A stretch of 64,000 nucleotides of DNA, from contig JAUVVY010000023.1 of the NCBI GenBank assembly GCA_030604405.1, forward strand, positions 1 to 64,000, in the 5' to 3' direction. The position numbers were made by a program, and so were the translations under genes. The DNA is from a bacterium. Its GTDB lineage: Bacteria; Armatimonadota; Zipacnadia; Zipacnadales; UBA11051. This document shows, in pieces, positions 1 to 64,000 of the stretch; within the stretch, counting starts at the first letter, position 1; every line of letters begins with the position of its first letter. The notes below the pieces were generated by a model. That model made no database searches. It had not been told where the DNA came from and worked only from the letters and a program-made list of their open reading frames with translations.

Positions 1-114
1 AACTACTGGGTAGGGAACAGGAAGACCGGGGAGCACAACAACGCCTTCGGCTTCGCATTCGACATGAAGAATCTGCCGAAACCGTTCAGTTGGAGGAACC
101 CTGCAGTCGACTAG
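1..114 (+). CDS. C-terminal 37 codons of an unidentified protein
   Basis: Frame 1 is open from the first base to a TAG at 112-114 and encodes a tail ending in SWRNPAVD. It is rich in aromatic residues, Asn and Gly (HNNAFGFAFDMKNL), as expected for the end of an extracellular beta-rich domain. The gene starts before the window and I do not recognise the family. The weak hairpin at 184-211 lies downstream. Confidence 0.45.
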   Translation, partial: NYWVGNRKTGEHNNAFGFAFDMKNLPKPFSWRNPAVD

Positions 115-183
115 GCTCTCGTGACGGTGGTAGCGGCATCCTGCCCGGCCGCCGACGGACGAGGCGCCGGGAGTTCAGACTAA

Positions 184-211
184 ACCCATCGGGCCTATCG
201 GTCCGATGGGT
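184..211 (+). terminator. Perfect 9-bp hairpin, possible terminator
   Basis: ACCCATCGG at 184-192 pairs perfectly with CCGATGGGT at 203-211 around a 10-nt loop, about 70 bp after the stop of the partial gene. No U-run follows, so an intrinsic terminator is only a suggestion. The rest of 115-442 holds nothing I can support as a gene. Confidence 0.25.
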
Positions 212-442
212 GTCAAGGGTGCATGTCATAGTGCAGGGCCCGCCGATTCTTACACCAGCATGAGGGTGAAGACCCTCCATCGCTGGCCTACCCGCTAGCC
301 CGGGGTCCGCGTGGGCGAGAGATGGCAGGAAGGGCCACTGGCTAGCGTCATGCCAAGTGGACTAAGATTCGGCGTTCAGAACATCAGGACCCCTGTCCGG
401 CAGGCTGGACGGAGTTCTTCGGGGGCACACCTGTGCGGATCT

Positions 443-1009
443 TCACAGACGCCTGTTGATCTCTTCCACGTCAAAGGCTTCCGGATCGAAATCGTCTTCC
501 AGCCATTCCATCAGCTCTTCGTGCTCGGGATGCTTGGGGTCGGCGATAGCCTCTAGAAACGCATAATAGCCCGGGATGCCGCCGCAATCCTCGGGCGGAG
601 CTGCTTTCTTGCCGGCCGTGCAGACCGGGTAATGTGTGCCCGGCTCCGGCTGCAAGACCTCCTCGACCAAGAGTTCATGCTTCCAATTATCGCCGAAATC
701 GTACAGATAACTGAACTTTGCCTTCCGCTTCAAGTGCAGTTCGCTGAGCTTTACCGAGTCTTCATCTATGGGCGGCGGGGCGAACATCGGCTCGTCGAAC
801 TCCGGGTTGCCATAGGACTTTCCCGCAATATCAAACTCGTGCAGATGGTAATCCAACCAGTTCATTACCACCTGTAAAACCAGGTGAAGTTGGCCCAGCG
901 TTATGTCACCACTGACTTGAATCCGCCTCCAGATCGGCGGCTTGCTACCCCTGAGGGTCACTTTGATCTGATAGATCTCTTCGGAATCCATTGGTTTCTT
1001 CGCAGGCAT
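443..1009 (-). CDS. Plasmid pRiA4b ORF-3-like family protein
   Basis: The product is 188 residues. It opens with the family-defining stretch (YQIKVTLRGSKPPIWRRIQV) followed by LGQLHLVLQVVMNW and HLHEFDIAGKSYG, and later has FSYLYDFGDNWKHE and YPVCTAGKKAAPPEDCGG, the standard blocks of the pRiA4b ORF-3 family (also seen next to IS1096-type elements). The length is typical of the family. The ATG at 1009 has GGGAG about six bases upstream. The molecular function of the family is not established. Members are often carried near mobile DNA, which fits the eroded surroundings here. Confidence 0.85.
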   Translation of the reverse strand: MPAKKPMDSEEIYQIKVTLRGSKPPIWRRIQVSGDITLGQLHLVLQVVMNWLDYHLHEFDIAGKSYGNPEFDEPMFAPPPIDEDSVKLSELHLKRKAKFSYLYDFGDNWKHELLVEEVLQPEPGTHYPVCTAGKKAAPPEDCGGIPGYYAFLEAIADPKHPEHEELMEWLEDDFDPEAFDVEEINRRL

Positions 1010-1076
1010 CGTTTGACTCCCTATCAGGTTCTTGCCGCATTGCTCAATAAGCTGTGCCCAAGTACAGCAGGCGCTG

Positions 1077-1349
1077 TTAGTTGTACACCCCGTACTCCTT
1101 GCAGCGCCGCCAGTAGGTTTCCACGTGCTCTCCGGGCGTACCTTCGCGGAGGCTGTTGGAGGAGCCGATGATAAAGTGTCCGCCGGGCTTGGCGATTGCC
1201 ACCGCCTCGGCTATGGTCTCTTCCAGCAACTGGGGCGTGCCGTGTTTAATCACGTACAGCAGGCCCACGTAGCCCTTGATGGTGGTCTTGTGGCCGATCT
1301 CTTCTTTAGCCTCCCGCAAGTCGAAGTCCCCTAGCGGCGGCGGGGTGAT
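1077..1349 (-). pseudogene. C-terminal remnant of a uroporphyrinogen decarboxylase (URO-D) family protein
   Basis: About 90 codons remain, reading ITPPPLGDFDLREAKEEIG, then GYVGLLYVIKHGTPQLLEE, then PGGHFIIGSSNSLREGTP and VETYWRRCKEYG. This is the end of URO-D-fold proteins (heme UroD and the methylcobamide methyltransferases). The frame is closed by TAA at 1350-1352, and the roughly 250 N-terminal residues of a normal 340-residue protein are absent, so it is a truncated pseudogene. A TTG at 1319 could initiate but would yield only part of the barrel. URO-D paralogues are frequent beside glycan-degradation genes in Planctomycetes- and Lentisphaerae-like genomes. Confidence 0.7.
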
Positions 1350-1932
1350 TTACATACACTCGCAGTGCAAAAGGCAGGCGACGATTGCCAGGTTACAGGT
1401 ATCGCGGCCTGTCTGCCCACAGCCTCTGCCTCACCTCCTGTCAGGCGCTCCTCCCTGGCCAGACGGTGTACCTCCCGACGAAAAGTATTCACACAACACA
1501 AAGCAGCATTATGGAACTCCAGCAGCGACCGGCCTGGGCCCCAGTGTGCTGTCGCGTCCAGCGCCAGGCTTGCGGGGGAATCGGAGCTCCGCGCGCCGTC
1601 ACGCCTGCTGGTAATACCCGGGTTGCTCGGGACGGTTCTTGGAAGCCATGGTGGTTGTGTCCCTTGTGTCGTTTGCTGCGAAGCGGGTTGACTTGACGTG
1701 GGCGATGTCGAAGCAGCAGCGGGCATGGACACCTGCGCCACCGTGACGCCGGCGGCCACCTCCGAGCCAAAATCCTTGCACAGATTCCATCATTCCTCCT
1801 CAAAATGTGCTGAACTATAGCATAGTGCAAGTGAAGGAGAAACTGCTGCTTTCCACGAACGAAACAGTAGAAAGAGGCTGTCATACTCTGCGGTCGAGGA
1901 TAATGGACGACCGCTGGTAAGAGGTGACTGAT
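1350..1932. other. 583-bp stretch with no supportable gene
   Basis: Overlapping short open frames occur on both strands, but none has a recognisable domain together with a ribosome-binding site. One minus-strand stretch around 1385-1560 looks slightly coding-like (charged helix with LAREERLTGGEAEAVG), but I cannot place it. The region probably holds eroded DNA next to the URO-D remnant, plus the leader of the DUF4838 gene. Confidence 0.4.
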
Positions 1933-4437
1933 GTGCGTGCTCTCGTCATTGTGCCATTGATATGCTTAACTGTAGTTGCAGCATTTGCGGAGCCGGTTGT
2001 CTTAGCCAAGGCCGGCAAGCCCGCGGCGACCATCGTCATCCCTAAGCAAGCTAGTAGCAGGGAGATATTGGCGGCACGGGAGCTTCGACACTACGTTGAG
2101 GCTATCTGCGGTGTTGAGCTGCCGCTTAATCAGGACGCCAAGAAGGTGGCGGGGACGGGGCTTTACATCGGCGGCTGCGAGCCAACGACGGAAGCCGACT
2201 TTCCGGCCGAGGATCTCAACCCTGAGACATACGCAATCCGGGTACGTGACGGAAGCGTTTTCTTTACGGGTCGGCATCCCACGCCCACCTACTTCGCGGT
2301 GATCTCATTCATCGAAGACGCTTTGGGCGTGCGGTGGTTTGCGCCTGGTGAGCAATGGGAGTATGTACCGGACGGGCAGGCTGGCGAGCTGGTGGTTGAA
2401 GTCAACGAGGTTGTCAAGGTGCCCGACACCTCACCCCGGGTCTGGAGTGGGCATTCCTGGAACGAAAAATGGGCTGCCTGGAACCTGCACAACAAGACGA
2501 TATTGAGTGAGGTCGTGCCCCGCCGACAGTTCCAGAACAGGCTCTATACTGTTTTCCCACCTGAGAAGTATGCTGAGACCCACCCGGAGTACTACCCACT
2601 TATAGATGGTGAGCGTTGGATTCCCCCTGGCGGCTCCAACTGGCGGCCTTGTGAGAGCAATCTCGAAGTCCAGCGGCTGACGGTCGAGTTTATCCGCGAA
2701 TGGTTCGACACCCATCCGACGATAGACAGTTTCTCCCTGGGCATGGACGACATTTCTCATCTGTGCGGTTGCGACAAGTGCCGCGCTATGGACCCCCACC
2801 CCGATTCTTACGAAAAGCACCAGTTTTCGGACCGCCATTACAAGTTCGTCAATACGATAGCCCGCGAGGTTGCCAAGACTCATCCTGACCGCTACATCGG
2901 CACGCTGATCTACAGCATCGCTCGCGAGCTGCCCGAAACCGTGGCCAAGCTCGAGGATAATGTCTTCGGGTTTATCACTGAATGCAGCGCCCGCTGGTGG
3001 GAGCCAGGACGCAAGGAGGCAGACCAAGAGCTCACCCGCCAGTGGGCCAAGCGCTGCAAGTACCTATCTCGCTACGACTACTACGGCATGGGCTGCATCA
3101 CACCCAGAGTTTATGCTCGTACGATGGCCGAGCAGCTCAAGTTTGACAAATCAGTGGGTCTGGAGGGCATGTACACCGAGGTGTACACCTTCCCCGCCAA
3201 CACCGGCCCGATGATTTGGGCCTTCGCCAAGCTGCAGTGGGATACGACGCTGGATATTGACGCTCTGCTGTGGGAGTACTACTCGAAAATGTTCGGGTCA
3301 GCAGCACAGACGATGAAAGAGTACTTTGACCTTCTGGAGCGATCATGGAATACGCCGCGGCCGGGTCGAACCACATGGGCACATCGGCGGCTGTACGTTC
3401 AGGCCCTGGCTATGTCTCCCGAGGACGTGGACGAGGGCTTCCGTCTGCTGCGAGAGGCTTTGCGCGAGGCCGACAGCGAGGTCATAGAGCGACGAATAGG
3501 GGTAGTACGGGCTGGCTTGCGCTATGGCAGCTATCCCATTCGCGCCCGTGGACTTTCGGAGAAGCTGATGACCCTGACGGTTGATAGCGAAGCATGCGCT
3601 CAGCAGGCCTTGCGGATGGCGGCCGAGATAGGCAATGTGAGCGACAGGAGACAGCGATACTGGGAAGCGGCGATGCGGCGAGACGACCTGCTGGGAGAGA
3701 CTGTTCGTGGCCTGCGCGACAAGGGCTACCTGGTTACCGGCCAGGCGGCCGGCGTCGAAGGCGGAGCGTCGGCGGCGGCGGTCAAGGCGCTGAGTTGGTA
3801 TGCCGCCAATGCCCCGGAGAAGCTGGCTGAGGCTGCCGCCACTCTCCAAAAAGAAACGCCGCGAAGTGAAGCCACTGATCTTGTCAAGGCCTGGTTGTGG
3901 GTAAGGGATCAGCAGCCGGCGAACCTGCTGGTCAATGGCGGCTTTGATGATCTGGGCGAGAACGTGCAGGAGCCTGAGAGGGACTGGACGACAGCAGGAG
4001 CTCCGAAGGGGTGGTCCACCTGGGCCAGCGGGGGCGTAGGTGTGCTGAGGGTGATGCCTGCTGAGGGCATGAATGGCTCAGCGGCTGGTGGCATCCAGGG
4101 AGCCGGCTCCGCTTGTTTTCTGCAGGGCATCAATGTTGCGGAGGGCGAGCGCTACCTCTGCGTGGCATGGGCGAGGGCGGAGCCGCCTGGCTCGAATTGT
4201 GGCGCAAGATTGGGCATCCGCTACAATAGCAAAGCCGGCGGCTGGCACCCTCGCCGCGATCTGGAGCCACAGATAATCCTTCCCGCGGGGGTGCGAGGCT
4301 GGCAGCCGTTGGTGCTCTTAGTCACGGTGCCGGAAGACGCCGTGCGCTTGATCGTGATGCCGGGCGCCGGCGGCCAGGCTGCACGCGCCACGGCGCTGTT
4401 TGACGATATCGCCCTGCACAAACTGCCGGAGCAATAG
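1933..4437 (+). CDS. Secreted DUF4838 / alpha-glucuronidase-N-like glycan-degradation protein
   Basis: The protein is about 834 residues. A signal peptide (RALVIVPLICLTVVAAFAEP) is followed by an alpha-glucuronidase N-terminal-type domain (residues 20-130; ILAARELRHYVEAICGVELP, then GLYIGG). Next comes the DUF4838 catalytic-like barrel (about 130-450), with SLGMDDISHLCGCDKC, a candidate metal or structural cysteine cluster. A helical segment and a C-terminal jelly-roll module beginning NLLVNGGFDD (about 665-830) resemble carbohydrate-binding domains. I chose GTG 1933 because AAGAGGTG lies six bases upstream; GTG 1924 would overlap that site. DUF4838 proteins sit in polysaccharide-utilisation loci and their activity is unproven. 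This gene heads the locus. Confidence 0.8.
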   Translation: MRALVIVPLICLTVVAAFAEPVVLAKAGKPAATIVIPKQASSREILAARELRHYVEAICGVELPLNQDAKKVAGTGLYIGGCEPTTEADFPAEDLNPETYAIRVRDGSVFFTGRHPTPTYFAVISFIEDALGVRWFAPGEQWEYVPDGQAGELVVEVNEVVKVPDTSPRVWSGHSWNEKWAAWNLHNKTILSEVVPRRQFQNRLYTVFPPEKYAETHPEYYPLIDGERWIPPGGSNWRPCESNLEVQRLTVEFIREWFDTHPTIDSFSLGMDDISHLCGCDKCRAMDPHPDSYEKHQFSDRHYKFVNTIAREVAKTHPDRYIGTLIYSIARELPETVAKLEDNVFGFITECSARWWEPGRKEADQELTRQWAKRCKYLSRYDYYGMGCITPRVYARTMAEQLKFDKSVGLEGMYTEVYTFPANTGPMIWAFAKLQWDTTLDIDALLWEYYSKMFGSAAQTMKEYFDLLERSWNTPRPGRTTWAHRRLYVQALAMSPEDVDEGFRLLREALREADSEVIERRIGVVRAGLRYGSYPIRARGLSEKLMTLTVDSEACAQQALRMAAEIGNVSDRRQRYWEAAMRRDDLLGETVRGLRDKGYLVTGQAAGVEGGASAAAVKALSWYAANAPEKLAEAAATLQKETPRSEATDLVKAWLWVRDQQPANLLVNGGFDDLGENVQEPERDWTTAGAPKGWSTWASGGVGVLRVMPAEGMNGSAAGGIQGAGSACFLQGINVAEGERYLCVAWARAEPPGSNCGARLGIRYNSKAGGWHPRRDLEPQIILPAGVRGWQPLVLLVTVPEDAVRLIVMPGAGGQAARATALFDDIALHKLPEQ

Positions 4438-4631
4438 CTTCTGCCTTGTGGGCCGGCAGGGCCAGCGGCTCTCGCGGTATGACGACAATGCGGAGCTCGA
4501 GGCCGGGACGCCAGAGACGAAGGCCCTGGCAACTCCAACGAGGAACTCATGCGCCCAGCGGCTGGGCATCGAGCCGATTGCAGGATGACGCAAACTGATA
4601 TGGGTAATCCCGGGTTAGGAGGATTCGCGTG

Positions 4632-5840
4632 ATGAATGGCAAGTGTCTAAGAGCAATACTCGCCTTTGTGGCTGCTTCTGTGGCCACCACGGGTGTGGCT
4701 GTTGAGGCCGGGGAACTGACCGAGGCGGAGCTGGCGGCCGCGCCTGCCGTGGGCTACACAACTGTGGTCATCCGCGAGAAGCGTGCGGTGACAAGAGACT
4801 TGACCGTGCCGCACAACGTAGTACTGCGGTTCGAGAACAGCGGCGCGTTGCAGGTGGAGGAGGGGAGAACGCTGAGGATCAGCGGCTCGCTCGACGCCCC
4901 CATGCAACAGATCTTCCAGGGGCCGGGGAAGATCGTCTTCGGCCCTGGCAGGATCAAGCAGGTCCACCCGCAGTGGTGGGGCGCAAGAGGCGACGGCGAG
5001 GCGGACGACACCAGCGCCATACAGAGCGCCATTGATAGTCTCCCCGGGGGCGGTGTCCTGTTCTTCGCCGCCGGTGTGTATGGGAACACGGGAGTGACAC
5101 CAAGGAGCAATGTTACCTTCAAGGGCACGGGCGCTGCCGCATCAGCGTTGCTTTTCACACCAAAGCAGGGGGCCTGCATTACGCTTCCGACAGACTGCTC
5201 CTCCTTCCGACTGCAGGATATGGGTCTCCGTGGCAGGGCGCCAAACGAAGCCTACGGTGTTGACGGCCGCAACGAGTACGTGCGCTATTACAGCATGGCC
5301 AACTTCCACGTCACCGGCTTCAAGACCGGAGTCTGCATCGCGCAGGGCATGCACATATCGCTTGACTACGGTTACATGGGCTGCTACGGGCAAGGCGAGG
5401 CCAATGGCACGGTCTGTCTGAAACTGGGCGACAAACCCACGAACAAGGGTTGCACTACCGCGACCATCAAAGACATCTACTTCACCAACGCTGAAACCGG
5501 CTTTTACAGTCGGGCCGCGCCTTGTCTTCTGATCAGGCCGATCTTCGAGACGTCCCAGATCGGCTTCGATAACTACACGCGCGCAGTTGTCATTGCTCCG
5601 TTCATGGAGGCCAATAAGAAGGCCGACGCCAGGATGACTGACAACGGTGTGCTCTTCATCGGGATCTCCGCTGCGCATTACACATTCCTGTACGCCAACG
5701 AGACGCTAAGAAGACGGACCTCGTGGATTCCCGACACCTTCGATTGCCCCATGAAGCTGGGCCCCATGCATATGCAGACCAACGGCGACGTCACCGTCGA
5801 AGTCAGGGGCGAACAACAGAGACTTACGGGAAGCAAGTAG
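4632..5840 (+). CDS. Secreted pectate-lyase-3-fold (right-handed beta-helix) protein
   Basis: The product is 402 residues with a signal peptide (CLRAILAFVAASVATTGVAV). The entry motif of pectate lyase superfamily / GH28-like beta-helices is at about residues 115-145: HPQWWGARGDGEADDTSAI, then PGGGVLFFAAGVY. Irregular beta-helix rungs follow, rich in Gly, Asn and Thr. The family includes glycosidases, lyases and phage tailspike-like domains, and the catalytic residues cannot be named from this sequence, so the substrate is open. ATG 4632 is preferred because AGGAGG sits eight bases upstream; GTG 4629 is closer than usual. It is the second gene of the glycan locus. Confidence 0.75.
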   Translation: MNGKCLRAILAFVAASVATTGVAVEAGELTEAELAAAPAVGYTTVVIREKRAVTRDLTVPHNVVLRFENSGALQVEEGRTLRISGSLDAPMQQIFQGPGKIVFGPGRIKQVHPQWWGARGDGEADDTSAIQSAIDSLPGGGVLFFAAGVYGNTGVTPRSNVTFKGTGAAASALLFTPKQGACITLPTDCSSFRLQDMGLRGRAPNEAYGVDGRNEYVRYYSMANFHVTGFKTGVCIAQGMHISLDYGYMGCYGQGEANGTVCLKLGDKPTNKGCTTATIKDIYFTNAETGFYSRAAPCLLIRPIFETSQIGFDNYTRAVVIAPFMEANKKADARMTDNGVLFIGISAAHYTFLYANETLRRRTSWIPDTFDCPMKLGPMHMQTNGDVTVEVRGEQQRLTGSK

Positions 5841-6043
5841 AGCTTGTGGGTCAAACAGAGAAGTGTGGCTCCGGATGGCTGGCCGTTCAGCCAACGACAC
5901 ACGTGCCCAGCCTGGCATGGGCAACCCCGGCCCAGGCAAGCGAGGCAGGAATGTCCCTGCAGACGGGCGAAACTTGACGTCGTGGAGGTCGGTGGCTCGG
6001 CCGCTCGGCCTTCTTCCCAACCATTTCCGAAAGGGTGAGTTCT

Positions 6044-7330
6044 ATGGAGAAACTGCGCATCGCGTGCATCGGCGCCGGGTCGGCCATCGGCGCCCGTACC
6101 AGCGGCTTTCTGGAAGTCATTAACCAACTCCATGATATGTACGACCAGTTCGCGATCATGGACATCAATGAGGAGAATGCCCAAGCTGCGGCTGCGGCGT
6201 ACAACATCCCGGAGGTCTATACGAATCTGGACGACCTCTTCACCAAGGGGAAGCCGGATGTGGTGGTGCGATTGACGCCCACTGACTCGGCGTTCGCCGT
6301 CTGCATTGCCGCCGCCGAGGCCGGCTGTCACATCCTCAGCGAGATTCCGATCGCGTTCAGCCTGCCAAGGGCCGATGCCATCATCGCCAAGTGCCGGCAG
6401 AAGGGCGTCAAGCTGGATGTCGCGGAGAACGTCTGGACCTGGCCCCGTGAGCGGCTCAAGCAGATGATCGTACAGCAGGGGCTGATCGGCGAAGTCACCC
6501 ACTGCCGGCTCAAGTACCCCTGCGGGGCCTACCACGGCTTCTCCGCCATCCGCAAGCTTGTGGGCGCCGAGGCCGAGCGCGTGCTGGGCTGGGACGGGAA
6601 GGTCCCCGTCGTCAACATGCTCAGCTACGGCGGCGAACCGATGAGCGAGACCATGTGGGACGGCGGACTGATCCGGTTCCCCGGCCATGTGCATTGCATC
6701 TTCGAGATGCCGCCGAAACGCCCGGTCTGGCGCCATTCCTGGGATGTCGAAGGCACGAAGGGCTTCCTGGGGGCTGTCGCCGGGACCATTGACGCGGCCA
6801 AGGGCCACCGCTATGGCGAGGCGCTGGTGCTCGATGACCCGAACACACTGCAGCAACTCACCGATGACTTCGAGGCCGGAGCCGCCGACCGTGAGCGGCA
6901 CTACCCGCTCGAATGGGTCTATGGCGAACGTGACGGCCAGCGGGTGCTCGAGTGTGTCAAGGTCAACACCGACCCGCCCGTCGTCTGGGAGAATCCCTAC
7001 GCCAGGTACGGCATCTGCGACGATGACGCGGTCTCCAAAGCCACTTACCTGGAGAGCCTGTACCTGGCTGTCGTCGAAGACCGCCCGCTGGTCTATGGGG
7101 CGGAGAACGCGCGGCGGGACATGGAGCTGTGGATCGCTATCCGCGAGAGTGCGTGGCAGGGCAATGTCTGGGTGGACCTGCCGCTGACCGAGGTTACAAG
7201 CGTTGAGGAGGCCATGCACGCGGAGTTCCAGCAACGCTATGGCTGCGATCCGCTGGGTGACATCGAGAAGCAACTGCAAGTTATCTACGACCGCACGCCG
7301 GTGATGTGGACCGTGGCGGGGTGGCTGTGA
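6044..7330 (+). CDS. Gfo/Idh/MocA family oxidoreductase, EKP motif altered
   Basis: The 428-residue cytoplasmic protein opens with a Rossmann dinucleotide site (IACIGAGSAIGA) and the NAD(P)-domain pattern of Gfo/Idh/MocA sugar dehydrogenases (FAIMDINEENAQ, VVVRLTPTDSAF, AAAEAGCHILSE). The usual catalytic Glu-Lys-Pro is here Glu-Ile-Pro (SEIPIAFSL), so the Lys that normally takes part in hydride transfer is missing. This may mean a non-oxidoreductive role or a displaced catalyst. ATG 6044 follows AAGGG by eight bases; the upstream GTG 6035 is a poorer start. Members oxidise or epimerise sugars, and its place between a beta-helix protein and a GH3 suggests processing of released monosaccharides. 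Confidence 0.85.
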   Translation: MEKLRIACIGAGSAIGARTSGFLEVINQLHDMYDQFAIMDINEENAQAAAAAYNIPEVYTNLDDLFTKGKPDVVVRLTPTDSAFAVCIAAAEAGCHILSEIPIAFSLPRADAIIAKCRQKGVKLDVAENVWTWPRERLKQMIVQQGLIGEVTHCRLKYPCGAYHGFSAIRKLVGAEAERVLGWDGKVPVVNMLSYGGEPMSETMWDGGLIRFPGHVHCIFEMPPKRPVWRHSWDVEGTKGFLGAVAGTIDAAKGHRYGEALVLDDPNTLQQLTDDFEAGAADRERHYPLEWVYGERDGQRVLECVKVNTDPPVVWENPYARYGICDDDAVSKATYLESLYLAVVEDRPLVYGAENARRDMELWIAIRESAWQGNVWVDLPLTEVTSVEEAMHAEFQQRYGCDPLGDIEKQLQVIYDRTPVMWTVAGWL

Positions 7331-7450
7331 GGACTGTGGGCAACAGAGAACAGGAGCGGCGCAGGAGGACGGCCAGCGCGTGACAGGGCTGGCGTTGCCC
7401 GTTTCCCGAGGTCGCCGGTTGTGAAGCTGAGTTCGTTCGGAGGTGTGTGC

Positions 7451-9727
7451 ATGCTGGACCTCACGCCCAAACAACAGGAGCGGATTGACGGACTGCTCGC
7501 GGAAATGACATTGGCAGAAAAGGTTGCCCAACTGACCGGGGTGACTCTGCAGATGCTCTGGGACGACGACCAGAAGTTCGTGCCCGCCAAGATGCAAGAG
7601 CACCTGTGCCGGGGGATCGGGCAGATCTCACTGTCCGGCGGCGCCACTGAGCTGCCGCCGGAAAAGACAGCCGAGAACATCAACACCGTTCAAAGGTTTC
7701 TGGTCGAAGACACGCGGCTTGGTGTTCCTGCCATCGTTGATGATGAGTGCCTCGCCGGCTTCGTCTGCATGGGCGCAACTCACTTCCCTCAGGCCATAGG
7801 GATGGCCGCCACCTGGACGCCGGAGCTGGTCGGGCGGATGAGCGACATCATCAGACAGCAGGCCCGGGCCGTGGGCAGCCACCTCATGCTTTCGCCTCTG
7901 TGCGACGTGGGCTGCGATCCCCGGTGGGGACGCACGGAGGAGACGCAGGGTGAAGACCCGTACTTGGTATCCCGCATGATCACCGCCTACGTCCGCGGGC
8001 TGCAGGGAGAGAATCTGCGCGACGGTGTCATTGCCACCCTCAAGCACTTTGCCGGCTACAGTTTCAGCGAAGGCGGCCGCAACTGCGCTCCGGCGCATAT
8101 CGGGCCCCGCGAACTGCGCGAAGTATTCCTGCTGCCGTTCGAGGCGTGCGTCAAAGAGGGCGAGGCGCAATCCGTGATGGCGGCCTACCATGAGATTGAC
8201 GGGGTGCCCTGCGCGGCAAGCAGAGAGCTGCTTACCGACATTCTCCGCGACGAGTGGGGGTTCAAGGGAGTAGTGGTTGCGGACTGGGGTGTCGTCTCGA
8301 TGCTTCATTCAGCCCATCACACCGCTGCTGACATCACTGAAGCCGGCAAGCAGGCTCTGGCCGCCGGGCTGGACATTGAGATCCCTGTCGCAGAATGCTT
8401 CGGGCCCGGCCTGATCGAGGCCGTCGAACGGGGTGAATTGCCCGACAAGATCATTGATCAGGCCGTGCGGAGGCACCTGCGGCTCAAGGTGTTGCTCGGC
8501 CTTTTCGATAATCCTTACGTGCCTGCATCCGAGGCCGGCAAAGTCTTTGACACGCCGCAGCATCGGGCCGTCGCGCTGGAAGCGGCGCGCTGCTCGATGA
8601 CATTGCTCAAGAACGAGGGCGGCTTGCTGCCACTGGATAAGAATCTCAAGTCCGTCGCCGTGATCGGGCCGAACGCCGACAGCACACACGCTCTGCTCGG
8701 CGATTACTCCTATTCGGTATATAAGGAGCTCGACGGCGACGCTGTCAGGATCGTTAGTGTCCTGGAGGGTATAAGGAACAAGGTTTCGTCCCGCACCGAG
8801 GTGCGGTACGCGGCCGGGTGTGAGGTGATGGGAACGTGCCGCGAGGGTCTCGCCGAGGCGGTGCGGCTGGCGGCCGAGGCGGACGTGGTGATAGCGGTCG
8901 TGGGCGGTCGCTCCGCGCTGCACGACGGCGGCACGTCCGGGGAGAACCTCGACAGGGCGGAACTGAATCTGCCCGGAGTCCAGGAGGACCTGCTCCGGGA
9001 ACTGCACAAAACAGGCAGACCCGTCGTTGCCGTTCTGGTCAATGGCCGGCCTCTGGCTGTAGAGTGGACGGCGGAAAACATTCCCGCCATCCTGGAGGCA
9101 TGGCTGCCAGGGGAGGAAGGGGGCCATGCCGTAGCCGATGTGCTGTTCGGGGACCACAATCCTGGCGGCAGGCTCCCGGTTTCCTTGCTGCGTACGGCCG
9201 GTCAGGTGCCGACGCCGTATCACGTGCGTCCGACGTCTCTTGCCGAATGGGCAAAATACGTGTTCACCGAACGCAAGCCGCTGTATGCCTTCGGCCACGG
9301 TCTCAGCTACACAGAATTCACGTACACCGGCCTGAAGATCAGCCCGCCGCAGGTACGCGCTGAAGAGGAGGTACGGCTGTCCTGCGAAGTTGAGAACACT
9401 GGCGATCGTGTTGGCGACGAAGTAGTCCAGCTCTACATCCACGATCCGGTTGCCAGCGTGACTCGTCCGGGAAAGGAGCTCAAGGGCTTCAAGAGGATGA
9501 CCATCGAACCCGGCGAGAAACGGACATTGACCTTCATCATGCCTCTGGAGCTTCTGGCATTTTACGATACCGGCATGAATCTGGTCGTCGAACCCGGCCT
9601 GTTCGAGGTCACGATCGGCAGCTCGTCGGAGGACATCCGGCTGCAGGGCAGCTTCGAGCTTATGGAAAAGCGCGAGGTCGGCCGCCGCCGCTGCTTCCGC
9701 ACGGAGATAACGGAACAACCTCTCTAG
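7451..9727 (+). CDS. Glycoside hydrolase family 3 (beta-glucosidase/xylosidase type)
   Basis: The protein is 758 residues with the full GH3 architecture. The N-terminal TIM barrel has DPRWGR..E..GEDPYLVS, LKHFAGY and a nucleophile Asp at residue 278 (GVVVADWG). An alpha/beta sandwich follows (SVAVIGPNADS, LPGVQEDLLREL, LPGEEGGHAVADVLFG), and then a C-terminal fibronectin-III-like domain (FGHGLSYTEFTY, then GDEVVQLYIHDP). No signal peptide is visible, so it probably acts in the cytoplasm on imported oligosaccharides. ATG 7451 has GGAGG seven bases upstream; the longer GTG start at 7421 lacks one. Length and motifs are normal. Specificity within GH3 cannot be read from the sequence. Confidence 0.93.
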   Translation: MLDLTPKQQERIDGLLAEMTLAEKVAQLTGVTLQMLWDDDQKFVPAKMQEHLCRGIGQISLSGGATELPPEKTAENINTVQRFLVEDTRLGVPAIVDDECLAGFVCMGATHFPQAIGMAATWTPELVGRMSDIIRQQARAVGSHLMLSPLCDVGCDPRWGRTEETQGEDPYLVSRMITAYVRGLQGENLRDGVIATLKHFAGYSFSEGGRNCAPAHIGPRELREVFLLPFEACVKEGEAQSVMAAYHEIDGVPCAASRELLTDILRDEWGFKGVVVADWGVVSMLHSAHHTAADITEAGKQALAAGLDIEIPVAECFGPGLIEAVERGELPDKIIDQAVRRHLRLKVLLGLFDNPYVPASEAGKVFDTPQHRAVALEAARCSMTLLKNEGGLLPLDKNLKSVAVIGPNADSTHALLGDYSYSVYKELDGDAVRIVSVLEGIRNKVSSRTEVRYAAGCEVMGTCREGLAEAVRLAAEADVVIAVVGGRSALHDGGTSGENLDRAELNLPGVQEDLLRELHKTGRPVVAVLVNGRPLAVEWTAENIPAILEAWLPGEEGGHAVADVLFGDHNPGGRLPVSLLRTAGQVPTPYHVRPTSLAEWAKYVFTERKPLYAFGHGLSYTEFTYTGLKISPPQVRAEEEVRLSCEVENTGDRVGDEVVQLYIHDPVASVTRPGKELKGFKRMTIEPGEKRTLTFIMPLELLAFYDTGMNLVVEPGLFEVTIGSSSEDIRLQGSFELMEKREVGRRRCFRTEITEQPL

Positions 9728-9762
9728 CCCACAACAGAGGGCTTATTTGTGAGGAGGGCGTG

Positions 9763-10116
9763 ATGTCGCGAAGATTGCTCTGGCCCGAGAGCGGCTCCGG
9801 CGTGGAGCAGGAGCTTCTTGGCCGCGCGCGGGAGTTGTGGCACGAAAACTTGAAGCGTTACGAGCCGCCGAATCATTCCGCCGATTTCCCCGCGCGCCAT
9901 CTGCCGCAGAGCCAGGAAGCGACTGGCAAACTAGCTCGGATGATTCACGAACGGGTTTCCGAAATGCCCGAAATGTGCGGCCGCCAGGGCCGTCAACACA
10001 TACCTCTTGCGCAGGCGGAGGAAGACCGATGGACAAGAGCAAGACCAAAGCTGAAGGTGAACCATCTCCCGTCGGCAAGGACGAAGAGGCACAGAAGCGA
10101 AACGCTGCGTTGCTGA
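9763..10116 (+). CDS. Small unrecognised ORF, doubtful gene
   Basis: An ATG at 9763 sits behind a good GAGGAGG (9751-9757), and the first 65 codons look genuine in codon use and composition (VEQELLGRARELWHENLKRY). The remainder turns basic and overlaps the start of the sialidase-like gene by 88 bases, which suggests that the 3' part is out of frame or eroded. I do not recognise the family. It fills the 300-bp space after the GH3 gene and may be the head of a decayed gene rather than a functional protein. Confidence 0.35.
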   Translation: MSRRLLWPESGSGVEQELLGRARELWHENLKRYEPPNHSADFPARHLPQSQEATGKLARMIHERVSEMPEMCGRQGRQHIPLAQAEEDRWTRARPKLKVNHLPSARTKRHRSETLRC

Positions 10117-11174
10117 GCGAGTACGACTACTCCAAGTATCCCACAAGTATTACCGGATACACGGGCCAGGACCTCCAGCGGGTCGTCGTGGTGCGGTACG
10201 AGGATGCAGTGCGGACGCGTGTCGGTCCGCGAGGTAACTACAAGGCAGGTTTCACGCGGCTGGCGGATGGGAGGCTGGTGCTTGCCGTCTGCCGTAAGGA
10301 ACAGGACGAACCGAGCGATCGCTGCTTTCAGATATACATTTACCAATCGGGCGATGAGGGGCTCTCGTGGCGCGAGATCGCCAAGCCGGGCATCTGCGGC
10401 AAGGAGCCGAGTCTAACGACGTTGCAGGACGGCGCAATCCTGATGACAGCGCAGAATGCCGATTTCTCAAGGGATGCTTGCGACCGCAGGATGTACTGCA
10501 GGCGGAGCGAGGACGGCGGGCAGACGTGGGAGATCTGTCAGATCGAGGGCGCAAGCTACCCGAGGAACGTGATCCCCGAGCGCGATGGCGCGCTGCTCTT
10601 CATGAGGCCGGCCGGCGCGCCGGAATGGAACCTCCGGCTCTGTCGCAGCACCGACGGGGGCAGGACGTGGGCCTTCTCCGAAGGACAAGTCGAGTGGGAC
10701 GAGCAGGACAGGTCCCTGGTTGACGAGGTGTCGGCCATCCGTCTGGACGACGGCACCATCCTGGCAGCACTGCGGCGGCAGATCCCCGGATGCCACGGCG
10801 AAGGCTTCCAGGATACGATGGTCACTCGGTCTGAGGACGATGGCAAGACCTGGTCGAAACCGGAACGTCTGACCAACACGGCCGAGGTTCACGTGTACCT
10901 CACCAAGCTCTCAGACGGGAGGATACTTGCGACCTACTCCAACTACCACGTGCCCTACGCCTCCTGCGCGATTGTGAGTGCCGATGGCGGCAGGACCTGG
11001 GATCGCGACAATCTCGTGATGTTGTCCATTTCCGCCGACCTCTACGTCGGATGGGCGGTTACGCTCGAGATGCCCGACGGCACTCTCATGACGTCGTACG
11101 CGACGACGACGTACCTCAATCAGCCCCCCGACACCACGACCTGCGAGGTCGTGCGCTGGCGACTCCCCCGATAA
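10029..11174 (+). CDS. BNR-repeat / sialidase-fold protein
   Basis: The 381-residue six-bladed propeller carries five Asp-box repeats of the S-x-D-x-G-x-[ST]-W type: SGDEGLSW, SEDGGQTW, STDGGRTW, SEDDGKTW and SADGGRTW, spaced as in exo-alpha-sialidases. Near the N-terminus, GNYKAGFTRLADGRLVLA resembles the first strands of BNR glycosidases. There is no obvious signal peptide. ATG 10029 has GGAGGAAG about five bases upstream, and longer starts in the frame lack coding character. True sialidases need an Arg triad and a Tyr/Glu pair, which I cannot assign with confidence. Its context fits a glycoside hydrolase or carbohydrate-binding propeller. Confidence 0.78.
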   Translation: MDKSKTKAEGEPSPVGKDEEAQKRNAALLSEYDYSKYPTSITGYTGQDLQRVVVVRYEDAVRTRVGPRGNYKAGFTRLADGRLVLAVCRKEQDEPSDRCFQIYIYQSGDEGLSWREIAKPGICGKEPSLTTLQDGAILMTAQNADFSRDACDRRMYCRRSEDGGQTWEICQIEGASYPRNVIPERDGALLFMRPAGAPEWNLRLCRSTDGGRTWAFSEGQVEWDEQDRSLVDEVSAIRLDDGTILAALRRQIPGCHGEGFQDTMVTRSEDDGKTWSKPERLTNTAEVHVYLTKLSDGRILATYSNYHVPYASCAIVSADGGRTWDRDNLVMLSISADLYVGWAVTLEMPDGTLMTSYATTTYLNQPPDTTTCEVVRWRLPR

Positions 11175-11325
11175 CCGTTGACTTGCGTCACGATCCCGTC
11201 TTCAAAACAGCCATCGGGCGCTTGCACCAGTGGGCCGATGACCTGGCGTCACGCCCTACTTTGTCGCGCTTTGAAAACAGCGTTACGCGCACTCAACTGC
11301 GGGCGATGGCCGAAGAGGATGTCCT
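11175..11325 (+). pseudogene. Internal scrap of an IS1380-family transposase
   Basis: Directly after the sialidase stop, about 48 codons read VDLRHDPVFKTAIGRL, then DDLASRPTLSRFENSV, then TRTQLRAMAEE. This is the conserved 'D...RHDP.....GRL....DLAS.PTLSRFEN' block of IS1380-type DDE transposases. The frame before it belongs to the sialidase tail, and after it nothing recognisable continues, so neither ends nor inverted repeats survive. The remaining sequence to 11564 holds no gene that I can support. Confidence 0.6.
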
Positions 11326-11564
11326 GGGCCAACCCTACGTGGGTGTCACGGCGGATCGCCGGTGGAGGGCATATCAGCCGTGGGTTTCTACCTCACCTGA
11401 TGGCGCTGGGCACCTTTCCGCACGACATATCAGTTTTGGGCCCCACAAGGACAAATGCCCATAGACGCGAACTATGAAGTAGTAGGGGTGACACACATGC
11501 TCATCGCGAGCAGCCGGGACCATACCCTTGACCCCCCTGCAATAGAAAGCGGGGTAGCGGGACA

Positions 11565-14500
11565 ATGATTTGGCGGATTGGGTGCATTTGGCTGACAGTG
11601 GCACTAGCGAGTGTTATCTTGTTGACTTCCTCGGCAGCGGTCGCTGCAGAAATAGTCGAAAAGCCGATAAAGAGCCCTGCCTTCGAAGAAGGCGTGAATG
11701 ACGATGGCATTCCGAATGGCTGGATGTGCTATGCCGGGAAGGGCGAAGACCTGCAACTGAAAGTGGTCGAAGTGGGTGTGGATGATGGCAAGGCTTTGCT
11801 CATCCATGACGGTGACCCCGCGGCCGAAGTCGGCGTCTATCAGGACATCCCCGTGGAGCCTGCAGCGGACATGGTCTATCAGGCCACTGTGATGGTGCAA
11901 GCCGTGGAAGTGGGGTCTGGTGCCGGCGCTCATATCCAGATGCGCTTCATGCCTTCCGGCGAGTTTGCGCAAGTGAGTTTCGGCAGGGCGCCGACGGGCA
12001 AGTTCATGGAGTTCTCCGTCGTCAAGGCCGCGCCGCCGGACACTAAGAGTATCCGCATATACCTCTATACCCACGCCGGGCCCACACCGAAAGTGATGGT
12101 GGACAATGTGAAACTCGTCTCTGGTGTTGAGCCGCCACCGCCTCCCCCACCTCCGCCTCCGGAGCTAATCAGTCCGCAGTATGACAAGCTCAAGGATCTT
12201 CGCGTAACGACTGACCTGGTCAAGGCGGGCCAGGCTGCCGTAGCAATTGTCGCGCCCGCATCCGGCGTCTATGACCAGCCGGCCAGGGCTATCCAGCAGG
12301 CCATTGTGGAACTCAGCGGCATCAGTGTCCCAATTGTCAGCGACGAATCCCCTCAGGCCGCCGTCCCCGTCCAGGGCAACCTCATCGTCCTGGGCAGCCG
12401 CTCGACGAACAAGACGATCAATGCTCTCTACGACCTGTACTATACGCTGCTTGATCTCAAATACCCCGGGCCGGGCGGGTCCGTGGTCCGCACACTGCAC
12501 GATCCCTTCGGCGACGGGCACAATGTCATCTTCGCCGGGGGTAGCGACACCACCGGCGTCGAAGCGGCCGCTCAGGTACTTGTCCAGAAGCTGCGTGCCG
12601 CCAGGGCCGCCAAGGGAGACCTCTCCGTGAGCCGCCTCATGGAAATCGACCTCGGCGACGGCATTACACCTCCAACCGACGTCAGGGAGATGGCAACCTG
12701 GGAGGCGTCAAAAGGTTACCGCTCGGTCGGATACTTCGGCTGGAACAGCATCAGCAAGCAGATGGCGATGTACTACATGACCGGCAACGAGCACCATGCC
12801 CGCGAATTCATCCGCCTCGCCTTTCCTGATGCACAGGCACGCAAGGAGATCGAGGAGATTGACGGGGAGCGGCTCGAGAACAAGAATGAGCCGCTGGCCG
12901 GACCATACCACTACAACGCCCACATGCTGATCCTGTTTTGGGACCTGATCGAAGAAAGCCCGGTATTCACCGACGAGGAACGGCTGCGCGTTATCAATGC
13001 TCTTGCCAAGCAGCTCGAGCACCCCAAGCGAGGCAGCGGGTATAATGCCGGCGCCTACAGGCTCAACAGTGTCCCCTCCTGCGTAGGATCCCGGCACGGA
13101 CAGTGGACGGCTATTTCCCTCTACTGCCTCGGGCGCTACTTCCAGAAGTACTACCCCGATCCCATCTGGGATCAGTGCGTGAAGGCGGGGGCGCTACATT
13201 TTGCATCTCTCCACAAACACGCCTGGGTGTCCGGTGAGAGCGACAACCTGTTCTGGTACAGCACCGGCGTTGCGCCCATCTTCACCTACCTGGCGCTGAC
13301 CGGTGACCGCATCCCACTAGAGAACGGTGTCCTCGAAATCCTGCTTCGTGGCCAGGAAGTGCTCGTATCCGGCGCCCGTAGTGACACGGCCCTCAACTCC
13401 GCCTCCCTGGGCTTCTTGCACAAGGCAGCCTATATCACCGGCGACGGGCGCTGGCTGCACTACCGGCAGCGCATCGGGCTGGATACTGACGTATTCCGCC
13501 TCGGTCAGTCCTTCTGGCCCGACGAGAATCTGCAACCCCAACTGCCAATAGACATGGCCGGCAAGTGGAGCATCAACCCGGTCCCAGAGTCACTCTGGGA
13601 ACGCCGTGGCAGCGGTATTGCCTTGGAGCACTCCTTCCTCTTCGGCAGCTATCGTAATACCGTTGATGCCTCTGGCGACTTTATTCTGCTTGACGGTTTC
13701 AACGGGGCCTCGCGCAATCCGTATCACACCTTCGGCATTCTCGACCTGCGCATCAATGGCTATACACTACTTAGAGGCTACCACAACCAGGTACTGCCCA
13801 GCGCCGATGGCATGGTCGAGCCGAGAGTAGCCATGGATGCGGCCTTGCTGCACAGCGATGTCACCGGCGGGACGGTAGCGGCCGTGGGTGAAGTGCCCGC
13901 CGCTGCTTACTGCAACTGGCGCCGATACCTGACGCAGCGGGTGGGCAAGTATGCACTCATCACCGATGACCTGACCTTCCGCACGGACAGTGAGAACATC
14001 GAGCTGGTGACGGAATGGGGGCCGTTGGGTGGCGCCTGGGAGCCCAAACACAATGCCGTGCGCATCGCCGGCGTGGGTGGCCTTGCGGTGCCCGAGGGCT
14101 GGATTGCAGCACGGGCGCTGGGTGCTGAGTGCACCAGTCAGCCTGCCGGGCCGGACAAGCTGATCTCACTGGAGAGCTACGGTATCAAGCTGCTGCGCGC
14201 AAAGGAGATCGGCTCGTGGCTGGAGATGCCGTTTGAACTCGCCGAGCAGACCGCCGGTGAGTTCTTCGTGGATTTCGTTGACTACGCGGACCGCGGAAAT
14301 GTGAGGGTGTACCTCGACGGAGAGCGCGTGGGAGACGACATCGAGCACATCGCCCCCAGCGCGACGCAGAAGCGGGCGCCGATCGGGCGTCATGAACTGG
14401 CGGCCGGCAAGCACGCCCTGCGCATCGAGGTCATCGAAAAGCCGGCCGGAGAGAAGTGCTACATCGGCCTCGTCGGACTGAGCATCAAGCCTGACAAGGC

Positions 14501-16361
14501 GCCGGCTCCCTCCGGCAAGCCCGTCTTCGAACTCCGCCCTTGTGATGTCACCGAAGCCAGCGGCCGCGGTGTCGTCAACATGACCTGGCGCGGTGCGGTG
14601 AAGAAGGGCGATCGCCGCATCTTCTTCTACCTGCTGGGCCAGACGATTGACGGGGCCGACAAGCCGCTGGCATGTATGCGCATCGCCGACAATGCGGCGG
14701 CCCTGGCCCTGCCGGCGCCCGCTATTGCAGTCATCGGGAAACATGAGGTCATCGAAGGCGAGTTAGTCATTCTCGCGACCGATCATCTCTACGGATATCG
14801 TCTGCGCGCTGCCGGAGCCAAGCCCTCACCCATGTCCTCTTTGCGGCAGCCCCCACTCGTACGCTCTGACGCCCCCGTTGATCTCGACTGGGACTTCGCA
14901 AGTGGCGCGCTTCACATCGTAGCAACCGAGCACAGCCGCGTCCAGTTGTCTCTCGATGGGCGTGACGATGTCACAGTTGACGGCCAAGCAGGAAAAGGCA
15001 CTCGGGGAGATGGCAGCTACACTGCCTTCGAGCTTTCCCCAGGACGTCATGTTTTCGCAGGTGCTATCCCTAATCGCCTCGGCCTTCACTGGACCAATGT
15101 CAGCATCACTGAAACGCTGCTTGCGGCAGCGAGCAAGCAGGGCGCCGACATGCCACAGCAGCCCGTGCCGCCCGCGCCGCAGAGCGCGGAGGAGCTTGCG
15201 GCGGGCATGACCGCGGAGGTCGGTGACAGACCGGTCGCCATGACCATCATCCCGTCGCTGAAGCGCCCCCTTATCTGCGTCGCTGAAGGGCAGACCGTAC
15301 ATCTGCTGACTCCCGCCGGCGAAGAGGTCCGCACTATGCAGACCGACGGGCCGATCCGTGTCCTGCACTGGTGGGCAGAGCAGAACCTGTTGCTCGTCGG
15401 TTGCAGGGATGAACAAGTCATTGCCTTCGACCTCAACGGCAACCGCCGCTGGACTTTCACGTCGGTCATGGACCCGGCCGTCCATCGGGCGGCCAAGACG
15501 TACTGGTTCAAATCCGCACCCGGGCATGAGGGCATTCACTGCCTGCACACCGGCGTCTTCCTCGATGGCAAGGAGCAGTGTTTCGTCGGCAGTGCGTGCA
15601 CCCTGGAAATCATTGACGAGAATGGGAAGCTGGTCAAGCGCCTGCCTGTTTTCTGGGGTCCCGGCTGGAAGATGAAGCTGATTGACGGCCCCGACGACAG
15701 CATCAATCTACTGATTGCACGATGGCCCAACGGCAACGACACACTCGCCGTCGTCAACAACAAGACGCTCAGCGTGGGCCGTGGCTTCTATGGCGTTCCG
15801 GCCGGCCACACCATGGTCGGTGGCTGGACCGGCCTCAACCGCGTCGGTCTCTTCTACGAGGACATCAACGCCGATGGGGCGATGGAGTTGATCTCCGCCG
15901 AAAACGGCGTCTGGAACCGCGTCACCGTCTGGTCATGGGATGGCAAGGCTCTCTACAACGCTCAGTTCGGTCCGGGCGCGAGCAACCGCCCGGGAGCAAA
16001 CCTCTGCGACATGGACGTTGCCGACCTCGATGGCGACGGCAGCAAGGAGATCATAGTCGGCACCACCAGGGGGCTGGTCGTAGCTCTCAGCAACCAGTGC
16101 GTCAAGGTCTGGTCGGAGCGCATGCCGAGTCCGCCGGCGGTGCTCAAATCCGTTCCCGCTCCGGATGGCGCCGGCTCTCAAGTTGTCGTCGGCTGTGCAG
16201 ACGGCACCGTAGCCGTGCTGGACGGCAATGGAAACCTGGTGCGGCTCGGACAAGTCACAGGACGGCCCACGCACATCGAGCGGGTTGATACGCCGGACGG
16301 CGTTCGCGTTATCCTGGCGACCGCCAAGGGTTACGTACACAGCTTCAACGTGGGCGGCTGA
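11565..16361 (+). CDS. 1598-residue secreted multidomain glycan-active protein
   Basis: After a signal peptide (CIWLTVALASVILLTSSAAV) comes a jelly-roll module (about 35-185; ending KVMVDNVKLVSG). An uninterrupted run of eleven prolines then leads to an alpha-glucuronidase-N-like domain (about 200-350; LIVLGSRSTNKTINALYDLY). An alpha/alpha-toroid segment (about 370-680; YHYNAHMLILFWDLIEE) is followed by a heparinase/lyase-type beta-sandwich region (about 680-1050). The C-terminal propeller (about 1210-1598) has calcium-binding FG-GAP/VCBS motifs (DINADGAMELISAENG, ADLDGDGSKEIIVG). I infer a polysaccharide lyase or hydrolase with binding modules, but no catalytic residue can be named. It ends 38 bp before the convergent heparinase gene. 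Confidence 0.72.
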   Translation: MIWRIGCIWLTVALASVILLTSSAAVAAEIVEKPIKSPAFEEGVNDDGIPNGWMCYAGKGEDLQLKVVEVGVDDGKALLIHDGDPAAEVGVYQDIPVEPAADMVYQATVMVQAVEVGSGAGAHIQMRFMPSGEFAQVSFGRAPTGKFMEFSVVKAAPPDTKSIRIYLYTHAGPTPKVMVDNVKLVSGVEPPPPPPPPPPELISPQYDKLKDLRVTTDLVKAGQAAVAIVAPASGVYDQPARAIQQAIVELSGISVPIVSDESPQAAVPVQGNLIVLGSRSTNKTINALYDLYYTLLDLKYPGPGGSVVRTLHDPFGDGHNVIFAGGSDTTGVEAAAQVLVQKLRAARAAKGDLSVSRLMEIDLGDGITPPTDVREMATWEASKGYRSVGYFGWNSISKQMAMYYMTGNEHHAREFIRLAFPDAQARKEIEEIDGERLENKNEPLAGPYHYNAHMLILFWDLIEESPVFTDEERLRVINALAKQLEHPKRGSGYNAGAYRLNSVPSCVGSRHGQWTAISLYCLGRYFQKYYPDPIWDQCVKAGALHFASLHKHAWVSGESDNLFWYSTGVAPIFTYLALTGDRIPLENGVLEILLRGQEVLVSGARSDTALNSASLGFLHKAAYITGDGRWLHYRQRIGLDTDVFRLGQSFWPDENLQPQLPIDMAGKWSINPVPESLWERRGSGIALEHSFLFGSYRNTVDASGDFILLDGFNGASRNPYHTFGILDLRINGYTLLRGYHNQVLPSADGMVEPRVAMDAALLHSDVTGGTVAAVGEVPAAAYCNWRRYLTQRVGKYALITDDLTFRTDSENIELVTEWGPLGGAWEPKHNAVRIAGVGGLAVPEGWIAARALGAECTSQPAGPDKLISLESYGIKLLRAKEIGSWLEMPFELAEQTAGEFFVDFVDYADRGNVRVYLDGERVGDDIEHIAPSATQKRAPIGRHELAAGKHALRIEVIEKPAGEKCYIGLVGLSIKPDKAPAPSGKPVFELRPCDVTEASGRGVVNMTWRGAVKKGDRRIFFYLLGQTIDGADKPLACMRIADNAAALALPAPAIAVIGKHEVIEGELVILATDHLYGYRLRAAGAKPSPMSSLRQPPLVRSDAPVDLDWDFASGALHIVATEHSRVQLSLDGRDDVTVDGQAGKGTRGDGSYTAFELSPGRHVFAGAIPNRLGLHWTNVSITETLLAAASKQGADMPQQPVPPAPQSAEELAAGMTAEVGDRPVAMTIIPSLKRPLICVAEGQTVHLLTPAGEEVRTMQTDGPIRVLHWWAEQNLLLVGCRDEQVIAFDLNGNRRWTFTSVMDPAVHRAAKTYWFKSAPGHEGIHCLHTGVFLDGKEQCFVGSACTLEIIDENGKLVKRLPVFWGPGWKMKLIDGPDDSINLLIARWPNGNDTLAVVNNKTLSVGRGFYGVPAGHTMVGGWTGLNRVGLFYEDINADGAMELISAENGVWNRVTVWSWDGKALYNAQFGPGASNRPGANLCDMDVADLDGDGSKEIIVGTTRGLVVALSNQCVKVWSERMPSPPAVLKSVPAPDGAGSQVVVGCADGTVAVLDGNGNLVRLGQVTGRPTHIERVDTPDGVRVILATAKGYVHSFNVGG

Positions 16362-16399
16362 CAGGAGACACTGCAACATGACAGGCCGCGGCCTGCAGC

Positions 16400-19300
16400 T
16401 CATGGCCCCGCATAGCCGAACTCCATGTCATCCACCCAGAGCACCTGGTCGGCTTCGCCACCTTCGCCGAAAACGATACGCACCGTGCAGTAGCCAGGGC
16501 GAACCTCCAACTCGGTGCTGTATTGCTGCCACTCCTCGCTCGGCTCTAACACCACCTGCGTCCCGGTCCCACGCTGGCCCGACACGGTCACTCTTGCCGT
16601 CGTCGCGTTGCCTCTGGCCTTGAACCGCAGCGTGTACTTCCCTCCGGTCCGCAGGCGCAGCGGCTGGCTGATAAGTGTCATCGCTATCTCGGGCCTGACG
16701 AACTTCAGGCACGACCGGCCCTCGGCCGGATTCTCCTGACTCCAGCCTGGCCAGGTCAGACCCATCTTGCGCGGGTGTGAGGTCGTCCAGCCGCGCGGCG
16801 GATACTCCGCTATCCCCGCCTCGAACCCGCCGTTTCGCAGCATATTCACGATCTGCCCGCCGTAGCTTTCCTGCAGCGTCGCCGTCACCGACGGCGACAG
16901 ATCCCCACGGTATCGCACATACAGCTCCGCTCCGTCGCGCATCGGCCCGACTACGTCCGAGATTCCCCGCACACTCAGGTCAGGGTCCCATCGGTCCTGG
17001 ATCAGCAAGTCGGCCCCGGCCGCCGCCAGCCGATACACTCCCGGCTCGCGCGGAGTGATCTCCCCAAATGCCACAGTTTCCCCATTATCAGCCACTGCCG
17101 TTTCCAACTCCACTTCATACCGGCCCCTGTCGTCGGCAATAGTCAACGCCAGCGGCGTCAGCGGCTCTCGCAGCTCCCTCAGCGGATCAACCCACAGCAC
17201 CGTCTCACCGGCCTCGGTCAATGCCACTTGCATCCTTCCCTGGCCCCATCTGAACTCGACTGGCTTGGCCTGTGCAGGCTTGTTCGGTGGTGCTGCAAAG
17301 ACGGCGGCCGGCTCCCTCGGCAGCCATATCTTCGCGTCCAGCTCGCCGCGATGCTTGATCCATATCTGCGCCATGCCGCTCGGAGAATCATAGTAGCCCG
17401 CCGCATCACAGTTCTGATTGGCGAAGAACAGTCGCTCTCCGTTGACTATCAGCTTGCTGCCACTATGAACCAACCAGCGACGAACACTCCCATCTGACAG
17501 CTCCGCAACCGCTGCGACGCGGCTGTTCGTCTCAAGACCCTCAGCGCTCAGTTCCTGCGGCCCCCCGCCAGGGCGCTTCTGGAACATGACTGTCTCCGTC
17601 ACCTCACCGGCGCTAAACCTGAGCCCCAGCGCATCGCCGGCAGCGAGCTTCTCGATATCGCTGATGCGCGCCCCCTTGCTGTCTCGGTACACCTGCATGA
17701 AAGCCAGTATCCGCTCATCCTTGCGTTTCTCCGTCGTCGTCACCTGGATGTTGTGCTGCTGCGGAAACGCCTCCGTGAAGCGGCAGAAGCTCTTTGTCTT
17801 CATCGGATAGGGCCGCTCATTGCTCTGCGTGTACCTGAGACCGCCGGGCGCCAGATGCCGCACCTGCAGCCGCTCATCTCTCTGCGCTATGACCATCGTC
17901 TGCGTATCTGCATCTATCTCGGCGGGGGCAAAGGCGTTGAGCACCCAACTGAACTCCGACGCTGCGACTGCGCCCAGCTCATCATAGACGATGAACACGT
18001 CAGGGCGGATGAAAAGCACCGTGCGGTCGAACACTTCCAGCAGCTTCGGATAGGCTCTCGCCGCGTCGCCAGTGAACAGACAGTACGCCGCGCTGTTGAA
18101 GAACGCCGATACCCTCCCCTTCGCTGCGATGCTCTTCGGTTGCCCCTCACCATTGACCAAGATCGCATTGTGCGCCACCGTCGCCCGGCTGAACCTGGTG
18201 TGATACGTGTCACCGTAGTACGTGTAGTAGCCCGCATCACAGGCCATGATCTCTCCACCCGCGTGCAGCACAAAGCCGTTCTGGTCGCAATGTGAGTGGC
18301 TGTGGCTGCCCCACGGGCTCGAACGGAAGAAGATGCGATTCCCGTGGTGGTCGTAGAAGCGGTCATAGGCCGCCAATTGACCGACATCGGGGAACAGACG
18401 CGCCTGCGCAATATCCACCGGCGGCTTTGCCTTGATCCCGGTGTCAGAGAGGTACCGGAAGGGAATATGTGCCGGATTGCACACCACCGTATCCCCATAC
18501 CACTTCAAAGCACGGTTCCCGGTCTTCGCCGCCAGCAGGTTCGCAATGTACCCGTCCGACCCGCTCCCGTACATCGGCATGATCAGCGAATAGATGTCCC
18601 CCCAGTGGTTGTACCAGTAGTTGAGTGACATGCAGTACAACCAGAAATCGCCCGAGTTGACCAACCGCGGCTTCTGAAAGATGTCAATGCCGGTCGCAGT
18701 CCGCATGGCGGCCAGACCCTCCAGGATGAAGCGGTATTTGTGACTGTAGGTCTGGCCTTCTATGTAGCCGCCATCGTTGCCGCCCCACGCAATCCGGTTT
18801 GCGTATTGGCGGATGAGCCAGTCGGCCCACTCCGCACCACGTTCCGAATCCGTAGCCACTGCCAACGCCGTCGTCAGCAGCGCGTGCATGCACTGCTGCC
18901 CATGCGAATTCTCGTAGTTCAAATGCAGCTTCAACTTGTGCCGGCACCAGTCATACGCATTGTCACCGTGGTACTCGACATGCTCGATGACCTTCTGCCT
19001 TTGATCGTCGCTCAGCAGCCCATAGAGCCGGTCATAGGCCAGCGCCACATCCTTCAACCCATATTCGTAGTTGTAAACCACCGTATCGTGCTGGCCACGG
19101 TCCTCCAGATGGTAGTCCATCCGGAACGGTAGCACGTACAGCAGCCATTGCTTCGCCGGCTCCGCGTAGCGCTCATCGCCTGTGATGAGATAAGCGAAAG
19201 ACAGCACGTTCGCCCTGTTGGCCGCATCATTCATGGTCCGGTTCGTGCAGCCAACCGGCACAAACGGCTCGCCGTCTCTCAGGTAAAAGGCCTGCTTGCG

Positions 19301-19906
19301 CTGCTTGCCCGGATTCGCCGGCATCGGTTGCAGCTTCGGTTCCCCCGGCGGCTTGCTGTCAAGATACTGCGCTGCCAGGTATTCGATGTCATCCCATGCT
19401 TGCTTCGCCGCCTCATACCGTCGTGCTCTGAATGCCTCCAGCGTTTCAGGTGTCACGAAGATACGCGGGTGATGGGGCATCTTCGCCAGAATCTCTTTCG
19501 TCGACGGCACCGGCAGCGGAACTGAGGTCTCCGTGATGACAAAGCTCTGCAAGGGACTCGGCTCCGACACATCGCGCTCCTTTGTCACCACAAAGTACCG
19601 CCAGTGCCACCTCCCCTCAGCCAGTTCCTGCGCATGGTTGTACAAGGCCATGTCAATGCCTTCGACACGCACCACCTCGCTGTCAAAACCCTCACTCTGG
19701 CACATCTCGACCGTGTATGTCGCCGCACGCTCATCTACCCGCCAGATCATGGAGGGCGGGTTGGTCACCGCTACTGCCCCGTCAGGCGGCGAAAGCGGCG
19801 GATGACGTGGTGGCTGCTCGCTGGTGTCAACCGAGAAGCCGAACGCCAAGGCCGCAGACAAGCCAGCCACAAAACAGCACAGACCCAATTTCAGCAACAC
19901 TGTCAT
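16400..19906 (-). CDS. Secreted DUF4962 / heparinase II/III-like polysaccharide lyase
   Basis: The 1168-residue protein has a signal peptide (LKLGLCCFVAGLSAALAFG). The N-terminal DUF4962 module starts with a fibronectin-like strand set (PLSPPDGAVAVTNPPSMIW, then EGRWHWRYFV). An alpha/alpha toroid carries YNYEYGLKDVALAYDRLYG and NYENSHGQQCMHA. The heparinase II/III beta-sandwich holds SHSHCDQNGFVLHAGGE and ATVAHNAILVNGEGQ, where the His residues are typical of the catalytic and zinc sites. The last 170 residues form a carbohydrate-binding jelly roll (NMLRNGGFEAGI, ending VLWVDDMEFGY). Such proteins cleave uronic-acid glycans by beta-elimination, which matches the glucuronidase-like modules in the facing operon. 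ATG 19906 or GTG 19900 could start it. Confidence 0.82.
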   Translation of the reverse strand: MTVLLKLGLCCFVAGLSAALAFGFSVDTSEQPPRHPPLSPPDGAVAVTNPPSMIWRVDERAATYTVEMCQSEGFDSEVVRVEGIDMALYNHAQELAEGRWHWRYFVVTKERDVSEPSPLQSFVITETSVPLPVPSTKEILAKMPHHPRIFVTPETLEAFRARRYEAAKQAWDDIEYLAAQYLDSKPPGEPKLQPMPANPGKQRKQAFYLRDGEPFVPVGCTNRTMNDAANRANVLSFAYLITGDERYAEPAKQWLLYVLPFRMDYHLEDRGQHDTVVYNYEYGLKDVALAYDRLYGLLSDDQRQKVIEHVEYHGDNAYDWCRHKLKLHLNYENSHGQQCMHALLTTALAVATDSERGAEWADWLIRQYANRIAWGGNDGGYIEGQTYSHKYRFILEGLAAMRTATGIDIFQKPRLVNSGDFWLYCMSLNYWYNHWGDIYSLIMPMYGSGSDGYIANLLAAKTGNRALKWYGDTVVCNPAHIPFRYLSDTGIKAKPPVDIAQARLFPDVGQLAAYDRFYDHHGNRIFFRSSPWGSHSHSHCDQNGFVLHAGGEIMACDAGYYTYYGDTYHTRFSRATVAHNAILVNGEGQPKSIAAKGRVSAFFNSAAYCLFTGDAARAYPKLLEVFDRTVLFIRPDVFIVYDELGAVAASEFSWVLNAFAPAEIDADTQTMVIAQRDERLQVRHLAPGGLRYTQSNERPYPMKTKSFCRFTEAFPQQHNIQVTTTEKRKDERILAFMQVYRDSKGARISDIEKLAAGDALGLRFSAGEVTETVMFQKRPGGGPQELSAEGLETNSRVAAVAELSDGSVRRWLVHSGSKLIVNGERLFFANQNCDAAGYYDSPSGMAQIWIKHRGELDAKIWLPREPAAVFAAPPNKPAQAKPVEFRWGQGRMQVALTEAGETVLWVDPLRELREPLTPLALTIADDRGRYEVELETAVADNGETVAFGEITPREPGVYRLAAAGADLLIQDRWDPDLSVRGISDVVGPMRDGAELYVRYRGDLSPSVTATLQESYGGQIVNMLRNGGFEAGIAEYPPRGWTTSHPRKMGLTWPGWSQENPAEGRSCLKFVRPEIAMTLISQPLRLRTGGKYTLRFKARGNATTARVTVSGQRGTGTQVVLEPSEEWQQYSTELEVRPGYCTVRIVFGEGGEADQVLWVDDMEFGYAGP

Positions 19907-20223
19907 CTCTCCTCACATTTGCAACACAAGCTCAGGCTCAGCCCGGACATGCTCGGTCATCACGACCAACTCGCTGACCTTATGACTATGTATGCTCTTC
20001 ACCGTCATCTGCTGTACTCCTTCGTGCTTCCGCTGCTGATCGCACGATTCTCTGCTCCACACACGGATTCCAGCCGGGTATGCTCGAGCGGTTGCTGAAC
20101 CTTCTTGTCTTTGCATCCTCAACCGTGGCGTCTCTCCGCAATGGCCCGCAGGAAAGGAATGGGCACAACTGCAACGAATTGTATATGTAGGTATGCCAAG
20201 TAGAGAGTCACAGGAGGAAAATT
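19907..20223. other. Divergent intergenic region between heparinase and stress genes
   Basis: This 317-bp spacer must carry promoters for both directions. I see no consensus -35/-10 pair and no clear PerR or Fur box. The AGGAGG at its right end belongs to the ferritin-like gene. Short frames here are not convincing genes. Confidence 0.4.
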
Positions 20224-20706
20224 ATGAGACAAGCAGCGGTTTTTTCGGCTGCCCAACTGGTGGAGATCGCTATTCAGACTGAGCAGGCTGGCTATGCCTT
20301 CTATCAGGCGGCGGTCGAGGCGACTGACAGCCCGCAGGTCCGGGCCTTGTGCGAGTGGCTAGCTGAGGAGGAGCAAGTCCACGAGCGCCTCTTCCAGGGA
20401 ATGAAGCAGAACCTGGGAGCGCAAGAGATGCTCGAGGAGTGGCCGGGTGAGAAGACCGAGTTCATCAATGCCCTGGTGGGCTCACGGTTCCTGCCCAAGC
20501 CCGAGGAGGCGGAGGCGCTCGTCAAGGACATGTCTGCGCAGGGCATCCTCGACTTTGCACTGAATTTCGAGAAAGACACAATCATCTTTCTGTACGAGAT
20601 GCGAGACATGGTAGCCGCCGGTGAGACTGAACAGGTCAACCAGATCATCGCCGAGGAAAAGGCCCACGTGTCTCGTATTGCGAAAGCCAAAGCAGCCATG
20701 GAATAG
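20224..20706 (+). CDS. Ferritin-like / rubrerythrin-type diiron protein
   Basis: The 160-residue four-helix protein has the ferritin-like di-iron pattern. Helix A is IAIQTEQAGYAFYQAAVE, helix B is CEWLAEEEQVHERLFQGM (E-x-x-H), and helices C and D are FALNFEKDTIIFLYEM and QIIAEEKAHVSRI (E-x-x-H). There is no rubredoxin domain, so it would depend on a separate electron donor such as the rubredoxin downstream. It likely reduces peroxide or handles iron in the cytoplasm. The start is backed by AGGAGG seven bases upstream. It is the first gene of a four-gene run with rubrerythrin, SOD and rubredoxin, spaced by 76, 55 and 27 bp. Confidence 0.85.
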   Translation: MRQAAVFSAAQLVEIAIQTEQAGYAFYQAAVEATDSPQVRALCEWLAEEEQVHERLFQGMKQNLGAQEMLEEWPGEKTEFINALVGSRFLPKPEEAEALVKDMSAQGILDFALNFEKDTIIFLYEMRDMVAAGETEQVNQIIAEEKAHVSRIAKAKAAME

Positions 20707-20782
20707 GACGTTGGGCGACGTCGTTTCAGCGCTATTGTGTGCTGACATTCGCCGGGCAAGAATGCAAAGAAAGGAGGAAATT

Positions 20783-21316
20783 ATGAGCGTCAAGGTATTC
20801 CGATGTCGAATCTGTGGGGACCCCTACATTGGGGAGAGCCCGCCAACTCACTGTCCCTTCTGTGGGGCAGATGCTAAGTACATCATTGATGCGCATGAGT
20901 GGGACAGCGGCGAGTTTGACGTGCAGCTCTCTGAGGTCTCGCGCAACAACCTGGAAGCGGCGCTGGACCTGGAGATGGGCAATGCCGGCTTCTATGCCTG
21001 TGCGCGGGACAAAGCCGCAGCGGCGGGCGACGAGTACCTGCTGGCCAAATTCAAGTGCTTGATGAAGGTGGAGGACGAACATGCCTCGGCTATCTGCAAG
21101 TTCTTGAAGATTGACAAGCCAGAACTGGCTGCAGGGACGTGTAGTGCCGATGGTGTGGCGAACTCGCACGAGGGCTATCAGCGCGAAGACCGCGCCATCA
21201 AGGCCTACGCGAAATTCCGCGACGAGGCCACCGAGCCGCGGATGAAGGAGTTCTTTGGGGTACTGGTGGAGATTGAGACTGACCATCTGGACATCCACGC
21301 CGGGGACACGAACTGA
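20783..21316 (+). CDS. Rubrerythrin with N-terminal rubredoxin-like domain (reverse domain order)
   Basis: The product is 177 residues. The N-terminal 35 residues form a rubredoxin-like iron site with CRICG and CPFCG, and the rest is a ferritin-like four-helix domain (NNLEAALDLEMGNAGFYACA, KCLMKVEDEHASAICKFL, GVLVEIETDHLDIH) with the E-x-x-H di-iron ligands. In classical rubrerythrin the rubredoxin domain is C-terminal; the reversed order is a known subfamily. It is predicted to reduce hydrogen peroxide with electrons from NADH via rubredoxin. AAGGAGG stands just upstream of ATG 20783. The longer in-frame extension from 20621 overlaps the previous gene and is not needed. Confidence 0.9.
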   Translation: MSVKVFRCRICGDPYIGESPPTHCPFCGADAKYIIDAHEWDSGEFDVQLSEVSRNNLEAALDLEMGNAGFYACARDKAAAAGDEYLLAKFKCLMKVEDEHASAICKFLKIDKPELAAGTCSADGVANSHEGYQREDRAIKAYAKFRDEATEPRMKEFFGVLVEIETDHLDIHAGDTN

Positions 21317-21371
21317 ACGCCGGTGGAGCACAGCTAGCTAATGCTGCCCAAAATAGAAAGGAGCAGGCACC

Positions 21372-21974
21372 ATGCCACACGAACTGCCTGATCTGCCGTA
21401 CGCTTATGATGCCCTGGAGCCGTTCCTCAATGAGCAGACCATGCACCTGCATCACGACAAGCACCACGCGGGGTATGTCAAGGGCCTCAATGAGGCTGAG
21501 GAGAAGATAAAGGCTGCCCAGCGGTCGGGAGATTTCTCGGCCATTCGAGGCTTGTGCGACGCGTTGGCCTTCAACTATTCGGGGCACCTGTTCCATACTC
21601 TGTTCTGGAGCAATATGAGCCCGGACGGTGGCGGTGAGCCCGGGGGCGAACTGGCCGCTCAAATCGAGAAGGATTTCGCGTCGTTCGCTACCTTCAAGGC
21701 CCAGTTTCTGGCGGCCAGCAACAGTGTGCAGGGCTCGGGCTGGGGCGTGTTGGCCTGGCAGCCGCTGGGCTCGCAACTGGTGATTCTGCAAGCCGAGAAG
21801 CACCAGAATCTGGCGCAGTGGGGAGTAACTCCCATTCTGGTTCTGGACGTCTGGGAGCACGCCTATTACGTGCAGTACCAGAACCGCCGGCCCGAGTTCA
21901 CCGAGGGCTTCTTTAATGTCATCAACTGGGACGATGTCGCCGCCCGCCTGGCTTCGGCGAAGGAAAACGGTTGA
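21372..21974 (+). CDS. sod: Iron/manganese superoxide dismutase
   Basis: The 200-residue protein has the complete Fe/Mn-SOD signature. MHLHHDKHHAGYV holds the first metal His and the gateway residues, LAFNYSGHLFHTLFW holds the second His, and VTPILVLDVWEHAYYVQYQ holds the Asp and third His (D-x-W-E-H). It dismutates superoxide to oxygen and peroxide, and the peroxide can be removed by the two upstream diiron proteins. AAAGGAG lies eight bases before the ATG. The metal preference is not obvious from sequence. There is no signal peptide, so it is cytoplasmic. A scrap resembling the last six codons recurs at 24069-24089. Confidence 0.95.
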   Translation: MPHELPDLPYAYDALEPFLNEQTMHLHHDKHHAGYVKGLNEAEEKIKAAQRSGDFSAIRGLCDALAFNYSGHLFHTLFWSNMSPDGGGEPGGELAAQIEKDFASFATFKAQFLAASNSVQGSGWGVLAWQPLGSQLVILQAEKHQNLAQWGVTPILVLDVWEHAYYVQYQNRRPEFTEGFFNVINWDDVAARLASAKENG

Positions 21975-22001
21975 GCGAACACGAATCGGGAGGAACTAAT
22001 C

Positions 22002-22166
22002 ATGCAGAATTATGTATGCACCGTTCGTGGCTATGTGTATGACCCCGAGGTAGGCGATCCTGACGCCGACATACCGGCCGGTACTGCCTTTGAAGACTTG
22101 CCCGAGGACTGGGTCTGCCCCGAGTGCGGAGTGGGCAAGGAAATGTTTGAGGCCGAAGAGGAATAG
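22002..22166 (+). CDS. Rubredoxin copy 1, one iron-ligand cysteine replaced (Cys9 to Arg)
   Basis: The product is 54 residues and normal in length, with the rubredoxin fold signature ([30 protein letters not shown]). Two of the four iron cysteines are intact at 39 and 42 and one at 6, but the fourth position reads CTVRG instead of CTVCG, because codon CGT replaces TGT. The second copy at 24117 keeps all four. A three-Cys site would bind iron poorly or with an open coordination position. AGGAGG-like sequence (GGGAGGA) lies ten bases before the ATG. It ends the rubrerythrin-SOD operon and lies 130 bp before the Abi cassette. Confidence 0.9.
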
Positions 22167-22190
22167 GCGATGTTTCCGGCAGATTCTTGC

Positions 22191-22219
22191 TTGACGTGAG
22201 AGGCCCCTTTGCACATACT
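22191..22219 (+). promoter_or_regulatory. Sigma-70-type promoter for the Abi cassette
   Basis: TTGACG (22191-22196) and CATACT (22214-22219) are separated by 17 bp, each one base from consensus. The pair lies about 75 bp before the Abi_C-domain gene and after the rubredoxin stop, so the cassette can be transcribed independently of the stress operon. An unused AAGGAGG follows at 22231-22237. Confidence 0.5.
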
Positions 22220-22295
22220 AGACTTCGAGTAAGGAGGATCCTCTGTTCCCATGCAAAGATGGTGGGCGACATGCGCTTGAAAGGAACTGTAACGT

Positions 22296-23075
22296 ATGAA
22301 GCCAAATGCAAAACTCAACACAATAATATTGGCTCTTAAGCGAGCAATTGAAGCAACTTTTGACGACGGTAAGTGGCGTGAATTGGGTTATCTTACTGAC
22401 ACCATTGACATCATCGAAGGGCATTCTCGTTTACTGAGGAGCCTTGACTGGCGAGACGACGATTATAGCGCGAATATCCTGAACGTTCTCCCAGAAATCC
22501 TTGGCAAGAATTTGGAGAATCGAGAAGTGGTAGAAGATTTCGTGGGCCTGGAAGAGTGGCTACGCAGTCATGAGCCCCAGCTACATGAGAAGTTATATGG
22601 CGGCACCTCAGTCCCCTTGGAGGAAATTGAGAAGGCGGCCGGGGTCCATAGTGTTCTTGAACTGAACCAGCAGATAGGAAGAATCAGACACTCGATTCAT
22701 GACGACCCTGCGCTGGCAGTTGGTTCTGCTAAAGAACTCCTCGAAACGGTGATGAGAACGATTCTGGGGGAAGATGATGATGGCACCAAGACTGATGATG
22801 TCCCAGCATTGCTAAAGAGGGTACAGAGAGCATTAGGACTTTCCCCTCAAGCAGCGAGTCCAGACATGGTCGGGAGCGAAGTGCTTTGCCGGACCCTGAG
22901 CAATCTGGGCCAGGTTGTCATCGGTGTCGCTGAATTGCGGAACTTAGTTGGAACAGGACACGGAAGAAGCAAAGGGCCTGAGATTGACGATGTGCACGCA
23001 CGCCTTGTTGTGAATGCAGCTGCAACCATCGCTACATACCTGTTGGAAATCTGGGAGAATCAGAGAAAGACTTGA
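22296..23075 (+). CDS. Abortive-infection C-terminal (Abi_C) domain protein
   Basis: The protein is 259 residues. The C-terminal half (about 115-255) matches the Abi_C domain: RHSIHDDPALAVGSAKELLE, VMRTILGEDD, LCRTLSNLGQVVIGVAELRN, then LVGTGHGRSKGP and ARLVVNAAATIATYLLE. The R-N-x6-G-H-G pattern is the conserved core of this HEPN-related family. The N-terminal part is helical and acidic. AAAGGAA lies nine bases upstream of ATG. Its base composition is visibly more AT-rich than that of its neighbours, a sign of transfer. Abi proteins block phage propagation, usually by toxic RNA cleavage, but this one's activity is inferred only from family membership. It pairs with the HEPN-like gene 61 bp downstream. 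Confidence 0.78.
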   Translation: MKPNAKLNTIILALKRAIEATFDDGKWRELGYLTDTIDIIEGHSRLLRSLDWRDDDYSANILNVLPEILGKNLENREVVEDFVGLEEWLRSHEPQLHEKLYGGTSVPLEEIEKAAGVHSVLELNQQIGRIRHSIHDDPALAVGSAKELLETVMRTILGEDDDGTKTDDVPALLKRVQRALGLSPQAASPDMVGSEVLCRTLSNLGQVVIGVAELRNLVGTGHGRSKGPEIDDVHARLVVNAAATIATYLLEIWENQRKT

Positions 23076-23136
23076 GCACCACACCGTGCAGGCGGCGTAA
23101 CAAAGCATTAAGAGGCAACGAAGGGGAGTATGGAGA

Positions 23137-23922
23137 GTGACCGCTATCAAACAACGAACGCTTGACGAACTCTTTGATGAAGAGCATGGTCAGGAGTACG
23201 AGAAGCGACGTGACGCCTTGTGGCTTGAACTTGTCCGCGCTAATGCCTCGATGTACGTGATAGACCGCGTGCTCCAGTTTCCAGGGCACATGCTCCTTTC
23301 TCCTCGCCATCAGGTATTCCTACCTCTTCTGGTACGCAACTTTGCCGACGCAGTGTTATTACTAGTCGTTGGCACCCTTACCGACCCGGACCCTCGCTCG
23401 CTGACGTTCTCAACATTGAAAGACTGGATTGTAGAAAACTGCCGCCGCAAGGTGCGACCTCAGCTGAGGGCCTATCTCAAGAACCAGGCTACACCAGGCG
23501 AGATCTCGGGGCTGGTCGATCGGGCGAAAAAACTCAGGAACAAGCTTGTGGCTCATCTGGACCGCCAACATCTCCTTGAAGCCGCCGCAATGGCCGACGT
23601 GCAGCTCACTCTCCTCGAGCTCCGCGACCTACTGGAGGAGACAAATAAGCTTATGTCAGGACTGTGTCTCGGACGCGGGCGCGGGCGCGACATGCTTCCC
23701 TTCCAATACAGCCCGCTGGTCGAATACCCACAAGGGATGGACCCGAGGTCCGACATTGAGTACCTTCTTGACCTATTGGCCGAGGACAGTGCTGTTCTCC
23801 GGATGCCTGAGGAACAAGTACAGTCCTGGCCTGGCTTCGCCGGAAATTTGAAGCGGGAAGATCGAGAGGCGTTCAACGACTGGCGCGCACGGCTCGGCCT
23901 GCCGAAAGTGTCATTTGAATAG
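23137..23922 (+). CDS. HEPN-like protein, partner of the Abi_C gene
   Basis: The 261-residue helical protein has a central segment RAKKLRNKLVAHLDRQHLLE (about 127-146) with the R-N-x4-H arrangement of HEPN RNases, as in AbiU2-type and other defence or toxin families. The N-terminus is helical (LWLELVRANASMYVIDRVLQ) and the C-terminus acidic. The start is GTG 23137 with GGGGAG eight bases upstream; no ATG fits. Adjacency to the Abi_C gene, a private promoter and atypical composition suggest a two-gene defence or toxin cassette. The role is inferred and the precise family is uncertain. Confidence 0.6.
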   Translation: MTAIKQRTLDELFDEEHGQEYEKRRDALWLELVRANASMYVIDRVLQFPGHMLLSPRHQVFLPLLVRNFADAVLLLVVGTLTDPDPRSLTFSTLKDWIVENCRRKVRPQLRAYLKNQATPGEISGLVDRAKKLRNKLVAHLDRQHLLEAAAMADVQLTLLELRDLLEETNKLMSGLCLGRGRGRDMLPFQYSPLVEYPQGMDPRSDIEYLLDLLAEDSAVLRMPEEQVQSWPGFAGNLKREDREAFNDWRARLGLPKVSFE

Positions 23923-23995
23923 CCATCTATGCGGGGCTTCCAAATCGCGCTACAATTTCCCGTGTCTCTCAGGCGACCGACTGTGTCCGAGACGG

Positions 23996-24073
23996 CTAGT
24001 CGTTCAGCGAGTAGCGGCGCAGGCGCAGTGAATTGGATACCACTAACACGGAGGAAACCGACATTGCCGCGGC
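23996..24073 (-). pseudogene. C-terminal scrap of a second copA-like P-type ATPase
   Basis: On the minus strand these codons read [20 protein letters not shown], then YSLND and stop. The intact CopA at 25647-27827 ends [20 protein letters not shown], then YSLTDAQQ. A 25-bp DNA stretch is identical between 24004-24028 and 25664-25688. This is the last quarter-helix of a paralogous ATPase whose remainder has been deleted. Confidence 0.75.
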
Positions 24074-24089
24074 GAAGGAGAATGATTGA
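24069..24089 (+). pseudogene. Last six codons and stop of a second SOD-like gene
   Basis: The codons AAKEND-stop just before rubredoxin 2 match SAKENG-stop at the end of the SOD gene, followed by a closely similar leader and Shine-Dalgarno region at the same spacing to the rubredoxin ATG (about 27 bp in both). It shows that the second rubredoxin once lay behind its own SOD copy. Confidence 0.6.
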
Positions 24090-24116
24090 GTCAATACGAA
24101 TTCGGAGGGACCAATC

Positions 24117-24281
24117 ATGCAGAAGTACGTGTGCACCGTGTGTGGCTATGTGTATGACCCGGAGGTAGGCGATGCTGACGCTAACATACCAGCGGGCACC
24201 GCGTTTGAAGATCTGCCCGAGGACTGGATCTGCCCCGAGTGCGGAGTAGGCAAAGATATGTTCGAACCTGAAGAGGAATAG
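24117..24281 (+). CDS. Rubredoxin copy 2, all four iron cysteines present
   Basis: The 54-residue rubredoxin has CTVCG (6, 9) and CPECG (39, 42), the canonical FeS4 ligands, with [10 protein letters not shown] and LPEDWICP between. It is about 85% identical to copy 1 and, unlike it, complete. It should be the working electron carrier for rubrerythrin and for the flavodiiron protein encoded convergently about 100 bp away. CGGAGGG lies about eight bases upstream of ATG. No promoter of its own is evident; it may be read from the Abi cassette promoter. Confidence 0.93.
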
Positions 24282-24290
24282 CCACCGCTT

Positions 24291-24313
24291 CGGGCAGCAG
24301 CAGCGACTGCCCG
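24291..24313. terminator. 7-bp GC hairpin between convergent genes
   Basis: CGGGCAG at 24291-24297 pairs with CTGCCCG at 24307-24313 around a 9-nt loop, ten bases after the rubredoxin 2 stop and before the end of the convergent flavodiiron gene. No T-run follows on either strand, so this is a weak terminator candidate. Confidence 0.3.
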
Positions 24314-24378
24314 CCGAGCACTGTTTCTTGCGAAGTCAGCACGTCTCTTAGATCCGTGCCTGCTGCAGATAGCACTTG

Positions 24379-25590
24379 CTACTTACTATCACACGTCTGA
24401 TTGAGCCTTGCCGCCACTTGCTGGCCCAGGGCATAGCACTGCGCCAGCGCGGCATCGTCAGGTACATACTTGACCATCAGGCTCGCGGCTACCAGGTCAA
24501 CTTTCATCTCTGTCAGCGTTTCTTCAATTTGTCCTACCGCCTCGCCGCTCCAGCCGTATGACCCGAAGGCCGCCCCGACGAGATTCCGTGGCTTGAGGCC
24601 TTTCAGATAAGTCAGAACGTCCGCGACCGTCGGAAATATGTTGTTATTCATCGTCGGTGAGCCGACCACGAGAGCCCGGGCATCGAGTATCTCGGTAGCC
24701 ACATCACTGCGGTGAGACGCCCGCAGTTGCATCAGCTTGGGCACTGCCCCCGCTGACCTCAGCCCTTCACCGATGGCGCGGGCCATCAGCGCTGTGCTTT
24801 GCCACATGGTATCATAGACCACCACTGCCTTCTTCGTCGGCGTCTGCTCCGCCCATTGTGCGTAAGAGCCCAGTATCTTTCCAAGGTCTTCGCGCCAGAT
24901 GGGGCCGTGATCCGGAGCGATAATATTGATATCCAGACCTAGTTCAGGCACCTGCTGCAATAGCTTGGTAACCAGTGACGACAGTGGCAGCAGGATATTG
25001 GCATAGTACTTGGCCCCCTCGTACCCCAGAATATCCTGGTCAATCTCGTCAGCAAATCGCTGACTCGAGGCCAGATGCATACCAAAGGCATCCTGCGAAA
25101 ACAGCACGCCGCCGTCGTCCAGATACGAGAACATACTATCCGGCCAGTGGAGCATACGGGTCTCGACAAAGGACAGGGACGTATTGCCCAGGCTGAGACT
25201 CTCGCCGTTCTTAGCTGCCACAATTTTGTGATCTAGACGAAAATGTTCGCCCAGGGCTTTAGCGCCCAGCGCGGACGCGAATATCTTCTCAGGTCGGACC
25301 GCCTCTATCGTCGCTGGCAAGCCCCCCGAGTGGTCCATCTCGGCATGATCAGAGACAATGTAGCTGATGTCCCCAGGATCAACCACCGCGGCGATCCGCG
25401 CGAGCATCTCCTCCACAAACGGAGCCTTGACTGTATCTATCAGGGTGATCTCATCGGCCAGAATCAGATAGGCATTGTAGGTGGTACCCCGGCTGGTCAG
25501 ATAGCCGTGGAAATCGCGCACCGACCAGTCTATCGCCCCAACCCAGTGCACGGAATCAGTTACCTGTACGGCTTCGAACGCTTGACGCAT
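24379..25590 (-). CDS. fprA: Flavodiiron protein (A-type flavoprotein, NO/O2 reductase)
   Basis: The 403-residue protein has an N-terminal metallo-beta-lactamase-like domain with the diiron motif H-x-E-x-D-H (SDHAEMDHSGGLP), a further His in LHWPDSMFSYL and IIAPDHGPIWR. A C-terminal flavodoxin domain (from about residue 255; KAVVVYDTMWQSTALMARAI, then SPTMNNNIFPTVADVLTYL) binds FMN. Such proteins take electrons from rubredoxin and reduce O2 to water or NO to N2O in the cytoplasm. GAGGTGA precedes the ATG. It is the last gene of the Rrf2-led operon, 56 bp after copA, and lies next to its presumed donor rubredoxin 2. Confidence 0.95.
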   Translation of the reverse strand: MRQAFEAVQVTDSVHWVGAIDWSVRDFHGYLTSRGTTYNAYLILADEITLIDTVKAPFVEEMLARIAAVVDPGDISYIVSDHAEMDHSGGLPATIEAVRPEKIFASALGAKALGEHFRLDHKIVAAKNGESLSLGNTSLSFVETRMLHWPDSMFSYLDDGGVLFSQDAFGMHLASSQRFADEIDQDILGYEGAKYYANILLPLSSLVTKLLQQVPELGLDINIIAPDHGPIWREDLGKILGSYAQWAEQTPTKKAVVVYDTMWQSTALMARAIGEGLRSAGAVPKLMQLRASHRSDVATEILDARALVVGSPTMNNNIFPTVADVLTYLKGLKPRNLVGAAFGSYGWSGEAVGQIEETLTEMKVDLVAASLMVKYVPDDAALAQCYALGQQVAARLNQTCDSK

Positions 25591-25646
25591 GTTGTCACCT
25601 CAAAGCATTGAATTGGAACTCATCCGGCTCAAGTGCGCCGCGCCGA

Positions 25647-27827
25647 TCATTGCTGGGCATCAGTCAGCGAGTAGCGGCGCAGGCGCAGCGAATTCGATAC
25701 CACTGACACCGAGGAAGCAGCCATCGCAGCGGCGGCAATCATCGGATTGAGTAGGCCCGCGACAGCCAGCGGGATGGCGGCGGCATTGTAGAAGAATGCC
25801 AGGAACAGGTTCTGCTTGATGTGCGCCAGCGTCCGGCGGCTGAGCAGCATGGCACGCACCACGCCCTCCGGGTCGCCGCTGACTAAGATGATCTCCCCGG
25901 CTTCTATGGCCACGTCTGTGCCCGTGCCCAGCGCTATGCCTACGTCGGCCTGCGCCAGGGCCGGCGCATCATTGATGCCATCTCCCACCATGGCGACGCG
26001 GTGGCCCTGCGCTTGAAGTTGCTTTATCTGGTCGCTTTTCTGCTCGGGCAGAACTTCGGCAAGCACGTTGCTAATGCCTAACTCCTGGGCGATAGCCTCG
26101 CCGGTGCGCCGATTGTCGCCTGTGACGAGGTAGGTATCCAGGCCCATCTGCCGCAGGCGCGAGACCGCTCGCGTTGCCCCGGGCTTGAGCGTGTCAGCCA
26201 GGGCCACCAGCCCCACCAGCCGGTCATCTCTCGCCACCAGTAAGGTCGTGTTGCCTTGTTGCTCCAGGCGGCTTTTCATCTCCTGGGCAGAAGCGGTATC
26301 CACGCCCGCCTCGTGCATCAGCCTGGTGCTGCCTACCAGAATCTGCTGCCCGTCCACCATACCTCGCACCCCAAGGCCGGGCACGGCCTCAAAGTCATCT
26401 ACTGCAGCGCTCTCGATGTTATTCTCCCTGGCCCGGGCCACGATCGCCTGCCCTAGCGGATGTTCCGAAGAATTCTCGATCGCCGCCGCCAGCCGCAGTA
26501 ATTCGTCCTCGGAGACATCGTCAGCCAGTGAGACCAAAGCGGTGACTTCGGGCTCCCCGCGAGTGAGGGTGCCGGTCTTGTCGAAAACAATGGTATCGAG
26601 GCGGCCGACCATTTCCAGAGCGCCGGCCTGCTTGATGAGGATACCGTGGTCCGCGCCCAGGCCGGTTCCCACCATCACCGCCGTCGGCGTCGCCAGTCCC
26701 AGGGCACAGGGGCAGGCGATTACCAGCACCGCCACGGCATTGACCAAGGCCCGCTCCAGCCCGGCCTCGGCCAGCACCCAACCTGCAAAGGTTAGCAGGG
26801 CAATGGCGATCACTACCGGCACAAAGTAAGCGGCAACCGTGTCGGCCAGCCGCTGAATCGGCGGCTTGGTGCCCTGTGCTTGCTCGACCAGGCGGATGAT
26901 TTGCTGCAGAGCCGTCTCACTGCCTACCCGCGTGGCCGTGAACCTGAACGTGCCGGTCTTGTTGATGGTGCCGCCAATGACCTCGTCACCTGCGCTCTTG
27001 TCAACCGGGATACTCTCACCCGTTATCATGGACTCGTCAACCGCCGAATGACCCTCGACCACCTCACCATCAACCGCAATCCTCTCGCCGGGACGAACCA
27101 CCACAACGTCACCGACCTCAACTTCCTCAACACGAACCATGACTTCATCGCCACCACGCATCACCGATGCGTGGGCCGGAGCCAGTTGCGTCAGCTTGCG
27201 GATTGCCGCGGAGGCGTGGCCTTTAGCACGGGCCTCCAGGAAGCGCCCGAGAGTGATGAGCGTGAGGATAACAGCCGCTGTGTCGTAGTAAACGTGCACC
27301 TGGCCCTGAGCGAAAAATGTGAAATAGACGCTGTAGAGATAGGCAGACGACGAGCCCATGACAATGAGCACGTCCATATTGGCACTACCGTGCTTCAGCG
27401 ACCGATAAGAGTTGCGGTAATACTGCCAGCCCAGAATAAGCTGAACCGCCGTGGCCATTGCGAACAGCACGTAAAGTCGCCCCGGAAACTCGAACCAGAC
27501 GCTAAGGATGAATAGCGGAACAGTGATAGCCGCCCCCAGCGCAAACAGCCGTCCCTGGCGGCGGATCTCAGCGGCGCGCGCCGCTTGCTGCTCGTCCTGC
27601 GGTTGCTCACCCGCGGCTTCGGCGCTGTAGCCGACAGCCTCGACAGCGGCAATAAGCTGCTTGATACTGGTCTGTGAGGGGTCGAAGGTCACCCGCGCCG
27701 TCTCGGCGGCGAAGTTGACATAGGCCTCGGCAACCCCGACCACGCGGCGAAGGGATTTCTCGACACTCTGAGCGCAAGCCGCACAGTGCATGCCGGAAAT
27801 CGCCAGGGTTACGGATTGCTCAGCCAT
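25647..27827 (-). CDS. copA: Copper-translocating P1B-type ATPase
   Basis: The 726-residue inner-membrane ATPase has one N-terminal heavy-metal-associated domain ([16 protein letters not shown]), paired transmembrane helices, the actuator loop ([12 protein letters not shown]), the CPC metal site ([17 protein letters not shown]), the phosphorylation loop ([10 protein letters not shown]), a hinge ([20 protein letters not shown]) and the C-terminal helices containing N and MxxSS signatures ([19 protein letters not shown]). It exports Cu(I). ATG 27827 is chosen because GGGAGGA lies eight bases upstream; the longer frame runs into the hcp gene. It sits between hcp and fprA, so copper export is co-expressed with NO/O2 defence. 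A C-terminal scrap of a paralogue lies at 23996. Confidence 0.95.
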
Positions 27828-27867
27828 CCGTCTCAGTCCTCCCAGAGGCCAATTCTGCGGGCCCCGT

Positions 27868-29514
27868 TCACTCTCCCAGTATAGCCTGCAAATCTTCCTG
27901 TGGAGTTGTGATGGGCATAATGTTGAACTTCTCCTTGAGTACGTCCAGCACCGGCGGCGTGACACATGCCGGCAGGCTTGGTCCCAGGCGGATGTCTCTT
28001 ATGCCCAGATGCAACAGGCTGAGCAGAATAGCGACGGCCTTCTGCTCATACCAGGAGAGGCTCAGCGACAGCGGCAGGCTGTTGACGTCGGTGTCGAAGG
28101 CCTCCGCCAACGCCTGGGCGATGAGTATCGCGGAATGAGCGTCATTGCACTGCCCGACGTCCAACAGACGGGGGATGCCGCCAATCTCGCCGAATTGCAG
28201 CTTGTTGAAGCGGTACTTGCCGCAGGCCAGGGTCAAGATTACGCAATCATCAGGCACGAGCTGGGCAAGCTCGGCGTAGTAGTTGCGGCCCGGCTTGGCC
28301 CCGTCACAGCCTCCGATGAGGAAGAAGTGGCGGATGGCGCCGGTCTTGACCGCCTCAACGATCTTGTCAGCCACATTCAGGACCGCCTTGTGTCCGAAGC
28401 CGACTACAATCGTGTTATCCGGGCCATCCTCAGTGAACCCTGCGGCTGATAGGGCTGCCTGAATAACGGGACTGAAATCACGATTGGTGATGTGGGCGAC
28501 TCCGGGCCAAGCGACCAGCCCGGTGGTGAATATCATCTCCTCATAACCGTCTCTGGGCTTCTGGATGCAGTTGGTGGTCATCAGGATCGCCCCAGGAAAG
28601 GCGTCGAACTCCTTTTGCTGGTCCTGCCACGCGCCACCGTAGTTGCCTACCAGGTGCTCGTACTTCTTCAGTTCGGGATACCCATGGGCGGGTAGCATCT
28701 CACCGTGCGTGTACACATTGATGCCTGTTCCCTGCGTCTGTTTGAGCAGTTCCTCAAGGTCCTTCAGATCGTGACCGGACACAACTATGGCCTTACCGGC
28801 AACCGGCTCAATGCGCACCGCGGTAGGCGCCGGATCGCCGTACGTACTGGTGTGGGCCTCATCCAGCAGTTCCATCACTTTCAGGTTGAGTTCTCCGACC
28901 GCCAGCGCCTTGGCCAGAAGTTCATCGGCGTTGGTTGGCTGGCCGGCCAGAAAGTCCAATGCTTCATGAAAAGACCCGTATATGTCATCATCTTCGTGGT
29001 CCAGTATCTGCGCGTGGTCGGCATACGAGGCAGCGCCCTTAAGCCCGTAGGTGATAAGCTCCTGCAGGCCCGTGACCACCTCACCGAGTGCCTCCTTGCG
29101 CTCCGTGATGCCGATTTCTTCGGCTTGCTGAAGCAGACCATCCAGGTCGTCAGCAGGAATCCACGTGCTCGGCCCCGAAAGCGTTTCGGGTGTCCGTCCC
29201 GCCTGCCGGCAGGCCTCCTCGTACATTTCACGCGCCTTATCACGCAATTGGCCCGCCCGCACCAGTAGTCCCTGCAGACGCTCGGCATCGAAGTCCACAT
29301 TGGTCACTGTCGAGAATAGAGCCTCCAGGACGAAAACATCAATGTCCCGATCCTGAGCACCCAATTGTCGGGCCCGATGCGCATACATGGACAATCCCTT
29401 AGTCGCATATATCAGCAAATCTTGCAGTGCTGCGACTTGCGGCTGCTTCCCACACACTCCCTTTACAGTGCAACCGGTTCCTTTGGCCGTCTGTTCACAT
29501 TGATAGCAAAACAT
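27868..29514 (-). CDS. hcp: Hybrid cluster protein (hydroxylamine / NO reductase)
   Basis: The 548-residue protein starts [15 protein letters not shown] and continues TVKGVCGK, the C-x2-C-x7-C-x5-C N-terminal [4Fe-4S] site of class I Hcp from strict anaerobes. Later motifs supply hybrid-cluster ligands ([61 protein letters not shown]). Hcp reduces NO to N2O and hydroxylamine to ammonia in the cytoplasm. ATG 29514 matches family starts, although the AAGGA is 13 bases away; GTG 29526 and a TTG are alternatives. It lies between the cupin and copA genes in the Rrf2-led operon. Confidence 0.95.
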
Positions 29515-29552
29515 GTTATTCAACACATCCTTCGTAGTTTGATGAACGGTAG

Positions 29553-29900
29553 TCAGGACCGAATCATGACCAGCAGCATCTTGAAGCGCTCGACCGCCGC
29601 CAGAGCGTGGGGCTTGTGGGCGGGCATTATCAGCATCTGGCCACCAGATACGCGCTGGGCCTCGCCCGCAATCGTGATCTCTACCTCGCCCTCCAAGACG
29701 TAAACCAAGGCATCGAACGGAGCAGTATGTTCGCTCAGTCCCTGCCCCTGGTCGAAGGCAAACACCGTGACCGTTCCCGTCTCCTCATCAATGACGGTTC
29801 GGCTGACCACGGCACCTTCCTGATAGTCCAGCAAGCCGGACAATTCTACCACGCACCCCACCAGGTTGATGGTATCTCTCTCACTCGCGTTACAGTTCAC
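29553..29900 (-). CDS. Small cupin-domain protein
   Basis: The 115-residue single-domain beta-barrel has cupin motif 1 (QGLSEHTAPFDALVYVLEGE) with its metal-type His and Glu, and motif 2 (GGQMLIMPAHKPHALAAVE). It is a typical stand-alone cupin_2 protein; the ligand is unknown. Cupins of this form recur beside hcp and Rrf2 genes in anaerobes, so a link to redox sensing or to metal or thiol chemistry is plausible but inferred. The start is GTG 29900 with GAGGAAGG seven bases before it. It is spaced 27 bp from the HD gene and 38 bp from hcp. Confidence 0.88.
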   Translation of the reverse strand: MNCNASERDTINLVGCVVELSGLLDYQEGAVVSRTVIDEETGTVTVFAFDQGQGLSEHTAPFDALVYVLEGEVEITIAGEAQRVSGGQMLIMPAHKPHALAAVERFKMLLVMIRS

Positions 29901-29927
29901 TGCACCTTCCTCCTTATATATCGGGCC

Positions 29928-30656
29928 TTAGTTGGCGAGCAGTTCGTAGGCCTTCTTCTTTCCGGTATCGGTACTGAATATCTTTTCGACGATCTCGGCG
30001 GGGTGCTCGCTGTCGCCGTTGGTCTGTGTTTCCAGAAGGTTGACGAGCGCATCGGCATCCCAGACGATCCTGAACTCCAAGGTGTCAACTTCATCAGACC
30101 TATGATGATTTGCGACGATATGACAGACCTGCTCAATGGTGGTCTCACCCAGGCCGATATTCGCCATGATTCGCCGTGCTATGGGCGCTCCCTCTGCCTC
30201 GTGGTGTTCCTGGTAATCACCACCGTACTTGTGTTCGGCCTCTTTGATACCAACGTCGTGGAGCAAAGCAGCAGCTATCACAACCCGGGCGTCGCCGCCC
30301 TCAGCCCTCAGCAGCTCCCGCGCGTACTCAAACACCAGCAGGGCATGAGCGATGCGCTTGTAGTCGTTGGCGAATTGGCTTTTCATCGCCGCGATAAGCT
30401 GCTCGGTCAGCGGCCCTTCTTCGTTGTCTGGCAGCGCCTGTTCGGGGCCAAAGCCCAGACATTCCTCGGCGTACGCACACCATTGCGCACAACCCAGTTC
30501 CAAGCGCGGGTTCCTGAAGGTATATCCACAGTTCTGACACGTCCGCTTGCTGTCGGTCTTCAGGAATTCGACGGCCGTGTCGCATACCGGGCAAGGCAAG
30601 TTGAAGATATCGTCAGGCTTCCAGTACCGGGTATCCTGCCCCGGGCATTTCAGCAT
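29928..30656 (-). CDS. HD-domain phosphohydrolase with N-terminal zinc ribbon
   Basis: The product is 242 residues. The first 65 residues hold two CxxC knuckles (LPCPVCDTA and RTCQNCGYTF), which look like a zinc ribbon. From about residue 95 an HD domain follows, with HALLVFEYARELL, IAAALLHDVGIKEAEH and VCHIVANHHRSDE, supplying the His, His-Asp, His-His and Asp metal ligands (late Asp in RIVWDADALVNLL). HD proteins hydrolyse phosphoesters such as nucleotides; the substrate here is unknown. AGGAGG lies nine bases upstream of ATG 30656, inside the end of the ferredoxin-type gene (44-bp overlap), which suggests coupled translation. Confidence 0.85.
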   Translation of the reverse strand: MLKCPGQDTRYWKPDDIFNLPCPVCDTAVEFLKTDSKRTCQNCGYTFRNPRLELGCAQWCAYAEECLGFGPEQALPDNEEGPLTEQLIAAMKSQFANDYKRIAHALLVFEYARELLRAEGGDARVVIAAALLHDVGIKEAEHKYGGDYQEHHEAEGAPIARRIMANIGLGETTIEQVCHIVANHHRSDEVDTLEFRIVWDADALVNLLETQTNGDSEHPAEIVEKIFSTDTGKKKAYELLAN

Positions 30657-31431
30657 GGCCTTTTGCCTCCTGATCGTCGAGTTGAGTGGTCTCCAGCACC
30701 TCGCCGCGGACGCCGACCTTGGTCACGCTCAACGGTATTTGCTTGCCCGAGTCCGCCAGTGCCAACTCTACCAGACGCACCAGCCCGAAACAGCACGGCA
30801 CTTCCATGTGCAGTATGTCCACGGAGCGGATGTCGTTCGCCGTGAAGATCTGGGCCAGTTTCTGCCGGTAGAACTGTGCATCATCGAGTTTGGGGCAGCC
30901 GACCACAAGTACGCGCGACGTCAGGAAACGCTCGTGAAAGTCGGGATAGGCAAAGGGCACACAGTCCGCGGCAATCAGCAGCCGTGCCCCCTGGAAATAC
31001 GGAGCCTGCTCGGGAACCAGGCTAAGCTGCACCGGCCAGTTGCACAGCCTGGACGAAGATGGCTGATGCTCCTGGCATGCGGCGGCCCGTTCGTCCGCAG
31101 AAGGTTGGTTCAGCGTAAAGGCGGCCACCCCGGGGCAGCCAGCAGCGGGCGCAGCGGCAGGACATTGGGACGGCTGGTCTGCGGCCTGCTCCGCCACATG
31201 TCGCTCGACCGCCGCTTCGTCGAATTGCTCCGCGATCCGCTCCTCAGTGGTTATCGCCCCCTGGGGGCACTCGCCCAGGCACGCGCCCAGCCCGTCGCAG
31301 TACTGCTCACTAACCAGGCGCGCCTTGCCGTCAACTATCTGAAGCGCCCCCTCGACGCACGCCGGCACACATTGCCCGCAGCCGTCGCACCTCTCTTCAT
31401 CAATCGTGATTATCTTTCTCACATTCTTCAT
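30613..31431 (-). CDS. 4Fe-4S ferredoxin-type protein
   Basis: The 272-residue protein opens with a C-x2-C-x2-C-x3-C [4Fe-4S] motif (CDGCGQCVPACVEGALQI), then a second site of the CDGLGACLGECPQGAI type, which has three Cys in this family. A Cys- and Ala-rich linker (QPSQCPAAAPAAGCPG) leads to a globular C-terminal domain (LIAADCVPFAYPDFHERFL, LVVGCPKLDDAQFY, EVPCCFGLVRLVELAL). The family is widespread in anaerobes; a redox or sensing role is likely but unproven. ATG 31431 has GGAGGG eight bases upstream, whereas the frame extends to 31452. The gene overlaps both its neighbours, so the first genes of the operon are translationally linked. Confidence 0.88.
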   Translation of the reverse strand: MKNVRKIITIDEERCDGCGQCVPACVEGALQIVDGKARLVSEQYCDGLGACLGECPQGAITTEERIAEQFDEAAVERHVAEQAADQPSQCPAAAPAAGCPGVAAFTLNQPSADERAAACQEHQPSSSRLCNWPVQLSLVPEQAPYFQGARLLIAADCVPFAYPDFHERFLTSRVLVVGCPKLDDAQFYRQKLAQIFTANDIRSVDILHMEVPCCFGLVRLVELALADSGKQIPLSVTKVGVRGEVLETTQLDDQEAKGHAEMPGAGYPVLEA

Positions 31432-31852
31432 CTTGTGTCCCTCCATAGACATCGGTCAAGTCGCTAAGACTCGTGCCTGCCAGGTATTCTCGTGTCTGCC
31501 GGTTGATCACGGCCAGTAGGCCGCCGAGGATGCACTTGTCACCCCTGCAAATTGGTATGCCCAGCAGACAATGGGTAGGCATAAGCTCACCCTCAATTGC
31601 TTGATACACTTCGAGCAGATTGATTTGCTCACCGGGTCTTTCCAACTTGAAGCCACCCCTCGGCCCGCGAGTTGAGGCCACCAGTCCGACTTTCGCCAGA
31701 CGCTGCATTACCTTGGAGAGATGCGCCTGCGAAACCTGGAGGGTCGCGGCGATCGCTCTAGTTGAGAGCACTTCATCCTCATTGGCCGCCAACAGTACCA
31801 TGCTGTGCAGCGCTAATGAGGCCGCGTCAGATATTCTCAGTACGTTGTTCAT
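31400..31852 (-). CDS. Rrf2-family Fe-S transcriptional regulator
   Basis: The 150-residue regulator has the Rrf2 winged helix (LHSMVLLAANEDEVLSTRAI, then LQVSQAHLSKVMQRLAKVGL and STRGPRGGFKL, the wing motif). A three-cysteine cluster-binding loop CLLGIPICRGDKC (C-x6-C-x4-C) is spaced as in NsrR/IscR-type proteins that bind [2Fe-2S] or [4Fe-4S]. It should sense NO, oxygen or iron state and control the operon it heads (hcp, copA and fprA downstream). A consensus promoter and a palindrome lie directly upstream. Whether it is functionally NsrR-like or IscR-like cannot be told from sequence alone. Confidence 0.92.
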   Translation of the reverse strand: MNNVLRISDAASLALHSMVLLAANEDEVLSTRAIAATLQVSQAHLSKVMQRLAKVGLVASTRGPRGGFKLERPGEQINLLEVYQAIEGELMPTHCLLGIPICRGDKCILGGLLAVINRQTREYLAGTSLSDLTDVYGGTQDEECEKDNHD

Positions 31853-31866
31853 AACTTGTTACCTGC

Positions 31867-31883
31867 CTTAACTAGTATTTAAG
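31867..31883 (-). promoter_or_regulatory. Inverted repeat, probable Rrf2 operator
   Basis: CTTAA-N7-TTAAG forms a symmetric AT-rich site immediately downstream of the -10 box, at the expected transcription start, 15 bp from the regulator's start codon. Placement and symmetry fit autoregulation by the Rrf2 protein; binding is inferred. Confidence 0.5.
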
Positions 31884-31887
31884 TACC

Positions 31888-31915
31888 ATTATATCACGTT
31901 GTCCAAGAATGTCAA
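31888..31915 (-). promoter_or_regulatory. Consensus sigma-70 promoter of the Rrf2-hcp-copA-fprA operon
   Basis: On the minus strand, TTGACA (31915-31910) and TATAAT (31893-31888) are both perfect and 16 bp apart. Such a strong promoter normally needs repression, consistent with the palindrome just downstream. Confidence 0.8.
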
Positions 31916-31931
31916 CCCCTGCGCGATGTGC

Positions 31932-32126
31932 GGTGCGAGTTTAGATTGTCGGTAAATGGGAAAAGAGCCCGCCCAGGCTGGTAGGCCGATGCCAGCCATT
32001 GGCGGTATTGTAGGGGCGCAATTCATTGCGCCCAGTCAGCAGCCGCGTGCAGGGCGTGATAAATCACGCCCCTACGAACGGCCACAGCCGGCCTTTTGTG
32101 ACCTACCGACAATCTAAACTCGCACC
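31932..32126. mobile_element. 195-bp MITE-like element with perfect 23-bp terminal inverted repeats
   Basis: The left end (31932-31954) and right end (32104-32126) are exact reverse complements over 23 bp. Inside are two perfect 9-bp hairpins, GGGCGCAAT/ATTGCGCCC (32014-32033) and GGGCGTGAT/ATCACGCCC (32052-32071). Their outer GTAGGGG and CCCCTAC (32010-32016 and 32069-32075) also pair, so the whole unit can fold as a branched cruciform. It has no coding capacity. No clear target duplication flanks it beyond a possible TGC. The rest of 31853-32417 holds the Rrf2 promoter and a 290-bp leader of the sigma-like gene, with no other gene. Confidence 0.75.
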
Positions 32127-32417
32127 TGCGCCAGCGGCTTTTCCTCCCGCAAGAGTTCCAATACTGTCTTGGCCTTGAAGGCCGCCGTACACGTCCTGCG
32201 CTCGGTCATGCGAGCTATGGTATCCCATTGCTGTTGTGCCGTCCACTATAATATGCCGTGTGTCCCGTTGCTGCACACATTCTTTGGGGACGCCTGGCAT
32301 CAAGTTCTCTTGTTGAAAGTAAGCCTGAGGGAATTTCGTTTACCTGTAGCGTAGGTTGTGCTACTATCAGTCATCAGACAAGATATTGCTCCAACTTGAT
32401 GACGGGGAAGACCGAAC

Positions 32418-33734
32418 ATGGCGCAACCTAGCGACGCTGTCCCTGAGGTGTGGGAGCAAAGGCTTGCAAGCCTTCGGCAGCGTCTGAAGAGACGTATTCA
32501 GAACAAGTTCTACAACATGCTGCCAGCCTGGGAACAGCTCAGTGGAGACCTCGACGATCTATTGAGTGAGGTTGAAATGGCATTCTTGAAATCCACCAGA
32601 GCCGGTAAGTTCACGCATGACGCAGAGGATGGGATGCTTCTCGCGTGGCTGCAAACGGTAGCTGGCAACAAGCTCAAGGATGTGTACAGGAAATGGCAGA
32701 AAAGGGGCGCCAACGCCAGGCTGGACGCGAGGAGCAAGCAAACCGGACTCTCGTTGGCAGAATCGCTAGCCGGCCCGGGCGGTGTCGAAAAGGAAGCAGA
32801 ATCGAAGATTATCTGCCGTGAAGTCTGGGAGATTGGAGAGCGAGCTTTCCTGGACTACGACGTTGGTGAGCCGGATTTGGCCCGCCTGCAACGCCTTGCT
32901 GTGAGATTGGTATTCATGGACGGGAACCCAATACTGGATGTAGCCACAGCGGTCCGATGCCGACTTTCTGTCGCCGAGAGTGTGCAACCCTCGCATGTCG
33001 AGGAAGTGAAGGAGTTCGTGTGCGACGGATCAACTATTCGCCACGTAATTGTTGCAGAGATCATTAACGCGGACTATAGAGACGATACAGATGACGAAGA
33101 AACCGGGGACCATGCAGCAGTGCCCCTGCATCAGAGAATCGCAGACAAGGCAAAGCAGGTGACTGATACTGTAGTAGCAAACGCCGCCAAATGCTGCGGT
33201 TTGGAGAAGTTTGCTGCGGCCGATATTATTACATCTCGTAGTGCTCGCTATCTGGCTCTGCGCCTGCACCTCAACGGCCTGGGGCACACCGAGGTCTGCA
33301 AGGCGGTAGCCAAGATAGGCAGGCACTGCGGTCTCGAATGCTCTCCAAGCGCGGTCAACAACTGGCTCAGCTACAGCCACGGTAGTAGCGCGTGGCGGAT
33401 CCTGGCTGACGCACTTGTACGCGAGGGTTTCGAGTCCGTATTGGTGCAGCTTGTTGATGCTCTCGTGCACGAGCAAGGTGATGTGCTTGCGCACGAATTT
33501 GACCTCAACAGCGCCGACATAAGCTTGCAAGAGCTCCGAGACCTTCTGGCGTTGTACTACGGTGGCAAGCTTGAGGAGTATGCCTTCAAATCACCAGGAG
33601 AAAAGGTAAGGATTCTGGCGTTGGTTGAAGCAGCGCACGAATTGCTGGTCGGGATGGTGACAGACAGATTGGCCGAACATCTTGGCAAGGAAAGGCCCAG
33701 CGATGCCAACGCGGAGGAGATGAAAACAAAGTGA
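32418..33734 (+). CDS. Sigma-70 region-2-like protein with C-terminal HTH-like segment
   Basis: The product is 438 residues. Residues 40-105 resemble ECF sigma region 2: DLDDLLSEVEMAFLKSTRAG, then EDGMLLAWLQTVAGNKLKDV and YRKWQKRG, matching the D-L-x-Q-E-V-F...W-L-x-T-I-A-x-N-x-L-x-D pattern. No normal region 4 follows. Instead, a helix-turn-helix-like stretch (LNGLGHTEVCKAVAKIGRHC, then SPSAVNNWLSYS) lies near residue 290-325, in a protein twice the usual ECF length. It may recruit RNA polymerase or simply bind DNA. The start is ATG 32418 with a weak GGGGAAG. It overlaps the next gene by the 4-base GTGA. Confidence 0.55.
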   Translation: MAQPSDAVPEVWEQRLASLRQRLKRRIQNKFYNMLPAWEQLSGDLDDLLSEVEMAFLKSTRAGKFTHDAEDGMLLAWLQTVAGNKLKDVYRKWQKRGANARLDARSKQTGLSLAESLAGPGGVEKEAESKIICREVWEIGERAFLDYDVGEPDLARLQRLAVRLVFMDGNPILDVATAVRCRLSVAESVQPSHVEEVKEFVCDGSTIRHVIVAEIINADYRDDTDDEETGDHAAVPLHQRIADKAKQVTDTVVANAAKCCGLEKFAAADIITSRSARYLALRLHLNGLGHTEVCKAVAKIGRHCGLECSPSAVNNWLSYSHGSSAWRILADALVREGFESVLVQLVDALVHEQGDVLAHEFDLNSADISLQELRDLLALYYGGKLEEYAFKSPGEKVRILALVEAAHELLVGMVTDRLAEHLGKERPSDANAEEMKTK

Positions 33735-34474
33735 ACGAACAAGGGGCCGCAAGACCTGCGGAACTTGTGGAAATGCTGGAGGCTGTATTAGGGCTGGATG
33801 CTGCGCAGGAGCAGGAACGGATAGGTCAACTGCGCCAGCGTCTGGACCCCTCGATAATGTTGCCTCTGATGAAGCTGCACGTACTCGACCTGCTCCCCCC
33901 TGAACTGGAAGCATTCGTTGAGGCGCGGTTGGAAGTTAATGCCGAGGACCGCCGCTTGTTTTTCGAAGTATCCCTGGCCTACCAGAACGGCAAACGCGAG
34001 GTGGAATGGGCGCAGTTCGCCGAGTTGCTAAGCGAAGAGGCGTTGCGCCGACTGATGGCCCCGATGCTGATGGCTTATGTACTGACAAAGAGGCAAACAG
34101 TGCGGCCCAGAGGCCCGGCGAGGCGAACAGGTGGCAACGTCCTGGCCGAGATTCCCATCCTGAATGCTGCCGCCGAAGAGCTCGGCAGGGCAGATGTGGT
34201 GCTACCGCGTCCCGAATGCGATGCACAAGGCGAGTGTACAGTCAACATCCGGCTACCGGCGCTGCCGTCGCCATGGCAAGAAGCAATGGATGAGGGCACA
34301 GTGGCGCTAAGAATGAGTCTGGCCGGAGGATGGCTGGACGTCCCGCTACATGTGGCCAAGGTAAGTGCCCTGGAGCCATCCGGGACACACGCTACGGGTT
34401 GCATCTGTCTTGGTGATGACAAGCGTGGCTACGAGCTTAACCTGCAGAATTGTCACGTGGTGTTGCTCGTCTGA
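33731..34474 (+). CDS. Unrecognised acidic protein coupled to the sigma-like gene
   Basis: The protein is 247 residues, starting at GTG 33731 within the upstream stop (GTGA overlap), so translation is coupled. The N-terminal half is helical (LVEMLEAVLGLDAAQEQERI, FFEVSLAYQNGKREVEWAQF); the C-terminal half looks beta-rich (ECTVNIRLPALPS, GTVALRMSLAGGWLDVPLHV). There is no membrane helix and no zinc anti-sigma motif (HxxxCxxC). Given its position it could be an anti-sigma or adaptor partner, but I do not recognise the family. Its 3' end overlaps the convergent CHAT gene by 38 bp. Confidence 0.6.
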   Translation: MNEQGAARPAELVEMLEAVLGLDAAQEQERIGQLRQRLDPSIMLPLMKLHVLDLLPPELEAFVEARLEVNAEDRRLFFEVSLAYQNGKREVEWAQFAELLSEEALRRLMAPMLMAYVLTKRQTVRPRGPARRTGGNVLAEIPILNAAAEELGRADVVLPRPECDAQGECTVNIRLPALPSPWQEAMDEGTVALRMSLAGGWLDVPLHVAKVSALEPSGTHATGCICLGDDKRGYELNLQNCHVVLLV

Positions 34475-36596
34475 CAAGCCAAACCCCGACCACCATCAGT
34501 GCGAGCCCGACAAGACCAACCAGCACCGAAATAGTAATAACCTGCGAACGAGGCCTGTAGTCGCGAGCGCACCTGAAGCCGACGTTGTCGTACCGCGAAG
34601 TACGGCTGCACTGCTCGCGGTTGAAGACAATAGCTTCAAGCAACCCTGATGTGTACGAGCCCCCGCAGGCGACAGGCATACCTTCAGGCCCGCTGGCGAA
34701 TTCGCTTACGTTGCCCGCAGTACAGTGCAGTCTCAAGGCGTTCAGCTCATTGGCATCTACCGCAATGAGTTTCGCATCGTTGGGCCTTGGCCAATAGAAC
34801 AAGGTGTTGGCTTTCCTGGTGTCGGGCTCGTTGCCCCAGGGGTATAGTTGCTGTTTGCCGGCCGCAGCGGCATACTGCCATTCGCCATAGGTGGCCAGCC
34901 GCTTCTTCGCCCAGGATGCGTATCTCTCAGCTTCCTGGTATGAGATATAGGTGACAGGCAGCTTCTCCTGACCGGCCGGGCAGGTCCTGTTTTCCCACCC
35001 CGGCGGTGCCGTATAGTCTGTTCTTGCAGCCAATAAGCACTGATACTCCTCGTTCGATACCTCACACTTGTCAATCAGGAAAGCGGATATGGCAACGGTG
35101 TGCGGCGTAAGCTCTTTCAGTCGCAAGGCAACAGCTTGCATGCCAATCCATACAGCATCTACTGCCTCCTCGATGTCATCGTCTGAGCCGCCTGTATCTT
35201 TCGACAGCTCTATTATCCAAGGACGCAGGTGGTCTTCGGCCAGTTGGGCGGCTGTGTTTGCTTGCTCAAAGAAGAGAGCGTTGTCGAAACAGCCAACAAC
35301 ATAAGAGGGAGTAGCAGGGACGAGGACCATGTCGGCCGTGATCCGCCTTTCGACGATACCCCAAGCCAGTGCAGCAAGCACGATCAGCATCCCCAAGAAA
35401 GCAGCGATCGTACCGATTGTCTTGTGACGCGCCGGTGGGGGAGGGGGAGTGGGTTGGGGAGGAGCTGGAGGGGGGGTAGTGGGCTTCGGCGCCGGCTGGC
35501 TTGCGACTATTTGCAAGTAGCTCTCCTGCGTCCCGGTAGTCATGACGATCGGGCTGATCCATGAAACAGGATCGTCGCTTGCCTGCCCCTGCATCTTGTA
35601 CCTGGCCTGGCTTACTGCCGTATCAACGGGTTCGCTGCCCGCGATGAGCGGATAGAAGGCACGGGAAAACGTAGCGGCCCTGTTGTCGTCAACCTCGAAC
35701 AGGAACCCAACTGCCACAGGCGTACTGCTATTGACCAAACTGATTGCCGGCGAGTGATAAACGCCGGGAACTGCAAGACTCCAACAGGCAGGGAGCATCA
35801 GCAGATGCGGCCAAAGCCCTGCTGTCCTGAAGATTTCATTGAGCACAGAGGGTTCTGCGGCTAGAGCCTGTTGCGCAGGGTCTTCCATGACGAGTCTGGG
35901 CTTACCATCTCGGTCAAGAAAACCATGGGTGATCAGGTGCAGGACGTGTGGCTTGAATTCCTGAATTGCCTGGCAAATTTTCGCTTGCTCGGCACGGACA
36001 TCTTGAACGACCACATTGTCGGCACTCTCTATTGCGTCTGTCTCGTTGACGATACTGAGACGACCTAGATCAGGCGGTACTTCCAGGTCCGCAGGGCTGT
36101 ACAGATCGGTCGGATCCGCATAGGCAATAAGGACTCGCAAACATTCGTAAACAGGGGCTCTGGGAGTGGGTTGCACCGAGGAAACAATTCTTACAATGCC
36201 CCGCTCAGGCGCTGTGAATACATATTCACCAGTGACGCTGTGTTCCGCGAGGAACGCTGCTTCCCACGGCAGATGCCACAAGCGGGGCTGGTTCGACTCA
36301 ATTTCCAGTTGAACTCTAAGGCGGGGCAATACACCTGGGGACGAGCCACGATCAATGTAGGTCTCCCATCTTGACCAATCGGGCTCGAGCAGGATCTCAA
36401 AGAGCAATTGCCCCAGTTCTCGGACATTCTCGGCTGTGGCCTTCCGCTGACCAGCAAGTTCTGCCAGTACTTCGGACCTGTCGAGTTTGCTCTGTTCGAT
36501 AACAGAGGGGGCCTGCGGGCTGCCGTCTGCGTAAGACGAGCGCAGGAACACATCACTACTATCCTGGTTCAGTCCGACACGCAGTGAAAATGGCAC
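34437..36596 (-). CDS. CHAT protease - TM - formylglycine-generating-enzyme-fold fusion - TM
   Basis: The protein is 719 residues. Residues 90-350 form a CHAT (caspase-like) domain with the His in LHLITHGF (His224) and the Cys in LLMLPACWSL (Cys271), both where the catalytic dyad lies. A proline-rich linker precedes TM1 (about 393-416; IGTIAAFLGMLIVLAALAWG). Residues 424-678 are an FGE/SUMF1 fold: FLIDKCEVSNEEY, LPVTYISYQEAERYASW, ATYGEWQYAAAAG, YPWGNEP, GNVSEFASG and NVGFRCARD. True FGE needs a Cys pair that I do not see, so this domain may bind a ligand rather than oxidise Cys. TM2 is at about 685-708. GGAGG lies six bases before GTG 36596. Confidence 0.85.
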   Translation of the reverse strand: MPFSLRVGLNQDSSDVFLRSSYADGSPQAPSVIEQSKLDRSEVLAELAGQRKATAENVRELGQLLFEILLEPDWSRWETYIDRGSSPGVLPRLRVQLEIESNQPRLWHLPWEAAFLAEHSVTGEYVFTAPERGIVRIVSSVQPTPRAPVYECLRVLIAYADPTDLYSPADLEVPPDLGRLSIVNETDAIESADNVVVQDVRAEQAKICQAIQEFKPHVLHLITHGFLDRDGKPRLVMEDPAQQALAAEPSVLNEIFRTAGLWPHLLMLPACWSLAVPGVYHSPAISLVNSSTPVAVGFLFEVDDNRAATFSRAFYPLIAGSEPVDTAVSQARYKMQGQASDDPVSWISPIVMTTGTQESYLQIVASQPAPKPTTPPPAPPQPTPPPPPARHKTIGTIAAFLGMLIVLAALAWGIVERRITADMVLVPATPSYVVGCFDNALFFEQANTAAQLAEDHLRPWIIELSKDTGGSDDDIEEAVDAVWIGMQAVALRLKELTPHTVAISAFLIDKCEVSNEEYQCLLAARTDYTAPPGWENRTCPAGQEKLPVTYISYQEAERYASWAKKRLATYGEWQYAAAAGKQQLYPWGNEPDTRKANTLFYWPRPNDAKLIAVDANELNALRLHCTAGNVSEFASGPEGMPVACGGSYTSGLLEAIVFNREQCSRTSRYDNVGFRCARDYRPRSQVITISVLVGLVGLALMVVGVWLVRRATPRDNSAG

Positions 36597-37048
36597 GTGA
36601 AACCTCCGGACAGCTAACCGCCGCAGGCAGGTGTCTTTGCGCGAAGCCGTGCCAGATCGAAAGACATGAACGTCTGCCTATGTCAAGCCCTATACGGGCC
36701 GACGCACCACAACGCAACCCCGGTGCACGGGCAGCACTGTTCGCGCATGATGGATTATAGCGGTTTGCAACAATCCGCGCAAGCACTTGCCGCCGCCAGC
36801 ACTACATATAGATTTGCGCTCCTCAATGTGCCGGGCGGACCGCGCTGTAAGTCTCTGTTAACAGGCCAACAGCACTCCGTGTCGCTCGGCCATACGCCCC
36901 GTGCCAGAGAATAATACGTCCGGTCGTGAAAGGATTGCATCAGAACAAAGGTTAGTTGTAACAGAAGTATCGTATAGAGATGTCCCATGCCATTTCCGAT
37001 CTTCACGATCTAGCTACATGCCAAACAGACTGGCAAGGAGTGAGCAAA
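36597..37048. other. Divergent control region of the CHAT gene and the envelope operon
   Basis: This 452-bp spacer separates the minus-strand CHAT-FGE gene from the plus-strand seven-gene operon. It must hold both promoters, but I find no pair of consensus boxes. TTGACA occurs on the minus strand near 36684-36689, without a matching -10. No small gene is convincing; an in-frame ATG at 36980 could extend the next protein. Confidence 0.4.
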
Positions 37049-38044
37049 GTGTTGCAAATAGGCGAGTATCAGATCACTGGCGCCGGGATCGTATGGGGCG
37101 CCGCCGTAGTACTGGTGGTATTATGGGCTGGCTGCGCCGTGCTTGCCCGGCTATGGTACCACTATTTTCAGCGAGGGCGAGTATTCCCAAGCCCGCATTT
37201 TGCAAATGTAGTCGAAGGATGGGCCAAAGGTCTGCGCCAGGCGGGAGAAAGCGCCTGGGACCAGCGCCCTGATCTGTTGGAGAGGTGGACGGGCCTGATC
37301 ATCGGCACAGCACTATCTGTGGTCGCCGCCGGAGTCATTCTCTTCAACCTCAACATAACTAGCCGCATCTTCGATTTCATACTTGGGAGCTCATTTGCCG
37401 AGACCGTCGAAGTGATACTGCCGATAATCGGCGTAGCCAACGAAGTGAGCAGAAACGCGTATGTAATGGCCATAGTCTTTGTCTCCATTCTCTGTGGCCT
37501 CGGGATAGTCTTGTTCGGGCTGTGTCCCGGTCTGCTGCAAGCGCTAACCGGAGAACGTGCAGACCGCACGCCCATGAGCCGCGGGCAGAAGTGGCTGTTG
37601 GCTGGTGTCGTCGCATTACTAACTGTAGCAGTGTTTTTCGAGGCGGGCATGAATTACCTGCAGGCCGACATAGGCGAAGAAGCGACCGCTCTGATGGCCG
37701 GGTGCGCCGCGCTTGTCGGCTTCCTGGTGCCGCTCGGGGAAGCCATATTCAGTGGTATCGCCTGGCACGCACTGATCGCCCCGGCCACCAAGTACCTGTT
37801 GTTGGTGCTGATGGCGGCGGTGTATAGAATATCATCGGGTCTGCTGTCGGTGCTTGGGTATCCGCACGCTGACATCAGGGTGGCTGCCGTCGTCGCGGGG
37901 AAACTCAACTCCGCCGGCAGCGAACTCAATGACGCATACCGACGCCTGCGGCGGATCGCAGACCAGGCTTTGGTGTTGCCTGCGGTCCGCGACAACGAGG
38001 TGCTAGCTAAGCTGCTCAGCGATATCCGCACGATGTACGATTGA
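37049..38044 (+). CDS. Polytopic membrane protein, first gene of the envelope operon
   Basis: The 331-residue protein has about six membrane segments: VWGAAVVLVVLWAGCAVLA, LIIGTALSVVAAGVILFNL, YVMAIVFVSILCGLGIVLFG, WLLAGVVALLTVAVFFEAG, LMAGCAALVGFLVPLGEAIF and KYLLLVLMAAVYRISSGLLS. A cytoplasmic helical tail follows (LNSAGSELNDAYRRLRRIAD). No known family is evident. GTG 37049 is preferred since AAGGAG lies eight bases upstream; ATG 36980 would add 23 polar residues. It may form a membrane scaffold with the TolQ/ExbD-like pair encoded at the other end of the operon. Confidence 0.75.
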   Translation: MLQIGEYQITGAGIVWGAAVVLVVLWAGCAVLARLWYHYFQRGRVFPSPHFANVVEGWAKGLRQAGESAWDQRPDLLERWTGLIIGTALSVVAAGVILFNLNITSRIFDFILGSSFAETVEVILPIIGVANEVSRNAYVMAIVFVSILCGLGIVLFGLCPGLLQALTGERADRTPMSRGQKWLLAGVVALLTVAVFFEAGMNYLQADIGEEATALMAGCAALVGFLVPLGEAIFSGIAWHALIAPATKYLLLVLMAAVYRISSGLLSVLGYPHADIRVAAVVAGKLNSAGSELNDAYRRLRRIADQALVLPAVRDNEVLAKLLSDIRTMYD

Positions 38045-38095
38045 CGACAACACCGTCAGACCTCCATGATCTCACAGCAACAAGGGGTGTGAACT

Positions 38096-39424
38096 ATGAG
38101 TAACAGCAATGCGCAAAGGCAAGTCAATCTCTCCCAGGAAGCTGAAAGCGACGGTTGTGCCACTATGCCCACTGTTGCGGCCGGTGTCGCCGCGACAAGC
38201 CGACAGTCACGGCCAAGAGAGTACCAAGATGAGCAAGATGTCGGCACGCGGCAGTCCGACGCAGACGACTTCGAGAGCGTGCCGGAGCCGCCAGTGCTCG
38301 GAGCCGATGAGGACCTGGGGGACTTGATGGAGAGCTTCCCGGGAGACAGGCAGCAGGAAAAAACCAAACTCGAGACCCTCTTCAAGGGCATGAACAACGC
38401 GTGTAAGACGTGGTGCGAAAATGCGCGCAAGATCACGGTAGAATACAGAGCTCTCGTCGGGACGCTGACGCAACTGCAGAGGTATCACCGCGCCGACAGG
38501 GAGAGCCGGCTCTGGGCCGCAATATTGTGGTCGCTGGGTGGGATGGTGGCAAGCGCAGGTGCCGGTGCACTCCTCATGGCGCTCGGCTACATCATAGAGC
38601 CGGTCTTCTGGGTGCTGCTCTATGCTGCTGGCCTGAGCATCGGGCTCGCAACCTTCCTGGTCGCATTCAAGCCGAGGCGAACTGTGCCGCCGCCAAGCAT
38701 TGTCCAGTACGGCACCAGGCTGAAGTTGTTCCGCAATGCCATCAAAGCCCACCGACGTGACATGAACAAGATGAGCCGGCAGATGCGCGCCAGTGCAGGT
38801 GCTATCAAGCGGCAGTTGAAGCAACTGGTGCGGAAGCCGGAGCGCACGGTAAATGGCCGAAAAACGCATGCGCCTGTTCTGGTCAATACTCAGGCCGAAG
38901 CGGCACAGTATCTTCACAAGATGAGTGCACTGGCCGGCCAGGTTCTGGTGAGCCTGGAGACTGACAGCCAGCTCGACCACGCCATCAGCGAACTAGGAGA
39001 GGTTGACGCGACCAGCCCGGCTGCCAGTGTGGATTTCGTGATAACCGACGCATTGGGCAACAGGACCGGCTACTCCGCTACCGGGCTGGGCAGCGCCAGG
39101 CGACACATGAGCAGCCAGGCCAGCGATTTGGAGATGGCCTGTGACACGATACGGGAGGAACTGGCGAAGCTCATCATGTCGCAAGCTGAAAGCAGCAGCA
39201 ACGGCGCTTCGTCGCAACCGGCAGAAGCTGCACCCCAGCCGCACCAGGCCGGTACTATTGACGAGCCCGTTGTACAGCAACTGCTCACGCACATAGACGG
39301 GGCCATCTTGCAGGTGCAGAACTATCGCGACAACTGCGTCGCCGTGCTCAGGAGTTTTGAAAGCCTCGACAAGGCACTGCGTCAACAGCATTCCAGCCTC
39401 AAGAAACAGAACCGGTGGGTCTAG
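38096..39424 (+). CDS. Coiled-coil protein with a two-helix membrane hairpin
   Basis: The product is 442 residues. The first 100 residues are polar and low-complexity, followed by a helical segment (LETLFKGMNNACKTWCENAR, VEYRALVGTLTQLQRYHRAD). A membrane hairpin is at about residues 141-190 (LWAAILWSLGGMVASAGAGA, then VFWVLLYAAGLSIGLATFLV). A long helical C-terminus (HRRDMNKMSRQMRASAGAIK, then MACDTIREELAKLIMSQAES) is probably coiled coil. Both large soluble parts should face the same side. No family is recognised. AAGGGG lies upstream of the ATG. It is 51 bp from the previous gene, so co-transcribed. Confidence 0.72.
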   Translation: MSNSNAQRQVNLSQEAESDGCATMPTVAAGVAATSRQSRPREYQDEQDVGTRQSDADDFESVPEPPVLGADEDLGDLMESFPGDRQQEKTKLETLFKGMNNACKTWCENARKITVEYRALVGTLTQLQRYHRADRESRLWAAILWSLGGMVASAGAGALLMALGYIIEPVFWVLLYAAGLSIGLATFLVAFKPRRTVPPPSIVQYGTRLKLFRNAIKAHRRDMNKMSRQMRASAGAIKRQLKQLVRKPERTVNGRKTHAPVLVNTQAEAAQYLHKMSALAGQVLVSLETDSQLDHAISELGEVDATSPAASVDFVITDALGNRTGYSATGLGSARRHMSSQASDLEMACDTIREELAKLIMSQAESSSNGASSQPAEAAPQPHQAGTIDEPVVQQLLTHIDGAILQVQNYRDNCVAVLRSFESLDKALRQQHSSLKKQNRWV

Positions 39425-39490
39425 AGCACCTCGTAATTGACTGTTAGTGTCGTTGCCACCGATTATCTGACTGAAGAAAGGAGCAACACC

Positions 39491-40231
39491 ATGAGCTACT
39501 CTAGAATCATCAAATGGGAAATTCGCCTTGCAGCGGCAGCAGTCCTGGCTATTGGAGTCCTCGTACAGGGAGGATGTGGCAAAACAGCCCAATCTCAGCC
39601 TCAGCCCCAACAGCGACAGTTCATAGCTGTGTTGATAGACGGCACCGGCTTCGCCGAGCGCTACTGGGAGCCGAGCCTGGAAACGGCAACTCTGCTGCTC
39701 AAGAACGTGGTGACTCCCAAGAGCATAGTCTGTGTCATGAAGATTGATGATTACAGCTACGAGGAAGACAACGTTCTGCTGGGGCCCAAGTCAATGCCGG
39801 CTGGGGGGCTCAGATTGAAAGTAACGATCAACAAGTTCAATGAACAAGTGGCCGCTCTGCAGGCGCCTGAGCAGATCAAGCCGGGCACTGACATTGATGG
39901 CGCCCTGCACATGCTCGGCGATTACCTGGCCAAGTGGCCTGACGCGTGGCTCAATTTGCTGGTCTTTTCGGACCTGGTTGAGGAATATGAACCTGCAGGG
40001 CGGCTTGGCTCGGCCCGGAGGCTGCCGGAGCTGAGCCGGGTTGTCAGCTTCTTTGTCGCCTATGGGGCGAGTGAGGGTGAATACAAACAGCGACAAGAAA
40101 GCTGGAAGAGGGCAATGGCTGAATACGGTGTGGATGGCAGCGAGGTGTCCTTCTTTGATCCGCAGGAATCGCTGGCGGAGAATCTGCCAGCAGAGTTCGT
40201 GCGAGATTTCTGCCGCCCCCCGGCAAATTGA
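39491..40231 (+). CDS. vWA-like lipoprotein
   Basis: The 246-residue protein has a signal sequence (IRLAAAAVLAIGVLVQGGC) ending in a plausible lipobox Cys, so it is likely anchored to a membrane on the periplasmic side. The mature part starts with a Gln/Pro tether and then QFIAVLIDGTGFAERYW, a strand ending in Asp-Gly-Thr like the MIDAS first motif D-x-[ST]-x-[ST] in altered form. PGTDIDGALHMLGDYLAKW and LNLLVFSDLVEEYEPAG resemble the later vWA T-D and D motifs. Metal binding may be partial. AAAGGAG lies seven bases before ATG 39491. vWA proteins often accompany TolQ/ExbD-like and FGE-like genes. Confidence 0.7.
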   Translation: MSYSRIIKWEIRLAAAAVLAIGVLVQGGCGKTAQSQPQPQQRQFIAVLIDGTGFAERYWEPSLETATLLLKNVVTPKSIVCVMKIDDYSYEEDNVLLGPKSMPAGGLRLKVTINKFNEQVAALQAPEQIKPGTDIDGALHMLGDYLAKWPDAWLNLLVFSDLVEEYEPAGRLGSARRLPELSRVVSFFVAYGASEGEYKQRQESWKRAMAEYGVDGSEVSFFDPQESLAENLPAEFVRDFCRPPAN

Positions 40232-40388
40232 CTAATGCAGCCCAACGGAGCGCGGCCGATGGCTCCATACTCGGCTGCGCTCCGCTCGCCAGATGCAAAA
40301 ACGGCGGACCGGCAGCAGCCCTGTGAAAGCAACAGCGCCCGGCTACGTTAAATAGAAAAAAGGTACACCAAGAGCAGGTGATCACAAT

Positions 40389-41090
40389 ATGCTGAAGAAT
40401 ACCACTACGAGGAGACGTTTTGCTTACTTGCCAGTTCTGGCAATGGCACTAGTAGTGCTGAGCACAACAGGCTGCGGGCAGTTGGTGCGCAAAGCTCCCA
40501 GTCAACTTGATGCACCCGTGGCTCAACATGAAGCCAGCGATGGGGCCGCACCATCAGTGCCCAATGCGCCCGTTCGCGGTCGCCTGATTCCCGACGGCGA
40601 CACCGAAGCTAACCCGGCAGATGCGCCTGAATCCAACGGGACACATGCAGCACCGGGCGCGAGCGGCTGCCGGCTGCAGATCTTCGCAGAGCCTGTGTCA
40701 ATAGCACGTTATTCGAAAGAAGGGCTTACGGTCCAGGAACATGTGGATATTGTGGGCTGTCCTCTGGGAGGCCCCTTCAGCATCACTGTAGGAGGGGGCC
40801 GCGGATCACTGAAGAAGGTGGCCTCTGGTGCTGTCAAGTACTACCCGCCGACACGCTCGTCCGACCCGGACGGCAGAGTAACCAGGGATGTATTGGACAT
40901 CGAAATCGAGTGCCCTCACGGAAATCGGGTTAAGACACGTATGTTCGTTGATATCACAGAATCCGGCAGACCAGCCCAAGCCCAAGCCCGCGACGACTGC
41001 AGGCAACAAACGCCATCTCTGCCGCCACCGCAAGATCGTCTTCCCTTACCGCCGGGAGCGGACGCCCAAGAGACGCTCAAAGGAGCCTAG
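40389..41090 (+). CDS. Lipoprotein with beta-sandwich domain
   Basis: The 233-residue protein has a clear lipoprotein signal: RRRFAYLPVLAMALVVLSTT, then GC. A proline- and alanine-rich tether follows, then a beta-rich domain (VQEHVDIVGCPLGGPFSITV, then LDIEIECPHGNRVKTRMFVD) resembling an Ig-like or cadherin-like fold, and a Gln/Pro-rich tail. It could bridge membrane and cell wall. No enzyme motif is seen. It overlaps nothing but ends two bases before the next start, so these two genes are tightly coupled. The 157 bp before it hold no gene. Confidence 0.7.
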   Translation: MLKNTTTRRRFAYLPVLAMALVVLSTTGCGQLVRKAPSQLDAPVAQHEASDGAAPSVPNAPVRGRLIPDGDTEANPADAPESNGTHAAPGASGCRLQIFAEPVSIARYSKEGLTVQEHVDIVGCPLGGPFSITVGGGRGSLKKVASGAVKYYPPTRSSDPDGRVTRDVLDIEIECPHGNRVKTRMFVDITESGRPAQAQARDDCRQQTPSLPPPQDRLPLPPGADAQETLKGA

Positions 41091-41092
41091 AA

Positions 41093-42418
41093 ATGCAGCC
41101 AGATGAAGCGTCCATGGCTGCCGAAGACAGTGCGATTGCTAACTTATTGCGTGGCAACGCAGCTAGTCTCGAGAACGTGGAATGCCAAGCCAAGCAGGGC
41201 AACCGGGTCGCTGCGCTTGCATGTGGCTACTGGCACCAAGCACGTGATGCGGCAACGGCCGTTTCCTACATGCGACAGGCGGCTGAGGCGGGCAACAGTG
41301 CGGCAGCGGCGTTTTGCTCGTGGAGCGACGCCCTGCAGGAAACCAACCGCAAGATACGAGCGCTCCCGCCCTGGCAAAGCGGCGGCGCAAGCGTTTTGAG
41401 CGTAGCAAGTCCCCTGGTGGCGACTATTGCGATATTGATGCTGGTGTGGTGGGCGGCGGATACTCCCAGGTTCCAGTACGCTAATGCATTGGCCGAACTG
41501 TCGAAGAATCAGATACAGGCGGCGTACCTGATACTTGGGGACATCGTCAGTAGCTACCCGCGTTCACGTTGGGCGCGTCGCGCCGAGGGAGGGGCGCTAG
41601 TACTGAAAGCGTGGGACGAGTACAAGAGCCGCGACTTGGAGGCCGCCGAGCAGCACATCACACAGGCGGCCGATTACCCCACTGAAGACTTTGGGAACTG
41701 GTATGACAGTGTGCAAGCAGCTATCTCGGCTGAGCACGCAGCGAACGAACTGTATCAACAGGCCATCGCGGCAGAAAAGTGCCACGAGCTTGATAGAGCG
41801 GTAGAATTCTACAAGCGAATATCGTCGCAATATGCAGCCAGTCATGCCGCCTCGGAAGCCAAGATGCGCATCGGGGCCGTCGAAAAAGCCCAGACCAAAT
41901 ACCAACAGGCCAAGGCCGCATACGCCAAGAAGAAATGGCAGGCAACATTCGATCTTTGCAACAGCATAGAAGCGACAGGTGTGCAGACGTACAAGGTACC
42001 TGCGTTGATTGCCCGGGCCTATGAAAAAATGGAAAGGTGGTCACTGGCTGCTGCGTGGTGGTATAAAAGCTATGATGTACATCACACCCCCAGTGCACTT
42101 CAGCGGTGGAACGATGCCAGAAGGATTGCTGACAAGAGAGGTCGGAAGGGCGCAGATGTAAGCGTCTCCGGTATGTTGGTAAGTCGTGGGCGAGCCCGTC
42201 TGACGATACGGTACGAGAACGTATGCGAATACCCGATATGGGGGCTGCGGCTCTACATCATGATGGGACCACGCACTGCTTTCGAGCGACAGCTCATACC
42301 GAAGACGAAGCCATTGAAACCCGGCGAAAAGCGAACTTACACGACGGTCGTTAACACGCATGGCCGTAGGTCTTTTTCCTACGGATGGTCGGATGTACAC
42401 AAACTGGCGCGGAGGTGA
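41093..42418 (+). CDS. Single-TM protein with Sel1/TPR-type repeats
   Basis: The product is 441 residues. The N-terminal cytoplasmic part has Sel1-like helices (ALACGYWHQARDAATAVSYM, then RQAAEAGNSAAAAFC). One membrane helix (about 100-122; VASPLVATIAILMLVWWAA) is followed by TPR-type helical hairpins (YANALAELSKNQIQAAYLIL, NELYQQAIAAEKCHELDRAV, KYQQAKAAYAKKKWQATFDL) that should be periplasmic, and a C-terminal beta domain (RARLTIRYENVCEYPIWGLR). It is probably a protein-interaction scaffold linking the two lipoproteins with the channel pair. The start has no other candidate, and the gene follows its neighbour with two bases between. Confidence 0.75.
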   Translation: MQPDEASMAAEDSAIANLLRGNAASLENVECQAKQGNRVAALACGYWHQARDAATAVSYMRQAAEAGNSAAAAFCSWSDALQETNRKIRALPPWQSGGASVLSVASPLVATIAILMLVWWAADTPRFQYANALAELSKNQIQAAYLILGDIVSSYPRSRWARRAEGGALVLKAWDEYKSRDLEAAEQHITQAADYPTEDFGNWYDSVQAAISAEHAANELYQQAIAAEKCHELDRAVEFYKRISSQYAASHAASEAKMRIGAVEKAQTKYQQAKAAYAKKKWQATFDLCNSIEATGVQTYKVPALIARAYEKMERWSLAAAWWYKSYDVHHTPSALQRWNDARRIADKRGRKGADVSVSGMLVSRGRARLTIRYENVCEYPIWGLRLYIMMGPRTAFERQLIPKTKPLKPGEKRTYTTVVNTHGRRSFSYGWSDVHKLARR

Positions 42419-42425
42419 GCCAACA

Positions 42426-43787
42426 GTGGTTGACCTGGGAGCTGCATACGATCTTGTCAGGTCTGGAAAGCACACCGAGGCCGAGGGAATGCTACGTACA
42501 GCGCTGGAGAGCGACCCTGGAAACTACGAGGCATGGAAGTGGTTGGGGATATGCCTGCTGATGGAGGGGCGCTCGCAGGACGCGCTGGCTGCACTGGAGC
42601 GCGCGGCGTCGGGTATCCAGAGGGACGCGAATCTGTACTACAATTTGGGCGTTGCGCTACAGCGCTTGAGCCGTGTGGACGAGGCCAGGACCGCATACAG
42701 CCAGGCACTTGCCGCCAATCCTGATTATACCGAGGCGCGGGAAGCGTTAGCTGCCATGGGTCTGGCCCACGGATACGAGGAAACAGCAGCGCCAGCGGAG
42801 CCCGATACAGTGGAACCCGAGCTGAGGCAACGCTCATCCAGACAGTTTTCGCCGGTGCCTCTGCCGCCTCGTTACGCGCAACAAGTGTCCTGGGCGAGAG
42901 CTCATCTGCTGCCTGCATTGAGCACTGGCGCGATTTGGCTGTTGCTAGTGGGGCTCGCCGCCGGGCTCCCGGAGGGCCATGCGAAGAATGCCGTATTTGA
43001 GCGCGGCCCGTTGCCCTTTATCTCGCTGTTGCTTTTTGCGGCGCTGTTGGAGGGCATGACCAGACGCTATTGGGCAATTCAGCGAGAGAAGAGGCGGTCT
43101 CAGCATAGCGATCTGCTGCGTACACTGCGCAACGGGCCATCAGACCTCAACTATGCCCTGCAACGAAGCGCAGAAGCAATCGTGCCGCAGCTTTCCATGA
43201 TTGACAACCGGCTGGCCCGGTGCGTCAATTGTGCAGTCGTGGCACGCAGCCGGGATGAACTCTACGCCGCTGCGCGAGAGTTATCTCACGAGGATCACGC
43301 CAGCTCAGAATCCGCGTACACGATGCCGCGAGCCCTGATATGGGCGCTGCCTGTCAGCGGCTTTATTGGCACAATGCTGGGCATGTCACAAGCCCTTGGT
43401 GGCTTCCGCCAGTTGTTGCAGGTTTCTGAGCAGAAGCAGTTTGCCGAGGCCATGGCTAATCCGCTCACCAGTCTCGCAGTCGCCTTCGACACGACACTCG
43501 TCGCACTGATTCTAACGGTAATCGCCATGTTTCTGGTGGCTGCTGTGCAGCGGCGCGAACGAGACCTGCTTTCTCGGATTGATGCGGATGCCTTGGGTGT
43601 AGTGGTCGAACGGATAGAACTTGGCCGGGGCGAACCGTACGGCTGGATTGATGCGGCGATCATGGTAGAGCTGTGGGAAGGCCTGGTTAAGATAGAACAG
43701 CGGCTGGCTGCTAATATTACACGGGTTGAAGAGCTGGCCGGCGCGGAGAGAGGCTCCGACAAGCCTCCCACAAGCGAGTCAGACTGA
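42426..43787 (+). CDS. TPR-fused MotA/TolQ/ExbB-like proton-channel protein
   Basis: The product is 453 residues. Residues 1-110 hold three TPR hairpins (AYDLVRSGKHTEAEGMLRTA, AWKWLGICLLMEGRSQDALA, YYNLGVALQRLSRVDEARTA). TM1 and TM2 (LLPALSTGAIWLLLVGLAAG, LPFISLLLFAALLEGMTRRY) precede a cytoplasmic helical loop. The TolQ/MotA block follows: RALIWALPVSGFIGTMLGMS, then PLTSLAVAFDTTLVALILTV, the paired helices that line the ion path in TolQ, ExbB and MotA. GTG 42426 is set by a perfect GGAGGTGA seven bases upstream, overlapping the previous stop. It should act with the ExbD-like protein 17 bp downstream as a proton-driven motor. Confidence 0.85.
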   Translation: MVDLGAAYDLVRSGKHTEAEGMLRTALESDPGNYEAWKWLGICLLMEGRSQDALAALERAASGIQRDANLYYNLGVALQRLSRVDEARTAYSQALAANPDYTEAREALAAMGLAHGYEETAAPAEPDTVEPELRQRSSRQFSPVPLPPRYAQQVSWARAHLLPALSTGAIWLLLVGLAAGLPEGHAKNAVFERGPLPFISLLLFAALLEGMTRRYWAIQREKRRSQHSDLLRTLRNGPSDLNYALQRSAEAIVPQLSMIDNRLARCVNCAVVARSRDELYAAARELSHEDHASSESAYTMPRALIWALPVSGFIGTMLGMSQALGGFRQLLQVSEQKQFAEAMANPLTSLAVAFDTTLVALILTVIAMFLVAAVQRRERDLLSRIDADALGVVVERIELGRGEPYGWIDAAIMVELWEGLVKIEQRLAANITRVEELAGAERGSDKPPTSESD

Positions 43788-43804
43788 GACAGGAGGCGAC
43801 GACG

Positions 43805-44446
43805 GTGGCGGCTGAAAACAAGCATGAGGAGCAAACAGAAGTTTTCGGAATAGCTTTTGTTGACATCCTCGCCTGCACAACTTGCGGCCTTGTCTTTATC
43901 GTGATCATACTCAGCCGCATGATGGTCCTTCCGCGATCGCCAGGTGACAACGGGGATGCGGCGCAACGGATACGAAGCGTGCGTGCCACGCCGCAGGGAC
44001 TGTGGGTAGGAGATATGGGGATAGAAGTGCCGGCCGGCGAGCTGGAGGCCGGCGGCGGCGCTTTCCGCGAGTGGCTCGGGACGCTCAACCCCAAGCTTGA
44101 CTGGGTTGGCTTTCACGTTGATCTGGGTGGAGCCGAAGCCTTCCGTGAAGGTGCACGTATATGTGGCGAGTGCAATATCCAGTGGATGCGAGTAGATGAG
44201 GGAGAATTGCAGCGGAAGATTATCGTTTGCCGCAAGAACAAGATAATAATCTCATCTACAGGCCAGACCATACCCCAGGCCCAGATCGCAGACGTAAATG
44301 GCCAATTCTGGGCCTGGTTAGGCAAACTGCACACCGACAAGCATTTCGTACTTCTCGAAATACACTCTGACGGGCACGATTCGTTCAGAGTGGCTTCCAC
44401 TCAACTCGATCTGGCAGGCTTCGTTACGCGAGTGTCTATCCAGTAA
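43805..44446 (+). CDS. ExbD/TolR/MotB-like single-TM subunit
   Basis: The 213-residue protein has one N-terminal helix, FGIAFVDILACTTCGLVFIV, whose Asp falls where ExbD, TolR and MotB carry the proton-accepting Asp. The F-x-D-x-L-x-C pattern is that of a known ExbD-like subgroup. The periplasmic part (about 45-213) has ERK-like alternation of strands and helices (GLWVGDMGIEVPAGELEAGG, LDWVGFHVDLGGAEAF, KHFVLLEIHSDGHDSFRVAS) but no OmpA peptidoglycan-binding motif, unlike MotB or ZorB. GTG 43805 follows AGGAGG by seven bases. It closes the operon. Confidence 0.78.
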   Translation: MAAENKHEEQTEVFGIAFVDILACTTCGLVFIVIILSRMMVLPRSPGDNGDAAQRIRSVRATPQGLWVGDMGIEVPAGELEAGGGAFREWLGTLNPKLDWVGFHVDLGGAEAFREGARICGECNIQWMRVDEGELQRKIIVCRKNKIIISSTGQTIPQAQIADVNGQFWAWLGKLHTDKHFVLLEIHSDGHDSFRVASTQLDLAGFVTRVSIQ

Positions 44447-44701
44447 CAGCGCCGGGTCGCTCTTTCAGAAATCGTTACTACAACCATGCGAATATCCGCC
44501 TGGATGTGTCGCCGCGGCGTCAGTGGCTCCCTGCTCCTGGTCCGGAAAAGTGGTTCGTCTGCACAGCGGCCTCGCACAAGATATGTGAGTGGGCTGGTTT
44601 GCGTTGGGCGACAAGGTGCGGGCGCTTAAGCTGGCCAGGCAGGTGTGGTCGGGACACGAGGAGGGCAGGGGCGAGCATTGCGGCACGCGGGCGTTTGCGC
44701 T

Positions 44702-44923
44702 TCAAGGCTGCCTCCGCCGCACTAGGTCCAGCATCGGTTTGATCTGCTTGGCCACGGCGTGCAGGCCGTGCTCGGTCGCCAGCCGATGAGCCTCCTCTAC
44801 AAGCGGCAGTGCTTCCCTGGGCCGGCCCATCTTGCCGGCCAGCAGCAATGCCTGATTTGCCAGCGAATACGCCAGTCCTTCAGGTGTGCCCAGCTCGCGG
44901 TAGATGCGCTCCGCTTCCTTGTG
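44702..44923 (-). pseudogene. C-terminal TPR fragment fused to recombinase debris
   Basis: The last 73 codons before the stop read HKEAERIYRELGTPEGLAYS, then LANQALLLAGKMGRPREALP and LVEEAHRLATEHGLHAVAKQ, a pair of tetratricopeptide hairpins of the kind at the end of large TPR/CHAT or kinase proteins. The upstream part of the gene is missing, replaced within three bases by tyrosine-recombinase sequence in another frame. There is no start signal. The DNA at 44447-44701 holds no gene that I can support. Confidence 0.6.
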
Positions 44924-44925
44924 CA

Positions 44926-45087
44926 ACGGCCCAGCAGGTGTTGTATTGAGGCCGGATCGGCCTGCCCACTTTGCAGTAGCAGTGTCGCAAATGAATGGCG
45001 TAGCGTGTGCATGCTGACGCCCGGACGACGAACTCCGCTGCGCTGCAGGCTCTTCTTCCAGATGATTTGCGGCCGAGTGGGCTGCCC
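44926..45087 (-). pseudogene. Tyrosine recombinase (integron-integrase-like) C-terminal remnant
   Basis: Codons read RPQIIWKKSLQRSGVRRPGV, then SMHTLRHSFATLLLQSG and ADPASIQHLLG. This contains the H-x-L-R-H box with the catalytic Arg and His and the following helix of tyrosine recombinases. The second Arg-side half and the catalytic Tyr (normally about 25 residues further) are lost at the junction with TPR sequence. It is a dead fragment that records past mobile-element activity. Confidence 0.7.
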
Positions 45088-45138
45088 TACATGCTGTTGT
45101 CACAATAGCCTGCGATCACCCGGTTCGCGCCACTGGCT

Positions 45139-46716
45139 TTAGCTGACCCAGCTCCAACCCTGGTCAGTTACCACCCACTGGCCGTTTTGCTTCTCTAGTT
45201 TAGCCTCGCCACCGTGACCTGCCAGAGGAGCAGTGACAAGGCTCCACTTGGCTGTCGCTGTCTGGCCTTGGTGAGCGACTTGGATATCCGTAATCTTCAA
45301 AGACGTCAGTGCCCAACTGTATTTTGCCTGATACGCCTCTGCTTCCTCGGGTTTGAGGCAAAGCACCCTGGTGTGGTGGTTGGCAAAGACTTGCCGCTGC
45401 GGCGCCACGACCATCAAGGGATTCCCCATACTTTTGTGCACCACTGCGTCGAACACGGCCTGGCGAATTTGCGCTTCCTCGATATCGGGCACGGACGCCG
45501 CCAGTGGGTCCAGGTCAGCTCCATCGAGGATGCCGTCACCATCAGTGTCCGCATTCTGGTGGTCTGTCACCAGCCACTCCTCGGTGATGTCAGTTAAGCC
45601 GTCGGCATCGGTGTCCCGGGTCAGGCGGTCGTCCAACAGAAACACGCGCGGACTGGCCCACTGCACCTCCTCGTGGCCCTCTCGCTGCATTCGATCATAC
45701 CCCCACGGCTCAAAGGTGGTAGCTGCGTACACTCCGCGCTCAGTAGCTGCGACCGCCGCACGGCCTCCACGGGTGGTCCAACCCAAGAAGGCCAGTCCTG
45801 ACCATTGCCGCAAGTCCTGGGAGGTGAGCTGATGTGCACCCCATTGCACTGGGTCCAGTGACCAGGTTAGCGCCGCGGCCGGTCCGGTCGGGCGTATCCA
45901 CAGCGACACAGTTCGCTGGGCCATCGGCGGAGGCGCCCACGGTGAGGCAGTGCCCGCATTCCAAGTCTCGCCGCCGGGCAGGCCAACTAGATTGCCGTTG
46001 GCGACGGTGACCAGCCCGTCACGGTAGCCCAGCGTTGCCCACGGGCTGTACCGTCCCAATGCGGGCACGGGTGATTCCTGCCAGCCTCCGCCCACTTCTC
46101 TTTTCCACAGTCGCGGCGTGGGAACTTTCCCCGTCGGTCCGACCAGAGCCAGGAGCCAGAAAGCGCCGTCCGGCTGCGCTGTCAGAGCTATGGAGCCCAG
46201 TCGCGATTTGCTTGCCTCGGACGGGGGTTGCCCCACCACAGCGGGCTGACCCCACTCTCCGCTGGCCAAACGATGAGCGGCCCAGCAATTGACGCCATCC
46301 CCCCAGGCCACCAGGACTTCTCCGGCGCTATTGGCCGCGATCGCGACTCGGTGGACATACCTTATCTCGGGCTCCAGTTCGATTTGCGTCTCCCACTCTC
46401 TGCCGTCTGGGGAGGCTGCCACTACCACGCGAGTATTGCGGCGGCGGCCCTGGATCCAGGCGAGGAAAAGACGGGCGTCTGGCGCCGCCGTGAGGGCGAC
46501 TTCGAATACCGGATCGGGGCTTCGGTTAACGAAGACTTCTTCACCTGGCTTGAACCGCCAACTGGCGAGGTTCTCCTGGATCACCTTTGCTACAGGCAGC
46601 GGCGAGGTCATTTCTACAGGTCGGGCGTCGGCGCTTTGTGGGGGCCGGGTACAGGTGATCAAGGCAAGAGCTATTACCGTTACGGCGAGGCTATACACTG
46701 TGGCGTACTTTCGCAT
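45139..46716 (-). CDS. Secreted lipoprotein with propeller and TSP3-type calcium repeats
   Basis: The product is 525 residues. The signal TVYSLAVTVIALALITC ends in a lipobox-like Cys. Residues 60-370 are repeat-rich with strand patterns of a propeller (LFLAWIQGRRRNTRVVVAAS, VLVAWGDGVNCWAAHRL). Residues 375-415 carry thrombospondin-type-3 calcium loops (DTDADGLTDITEEWL, ADTDGDGILDGADLDPL). The final 110 residues form a small alpha/beta domain. It is probably surface-exposed and calcium-stabilised. It is the last gene of the minus-strand secretome run, 78 bp after the LRR gene. The ATG has only a weak GGA upstream. Confidence 0.68.
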   Translation of the reverse strand: MRKYATVYSLAVTVIALALITCTRPPQSADARPVEMTSPLPVAKVIQENLASWRFKPGEEVFVNRSPDPVFEVALTAAPDARLFLAWIQGRRRNTRVVVAASPDGREWETQIELEPEIRYVHRVAIAANSAGEVLVAWGDGVNCWAAHRLASGEWGQPAVVGQPPSEASKSRLGSIALTAQPDGAFWLLALVGPTGKVPTPRLWKREVGGGWQESPVPALGRYSPWATLGYRDGLVTVANGNLVGLPGGETWNAGTASPWAPPPMAQRTVSLWIRPTGPAAALTWSLDPVQWGAHQLTSQDLRQWSGLAFLGWTTRGGRAAVAATERGVYAATTFEPWGYDRMQREGHEEVQWASPRVFLLDDRLTRDTDADGLTDITEEWLVTDHQNADTDGDGILDGADLDPLAASVPDIEEAQIRQAVFDAVVHKSMGNPLMVVAPQRQVFANHHTRVLCLKPEEAEAYQAKYSWALTSLKITDIQVAHQGQTATAKWSLVTAPLAGHGGEAKLEKQNGQWVVTDQGWSWVS

Positions 46717-46794
46717 CGATCATCCATCCAGTCGAGATTCCCCATATAGGTTGTTCGTTGACATAGTATTCTCTGTCGGTGAGGCGGCAATGCC

Positions 46795-48312
46795 TCAGTC
46801 AGCAGGCTTCGGCGACTGGGGACTATGACACGTCACCCTCACTCCGCGCCCCCGCAATGTCTGGATGTCCTGGCTGGCTTGCGAGCTCTTGCCTAAGTCC
46901 AGCCGGTTGTTCGACAGCAGCACCGTATCCTGTTCGCCAAGACCCGCGTTAGCGACCAGTGGCCCGATATCGCTTATCTGGTTGCGATCCAGGTAGAGCT
47001 TTTGCAGCTTCGTCAAACCAGTCAGGGGTCGCAGGTCGCTGTTCTGGTTCAGTGACAGGTATAGTTCTCGTAGCTTGGTAAGCCCGGCCAAAGGCTGCAG
47101 GTCGCTGAGTTGATTGCCCGAGAGCCACAGGTACAGCAGGTGGGTCAGACCGGCGAGAGGTGCTGCGTCCCGGATCTGGTTCTGCCACAGTTCCAGATAG
47201 TGCAGGTTGGTCATATTCGCCAGAGGCTGCACATTCCTGATCTGATTCTCAGAAAGCGTCAGGTAGCGCAGCTTGGTCAGACCGGCGAGCGTTTGAATAT
47301 CAGTGATGCGGTTACCGCGCAGGCCCAGATACTCCAGACTGGTAAGGCCAGCTAGAGGCTGCAGGTCACTGATCTGGTTCAGCGACAGGTAGAGCCTCTG
47401 CAGCTTAGTCAGGCCTGCTAGAGCCTGCACGTCAGTGATCTGGTTGCGCTTCAGCCAGAGTTCTCGCAGGTTGGTGAGGCCGGCGAGTGGCTGCAGGTCG
47501 GAGACGCAGTTCTCCGCAAGCCAAAGCTCTTGCAGCTTGGTCAGCCCGGCTAGAGGCTGCAGGTCGCTCACTTGGTTGCGGCTCAGGTGCAGTGTTACAA
47601 GATCCGTCAGACCAGCCAGAGGGCCGAGGTCGCTGACGTGATTGTCACCGATCCCCAGATAGTCCAGATGAATGAGCCCGGCAAGATCCTGCAGGTCGCT
47701 GATCTGGTTGCGCGACAGGGCGAGTCCTCGCAGCTCAGTGAGAGTGCTCAGCGGCTGCAGGTCGTTGATCTGATTGTTATCCAGGTACAGGTGTTGTAGG
47801 TTGGTCAGACGAGCCAGGGGCACCAAGTCACTGATCTGATTGTCGCCCAGGTGGAGAGAGCGCAAGTTGATGAGACCGGCCAGAGGCTGTACGTCGGTGA
47901 GGTCGTGCCATCTGAGATTGAGATGCTGTAACTTGCTTAGCCCGGCTAGTGGCTGCAAGTCGGTGATCCGGTTCCCGCGCAGGCCAAGATACTGCAGGTT
48001 GGCAAGTCCGCTCAGGGGCTGCAGGTCGCAGATACAGTTGTCCCCAAGCCGAAGTTTTTGCAGGTTGGCGCAATATTGCAGCCCGGACAGATTGGCTACG
48101 CCACACTTCGACGCATACAGCCGGGTAAGTCGCGCCAACTCTGAGGGGACGATCGCACCTGCAGGCTTCCCTATCGCGTCCCGTACCACTCGTTCCAGGT
48201 TGGGATCCGCGAAGCTAACCGTCGCCTCCTGGGCCGCGGCGTTGGCCGCCCACACCGGCAGCACGCATATCACGCTCAGCAAGGCAAGTCCGAGGCCAAG
48301 AAAATGTCCCAT
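46795..48312 (-). CDS. Secreted leucine-rich-repeat protein (internalin-like, 17 repeats)
   Basis: The 505-residue protein has a signal peptide (LGLALLSVICVLPVWAANAA) and the usual cap (FADPNLERVVRDAIGKPAGA, then SELARLTRLYASKCGV). Seventeen tandem 22-residue repeats follow, of the form L-x-x-L-x-L-x-x-N-x-I-[ST]-D-[LV]-Q-P-L-A-G-L-T-x, the bacterial SDS22/internalin type. A short C-terminal cap ends it (LLSNNRLDLGKSSQASQDIQ). There is no sortase or membrane anchor, so it is periplasmic or secreted. Such proteins bind other proteins; the target is unknown. GGGGAGAG precedes the ATG. Repeats are close to 66 bp each. Confidence 0.92.
   Translation of the reverse strand: MGHFLGLGLALLSVICVLPVWAANAAAQEATVSFADPNLERVVRDAIGKPAGAIVPSELARLTRLYASKCGVANLSGLQYCANLQKLRLGDNCICDLQPLSGLANLQYLGLRGNRITDLQPLAGLSKLQHLNLRWHDLTDVQPLAGLINLRSLHLGDNQISDLVPLARLTNLQHLYLDNNQINDLQPLSTLTELRGLALSRNQISDLQDLAGLIHLDYLGIGDNHVSDLGPLAGLTDLVTLHLSRNQVSDLQPLAGLTKLQELWLAENCVSDLQPLAGLTNLRELWLKRNQITDVQALAGLTKLQRLYLSLNQISDLQPLAGLTSLEYLGLRGNRITDIQTLAGLTKLRYLTLSENQIRNVQPLANMTNLHYLELWQNQIRDAAPLAGLTHLLYLWLSGNQLSDLQPLAGLTKLRELYLSLNQNSDLRPLTGLTKLQKLYLDRNQISDIGPLVANAGLGEQDTVLLSNNRLDLGKSSQASQDIQTLRGRGVRVTCHSPQSPKPAD
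46920..48110 (-). repeat. Tandem 66-bp coding repeats of the LRR gene
   Basis: The DNA repeats in 66-bp units (plus-strand cores such as GGCTGCAGGTC and CTGATCTGGTT recur about every 66 bases). It follows the protein LRR period exactly, so it is a coding repeat prone to unit gain or loss, not a CRISPR array. Confidence 0.8.
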
Positions 48313-48343
48313 AGTCGTTCTCTCCCCTTAGGTCACTGTATCC

Positions 48344-48621
48344 TTAGCAACAAGTATGTACGCGCGCAGGCCTCGGGGCCCAGTCGAAGTACTTGATGAC
48401 CCGCGCCTCGACAAGGCTCGCCGGCCGGTTCCCGAGTTCACTCAACTTGAGCTGGAGGCTGTAGCACGGCCCCCCCAACGGCCACAGGCCAACAGCGCCT
48501 CGCTCACCGCGATTCGTGGCAGGTCGTCGGTGTCTATCTCCACACTGGCAGACGCTGTCCAGCAACAGAGCAGGCTCGCAGCCACGCACGCGGTAAGCTG
48601 ACACAGGCCAGCTTGTCTCAC
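48344..48621 (-). CDS. Small secreted protein interrupted by a frameshift in a G7 run
   Basis: AAGGAGG followed by GTG 48621 starts a frame with a good signal peptide (CQLTACVAASLLCCWTASAS), then VEIDTDDLPRIAVSEALLAC. At a run of seven G (plus-strand C run 48470-48476) the frame ends shortly after. Adding one base would continue GPCYSLQLKLSELGNRPASL, then VEARVIKYFDWAPRPARVHT to a stop at 48344. The second part has sensible protein character, so the roughly 92-residue product seems split by slippage. This may be a sequencing error, phase variation or true decay. No family is recognised. It lies between two secreted proteins. Confidence 0.5.
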
Positions 48622-48666
48622 AGATATCCTCCTTGCGGCGAAAGAACGGCACAGCTTGTGCACGCG

Positions 48667-50226
48667 TCACCACCATTCATCTACCCACACTCCCAGCCTC
48701 CCTTTCGCTTGCTTAATAGCATCGTGCACTACCCACAGATCCGGGTGTAGCAAGTCTCTGTCGGCGATCTCCTGGTCAACCGCTGCCACTACATCGTCAT
48801 AGTCCGTCGTGACGCCGTCTGGTTTCTCGAGCGCAGACTGCCACCTCGGCCAGGCGAGGGCCCATAATGGTGCAGCGCCCTCGACGGCAGATAGCACTTC
48901 TTCCCTGGTTTGCGCCAGAGCAGTTGGGCACGGCTGTTCGCCGAGAATCTCCAACGCCCTATTACACCTGTCCCGCCGTTGCTTCAACCATGCCAACGCC
49001 TTCGTGCGCGATTCGGCGTCAGCTATATGGTACGCTATCTGCCCAGAGGAGTAGCCATAGCTAGCAATTGTGTACACGGCATCCGATGCCACACTAAGCC
49101 ATTCTGCTACTTCAAGCTCCTCAGATTCGCGACCTAGTCTGATCCTTGCTTTGTACGTTCCTCTGCTCTCACCAATACCATGTAGATAGAAGTACTGATG
49201 GGTCGCCTGCTGCCGGGTCTGCAGCAGATCCCCCTCGCCGTCAGTCCACTCGTTTCGGGTAGTCACCCTGACCACGTCTCCGGTTGCCTCGCGTTGAGTC
49301 GATACTGCCAAGGTTGGTTGCAGCACTTCAAAGAGCTCTGTCCGGCCGACGGGTCCGTCCGGGGTCGAACACACTTCGGCAACAAGCAGCCGCCCATTCG
49401 TCCACAGATATACTCCGGCATCAGCAGAACGGCCACCGCCGAGACCTGGGTCCTCGACCGGGCCCCTGGCATTGTAAGACAGATACAGTCCCCCGTGGCC
49501 CATAGCGACAAGCCTAGTTCGTCTTCGCCAACAGTCCTCATTCACGGGATGCGTAGCCGGGGTCAGCACACTATCACAGACTGAGGCAAACAGGGACACG
49601 ATGGCGCCCGGGGGGCCGCCCACCGAGTCCTTGTAGGGGTACACCCAGGGCTTCGGTGGCAAAGTTGCCGCTTCGCCCAGAGCTGCCTCGCTTTCGGGGC
49701 CTAGCTCGGCTGGAAGAGGCCACATGATCACGACAAGGCTGCCCACGAACCCCTTGAGTATCACACGAGTACCTTCGCGCTCGTAGATCTTGCATAAGTG
49801 AGCCGTGCGCGCCCGGTAGGCACCCTCACCCTTCGCCAGATACATGGCAACGGCAATATCATCAGGCAGCCATTTGGGTGCGATTGCTGACTTACACAGC
49901 CCCACAAATGACCGGGTGAACAACGGCGGCGGCGCTGAGGATGCACCTGCCAGGTCACGGTCTGCGGGTGGCAGCCACTTGTAAAGCTCTTCGTCGCCCA
50001 GCCTGCCAGGGAAGCAGTCCAGTTGCTCGGGATGGCTTCGGGGAAACATGGCATCGGCAGATATGCCAGCTTGGCGATGTGTTCGAGCAGTCTCCGAAGG
50101 GCTGGCTGCATGACACGGCGTGACGCGTGCCGTGGCGGAACCGAAGAAAACGCCCAGCGTTGCCCTGGCGGCCAGGCCCGCGACCATGACCACGGCGACT
50201 GCCATAGTCAGCTTGCGCATCGCCAT
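48667..50226 (-). CDS. Large secreted protein of unknown function
   Basis: The 519-residue protein has an N-terminal signal (LTMAVAVVMVAGLAARATLG). The body mixes strand-rich stretches (GGLYLSYNARGPVEDPGLGG, VVRVTTRNEWTDGEGD) with a helical C-terminus (RTKALAWLKQRRDRCNRALE, VVAAVDQEIADRD). Several Cys and Trp residues suggest an extracytoplasmic fold. No domain is recognised. It is read in the same direction as the other secretome genes and lies 46 bp before the small frameshifted gene. ATG 50226 and ATG 50220 are both possible starts behind GAGGAG. Confidence 0.68.
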   Translation of the reverse strand: MAMRKLTMAVAVVMVAGLAARATLGVFFGSATARVTPCHAASPSETARTHRQAGISADAMFPRSHPEQLDCFPGRLGDEELYKWLPPADRDLAGASSAPPPLFTRSFVGLCKSAIAPKWLPDDIAVAMYLAKGEGAYRARTAHLCKIYEREGTRVILKGFVGSLVVIMWPLPAELGPESEAALGEAATLPPKPWVYPYKDSVGGPPGAIVSLFASVCDSVLTPATHPVNEDCWRRRTRLVAMGHGGLYLSYNARGPVEDPGLGGGRSADAGVYLWTNGRLLVAEVCSTPDGPVGRTELFEVLQPTLAVSTQREATGDVVRVTTRNEWTDGEGDLLQTRQQATHQYFYLHGIGESRGTYKARIRLGRESEELEVAEWLSVASDAVYTIASYGYSSGQIAYHIADAESRTKALAWLKQRRDRCNRALEILGEQPCPTALAQTREEVLSAVEGAAPLWALAWPRWQSALEKPDGVTTDYDDVVAAVDQEIADRDLLHPDLWVVHDAIKQAKGRLGVWVDEWW

Positions 50227-50265
50227 TGCACCATCACGCTCCTCTGTTGTTGGCTGTTGCCCCTG

Positions 50266-50536
50266 CTACGGCCAAGTGCCGGCTGGTATCGAGATGTGCA
50301 CATCATCGAGGCCCACCCTTGACCGGGCCGCATCGACCATCTTGCACAACGTGTCTACGTCTACGTTGTGCATACGGACGCAGCCGATAGTCCTCCTCAA
50401 CAGCTGGTTATCTTGATCAGGCATGCCCCCATGAATTCGCAGAGACGCTCGGGAGCATACCGCCAAATGGACTCATACGGAAGACCGCCATCCGTGGAAA
50501 GGGCTTACTGACCTTGGCGAGCCATACTGTGCCCAT
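50266..50536 (-). pseudogene. Frameshifted L,D-transpeptidase (YkuD) remnant
   Basis: The 3' part reads SLRIHGGMPDQDNQLLRRTI, then GCVRMHNVDVDTLCKMVDAA, the YkuD active-site region (H-G, then [ST]-x-G-C-[IV]-R-M-x-N-x-D) with the nucleophile Cys. The 5' part, in another frame, reads AKVSKPFPRMAVFRMSPFGG, the strand before that motif. The two meet near 50450 and need a frameshift to join. The total is about 90 codons, far below a normal enzyme, and no signal peptide remains. An L,D-transpeptidase cross-links peptidoglycan; this copy should be dead. Confidence 0.55.
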
Positions 50537-50562
50537 CCTTTCCAGGCGCTGGTTATTCGTAT

Positions 50563-51738
50563 CTATTCCTCGTCCGGCCACCATCGGATCACCCTGTCTT
50601 GGGAAGCCACGTAGAGCACGCCATTGTCAGTAACAAGTACATCGTCAACCGGCTTCAGCCCCGTTTCGTATAGTGTCGGAAGATGGTCTGTTACCTCATG
50701 CACCGTCCAATCGCTGCCGTCATACATCAGCACCCCTGCACCGTCGGTCGCAAAGAATGCCCGGCCAGCCGTATCCACCGCAACTGCCGTTACACGCCGG
50801 GCTTTGATGATTTCGTCGGGGATTGGGATTGTCTCAACCTTCCCCTCGTAAAAGCGCACCAACATATTGCCCCCGTCTGTTTCCCCAGCAATCAGGACGC
50901 CAGCCGCGCTCCCAACTGTTATGCTGGGGTTGTTCAGAACAGGTATGGCTGGCTCTGGAGGGCTATCTGTTAGCTCCACAATTTCGATATCCTCTCCTGC
51001 CCCCACTAGTTCAAGATGCACCAACCTTTTTTGGTACTTAGCGTACTTATGAATTTGGGGTGCGTAGACCCATACCCCAGTTACTGGATCGGGAGCAACT
51101 ACCGCTCCCCTCCTAGCTCCCACGGATTCACAGGTGACGTACCACTTGATCTGGTTCTCTCTCTGGCCCTTTGCCACAGGCCAATATGTGCCCACTGAAG
51201 TAAATCCACCATGAATCACCCATGGTATCTCCCTCGCGTCAACGGCGAGGCTTATGCAGTAGAGCCGCTCACTACTGTACAGTTTGAATGGCGCGTACGG
51301 CCCGGTGGGGCGTGGCCCAGGATAGCGCAACGCCCGTATGCCAGATAGCTGTTCGGCCTTTCCGTTTTCGACCCTGTATAAGCCCTGCCTGCCGGCTGCC
51401 CAGATTGCACCAGCCCCTCGGCTCAGAGCTACCAGCCCTCTTACGGCAATCTCGATCTTCCGATCGTCCTCCCGTTGCTTTCCTATCTTCCACAGTTGAG
51501 TCGATCCGTCGTAACATGCGAGGCCCCAGAATACTGCTCCATCTGTCGTCTGGCCAAGATAGGCCTGCGGATACGCCAGTTCATCGCCGAGCCTTGAAGC
51601 TGTTCTGTAGATGCTGGAGTCGCTGATTCTTAGGTGCTCAACACCGGCATCCGCTGGAAGCGGCGCAAATGCAAGAGATGCGACGAAAGCACCGAGCCAC
51701 GCGGCTATGCACGATCTTCTGCCTATCCCAGTGGTCAT
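50563..51738 (-). CDS. Secreted propeller protein (two-component-regulator-propeller-like)
   Basis: The 391-residue protein has a signal peptide (CIAAWLGAFVASLAFAPLPA). Repeated short motifs, such as RGAGAIWAAGRQGLYRVEN, VAVDTAGRAFFATDGAGVLM, then YDGSDWTVHEV and NGVLYVASQDRVIRW, resemble the Reg_prop blades of periplasmic sensor propellers. There is no attached kinase. ATG 51738 is set by GAGGAGG nine bases upstream; the frame to 51801 lacks signals. It is the first structural gene after blaR-like, separated from it by 392 bp. Confidence 0.7.
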   Translation of the reverse strand: MTTGIGRRSCIAAWLGAFVASLAFAPLPADAGVEHLRISDSSIYRTASRLGDELAYPQAYLGQTTDGAVFWGLACYDGSTQLWKIGKQREDDRKIEIAVRGLVALSRGAGAIWAAGRQGLYRVENGKAEQLSGIRALRYPGPRPTGPYAPFKLYSSERLYCISLAVDAREIPWVIHGGFTSVGTYWPVAKGQRENQIKWYVTCESVGARRGAVVAPDPVTGVWVYAPQIHKYAKYQKRLVHLELVGAGEDIEIVELTDSPPEPAIPVLNNPSITVGSAAGVLIAGETDGGNMLVRFYEGKVETIPIPDEIIKARRVTAVAVDTAGRAFFATDGAGVLMYDGSDWTVHEVTDHLPTLYETGLKPVDDVLVTDNGVLYVASQDRVIRWWPDEE

Positions 51739-52130
51739 TGCGGATATACCTCCTCTAGCGGCTTTCATGCGGATGAGTTCCCGCTGCTGCGTTGCGGCCA
51801 CACAGCGCTGTTGCCAAGGCAGCGGCTCTGTTCACTACTTCTAAGTGTGAGCGGGTTCACCTGCTTTGTGCACAAGTGGGGAGTCACGCAGCAGAAGGCC
51901 TTTGGAGGAAAAGGTGGAGGTCTGAGCAGCTACGGGCGCGCGTGGCAGCTATCTCTAAAGCTCATCAAGAGCCACTTCAGTAAGAACTCCAACGCCCCGG
52001 GTTCGTCTGAAGATGCAGCACCAAGCTGACAGGGAGATGTGGCTCATGTCAGGGCAGCGGTCGAGCGTCGCCACAAGCTCTGCACGGTCGTCGGCCATGG
52101 GTTGAACACGAGCAACACGTCAGCGACTGT
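51739..52130. other. 392-bp spacer between blaR-like gene and the secretome genes
   Basis: No supportable gene, tRNA or consensus promoter is visible. The left edge carries the GAGGAGG of the propeller gene. A promoter for the downstream secretome run could lie here. Confidence 0.4.
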
Positions 52131-55100
52131 CTAACTCGGGCTCCAGAACTGGCGGGAGGTAGCTGTGCGCGCCCTCTCTTCGGGCGACCTGGAGAGAAAA
52201 TCAGCCAGTCGGTAATAGGCCCCCGCCTTGGAAAGATACATGCTTCTCGGATACTCTGGATCATCCGGGGGCAGGCTGCCGGCGATGTCCAGCGCCCATT
52301 GCGGGTCAATTATCATGGCGGCGTAGAACATGTCAGAGAAATGCCAGGCGTGTCCTGAAGCCTGCGCAGCGGTCTCGGGCGACAGTGGCTGAAGGACGTG
52401 TCGGGCCGCCTCCGTATCAACCCACGCCAGGTGTGCGGCCAATAGCGCAGCTTCTTGGAGTCTCATCATGTCGTCAAAAGTCCGTTCCTCGGACATTCGC
52501 AGTGACATGGCACGCATCACCAGCGCCTCCATATCAGGATAGCCGATATCGAGCGCGATCTTCGCCAGGTGTGCGACCACAATTGCGGGGCTTGCAATAT
52601 TGTCGAAATAGCGAGGCGCAATACCGGCCTGAATGCTGACGGCTTCATCTATCAGCGCGGAAGCCAGCTCACTATCTCTCGGTGCGATGGCCATCGCGAC
52701 GTTCCCCAGTGCCAAAGCGCGATTGCGCGTGTTTTCAATGCCTCTGGCGAGCTTGAGAGCCCTTTGCGCATCTTTAGCCGCCATCGCGTAGGCCACGCGG
52801 GGCGAGGCGCGCTCGCGACTGAATTGGGAGCGCATCCGCGCTAAGACGTCTTCCGCCCCGTCAGGATTCTCGGCGGCCACCAGATAGGCGATATTGCCCA
52901 TGTACCTGCCACGGGAGGACCCACGGTCGTCAGGAATTGCTTCAACGAGCGAAAGAGCCGAGGGCAGGTGAAGCATGCAAATTGACTCCGCGACAACACC
53001 CCGATACATGCTGTCGCGCTGCTCGTAGCCAAGTCTCCTGGCCCGCCCGTATGCCTCCTGCAACAGCCTCTTACCCTCTTGCATGCCCAGCCTATCCATT
53101 TCGCGTGCGGCCTGAGCAATCCGCATTGTCGCTTTGCCCTCGTCCTGGATCAAGCGGGCGGTTGCGACGGACTCGCGCAGGATTTTAGCAGCGAATTCAG
53201 GCTGGCCGGAGCCCAGCTTCGCTCCCGCCTCCCTCAGTGCCTGGGCGCGCCAGCTGATGTCCTCCATCTTTGTCAGATGGACGAGCGCCGCCTGCGGATT
53301 TGCCTCTGCAATGCTAAGGCCCAATTCATGCCGCACGCGGTCTGCATCAATGCGGCCCTCCTGCTCCCAGACCTGGAGACCCTTTGTCGGGTTCGCACGC
53401 ACCAAAGCGGCAATCAATCTGCCGCGGAAGGGATACTTGGTATCGCGCGTCATATCCAGTGCCTCAAGAGCGAGACGCTCCGCAAGTTTCCGGTCGTTTT
53501 CCAGGTCGAATACCGGGGGATGAGCAGCCGTATGTGCTCTCGGGCCATCGGCGCTCTGAAGCACAATCTTCACATTCTTGCTGCCGGTCTTCGAGCGGAT
53601 GCCGGCAAAGCGGTAGCCCGGCAGTTCGGCGAAAGCGTATGCGTAACCCTCGTGCAGTTTTCCCAACGCGAAGCGCCCGCGCTCATCACTGACGGTTGAC
53701 ACCCGCTGCGGCCCGTCTCCGGAATTGAATACTGTCACATCCGCCAGCGGCTTGCCGGATGCATCCACCACTACACCGGCAAGAGTGCCCCGAGCACTAA
53801 CGATCACGATGTCTCCGAAATCGTGAGTCTGCCCGGCCTCGGCCGTCCACTCCTGCTTCTGCGACCGGCTGTAGCCATCAGCCCTCACACTCACCGCGTA
53901 ACGGTATCCCGGTATCAATACAGGTGACCCGAAGCGGCCTGCCTTATCTGTCTTGGGCTTAGCGTACGGACCCCGCCAGTGCTGGATATATCGGTCGATA
54001 CTCACCTCAGCACCGGGCACTGCCTTCCCGTGTTGGTCAACGACGCTCCCGTGCAAGTACGCACCGGCTCTGCTGGATAACACCAGGCGAGCGGGGCCAT
54101 CCTGCTTTCCGGTGATGATCTCAGTGGCTTCGGCGGTAACCGTATCCTGGAACGTGGCATAGAGGGTCAAGGGGGCGTTGGGCGGCAGGTTGAGGATTTC
54201 GAACTTACCGTACTGGTCAGAGGTTGTCCTCGGACCGGTCCACCATCTGTCGCGTCCTTCTTCCCACACGTCGGCGCCGGCCACTGGCTGACCTTGCTCA
54301 TTAACGACTATGCCATATACAGGCACACCGGGTTTGAGCATAAAATCCGGGACGCTGGCCTGCTGGCCAGCACTGACAATCAGGAATTGCTCGGTTGAGC
54401 CGGCCCGTGTGTAGCCGTCAGGCGCCCGAAAGCTGACACTGACCCTACCGGGGAGTGCGTAGAGCAGGAAGCGTCCGTTCTTGTGCGTCCTGCCGGCCAT
54501 TTCCTGACTTCGATCCGACGAATACACGCGCACATACACATCTGGCACTGGCTCTCGTGTTTTGGCATGTACCACCCGCCCGATAACGGGCCACGCCTGC
54601 TCCAATGCGATATCCAGGTTGACAGCTCCTGCTCCGGGCTCAATGGTTAGAGTCTCACGACCCGGGGGCTGCCACTTGCCCGTCTTGCCCATAGACACAT
54701 ATACCGTGTATTTGCCAAGCGGCAGTCCCGCGAAGGTGAAGTGCCCCGACTCATCGCTCAACGTGCTCTCGCTGACATGATACCGCCATCCCTGGCCACC
54801 CCTGGCAGATCCGCTCACGGACCCGTTCAGCCTGAGTCTGCGGCCCGCCGCCTCCTTGGGATCAGGACATACCACATTCCCCGACAGCGACGTCGCCTCT
54901 CCCAGTGTGAGCTTGAGCGGGCCTGCCACACCGTCCAGCCACGCGTTGATAGTGACATACTCAGCGATGTCGATATCGAATGAAGCTGAGGCTCCTGCTG
55001 GCAGAAAGTTGAAGTTGAAGGTGCCCTGCTCGTCTGTGGTGGCATGGAAGATAGACCGTAGATCCTCGGGCACAGCCAACGGGACATACGTGCTTACGCC

Positions 55101-56702
55101 GTGGGCTTGTGGCACTTGCAGGCTCGCGTGCGTGAGATCCGCCCGCGCCCCGGCAATGGGTCTTCCATTGACCTGCAGAATGGTGCCGTGGATCGGCTGG
55201 GGCGTTTCAAGACGGATCTCCAGTTGCTCTCCGGGTTTCTCGGCAGATTGCCAGCCCAGCGCCAGGCCTGGGCTGTAACACAAGACCCTCGGTCTCTGCC
55301 ATCTGGACTTGTCCAAGTGCAGCTCGACGTTGCTGAACGAAAAGCGGCCGTCGGTACTTGACCGGGCACTTCCCGCGACGACAATACTCCTTTCCCCCGT
55401 CTTCTCATCGTATATAGTCTGTAAGAGCCAGACCTGAGCCCCGTCCACTGGTTTGCCATCCGCGGCGACGATCGTGCCTGTGACGGTCCCTGCCTGGTCT
55501 GCGTGAAATCCCGCATCTTCTGCGTTCGCGCTTGCTGCTCGGAGCCGCACGCCGCCCACGGCCAGCAGGGCAACCGCGGCACACACGGCGAGCACAGCGC
55601 TTGCCTGCCGAGACAGCCTCACTCTCGGCCGCCGCTTCTGCTCCAAGATACGCTGTACGCGCTTGACCAGCGCTTTGCCTCGGCTTGCACACCCCAGCAA
55701 GGCTACTGCCTGAGCCGCTTCGGCCCACTCCACCAGTATCTCGGCATACTCTTGACGACTACCGGTCAGGGCTACCACCCAATCGTCGCAGGCCTCCTCG
55801 GCCGTTGCCCGAAGCTCCCTGACGACCAGCCACATCAGCGGATGCCACCACCAAAGCGCCCTTGTCAACTGTGCCGCTGCCTGGGCCGCTACGTCGCGGC
55901 GGCTGGTGTGTGCGAGCTCGTGCACGATTGCAGCATCAACATGACCTCCAGTCTGTGAGAGCCCCCTCGGCAGCAGCAGTCTCGGCCTCTGCCATCCGAC
56001 GACACTCGGCAGAGCCACAGCCCTTGTTTCAAGCGCTTCCGGAGGCTTTCTCAGCCCGATCTGCGCCGACCAGTACGTGATTCGCTGCAGCAGACGCGAG
56101 TCTGCCAGTGGTACAGCCTGGCGTGAAAGTCGCCGTACGGCGAGCAGATCCCGAATGAAAACTACCAGACCTATTAACCCGCCGACCATCCACACTGCTA
56201 TCAGCAACTCGCCCAAGCCCCAGGGCAGCCCAGCAAGGCCGCGCTCTTGAGGCCGCGCCAGTTGCTCACTGATTGGGTAAACGGACGACGAGACGCCTGG
56301 CGCAACAGGCGACGCAGCGGGTGGCGAACCTAGATGTGGGGCGGTTGGAGAACTGCTCGCAGCAGGCGGCGCGCTAGCAACTGGTGCAGAGGCCACGGAA
56401 TTTTCCGGCGGATCATGGGACACGACAAGGCCCACCTGCTCCCTGTCTGCGCGCACCACAGGCGCCGACTCGACCTGCGGGCGCTGAACTAACACCGGCA
56501 CGTCCACCACATAGGGCTGAACGTCGAGCAAAGCCACTACAGCCAAGACTCCTGGCACAAGCCAAAAGCCTGCCAGCGCGATGCGCCAAAGCGTATGCCG
56601 CAACGCTGCGGAACTGCGCCGGGCCACACCGCTGACCAGCCAAGCTCCAATAGTCAATGCTGTCGTCGCAACCAGCACGTCCACAAACACTTCATGAGTC
56701 AT
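52131..56702 (-). CDS. BlaR1/MecR1-like M56 metallopeptidase with carboxypeptidase-regulatory repeats
   Basis: The product is 1523 residues. Membrane helices (TTALTIGAWLVSGVA, LAGFWLVPGVLAVVALL) lead to an M56 zinc protease domain with H-E-L-A-H at 261-265 and E-E-A-C-D-D at about 302-307. A further helix near 370 is followed by about eight tandem carboxypeptidase-regulatory beta-sandwiches (400-1080; G-x-V-V-D-x-x-G-K-P-V-x-G-A-x-V pattern) and a helical-repeat C-terminus (1090-1523; LAHIGYPD-type and A-x-x-L-A-x-x-I hairpins). In BlaR1 the outer part is a penicillin-binding sensor; here it is replaced. It presumably senses an envelope signal and cleaves the BlaI-like repressor, whose gene overlaps by 11 bp. 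Confidence 0.85.
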   Translation of the reverse strand: MTHEVFVDVLVATTALTIGAWLVSGVARRSSAALRHTLWRIALAGFWLVPGVLAVVALLDVQPYVVDVPVLVQRPQVESAPVVRADREQVGLVVSHDPPENSVASAPVASAPPAASSSPTAPHLGSPPAASPVAPGVSSSVYPISEQLARPQERGLAGLPWGLGELLIAVWMVGGLIGLVVFIRDLLAVRRLSRQAVPLADSRLLQRITYWSAQIGLRKPPEALETRAVALPSVVGWQRPRLLLPRGLSQTGGHVDAAIVHELAHTSRRDVAAQAAAQLTRALWWWHPLMWLVVRELRATAEEACDDWVVALTGSRQEYAEILVEWAEAAQAVALLGCASRGKALVKRVQRILEQKRRPRVRLSRQASAVLAVCAAVALLAVGGVRLRAASANAEDAGFHADQAGTVTGTIVAADGKPVDGAQVWLLQTIYDEKTGERSIVVAGSARSSTDGRFSFSNVELHLDKSRWQRPRVLCYSPGLALGWQSAEKPGEQLEIRLETPQPIHGTILQVNGRPIAGARADLTHASLQVPQAHGVSTYVPLAVPEDLRSIFHATTDEQGTFNFNFLPAGASASFDIDIAEYVTINAWLDGVAGPLKLTLGEATSLSGNVVCPDPKEAAGRRLRLNGSVSGSARGGQGWRYHVSESTLSDESGHFTFAGLPLGKYTVYVSMGKTGKWQPPGRETLTIEPGAGAVNLDIALEQAWPVIGRVVHAKTREPVPDVYVRVYSSDRSQEMAGRTHKNGRFLLYALPGRVSVSFRAPDGYTRAGSTEQFLIVSAGQQASVPDFMLKPGVPVYGIVVNEQGQPVAGADVWEEGRDRWWTGPRTTSDQYGKFEILNLPPNAPLTLYATFQDTVTAEATEIITGKQDGPARLVLSSRAGAYLHGSVVDQHGKAVPGAEVSIDRYIQHWRGPYAKPKTDKAGRFGSPVLIPGYRYAVSVRADGYSRSQKQEWTAEAGQTHDFGDIVIVSARGTLAGVVVDASGKPLADVTVFNSGDGPQRVSTVSDERGRFALGKLHEGYAYAFAELPGYRFAGIRSKTGSKNVKIVLQSADGPRAHTAAHPPVFDLENDRKLAERLALEALDMTRDTKYPFRGRLIAALVRANPTKGLQVWEQEGRIDADRVRHELGLSIAEANPQAALVHLTKMEDISWRAQALREAGAKLGSGQPEFAAKILRESVATARLIQDEGKATMRIAQAAREMDRLGMQEGKRLLQEAYGRARRLGYEQRDSMYRGVVAESICMLHLPSALSLVEAIPDDRGSSRGRYMGNIAYLVAAENPDGAEDVLARMRSQFSRERASPRVAYAMAAKDAQRALKLARGIENTRNRALALGNVAMAIAPRDSELASALIDEAVSIQAGIAPRYFDNIASPAIVVAHLAKIALDIGYPDMEALVMRAMSLRMSEERTFDDMMRLQEAALLAAHLAWVDTEAARHVLQPLSPETAAQASGHAWHFSDMFYAAMIIDPQWALDIAGSLPPDDPEYPRSMYLSKAGAYYRLADFLSRSPEERARTATSRQFWSPS

Positions 56703-57099
56703 CTTCAGCCACCGCCGAATTCATGATCAATGCCTTCAATTCGCACAACACCTGTGGCGTGACCGCATCTACATCCAGGAGTGTCGCCACCAGGGCGCGC
56801 GGCGAACTGTCAAAGACGCGCTTGAGCACTTCCTGCAAGAGGCTCCGTCTGACCTCCGATAGGCTCACTGTGGGGCGGAATATATATGTACGGTCTTCAG
56901 TGTGATGAGCGGCCAGGGCCTTTTCTTCCAGGCTCCGGAGCACGGTCAGTACTGTTGTGTAGCGCGGGCGCTCCGCCTCCGGGAACTCAGCTTGCACATC
57001 GTAGACTGTCCCCTCGCCCAACTGGCAGAGAATCTCGAAGACTTGTAGCTGCAACTGCCCGATTTGTGTGATGCGATTGCTTCTAGTCGCCTTTTTCAC
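56692..57099 (-). CDS. BlaI/MecI/CopY-family repressor
   Basis: The 135-residue winged-helix repressor has ITQIGQLQLQVFEILCQLGE, then VYDVQAEFPEAERPRYTTVL, TVLRSLEEKALAAHHTEDRT and YIFRPTVSLSEVRRSLLQEV, the standard BlaI DNA-binding and dimer segments with the protease-sensitive linker. It should dimerise on its own promoter until the BlaR1-like partner cleaves it. The start is GTG 57099 with GGGAGG seven bases upstream. The gene ends in ATGA-like overlap with the BlaR-like ORF, giving coupled expression. Confidence 0.93.
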   Translation of the reverse strand: MKKATRSNRITQIGQLQLQVFEILCQLGEGTVYDVQAEFPEAERPRYTTVLTVLRSLEEKALAAHHTEDRTYIFRPTVSLSEVRRSLLQEVLKRVFDSSPRALVATLLDVDAVTPQVLCELKALIMNSAVAEDDS

Positions 57100-57139
57100 T
57101 GCTGTGCCTCCCTGGGCAAGGTAGTACTAGGTATATAAT

Positions 57140-57168
57140 ATTATAGCGGGCGAACGCCGTCTTGTCAA
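57140..57168 (-). promoter_or_regulatory. Consensus sigma-70 promoter of the blaI-blaR-like pair
   Basis: On the minus strand, TTGACA (57168-57163) and TATAAT (57145-57140) are perfect with a 17-bp spacer. A small palindrome TAGTACTA lies just downstream around 57122-57129, at a likely BlaI operator position. The remainder of 57100-57443 shows no gene. Confidence 0.82.
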
Positions 57169-57443
57169 CACCCTGAGACCCGGATTTGTCAGATCAACAA
57201 GGAAGCAACTAGAAAGAAGCGACAAGAAACACAGACAGCAAGCTGACATCGGGCGATTGCAGCCTCAGTCACAGAAGATAGCCGAGTGAATACGCCCTGC
57301 ACCGGACCCGTCTGTCCCCCCATGAATACCTCAGGAAAGCCTCCGAATATCTGACTCTCGTGCATATATCGCGAGCCGGAGCAGGTATTGCCTAGACACT
57401 CGAAGAATATAAGGACAAGCAAAAGCCAAACGGGGAATGTGGG

Positions 57444-59831
57444 ATGACACGGCTCGTAGCCGTAATCGCGTGTCTGATGGCGATAGTTGGCAGCGTTGTC
57501 GGCGCGGATGAGACGCTGACGTTGGATTTATCGGTGGGCATCGGCGGCAAGTATGTCACCCGGCACTGGAATATTGCCTCCGTAACCGTCAGCAATCCCG
57601 GCCCGCCAATCAGCGGCCGGTTGCAGATTGAGCTGCGGGAGATGGAGTTCGCCGGGGGCGGGGATGGCAAGCCGGCCTCCACGTACTCCATGCCTGTCAG
57701 CCTGCCGCACGGCGACAGCACACTCGATTTGGCTGTGCTTGTGCCGTACATTCCGGACTCTGCCGTCTTGCGGCTGAGTACCGACCGCGGCGTGATCTTT
57801 GAAGACACTAAGGCATTTGACCGCCTGGGCGACGAGGTGCGCAGGCCGTCCCTGGTCATCACAAGGCGCCACGACATCGCGTCCATCAAAGATGCTCCCG
57901 GCGACGTATTGTTTTTTCCCCCCAATGAGGCCCCCACTGATGCCCGTGCCTACGACGGGATGGCGCGGATTGTGCTTGATGACGCGCGGCTGGAGGAAAT
58001 CCCGGCACAGGCCCGGCGCAGCATCCTGCAGTGGACCGCTACCGGCGGGCTGCTGCTCCTGTCGGGCCAGTTTCTCGCCCACAATCGCGCATCCCCTGAG
58101 CTGCCGCACTTTACGTACGTCAAGATCAAGGGCATGTCGGCGTTCGCGCGCGACCTGGACGTCGCCGAGATATTCGCCCCTGGCCAGAACGTTTCGGCAG
58201 TCGTTACAGGCATCTGCGCGTGCCGGGCCAGGACAGCAGATATCCTGTCCGGCCCTCCTGAAGCGCCGATCGTCTTCGAGCACACGCTCAGCGGCGGCAC
58301 TGTCCGCGGCGTGACTGTTGATCCTGAATGGATGGAGTTCGACACGGTCCGCCACGAAATTAGCTTCGGCAGACACTTCTGGGCCAAGTTGCTGGAAGGT
58401 GGGCGCGCGCAAGCGTTTTCGGGCCCTGGTACTGATATACCCATCAGCATGTTGCCGGATGAAGCTAAGATATCGAGTTTGCGCGGCCCGCTGCTAGTGT
58501 ATGTTGCCATCTTCGTATTGGTGATGGGGCCGATAAACTTCTTCGTCCTGGCCCGACTGCGGCGCCGAGAATGGATGGCTTTCACGGCTCCGCTGGCCGT
58601 GGCTGTGTTTGTGGTTGCCGCAATTGTTATGGCCTATGTTCTGCATGACAGCCAGCCGCTCTTGACCACCCAATCAATCAACGTCATCTCCGCCGGATCG
58701 CCGACTACCGGCTCCTACGTGATACACGGCGTATTTGCGCCGAAGACAGGCAGGTATGATATTCAACTGGGCGAGGCCGATGCACCAGTCAGGGAGTTGC
58801 TGCAGGATCGGATGGACAGGTATTACCGCTCTAAGCTGCCACCCGTTGAGTTTGCCGCAGCAACGACCATCAAGAGCGTGCGGATCAAACGCTGGGCAAT
58901 GCGTGTGTTTCACGATCCTGCCGTGTTCATGGCGGGTACTGTTGACGGGAAGCTGCAGGTTGACGAAAAGGGCTTCAGCGGCTGGGTTGAGAACCGCCTG
59001 CCTGTCAATCTCAACGATTGCGTGCTGCTGCACAAGTGGAATGGCACCGAGATTGGCGACCTTGCTGCGGGGAAGAAAAAGCAGGTCACTTTGCCACTCG
59101 GAGCGCCGGCACTTTCCGATTACAAGCTGTGTAAGGTCGGCCGGTTGAAAAGCCTGAACGATTATCTGCACTGGGAGCTGTGGAAGGCCGGCGAAGACCG
59201 GCAGCGCTGGTATTTGGGCAAGACGGCGGCCACGGAGGTCCTGAGCGGCTGCGCGGATCCGCTGCTGATTGGTTGGGGACCTGCTCTAGTCGCCGGGCCG
59301 CAGGTGTCCGCACCTGGCCTGCGCACAGACGAGCAGCATCTGTATGTAGTACGACTACCGGTTGCGCCACAGCGGCCCAGCGTTAGCGTGCCTGTCGGCG
59401 CAAGTCTCGCCGTTGACGGCACAAGTTGGTCGTGGTGGTACCGCAGCGAGCCCTTGGAAGACGACTCGACCTACGATTACGACTACCGCCAGGAAGCGGT
59501 TACAGAGTTCCTGCTGCCTATTGAGGGTGTGGCGGTTGCCCACGGGGAGCTTACCGTGCAGGGGCGCCTGACGGATGAACCGGGAGCCGGCTATGTGCCT
59601 ATATTGCACCTGGACCTGTACAACTGGGAAACCGGCGATTGGGAGACGATTTCAAGACGGCTGCAGGAACGCTTCGCCCTGCCGCTGCCTGACGCCCGGC
59701 GCTTTATTCTGATGCCGCGCGGGCTGGTGCGCGTGAAGCTCGGGACGGAAACCGAGGAGGACACGTACCGCGCGCGGTATTGTCTGCTTTGGATGGACCT
59801 GTCATACCAGGGAGACGCCGAGCACCGATGA
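57444..59831 (+). CDS. Membrane-anchored accessory protein of an ABC export locus
   Basis: The 795-residue protein has a signal peptide (LVAVIACLMAIVGSVVGA) and an extracytoplasmic N-terminal region with beta structure, then a DUF4350/GldG-like segment (RIVLDDARLEEIPAQARRSI, then LQWTATGGLLLLSGQFLAHN). Two membrane helices (about 350-410; LLVYVAIFVLVMGPINFFVL, APLAVAVFVVAAIVMAYVLH) precede a soluble C-terminus. The gene ends in ATGA shared with the ABC ATPase start, so the three genes form an operon. It probably feeds or couples substrate to the exporter, but no enzymatic motif is clear. Confidence 0.72.
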   Translation: MTRLVAVIACLMAIVGSVVGADETLTLDLSVGIGGKYVTRHWNIASVTVSNPGPPISGRLQIELREMEFAGGGDGKPASTYSMPVSLPHGDSTLDLAVLVPYIPDSAVLRLSTDRGVIFEDTKAFDRLGDEVRRPSLVITRRHDIASIKDAPGDVLFFPPNEAPTDARAYDGMARIVLDDARLEEIPAQARRSILQWTATGGLLLLSGQFLAHNRASPELPHFTYVKIKGMSAFARDLDVAEIFAPGQNVSAVVTGICACRARTADILSGPPEAPIVFEHTLSGGTVRGVTVDPEWMEFDTVRHEISFGRHFWAKLLEGGRAQAFSGPGTDIPISMLPDEAKISSLRGPLLVYVAIFVLVMGPINFFVLARLRRREWMAFTAPLAVAVFVVAAIVMAYVLHDSQPLLTTQSINVISAGSPTTGSYVIHGVFAPKTGRYDIQLGEADAPVRELLQDRMDRYYRSKLPPVEFAAATTIKSVRIKRWAMRVFHDPAVFMAGTVDGKLQVDEKGFSGWVENRLPVNLNDCVLLHKWNGTEIGDLAAGKKKQVTLPLGAPALSDYKLCKVGRLKSLNDYLHWELWKAGEDRQRWYLGKTAATEVLSGCADPLLIGWGPALVAGPQVSAPGLRTDEQHLYVVRLPVAPQRPSVSVPVGASLAVDGTSWSWWYRSEPLEDDSTYDYDYRQEAVTEFLLPIEGVAVAHGELTVQGRLTDEPGAGYVPILHLDLYNWETGDWETISRRLQERFALPLPDARRFILMPRGLVRVKLGTETEEDTYRARYCLLWMDLSYQGDAEHR

Positions 59832-60757
59832 TACGCATCCAGGGCCTGACAGTCAAATATGACGACCTCGTGGCCGTGCGGTCAGTTGACCTGCACGTGC
59901 CGGCGGGCACGGTTTTCGGCCTGGTCGGGCCCAACGGCGCGGGCAAGACCTCTATGATGCGCGCCATCGCCGGCCTCCTCGTACCCGCCGAGGGCCACTG
60001 CACAGTTGCCGGCGTGGACGTGCAGGAGGACCCCGTTGCGGTGCATCGCATGATTGGCTACATGCCCGATTTCTTCGGCGTGTACGACCATCTATTAGTT
60101 TGGGAGTATCTGGAATTCTTCGGCGAACTCTACGGCATGTCCGGTAGCAGCTTGCGCCGCCGAATCGAGGAAGTCCTGGAGATCACCGATCTGCAGATCA
60201 AAACCGATTCGGAAATCGGGGGCTTGAGCCGTGGTATGAAACAGCGCCTGTGCCTGGCGCGCGCGATGGTGCACGAGCCGCAGGTCTTACTGCTCGATGA
60301 GCCGGCGTCAGGTGTGGACCCACGCGGCCGCTACGAGATCCGCCGCCTCATTGACCGCCTTGGCGAAATCGGCAAGACCGTCCTGGTGTCATCGCACATC
60401 CTGCCGGAGCTTTCGGACATCTGCGACATGATCGGCATTATGGAAAAGGGGAACCTCGTCGCGCACGGCTCAATGGACGACATCGCCGCAGAGTTGGGCG
60501 CCTACAGGATACTCACCATTCATATCCTGGACAGCAAAGCCGAGACGGTGCCCGGAGTGCTGGCCGGCTTTGAGCACCTGCATGACATTGAGGTCGCCGG
60601 CGATACGGTACACGCAACTCTGACCGATGACCCGGAGGCGCTGGCCGAGCTGCTGCAACGGCTCATCAACGCGGGAATACGCATTGGCGGCATTCAGGAG
60701 CAACGGGCCGAGCTTGAGGACCTGTTCCTGCAACTGACGCGGGGAGAGCTGGCTTAG
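59828..60757 (+). CDS. ABC transporter ATP-binding protein
   Basis: The 309-residue ATPase has Walker A (GPNGAGKTSMMRAI), a Q-loop-type segment (MIGYMPDFFGVYDHL), the signature (GGLSRGMKQRLCLARAM), Walker B (VLLLDEPASGVDP) and the H-loop (TVLVSSHILPEL), followed by a C-terminal regulatory tail (about 225-309). This is the layout of ABC-2-type exporters of the CcmA/NatA kind. ATG 59828 overlaps the upstream stop by four bases; the longer frame from 59780 lies inside the previous gene. It powers the permease that starts nine bases later. Confidence 0.95.
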   Translation: MIRIQGLTVKYDDLVAVRSVDLHVPAGTVFGLVGPNGAGKTSMMRAIAGLLVPAEGHCTVAGVDVQEDPVAVHRMIGYMPDFFGVYDHLLVWEYLEFFGELYGMSGSSLRRRIEEVLEITDLQIKTDSEIGGLSRGMKQRLCLARAMVHEPQVLLLDEPASGVDPRGRYEIRRLIDRLGEIGKTVLVSSHILPELSDICDMIGIMEKGNLVAHGSMDDIAAELGAYRILTIHILDSKAETVPGVLAGFEHLHDIEVAGDTVHATLTDDPEALAELLQRLINAGIRIGGIQEQRAELEDLFLQLTRGELA

Positions 60758-60765
60758 GTGACACT

Positions 60766-62427
60766 ATGGCCCAACTGGTGAACAAGCCACTGCTCAAGAA
60801 AGAGTTGCGCCAGGCGCTACGCGGTCATGGGGCGCTGATCGCTCAGAACGTCTATCTGATCGCCTTCTTTGTCATCGCCGTGGCGGCGGCTTCTTCGCAC
60901 CTGATCTTCTCAACCGCCCTGGCTTGGCGGGCGGGCTCAGCCGCTTTCTGGGCAGTCATGATGACGCAGGCGGTACTTGCCATCGTGGTCATACCCGGCG
61001 CCACCGCATCAGTCATGACCACCGAGCACGAGCAAAAGACCTACGATACACTGGCCAGCACTCCGCTCACTAGCAGCCACATCATCTGGAGCAAGATGCT
61101 GGGCTATTTTGTCATCTCTGGCAGCATCATGGTCGTATCGGTGCCTATCGGCGCAGCATGTTTCCTGCTTGGTGGGGTCCCCCTGGCACCGGCGTTGCTG
61201 TCTCTGGTCGTGCTGTGCGGCGCGATCGCCTTTGCCACCGCGCTGGGCGTGTACTGCTCGACTCTGGCTAAGCGCACGGCGGCTGCGGTGCCGAAAGCGG
61301 TCTGCGCAGGCTTAGTGGTACTCCTGCTCTTCGGCATGGTAGGCCAGGGCGCGCCGGTCTTGGGCGCAGTCAGTCCACTCGGGGCGATGAACTTCCTTTC
61401 ACGGGAGCAGCCGGTCCCCGTGTTCAATCTGGCGGTGCCGGTCTGGCTGGCCTCGCTGCTGTTCTGGGCTGTGGCCGTGCTTGCTCTGGCGGAGGCGGGC
61501 GTCCAACGAATCCAGCATCTACCCCACCAGCGGCTGTGGGGCGTCCGGTGGCGGGTGTTGCTGCTGTTTGCCATGCTCGCATTCGCGGCGCTCGGCTCCG
61601 TGCAGGCACTGGGCGAGACGGCAACACCGGGGTGCGCAGGGGGGGCCTGTTGTGGCACAGGCGGAGACACCGATCCGGAGAAGGTGCCACAAGCTCTGGC
61701 CATCTTTGCTGCGATAATCGGCCATGTGCTGGTCGCGCTTGTTCCGCTCTTCGCCGCAGGTCTGCTTACCCCACTGGACAAGCGGCGCATTGCTGGGGAA
61801 AAGACTAAAGACTACAGCATCTGGGAGCGGATGTTCGGCCTGTCTCTGGATGCGGGGGCCCGTTACGTGATGTTGCTGGCTCTCCTAACACTCGTCATCG
61901 CTCTGCTGGGTATGTTGCTGTGGGGCGGTGAGGTATTCGGCGACCATTGGGACGCAATCGTCCTCGGCTTTGTCCCCATATTTGCAGCGGTGTGGGCGTT
62001 GAGCATGGGAACGCGCATCATCGGGTTTTGCGCTTGGCCAAGATCCGACTTCGGGCGCAAGCTTGTCTGCGTACTGCTTTTCGGCGCCCTCATATTGGTA
62101 TCGGTGTGCCCAGCCTACGTTTTGGCGCGTGACGTGGATGAGCCGACCTTCGCTAGCGAATTGTCGTTGACACCGGTGTTGGCAGCAGGCGTTGTGTCCG
62201 CTTTCCACATCTCCCTTTTCGAGGCTGAATCGGCCGCCATGAAAGCGCTTACCGAGTGGGTGCCGATGCCGGTAATAACCACCGTTCTGTACGTTGCACT
62301 CGGCATACTGTTTCTGCTGGCCAAACGGCGCATGCGCCAGATCTGGATACGCAGGCAAGCCGCAGCACAGGTGTCGCCGCCGCTGCCTGAAGATACGCAC
62401 CCGGCCCCATCTACCCCCGACGCCTGA
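60766..62427 (+). CDS. ABC-2-type transporter permease
   Basis: The 553-residue inner-membrane protein has about twelve hydrophobic segments, among them NVYLIAFFVIAVAAASSHLI, AVMMTQAVLAIVVIPGATAS, YFVISGSIMVVSVPIGAACF, LLSLVVLCGAIAFATALGVY and VLLLFAMLAFAALGSVQAL. The N-terminal coupling sequence (KPLLKKELRQALRGHG) and TTEHEQKTYDTLASTPLTSS are typical of ABC-2/NatB permeases. A cysteine-rich periplasmic loop (CAGGACCGTGG) is unusual. The substrate is unknown. The frame runs from nine bases after the ATPase. Confidence 0.9.
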   Translation: MAQLVNKPLLKKELRQALRGHGALIAQNVYLIAFFVIAVAAASSHLIFSTALAWRAGSAAFWAVMMTQAVLAIVVIPGATASVMTTEHEQKTYDTLASTPLTSSHIIWSKMLGYFVISGSIMVVSVPIGAACFLLGGVPLAPALLSLVVLCGAIAFATALGVYCSTLAKRTAAAVPKAVCAGLVVLLLFGMVGQGAPVLGAVSPLGAMNFLSREQPVPVFNLAVPVWLASLLFWAVAVLALAEAGVQRIQHLPHQRLWGVRWRVLLLFAMLAFAALGSVQALGETATPGCAGGACCGTGGDTDPEKVPQALAIFAAIIGHVLVALVPLFAAGLLTPLDKRRIAGEKTKDYSIWERMFGLSLDAGARYVMLLALLTLVIALLGMLLWGGEVFGDHWDAIVLGFVPIFAAVWALSMGTRIIGFCAWPRSDFGRKLVCVLLFGALILVSVCPAYVLARDVDEPTFASELSLTPVLAAGVVSAFHISLFEAESAAMKALTEWVPMPVITTVLYVALGILFLLAKRRMRQIWIRRQAAAQVSPPLPEDTHPAPSTPDA

Positions 62428-62691
62428 GCGGTGCCGGGAAGTTGATCCTATTCGCCGCGCGTCGAACTTCGATTGGCCAAACACAGTCACACACACCCAG
62501 CCAGCAAGTACGCGAAGATGAAGCGTGTGGAGAAGATGTATGCCCGTGGAATCGCTCCCCCCGGCCTGGCTGAGCCGGGCTCTGCTGTCACAATCCACCG
62601 TCAGCAGTCCCCGGATTGGTCCCTTGCCTAGATCAGTCGGCTTGCTGGATACGTTGCCGCCCAAGCCCGTGCCTGCATATTGGCATCCCGG

Positions 62692-64000
62692 CTACGGCGT
62701 ACCCGGCTTATGCTCATCCCACCACTTCTGCCATGCCCCAGGGTCTGTCCCAATGTCTTCCTGAGAGACTATGCGCAATGCCAGGGCCGCGCGTTCCCGG
62801 ACATCAGAATTCTCGTCCTTCAAAGCTGCTATCAGTGGATCCACAGCTCGGAGATCCCTCAGGTTGCCCAAGGGTACTGCTGCCTCGCGCCGAACATTGG
62901 CATCTGCATGCTCTAGCGCGGCAACCAGTGGCTCCAGCGCACGACTATCCTGCAGTCTCCCCAGCGCCTGGGCTGCAGCCGACCGCACGCTTTCGTCCCC
63001 ATCTTCCAGTGCAGCGATAAGCGGCTCCACGGCACGACGGTCGCCTTGTCTTTCCAGTGCTGTTGCGGCGCACTCGCGGATGTGGTTCCACTTGTCCGTC
63101 AGCAGGGCAATGAGCGGCTCCACCAGCCGTTCGTCCGTGACGTGGTAACACCCTATGTTGAACATTGCTGCATCGGGGACATCAGGACTGTCGTGCCCAA
63201 GGGCGATGACCAACCCGGGAACGCCCGGTTCCCCCATCTTCGCCAGTGTTTGTACTGCGCCTCTTCTGCCATCCCAATCATCTGTATCCAGAGCTGCCAC
63301 CAGTGCTGGCGCAGCGGGCTGACCGATGTGTGCCAGCGCATCTATCACGGGCTCTCGAACGAAGTAATCACCTATCTTGAGACTTTCGATAAGCGCCCCT
63401 ATTGCGGGTTCTCCTAGCCTCTCCAGCGCGTGCGCCGCGGCTGCCTTTACATCGTCATCCTTGTCCCTCAGCGTCACGGCAAGCGGGCGTATCGCACGCA
63501 CGTCCCCGAGTTCTCCCAGTCTTGCAGCGGCGTTCCACCGCTTGCGCCAGTCGTCATCGGCCAATTCCGCTGTCAGGCGCTCCACTACACGCGGCTGCGT
63601 GAGGTCGGTGTCATCTTCCTCGAGCGCGCAGAGAGTTCCCCGCCAACCTAGTTGCGTGTACAATACGCCTCCCGCTCCCAGCGCCAGACACGCGCCCGTG
63701 CCGTCGGACTTCACGAGCAGCTCGTCTGCCGTACCCTCCGGGGTGATCCTGTACACAATACCCCGAGGCACCATGGACCTGTCCGCCGCATCGCTCACCT
63801 GAGCGTACACACTGCCCTCTCCGTCAAGGGCGAAGTGTCCCCACACGCTGCCCTTCAGCCACGTCGTCCAGCGTACGCTTCCATCACTGTTCAGCGCATA
63901 GACATTATGATTATGTTGCTCTACGGAGAAGCGGCCGAGTTCGTGGTCCCACGGTCCAGGTATATCCTGCCCAGCTATGTACAGAGTGTCCGCGCTGACC
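62692..64000 (-). CDS. PQQ-like propeller plus HEAT-repeat protein, N-terminus outside window
   Basis: The frame is open to the window edge (436 codons shown). The first part has propeller blades (VYALNSDGSVRWTTW, then VWGHFALDGEGSVYAQV and GGVLYTQLGWRGTLCAL). From about residue 140 come eight or nine HEAT/PBS-lyase-type repeats such as AIRPLAVTLRDKDDDVKAAA, GALIESLKIGDYFVREPVID, PLIAALEDGDESVRSAAAQA and PLVAALEHADANVRREAAVP. It ends with DPGAWQKWWDEHKPGTP, a tail that recurs in secreted HEAT proteins. It is likely an extracytoplasmic binding or scaffold protein. It converges on the ABC operon with a 264-bp gap that has no gene. Confidence 0.8.
   Translation of the reverse strand, partial: VSADTLYIAGQDIPGPWDHELGRFSVEQHNHNVYALNSDGSVRWTTWLKGSVWGHFALDGEGSVYAQVSDAADRSMVPRGIVYRITPEGTADELLVKSDGTGACLALGAGGVLYTQLGWRGTLCALEEDDTDLTQPRVVERLTAELADDDWRKRWNAAARLGELGDVRAIRPLAVTLRDKDDDVKAAAAHALERLGEPAIGALIESLKIGDYFVREPVIDALAHIGQPAAPALVAALDTDDWDGRRGAVQTLAKMGEPGVPGLVIALGHDSPDVPDAAMFNIGCYHVTDERLVEPLIALLTDKWNHIRECAATALERQGDRRAVEPLIAALEDGDESVRSAAAQALGRLQDSRALEPLVAALEHADANVRREAAVPLGNLRDLRAVDPLIAALKDENSDVRERAALALRIVSQEDIGTDPGAWQKWWDEHKPGTP

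Follow-up and report, generated by a model that had tools for sequence, protein, structure and literature searches.

Bacterial MITEs are defined as non-coding, multi-copy elements of 70-300 bp with ends of 15-30 bp and a parent insertion sequence (IS) in the same genome (PMC3733652). GTAG REP sequences carry a GTAG tag, a stem of 5-13 bp and a loop of 2-20 nt, are present in many copies and form HH/TT dimers (PMC3733652). Guerillot et al. (PMC3942029) describe insertions of TnGBS, ISLre2 and some ISKra4-group elements as lying 13-17 bp upstream of sigma-A promoters, with such promoters on both sides where the repeats are nearly perfect. No ISKra4-derived or promoter-targeting MITE was found in the literature searched. 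The element described here is best read as a non-autonomous, promoter-targeted MITE that is mobilised by an ISKra4 (Mutator-like DDE) transposase encoded on contig C61, and that has later lost its target duplication at this particular copy; the probability of this reading is estimated at close to nine in ten.

The element, its relatives and a parent insertion sequence

The element occupies positions 31932-32126 (195 bp, non-coding, no strand assigned) of the window, meaning the whole 64,000-nt stretch of DNA that was analysed. Arm comparison defines a left terminal inverted repeat, GGTGCGAGTTTAGATTGTCGGTA (31932-31954, plus strand), which is complementary at 23/23 nt to the right terminal inverted repeat (32104-32126, minus strand); the extended arms reach 34 nt at 85%. 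The preliminary description had called this a MITE-like element with perfect 23-bp ends, no coding capacity and two internal 9-bp hairpins, and in all of this it was accurate: the element is short, has terminal inverted repeats and contains no ORF of ≥80 aa, the hairpins are present at 32010-32033 and 32052-32075, and, as described below, it is multi-copy with a parent transposase in the genome. Folding is very stable compared with shuffled sequences (z = -11.6 as RNA, -10.0 as DNA). The outermost G that is present in nearly all other copies is missing at both ends of the window copy, and the left and right sub-terminal sequences differ in type. No further match to the element end occurs within the window, and shuffles likewise gave 0.

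Across the genome (G000; 4.37 Mb in 96 contigs), the first 21 bp of the end were found 25 times at ≤3 mismatches, compared with 0 for a reversed-pattern control, and both this copy number and the transposase-gene count given below may be too low, as many contigs end within or beside copies. The several copies proposed in the preliminary description are thus present, and the many copies rule out a single-copy palindrome or attenuator. The opposite outcome, one copy and no transposase, was also looked for and is not what the genome shows. The predicted parent transposase is an intact 439-aa ORF lying inside matching ends in a 1457-bp IS (G000:C61:148632-150088). It matches the NCBIfam ISKra4 model NF033572 (E=1e-86, 291.7 bits, cut-off 205) and has a DDE triad (LDG, GDGA, VEAACK) that was aligned with ISKra4-like homologues from the order, most of which retain the D, D and E positions. 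It is the sole gene of this kind in the assembly, and a scan of the genome collection for close transposases gave a best relative of 38%, with nothing closer. G001, a sister species of the same genus, holds 19 family ends, and a search there for an ISKra4-type transposase gave no match.

Immediately beside the parent IS on C61 is a 503-bp MITE, the two lying head to tail (G000:C61:148119-150088; L054 2120-4089) with about 10 nt between their ends. The flank of a related end at C16:99298 has a match to this spacer, and CYGGCAGG is common to the outer flanks. The pair resembles a composite or a circle-junction product that was transposed in one piece, and the 10-nt spacer between inverted repeats may hint, suggestively at most, at a circular transposition intermediate. 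The C16 element itself also occurs in a genome of another family (G026:C207; L084/L120), with flanks about 91% identical to those in G000; the explanation is either a transfer or the mis-binning of a contig.

Direct repeats of 7-10 bp flank 11 of the 17 complete elements in G000 and G001, two of them with one mismatch. The target duplications anticipated in the preliminary description were accordingly seen at most sister copies, and not at the window copy. They mostly adjoin the extra outer G, so that the end is best written GGGTGCGAGTTTAGATTGTCGG. The element at C90:5035-5270 has the duplication ATAATCGCCG, and G001 holds the same site uninterrupted (92% identity), the flank alignments being contiguous with an overlap of 6 bp, ATAATC. 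At C33 the insertion is common to G000 and G001 with flanks about 93-94% identical, and some insertions are therefore older than the species split. The copies of the end, a parent IS with the same ends, the duplications at sister copies and the one empty site together identify the window element as a MITE.

Promoters beside family members

To the left of the element is a sigma-70 promoter, TTGACA-16-TATAAT (31888-31915, minus strand), with a 12/12 match to consensus. It belongs to a gene for an Rrf2-family regulator (31400-31852, minus strand), the first gene of an hcp / flavodiiron-type stress cluster. The element had previously been placed 17 bp from the -35 box; the closeness is real, but the exact distance between TTGACA and the left end is 16 nt.

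For each of the 47 readable ends, the flank pointing away from the element was scored with a sigma-70 matrix, which is generic and not trained on the host. The mean promoter score is maximal at an offset of 16, the commonest distance in the family as a whole, and the peak is visible in both G000 and G001. A promoter-like site scoring above threshold begins 13-18 nt outward from 17 of the 47 ends (36%), while six control windows of equal width gave 0, 2, 2, 1, 1 and 0 of 47 (≤4%), and shuffled flanks gave a mean of 0.49 and a maximum of 3 ends with a site at 13-18 nt. The binomial P for this enrichment is about 6e-17 if ends are taken as independent; some are orthologous, and the true value is weaker. 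The promoter-targeting subgroup is characterised by a sigma-A promoter 13-17 bp away at >20% of sites, and the corresponding figure here is the 36% at 13-18 nt. Many of these promoters read into ORFs ≤130 nt away, several of which by eye resemble IleRS, UvrA, YajC and TatA, in addition to Rrf2, and some elements, such as that on C90, have a promoter at each end. At about 60% of ends the fixed distance holds no promoter-like site; targeting is therefore either a preference or involves many promoters that fall below the matrix threshold. Given the family-wide offset, a location beside the Rrf2 promoter is the expected place for the window element, and its spacing from the -35 box very likely reflects the targeting rule.

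The wider surroundings are varied. The nitrosative/oxidative stress cluster (24379-31852) is largely syntenic in G001 and encodes the Rrf2 regulator, a ferredoxin-type protein, an HD-domain protein, a cupin, a hybrid cluster protein (Hcp), a copper-type P-ATPase and a flavodiiron-like protein. To the right of the element lies a candidate system (32418-40231) that includes a weakly sigma-factor-like protein, a CHAT + FGE-sulfatase protein and several proteins with no Pfam match above threshold; no DNA match to 32127-35500 was found in four genomes of the same genus. Further along, at 46976-47975, is a repeat array with a 66-nt period and copies that are 60-70% identical.

Inner GTAG palindromes

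The two inner hairpins form a REPIN/BIME-like pair. Palindrome 1 (32010-32033, plus strand) consists of GTAG followed by GGGCGCAAT-TC-ATTGCGCCC, with a 9-bp stem and a 2-nt loop, and palindrome 2 (32052-32075, minus strand), GGGCGTGAT-AA-ATCACGCCC followed by CTAC, is inverted relative to it. The sequence GTAGGGGCGCAATTCATTGCGCCC has 38 near-copies in the genome at ≤3 mismatches, and among the copies read most have no family end nearby. The hairpins have the tag, stem, loop, copy number and dimer arrangement of GTAG REP sequences and, since they also occur alone, the nested hairpins of the preliminary description represent a second repeat type carried within the first. One RAYT gene was detected in the genome (NF047646, E=2e-31), and it is followed by at least five tandem REPs of the GTAGGGCGCGGGCTTGTACCGCGCC type (G000:C2, L074 1189-2123). 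A cognate RAYT flanked by the inner-hairpin REP was not found, the REP beside the genome's one RAYT being related but having a different stem.

The RAYT gene with its REP array, and the two GTAG palindromes inside the element, would fit a history in which a RAYT mobilised the whole 195 bp as a REP element, with no DDE-transposon MITE involved. However, 23-bp ends, 8-10-bp duplications and a matching ISKra4 transposase, all seen in this family, are not features of RAYT elements, and such a REP pair is missing from several members of the family, which makes this origin scarcely credible; it was rejected for the outer element and is valid for the inner pair only.

History of the window copy and comparison with known systems

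At the window copy itself no target duplication was found, and an imperfect one, TGCGCGATG/TGCGCCAGC, was judged too weak. On the left, homology to the G001 Rrf2 upstream region extends as far as 31927. The right flank (32127-32237, minus strand) is, as judged by eye, an N-terminal fragment of an IS3-type orfA (MTERRTCTAAFKAKTVLELLREEKPLA) that is severed exactly at the MITE, and it shares 80-82% DNA identity over 110 bp with two G008 loci, one of which continues as MTKRKMYTAAFKAKVVLEFLRDEESLTQVAAEYEVPPRYL. A profile search with 28 aa of the fragment gave no match, the frame used being other than the orfA frame. The flanks are therefore of different origin, and this, together with the missing duplication, marks the window copy as a rearrangement or adjacent-deletion junction. 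The G001 locus is also rearranged, with the Rrf2 operon followed by a family member and then glyA. This G001 element was rejected as an ortholog of the window copy, since it lies about 50 bp past the end of homology, has another interior and carries its own duplication, CTCCCCGA, and so represents an independent insertion. A reading of the Rrf2-glyA adjacency as a traceable MITE-mediated exchange was likewise discarded: in G000 glyA is on C55, and no MITE is present in the roughly 2 kb read upstream of it.

How the junction arose can be explained in more than one way. If a member of the same MITE family had originally inserted into an IS3 orfA, a later deletion or recombination could have brought it next to Rrf2 by accident, and the missing duplication, the orfA sequence reaching to the last base of the right flank and the different flank origins all agree with such a history. 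It is nevertheless unlikely, because the 16-nt interval is the modal distance of the family, which a random junction would rarely give, and because the promoter is a 12/12 consensus match. Considerably more plausible, though still somewhat short of even odds, is that the window copy is a hybrid: a MITE upstream of Rrf2 would have undergone homologous recombination with a second one inside an IS3 copy, and each half would have kept one original flank. Inter-element recombination is, with adjacent deletion, the usual cause of absent duplications (PMC11708052), and a hybrid would account for the unrelated flanks and the two sub-terminal types. The right-hand module (32030-32126, plus strand; part of the REP, GAACRGCCACAGCCGGCCTTTTGTGACCTA and the terminal repeat) is 91-96% identical to copies on contigs C27, C77, C58 and C57, with which the left half is not shared, and this favours a hybrid without proving it. 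The reciprocal product was not found among the ends read, in an assembly that breaks at many copies. Recombination of this kind is compatible with promoter-targeted insertion, and addresses only how the duplication was lost.

A different question is whether the element acts on its neighbours. An effect on the expression of either one, as raised in the preliminary description, is at most a possibility. A functional role as regulator of the Rrf2 operon or the downstream genes, whether as insulator, terminator or UP-element donor, might be suggested by the very stable fold and by the junction directly upstream of the promoter. Such a role appears distinctly improbable: G001 keeps the same Rrf2 promoter without the window element, and no outward promoter from the element was found. 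The core Rrf2 promoter is intact beside it, and the default, neutral reading is that the element landed where harm is small. A broader proposal, that the family inherited the promoter-seeking of ISKra4 and repeatedly brings strong REP hairpins to a fixed point just upstream of housekeeping and stress promoters as possible standard insulators or supercoiling elements, is a doubtful one.

Returning to the ISKra4-mobilised, promoter-targeted MITE, we infer mobilisation in trans, promoter recognition as the cause of placement, and a particular order of events at the window copy. The C61 IS transposase would act in trans on the shared end and insert copies about 16 nt upstream of sigma-70 -35 boxes, duplicating 8-10 bp of target. 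The window copy would have inserted ahead of the Rrf2 promoter, its inner GTAG REP hairpins riding as cargo, and a later rearrangement or adjacent deletion would have fused its right end to the IS3 fragment, so that the duplication was lost. A plain MITE call thereby becomes a mechanistic statement, in which the promoter-side place follows the insertion rule of the parent transposase. The family also offers a small, naturally occurring collection of insertions close to promoters, and the sister species supplies an unoccupied promoter; together they could be used to ask whether an insertion just upstream of a -35 box leaves the host unaffected, and to predict the transcription starts of a host for which expression data are lacking.

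Among known systems, bacterial MITEs such as RUP, NEMIS, Nezha and Bcr1 share the defining features of the window element. Its inner palindromes resemble GTAG REPs and REPINs associated with RAYT, in that they begin with GTAG, have a stem of 9 and a loop of 2, form inverted pairs and are present in many copies, but the REP around the genome's RAYT has another stem sequence, and here the REP pair sits inside a DDE-type MITE. TnGBS and ISLre2 likewise lie upstream of sigma-A promoters, at 15-17 bp (PMC3942029), but their transposase family differs, as the C61 transposase scores 70.8 with the ISLre2 model (cut-off 200). With the ISKra4 family (p-MULT 4; Mutator-like DDE), the difference is that the window copy has no transposase gene of its own; the likeness extends to a parent transposase above the NCBIfam cut-off, nearly perfect ends, duplications of 8-10 bp and, following the published rule (PMC3942029), promoters 13-18 nt outside either end.
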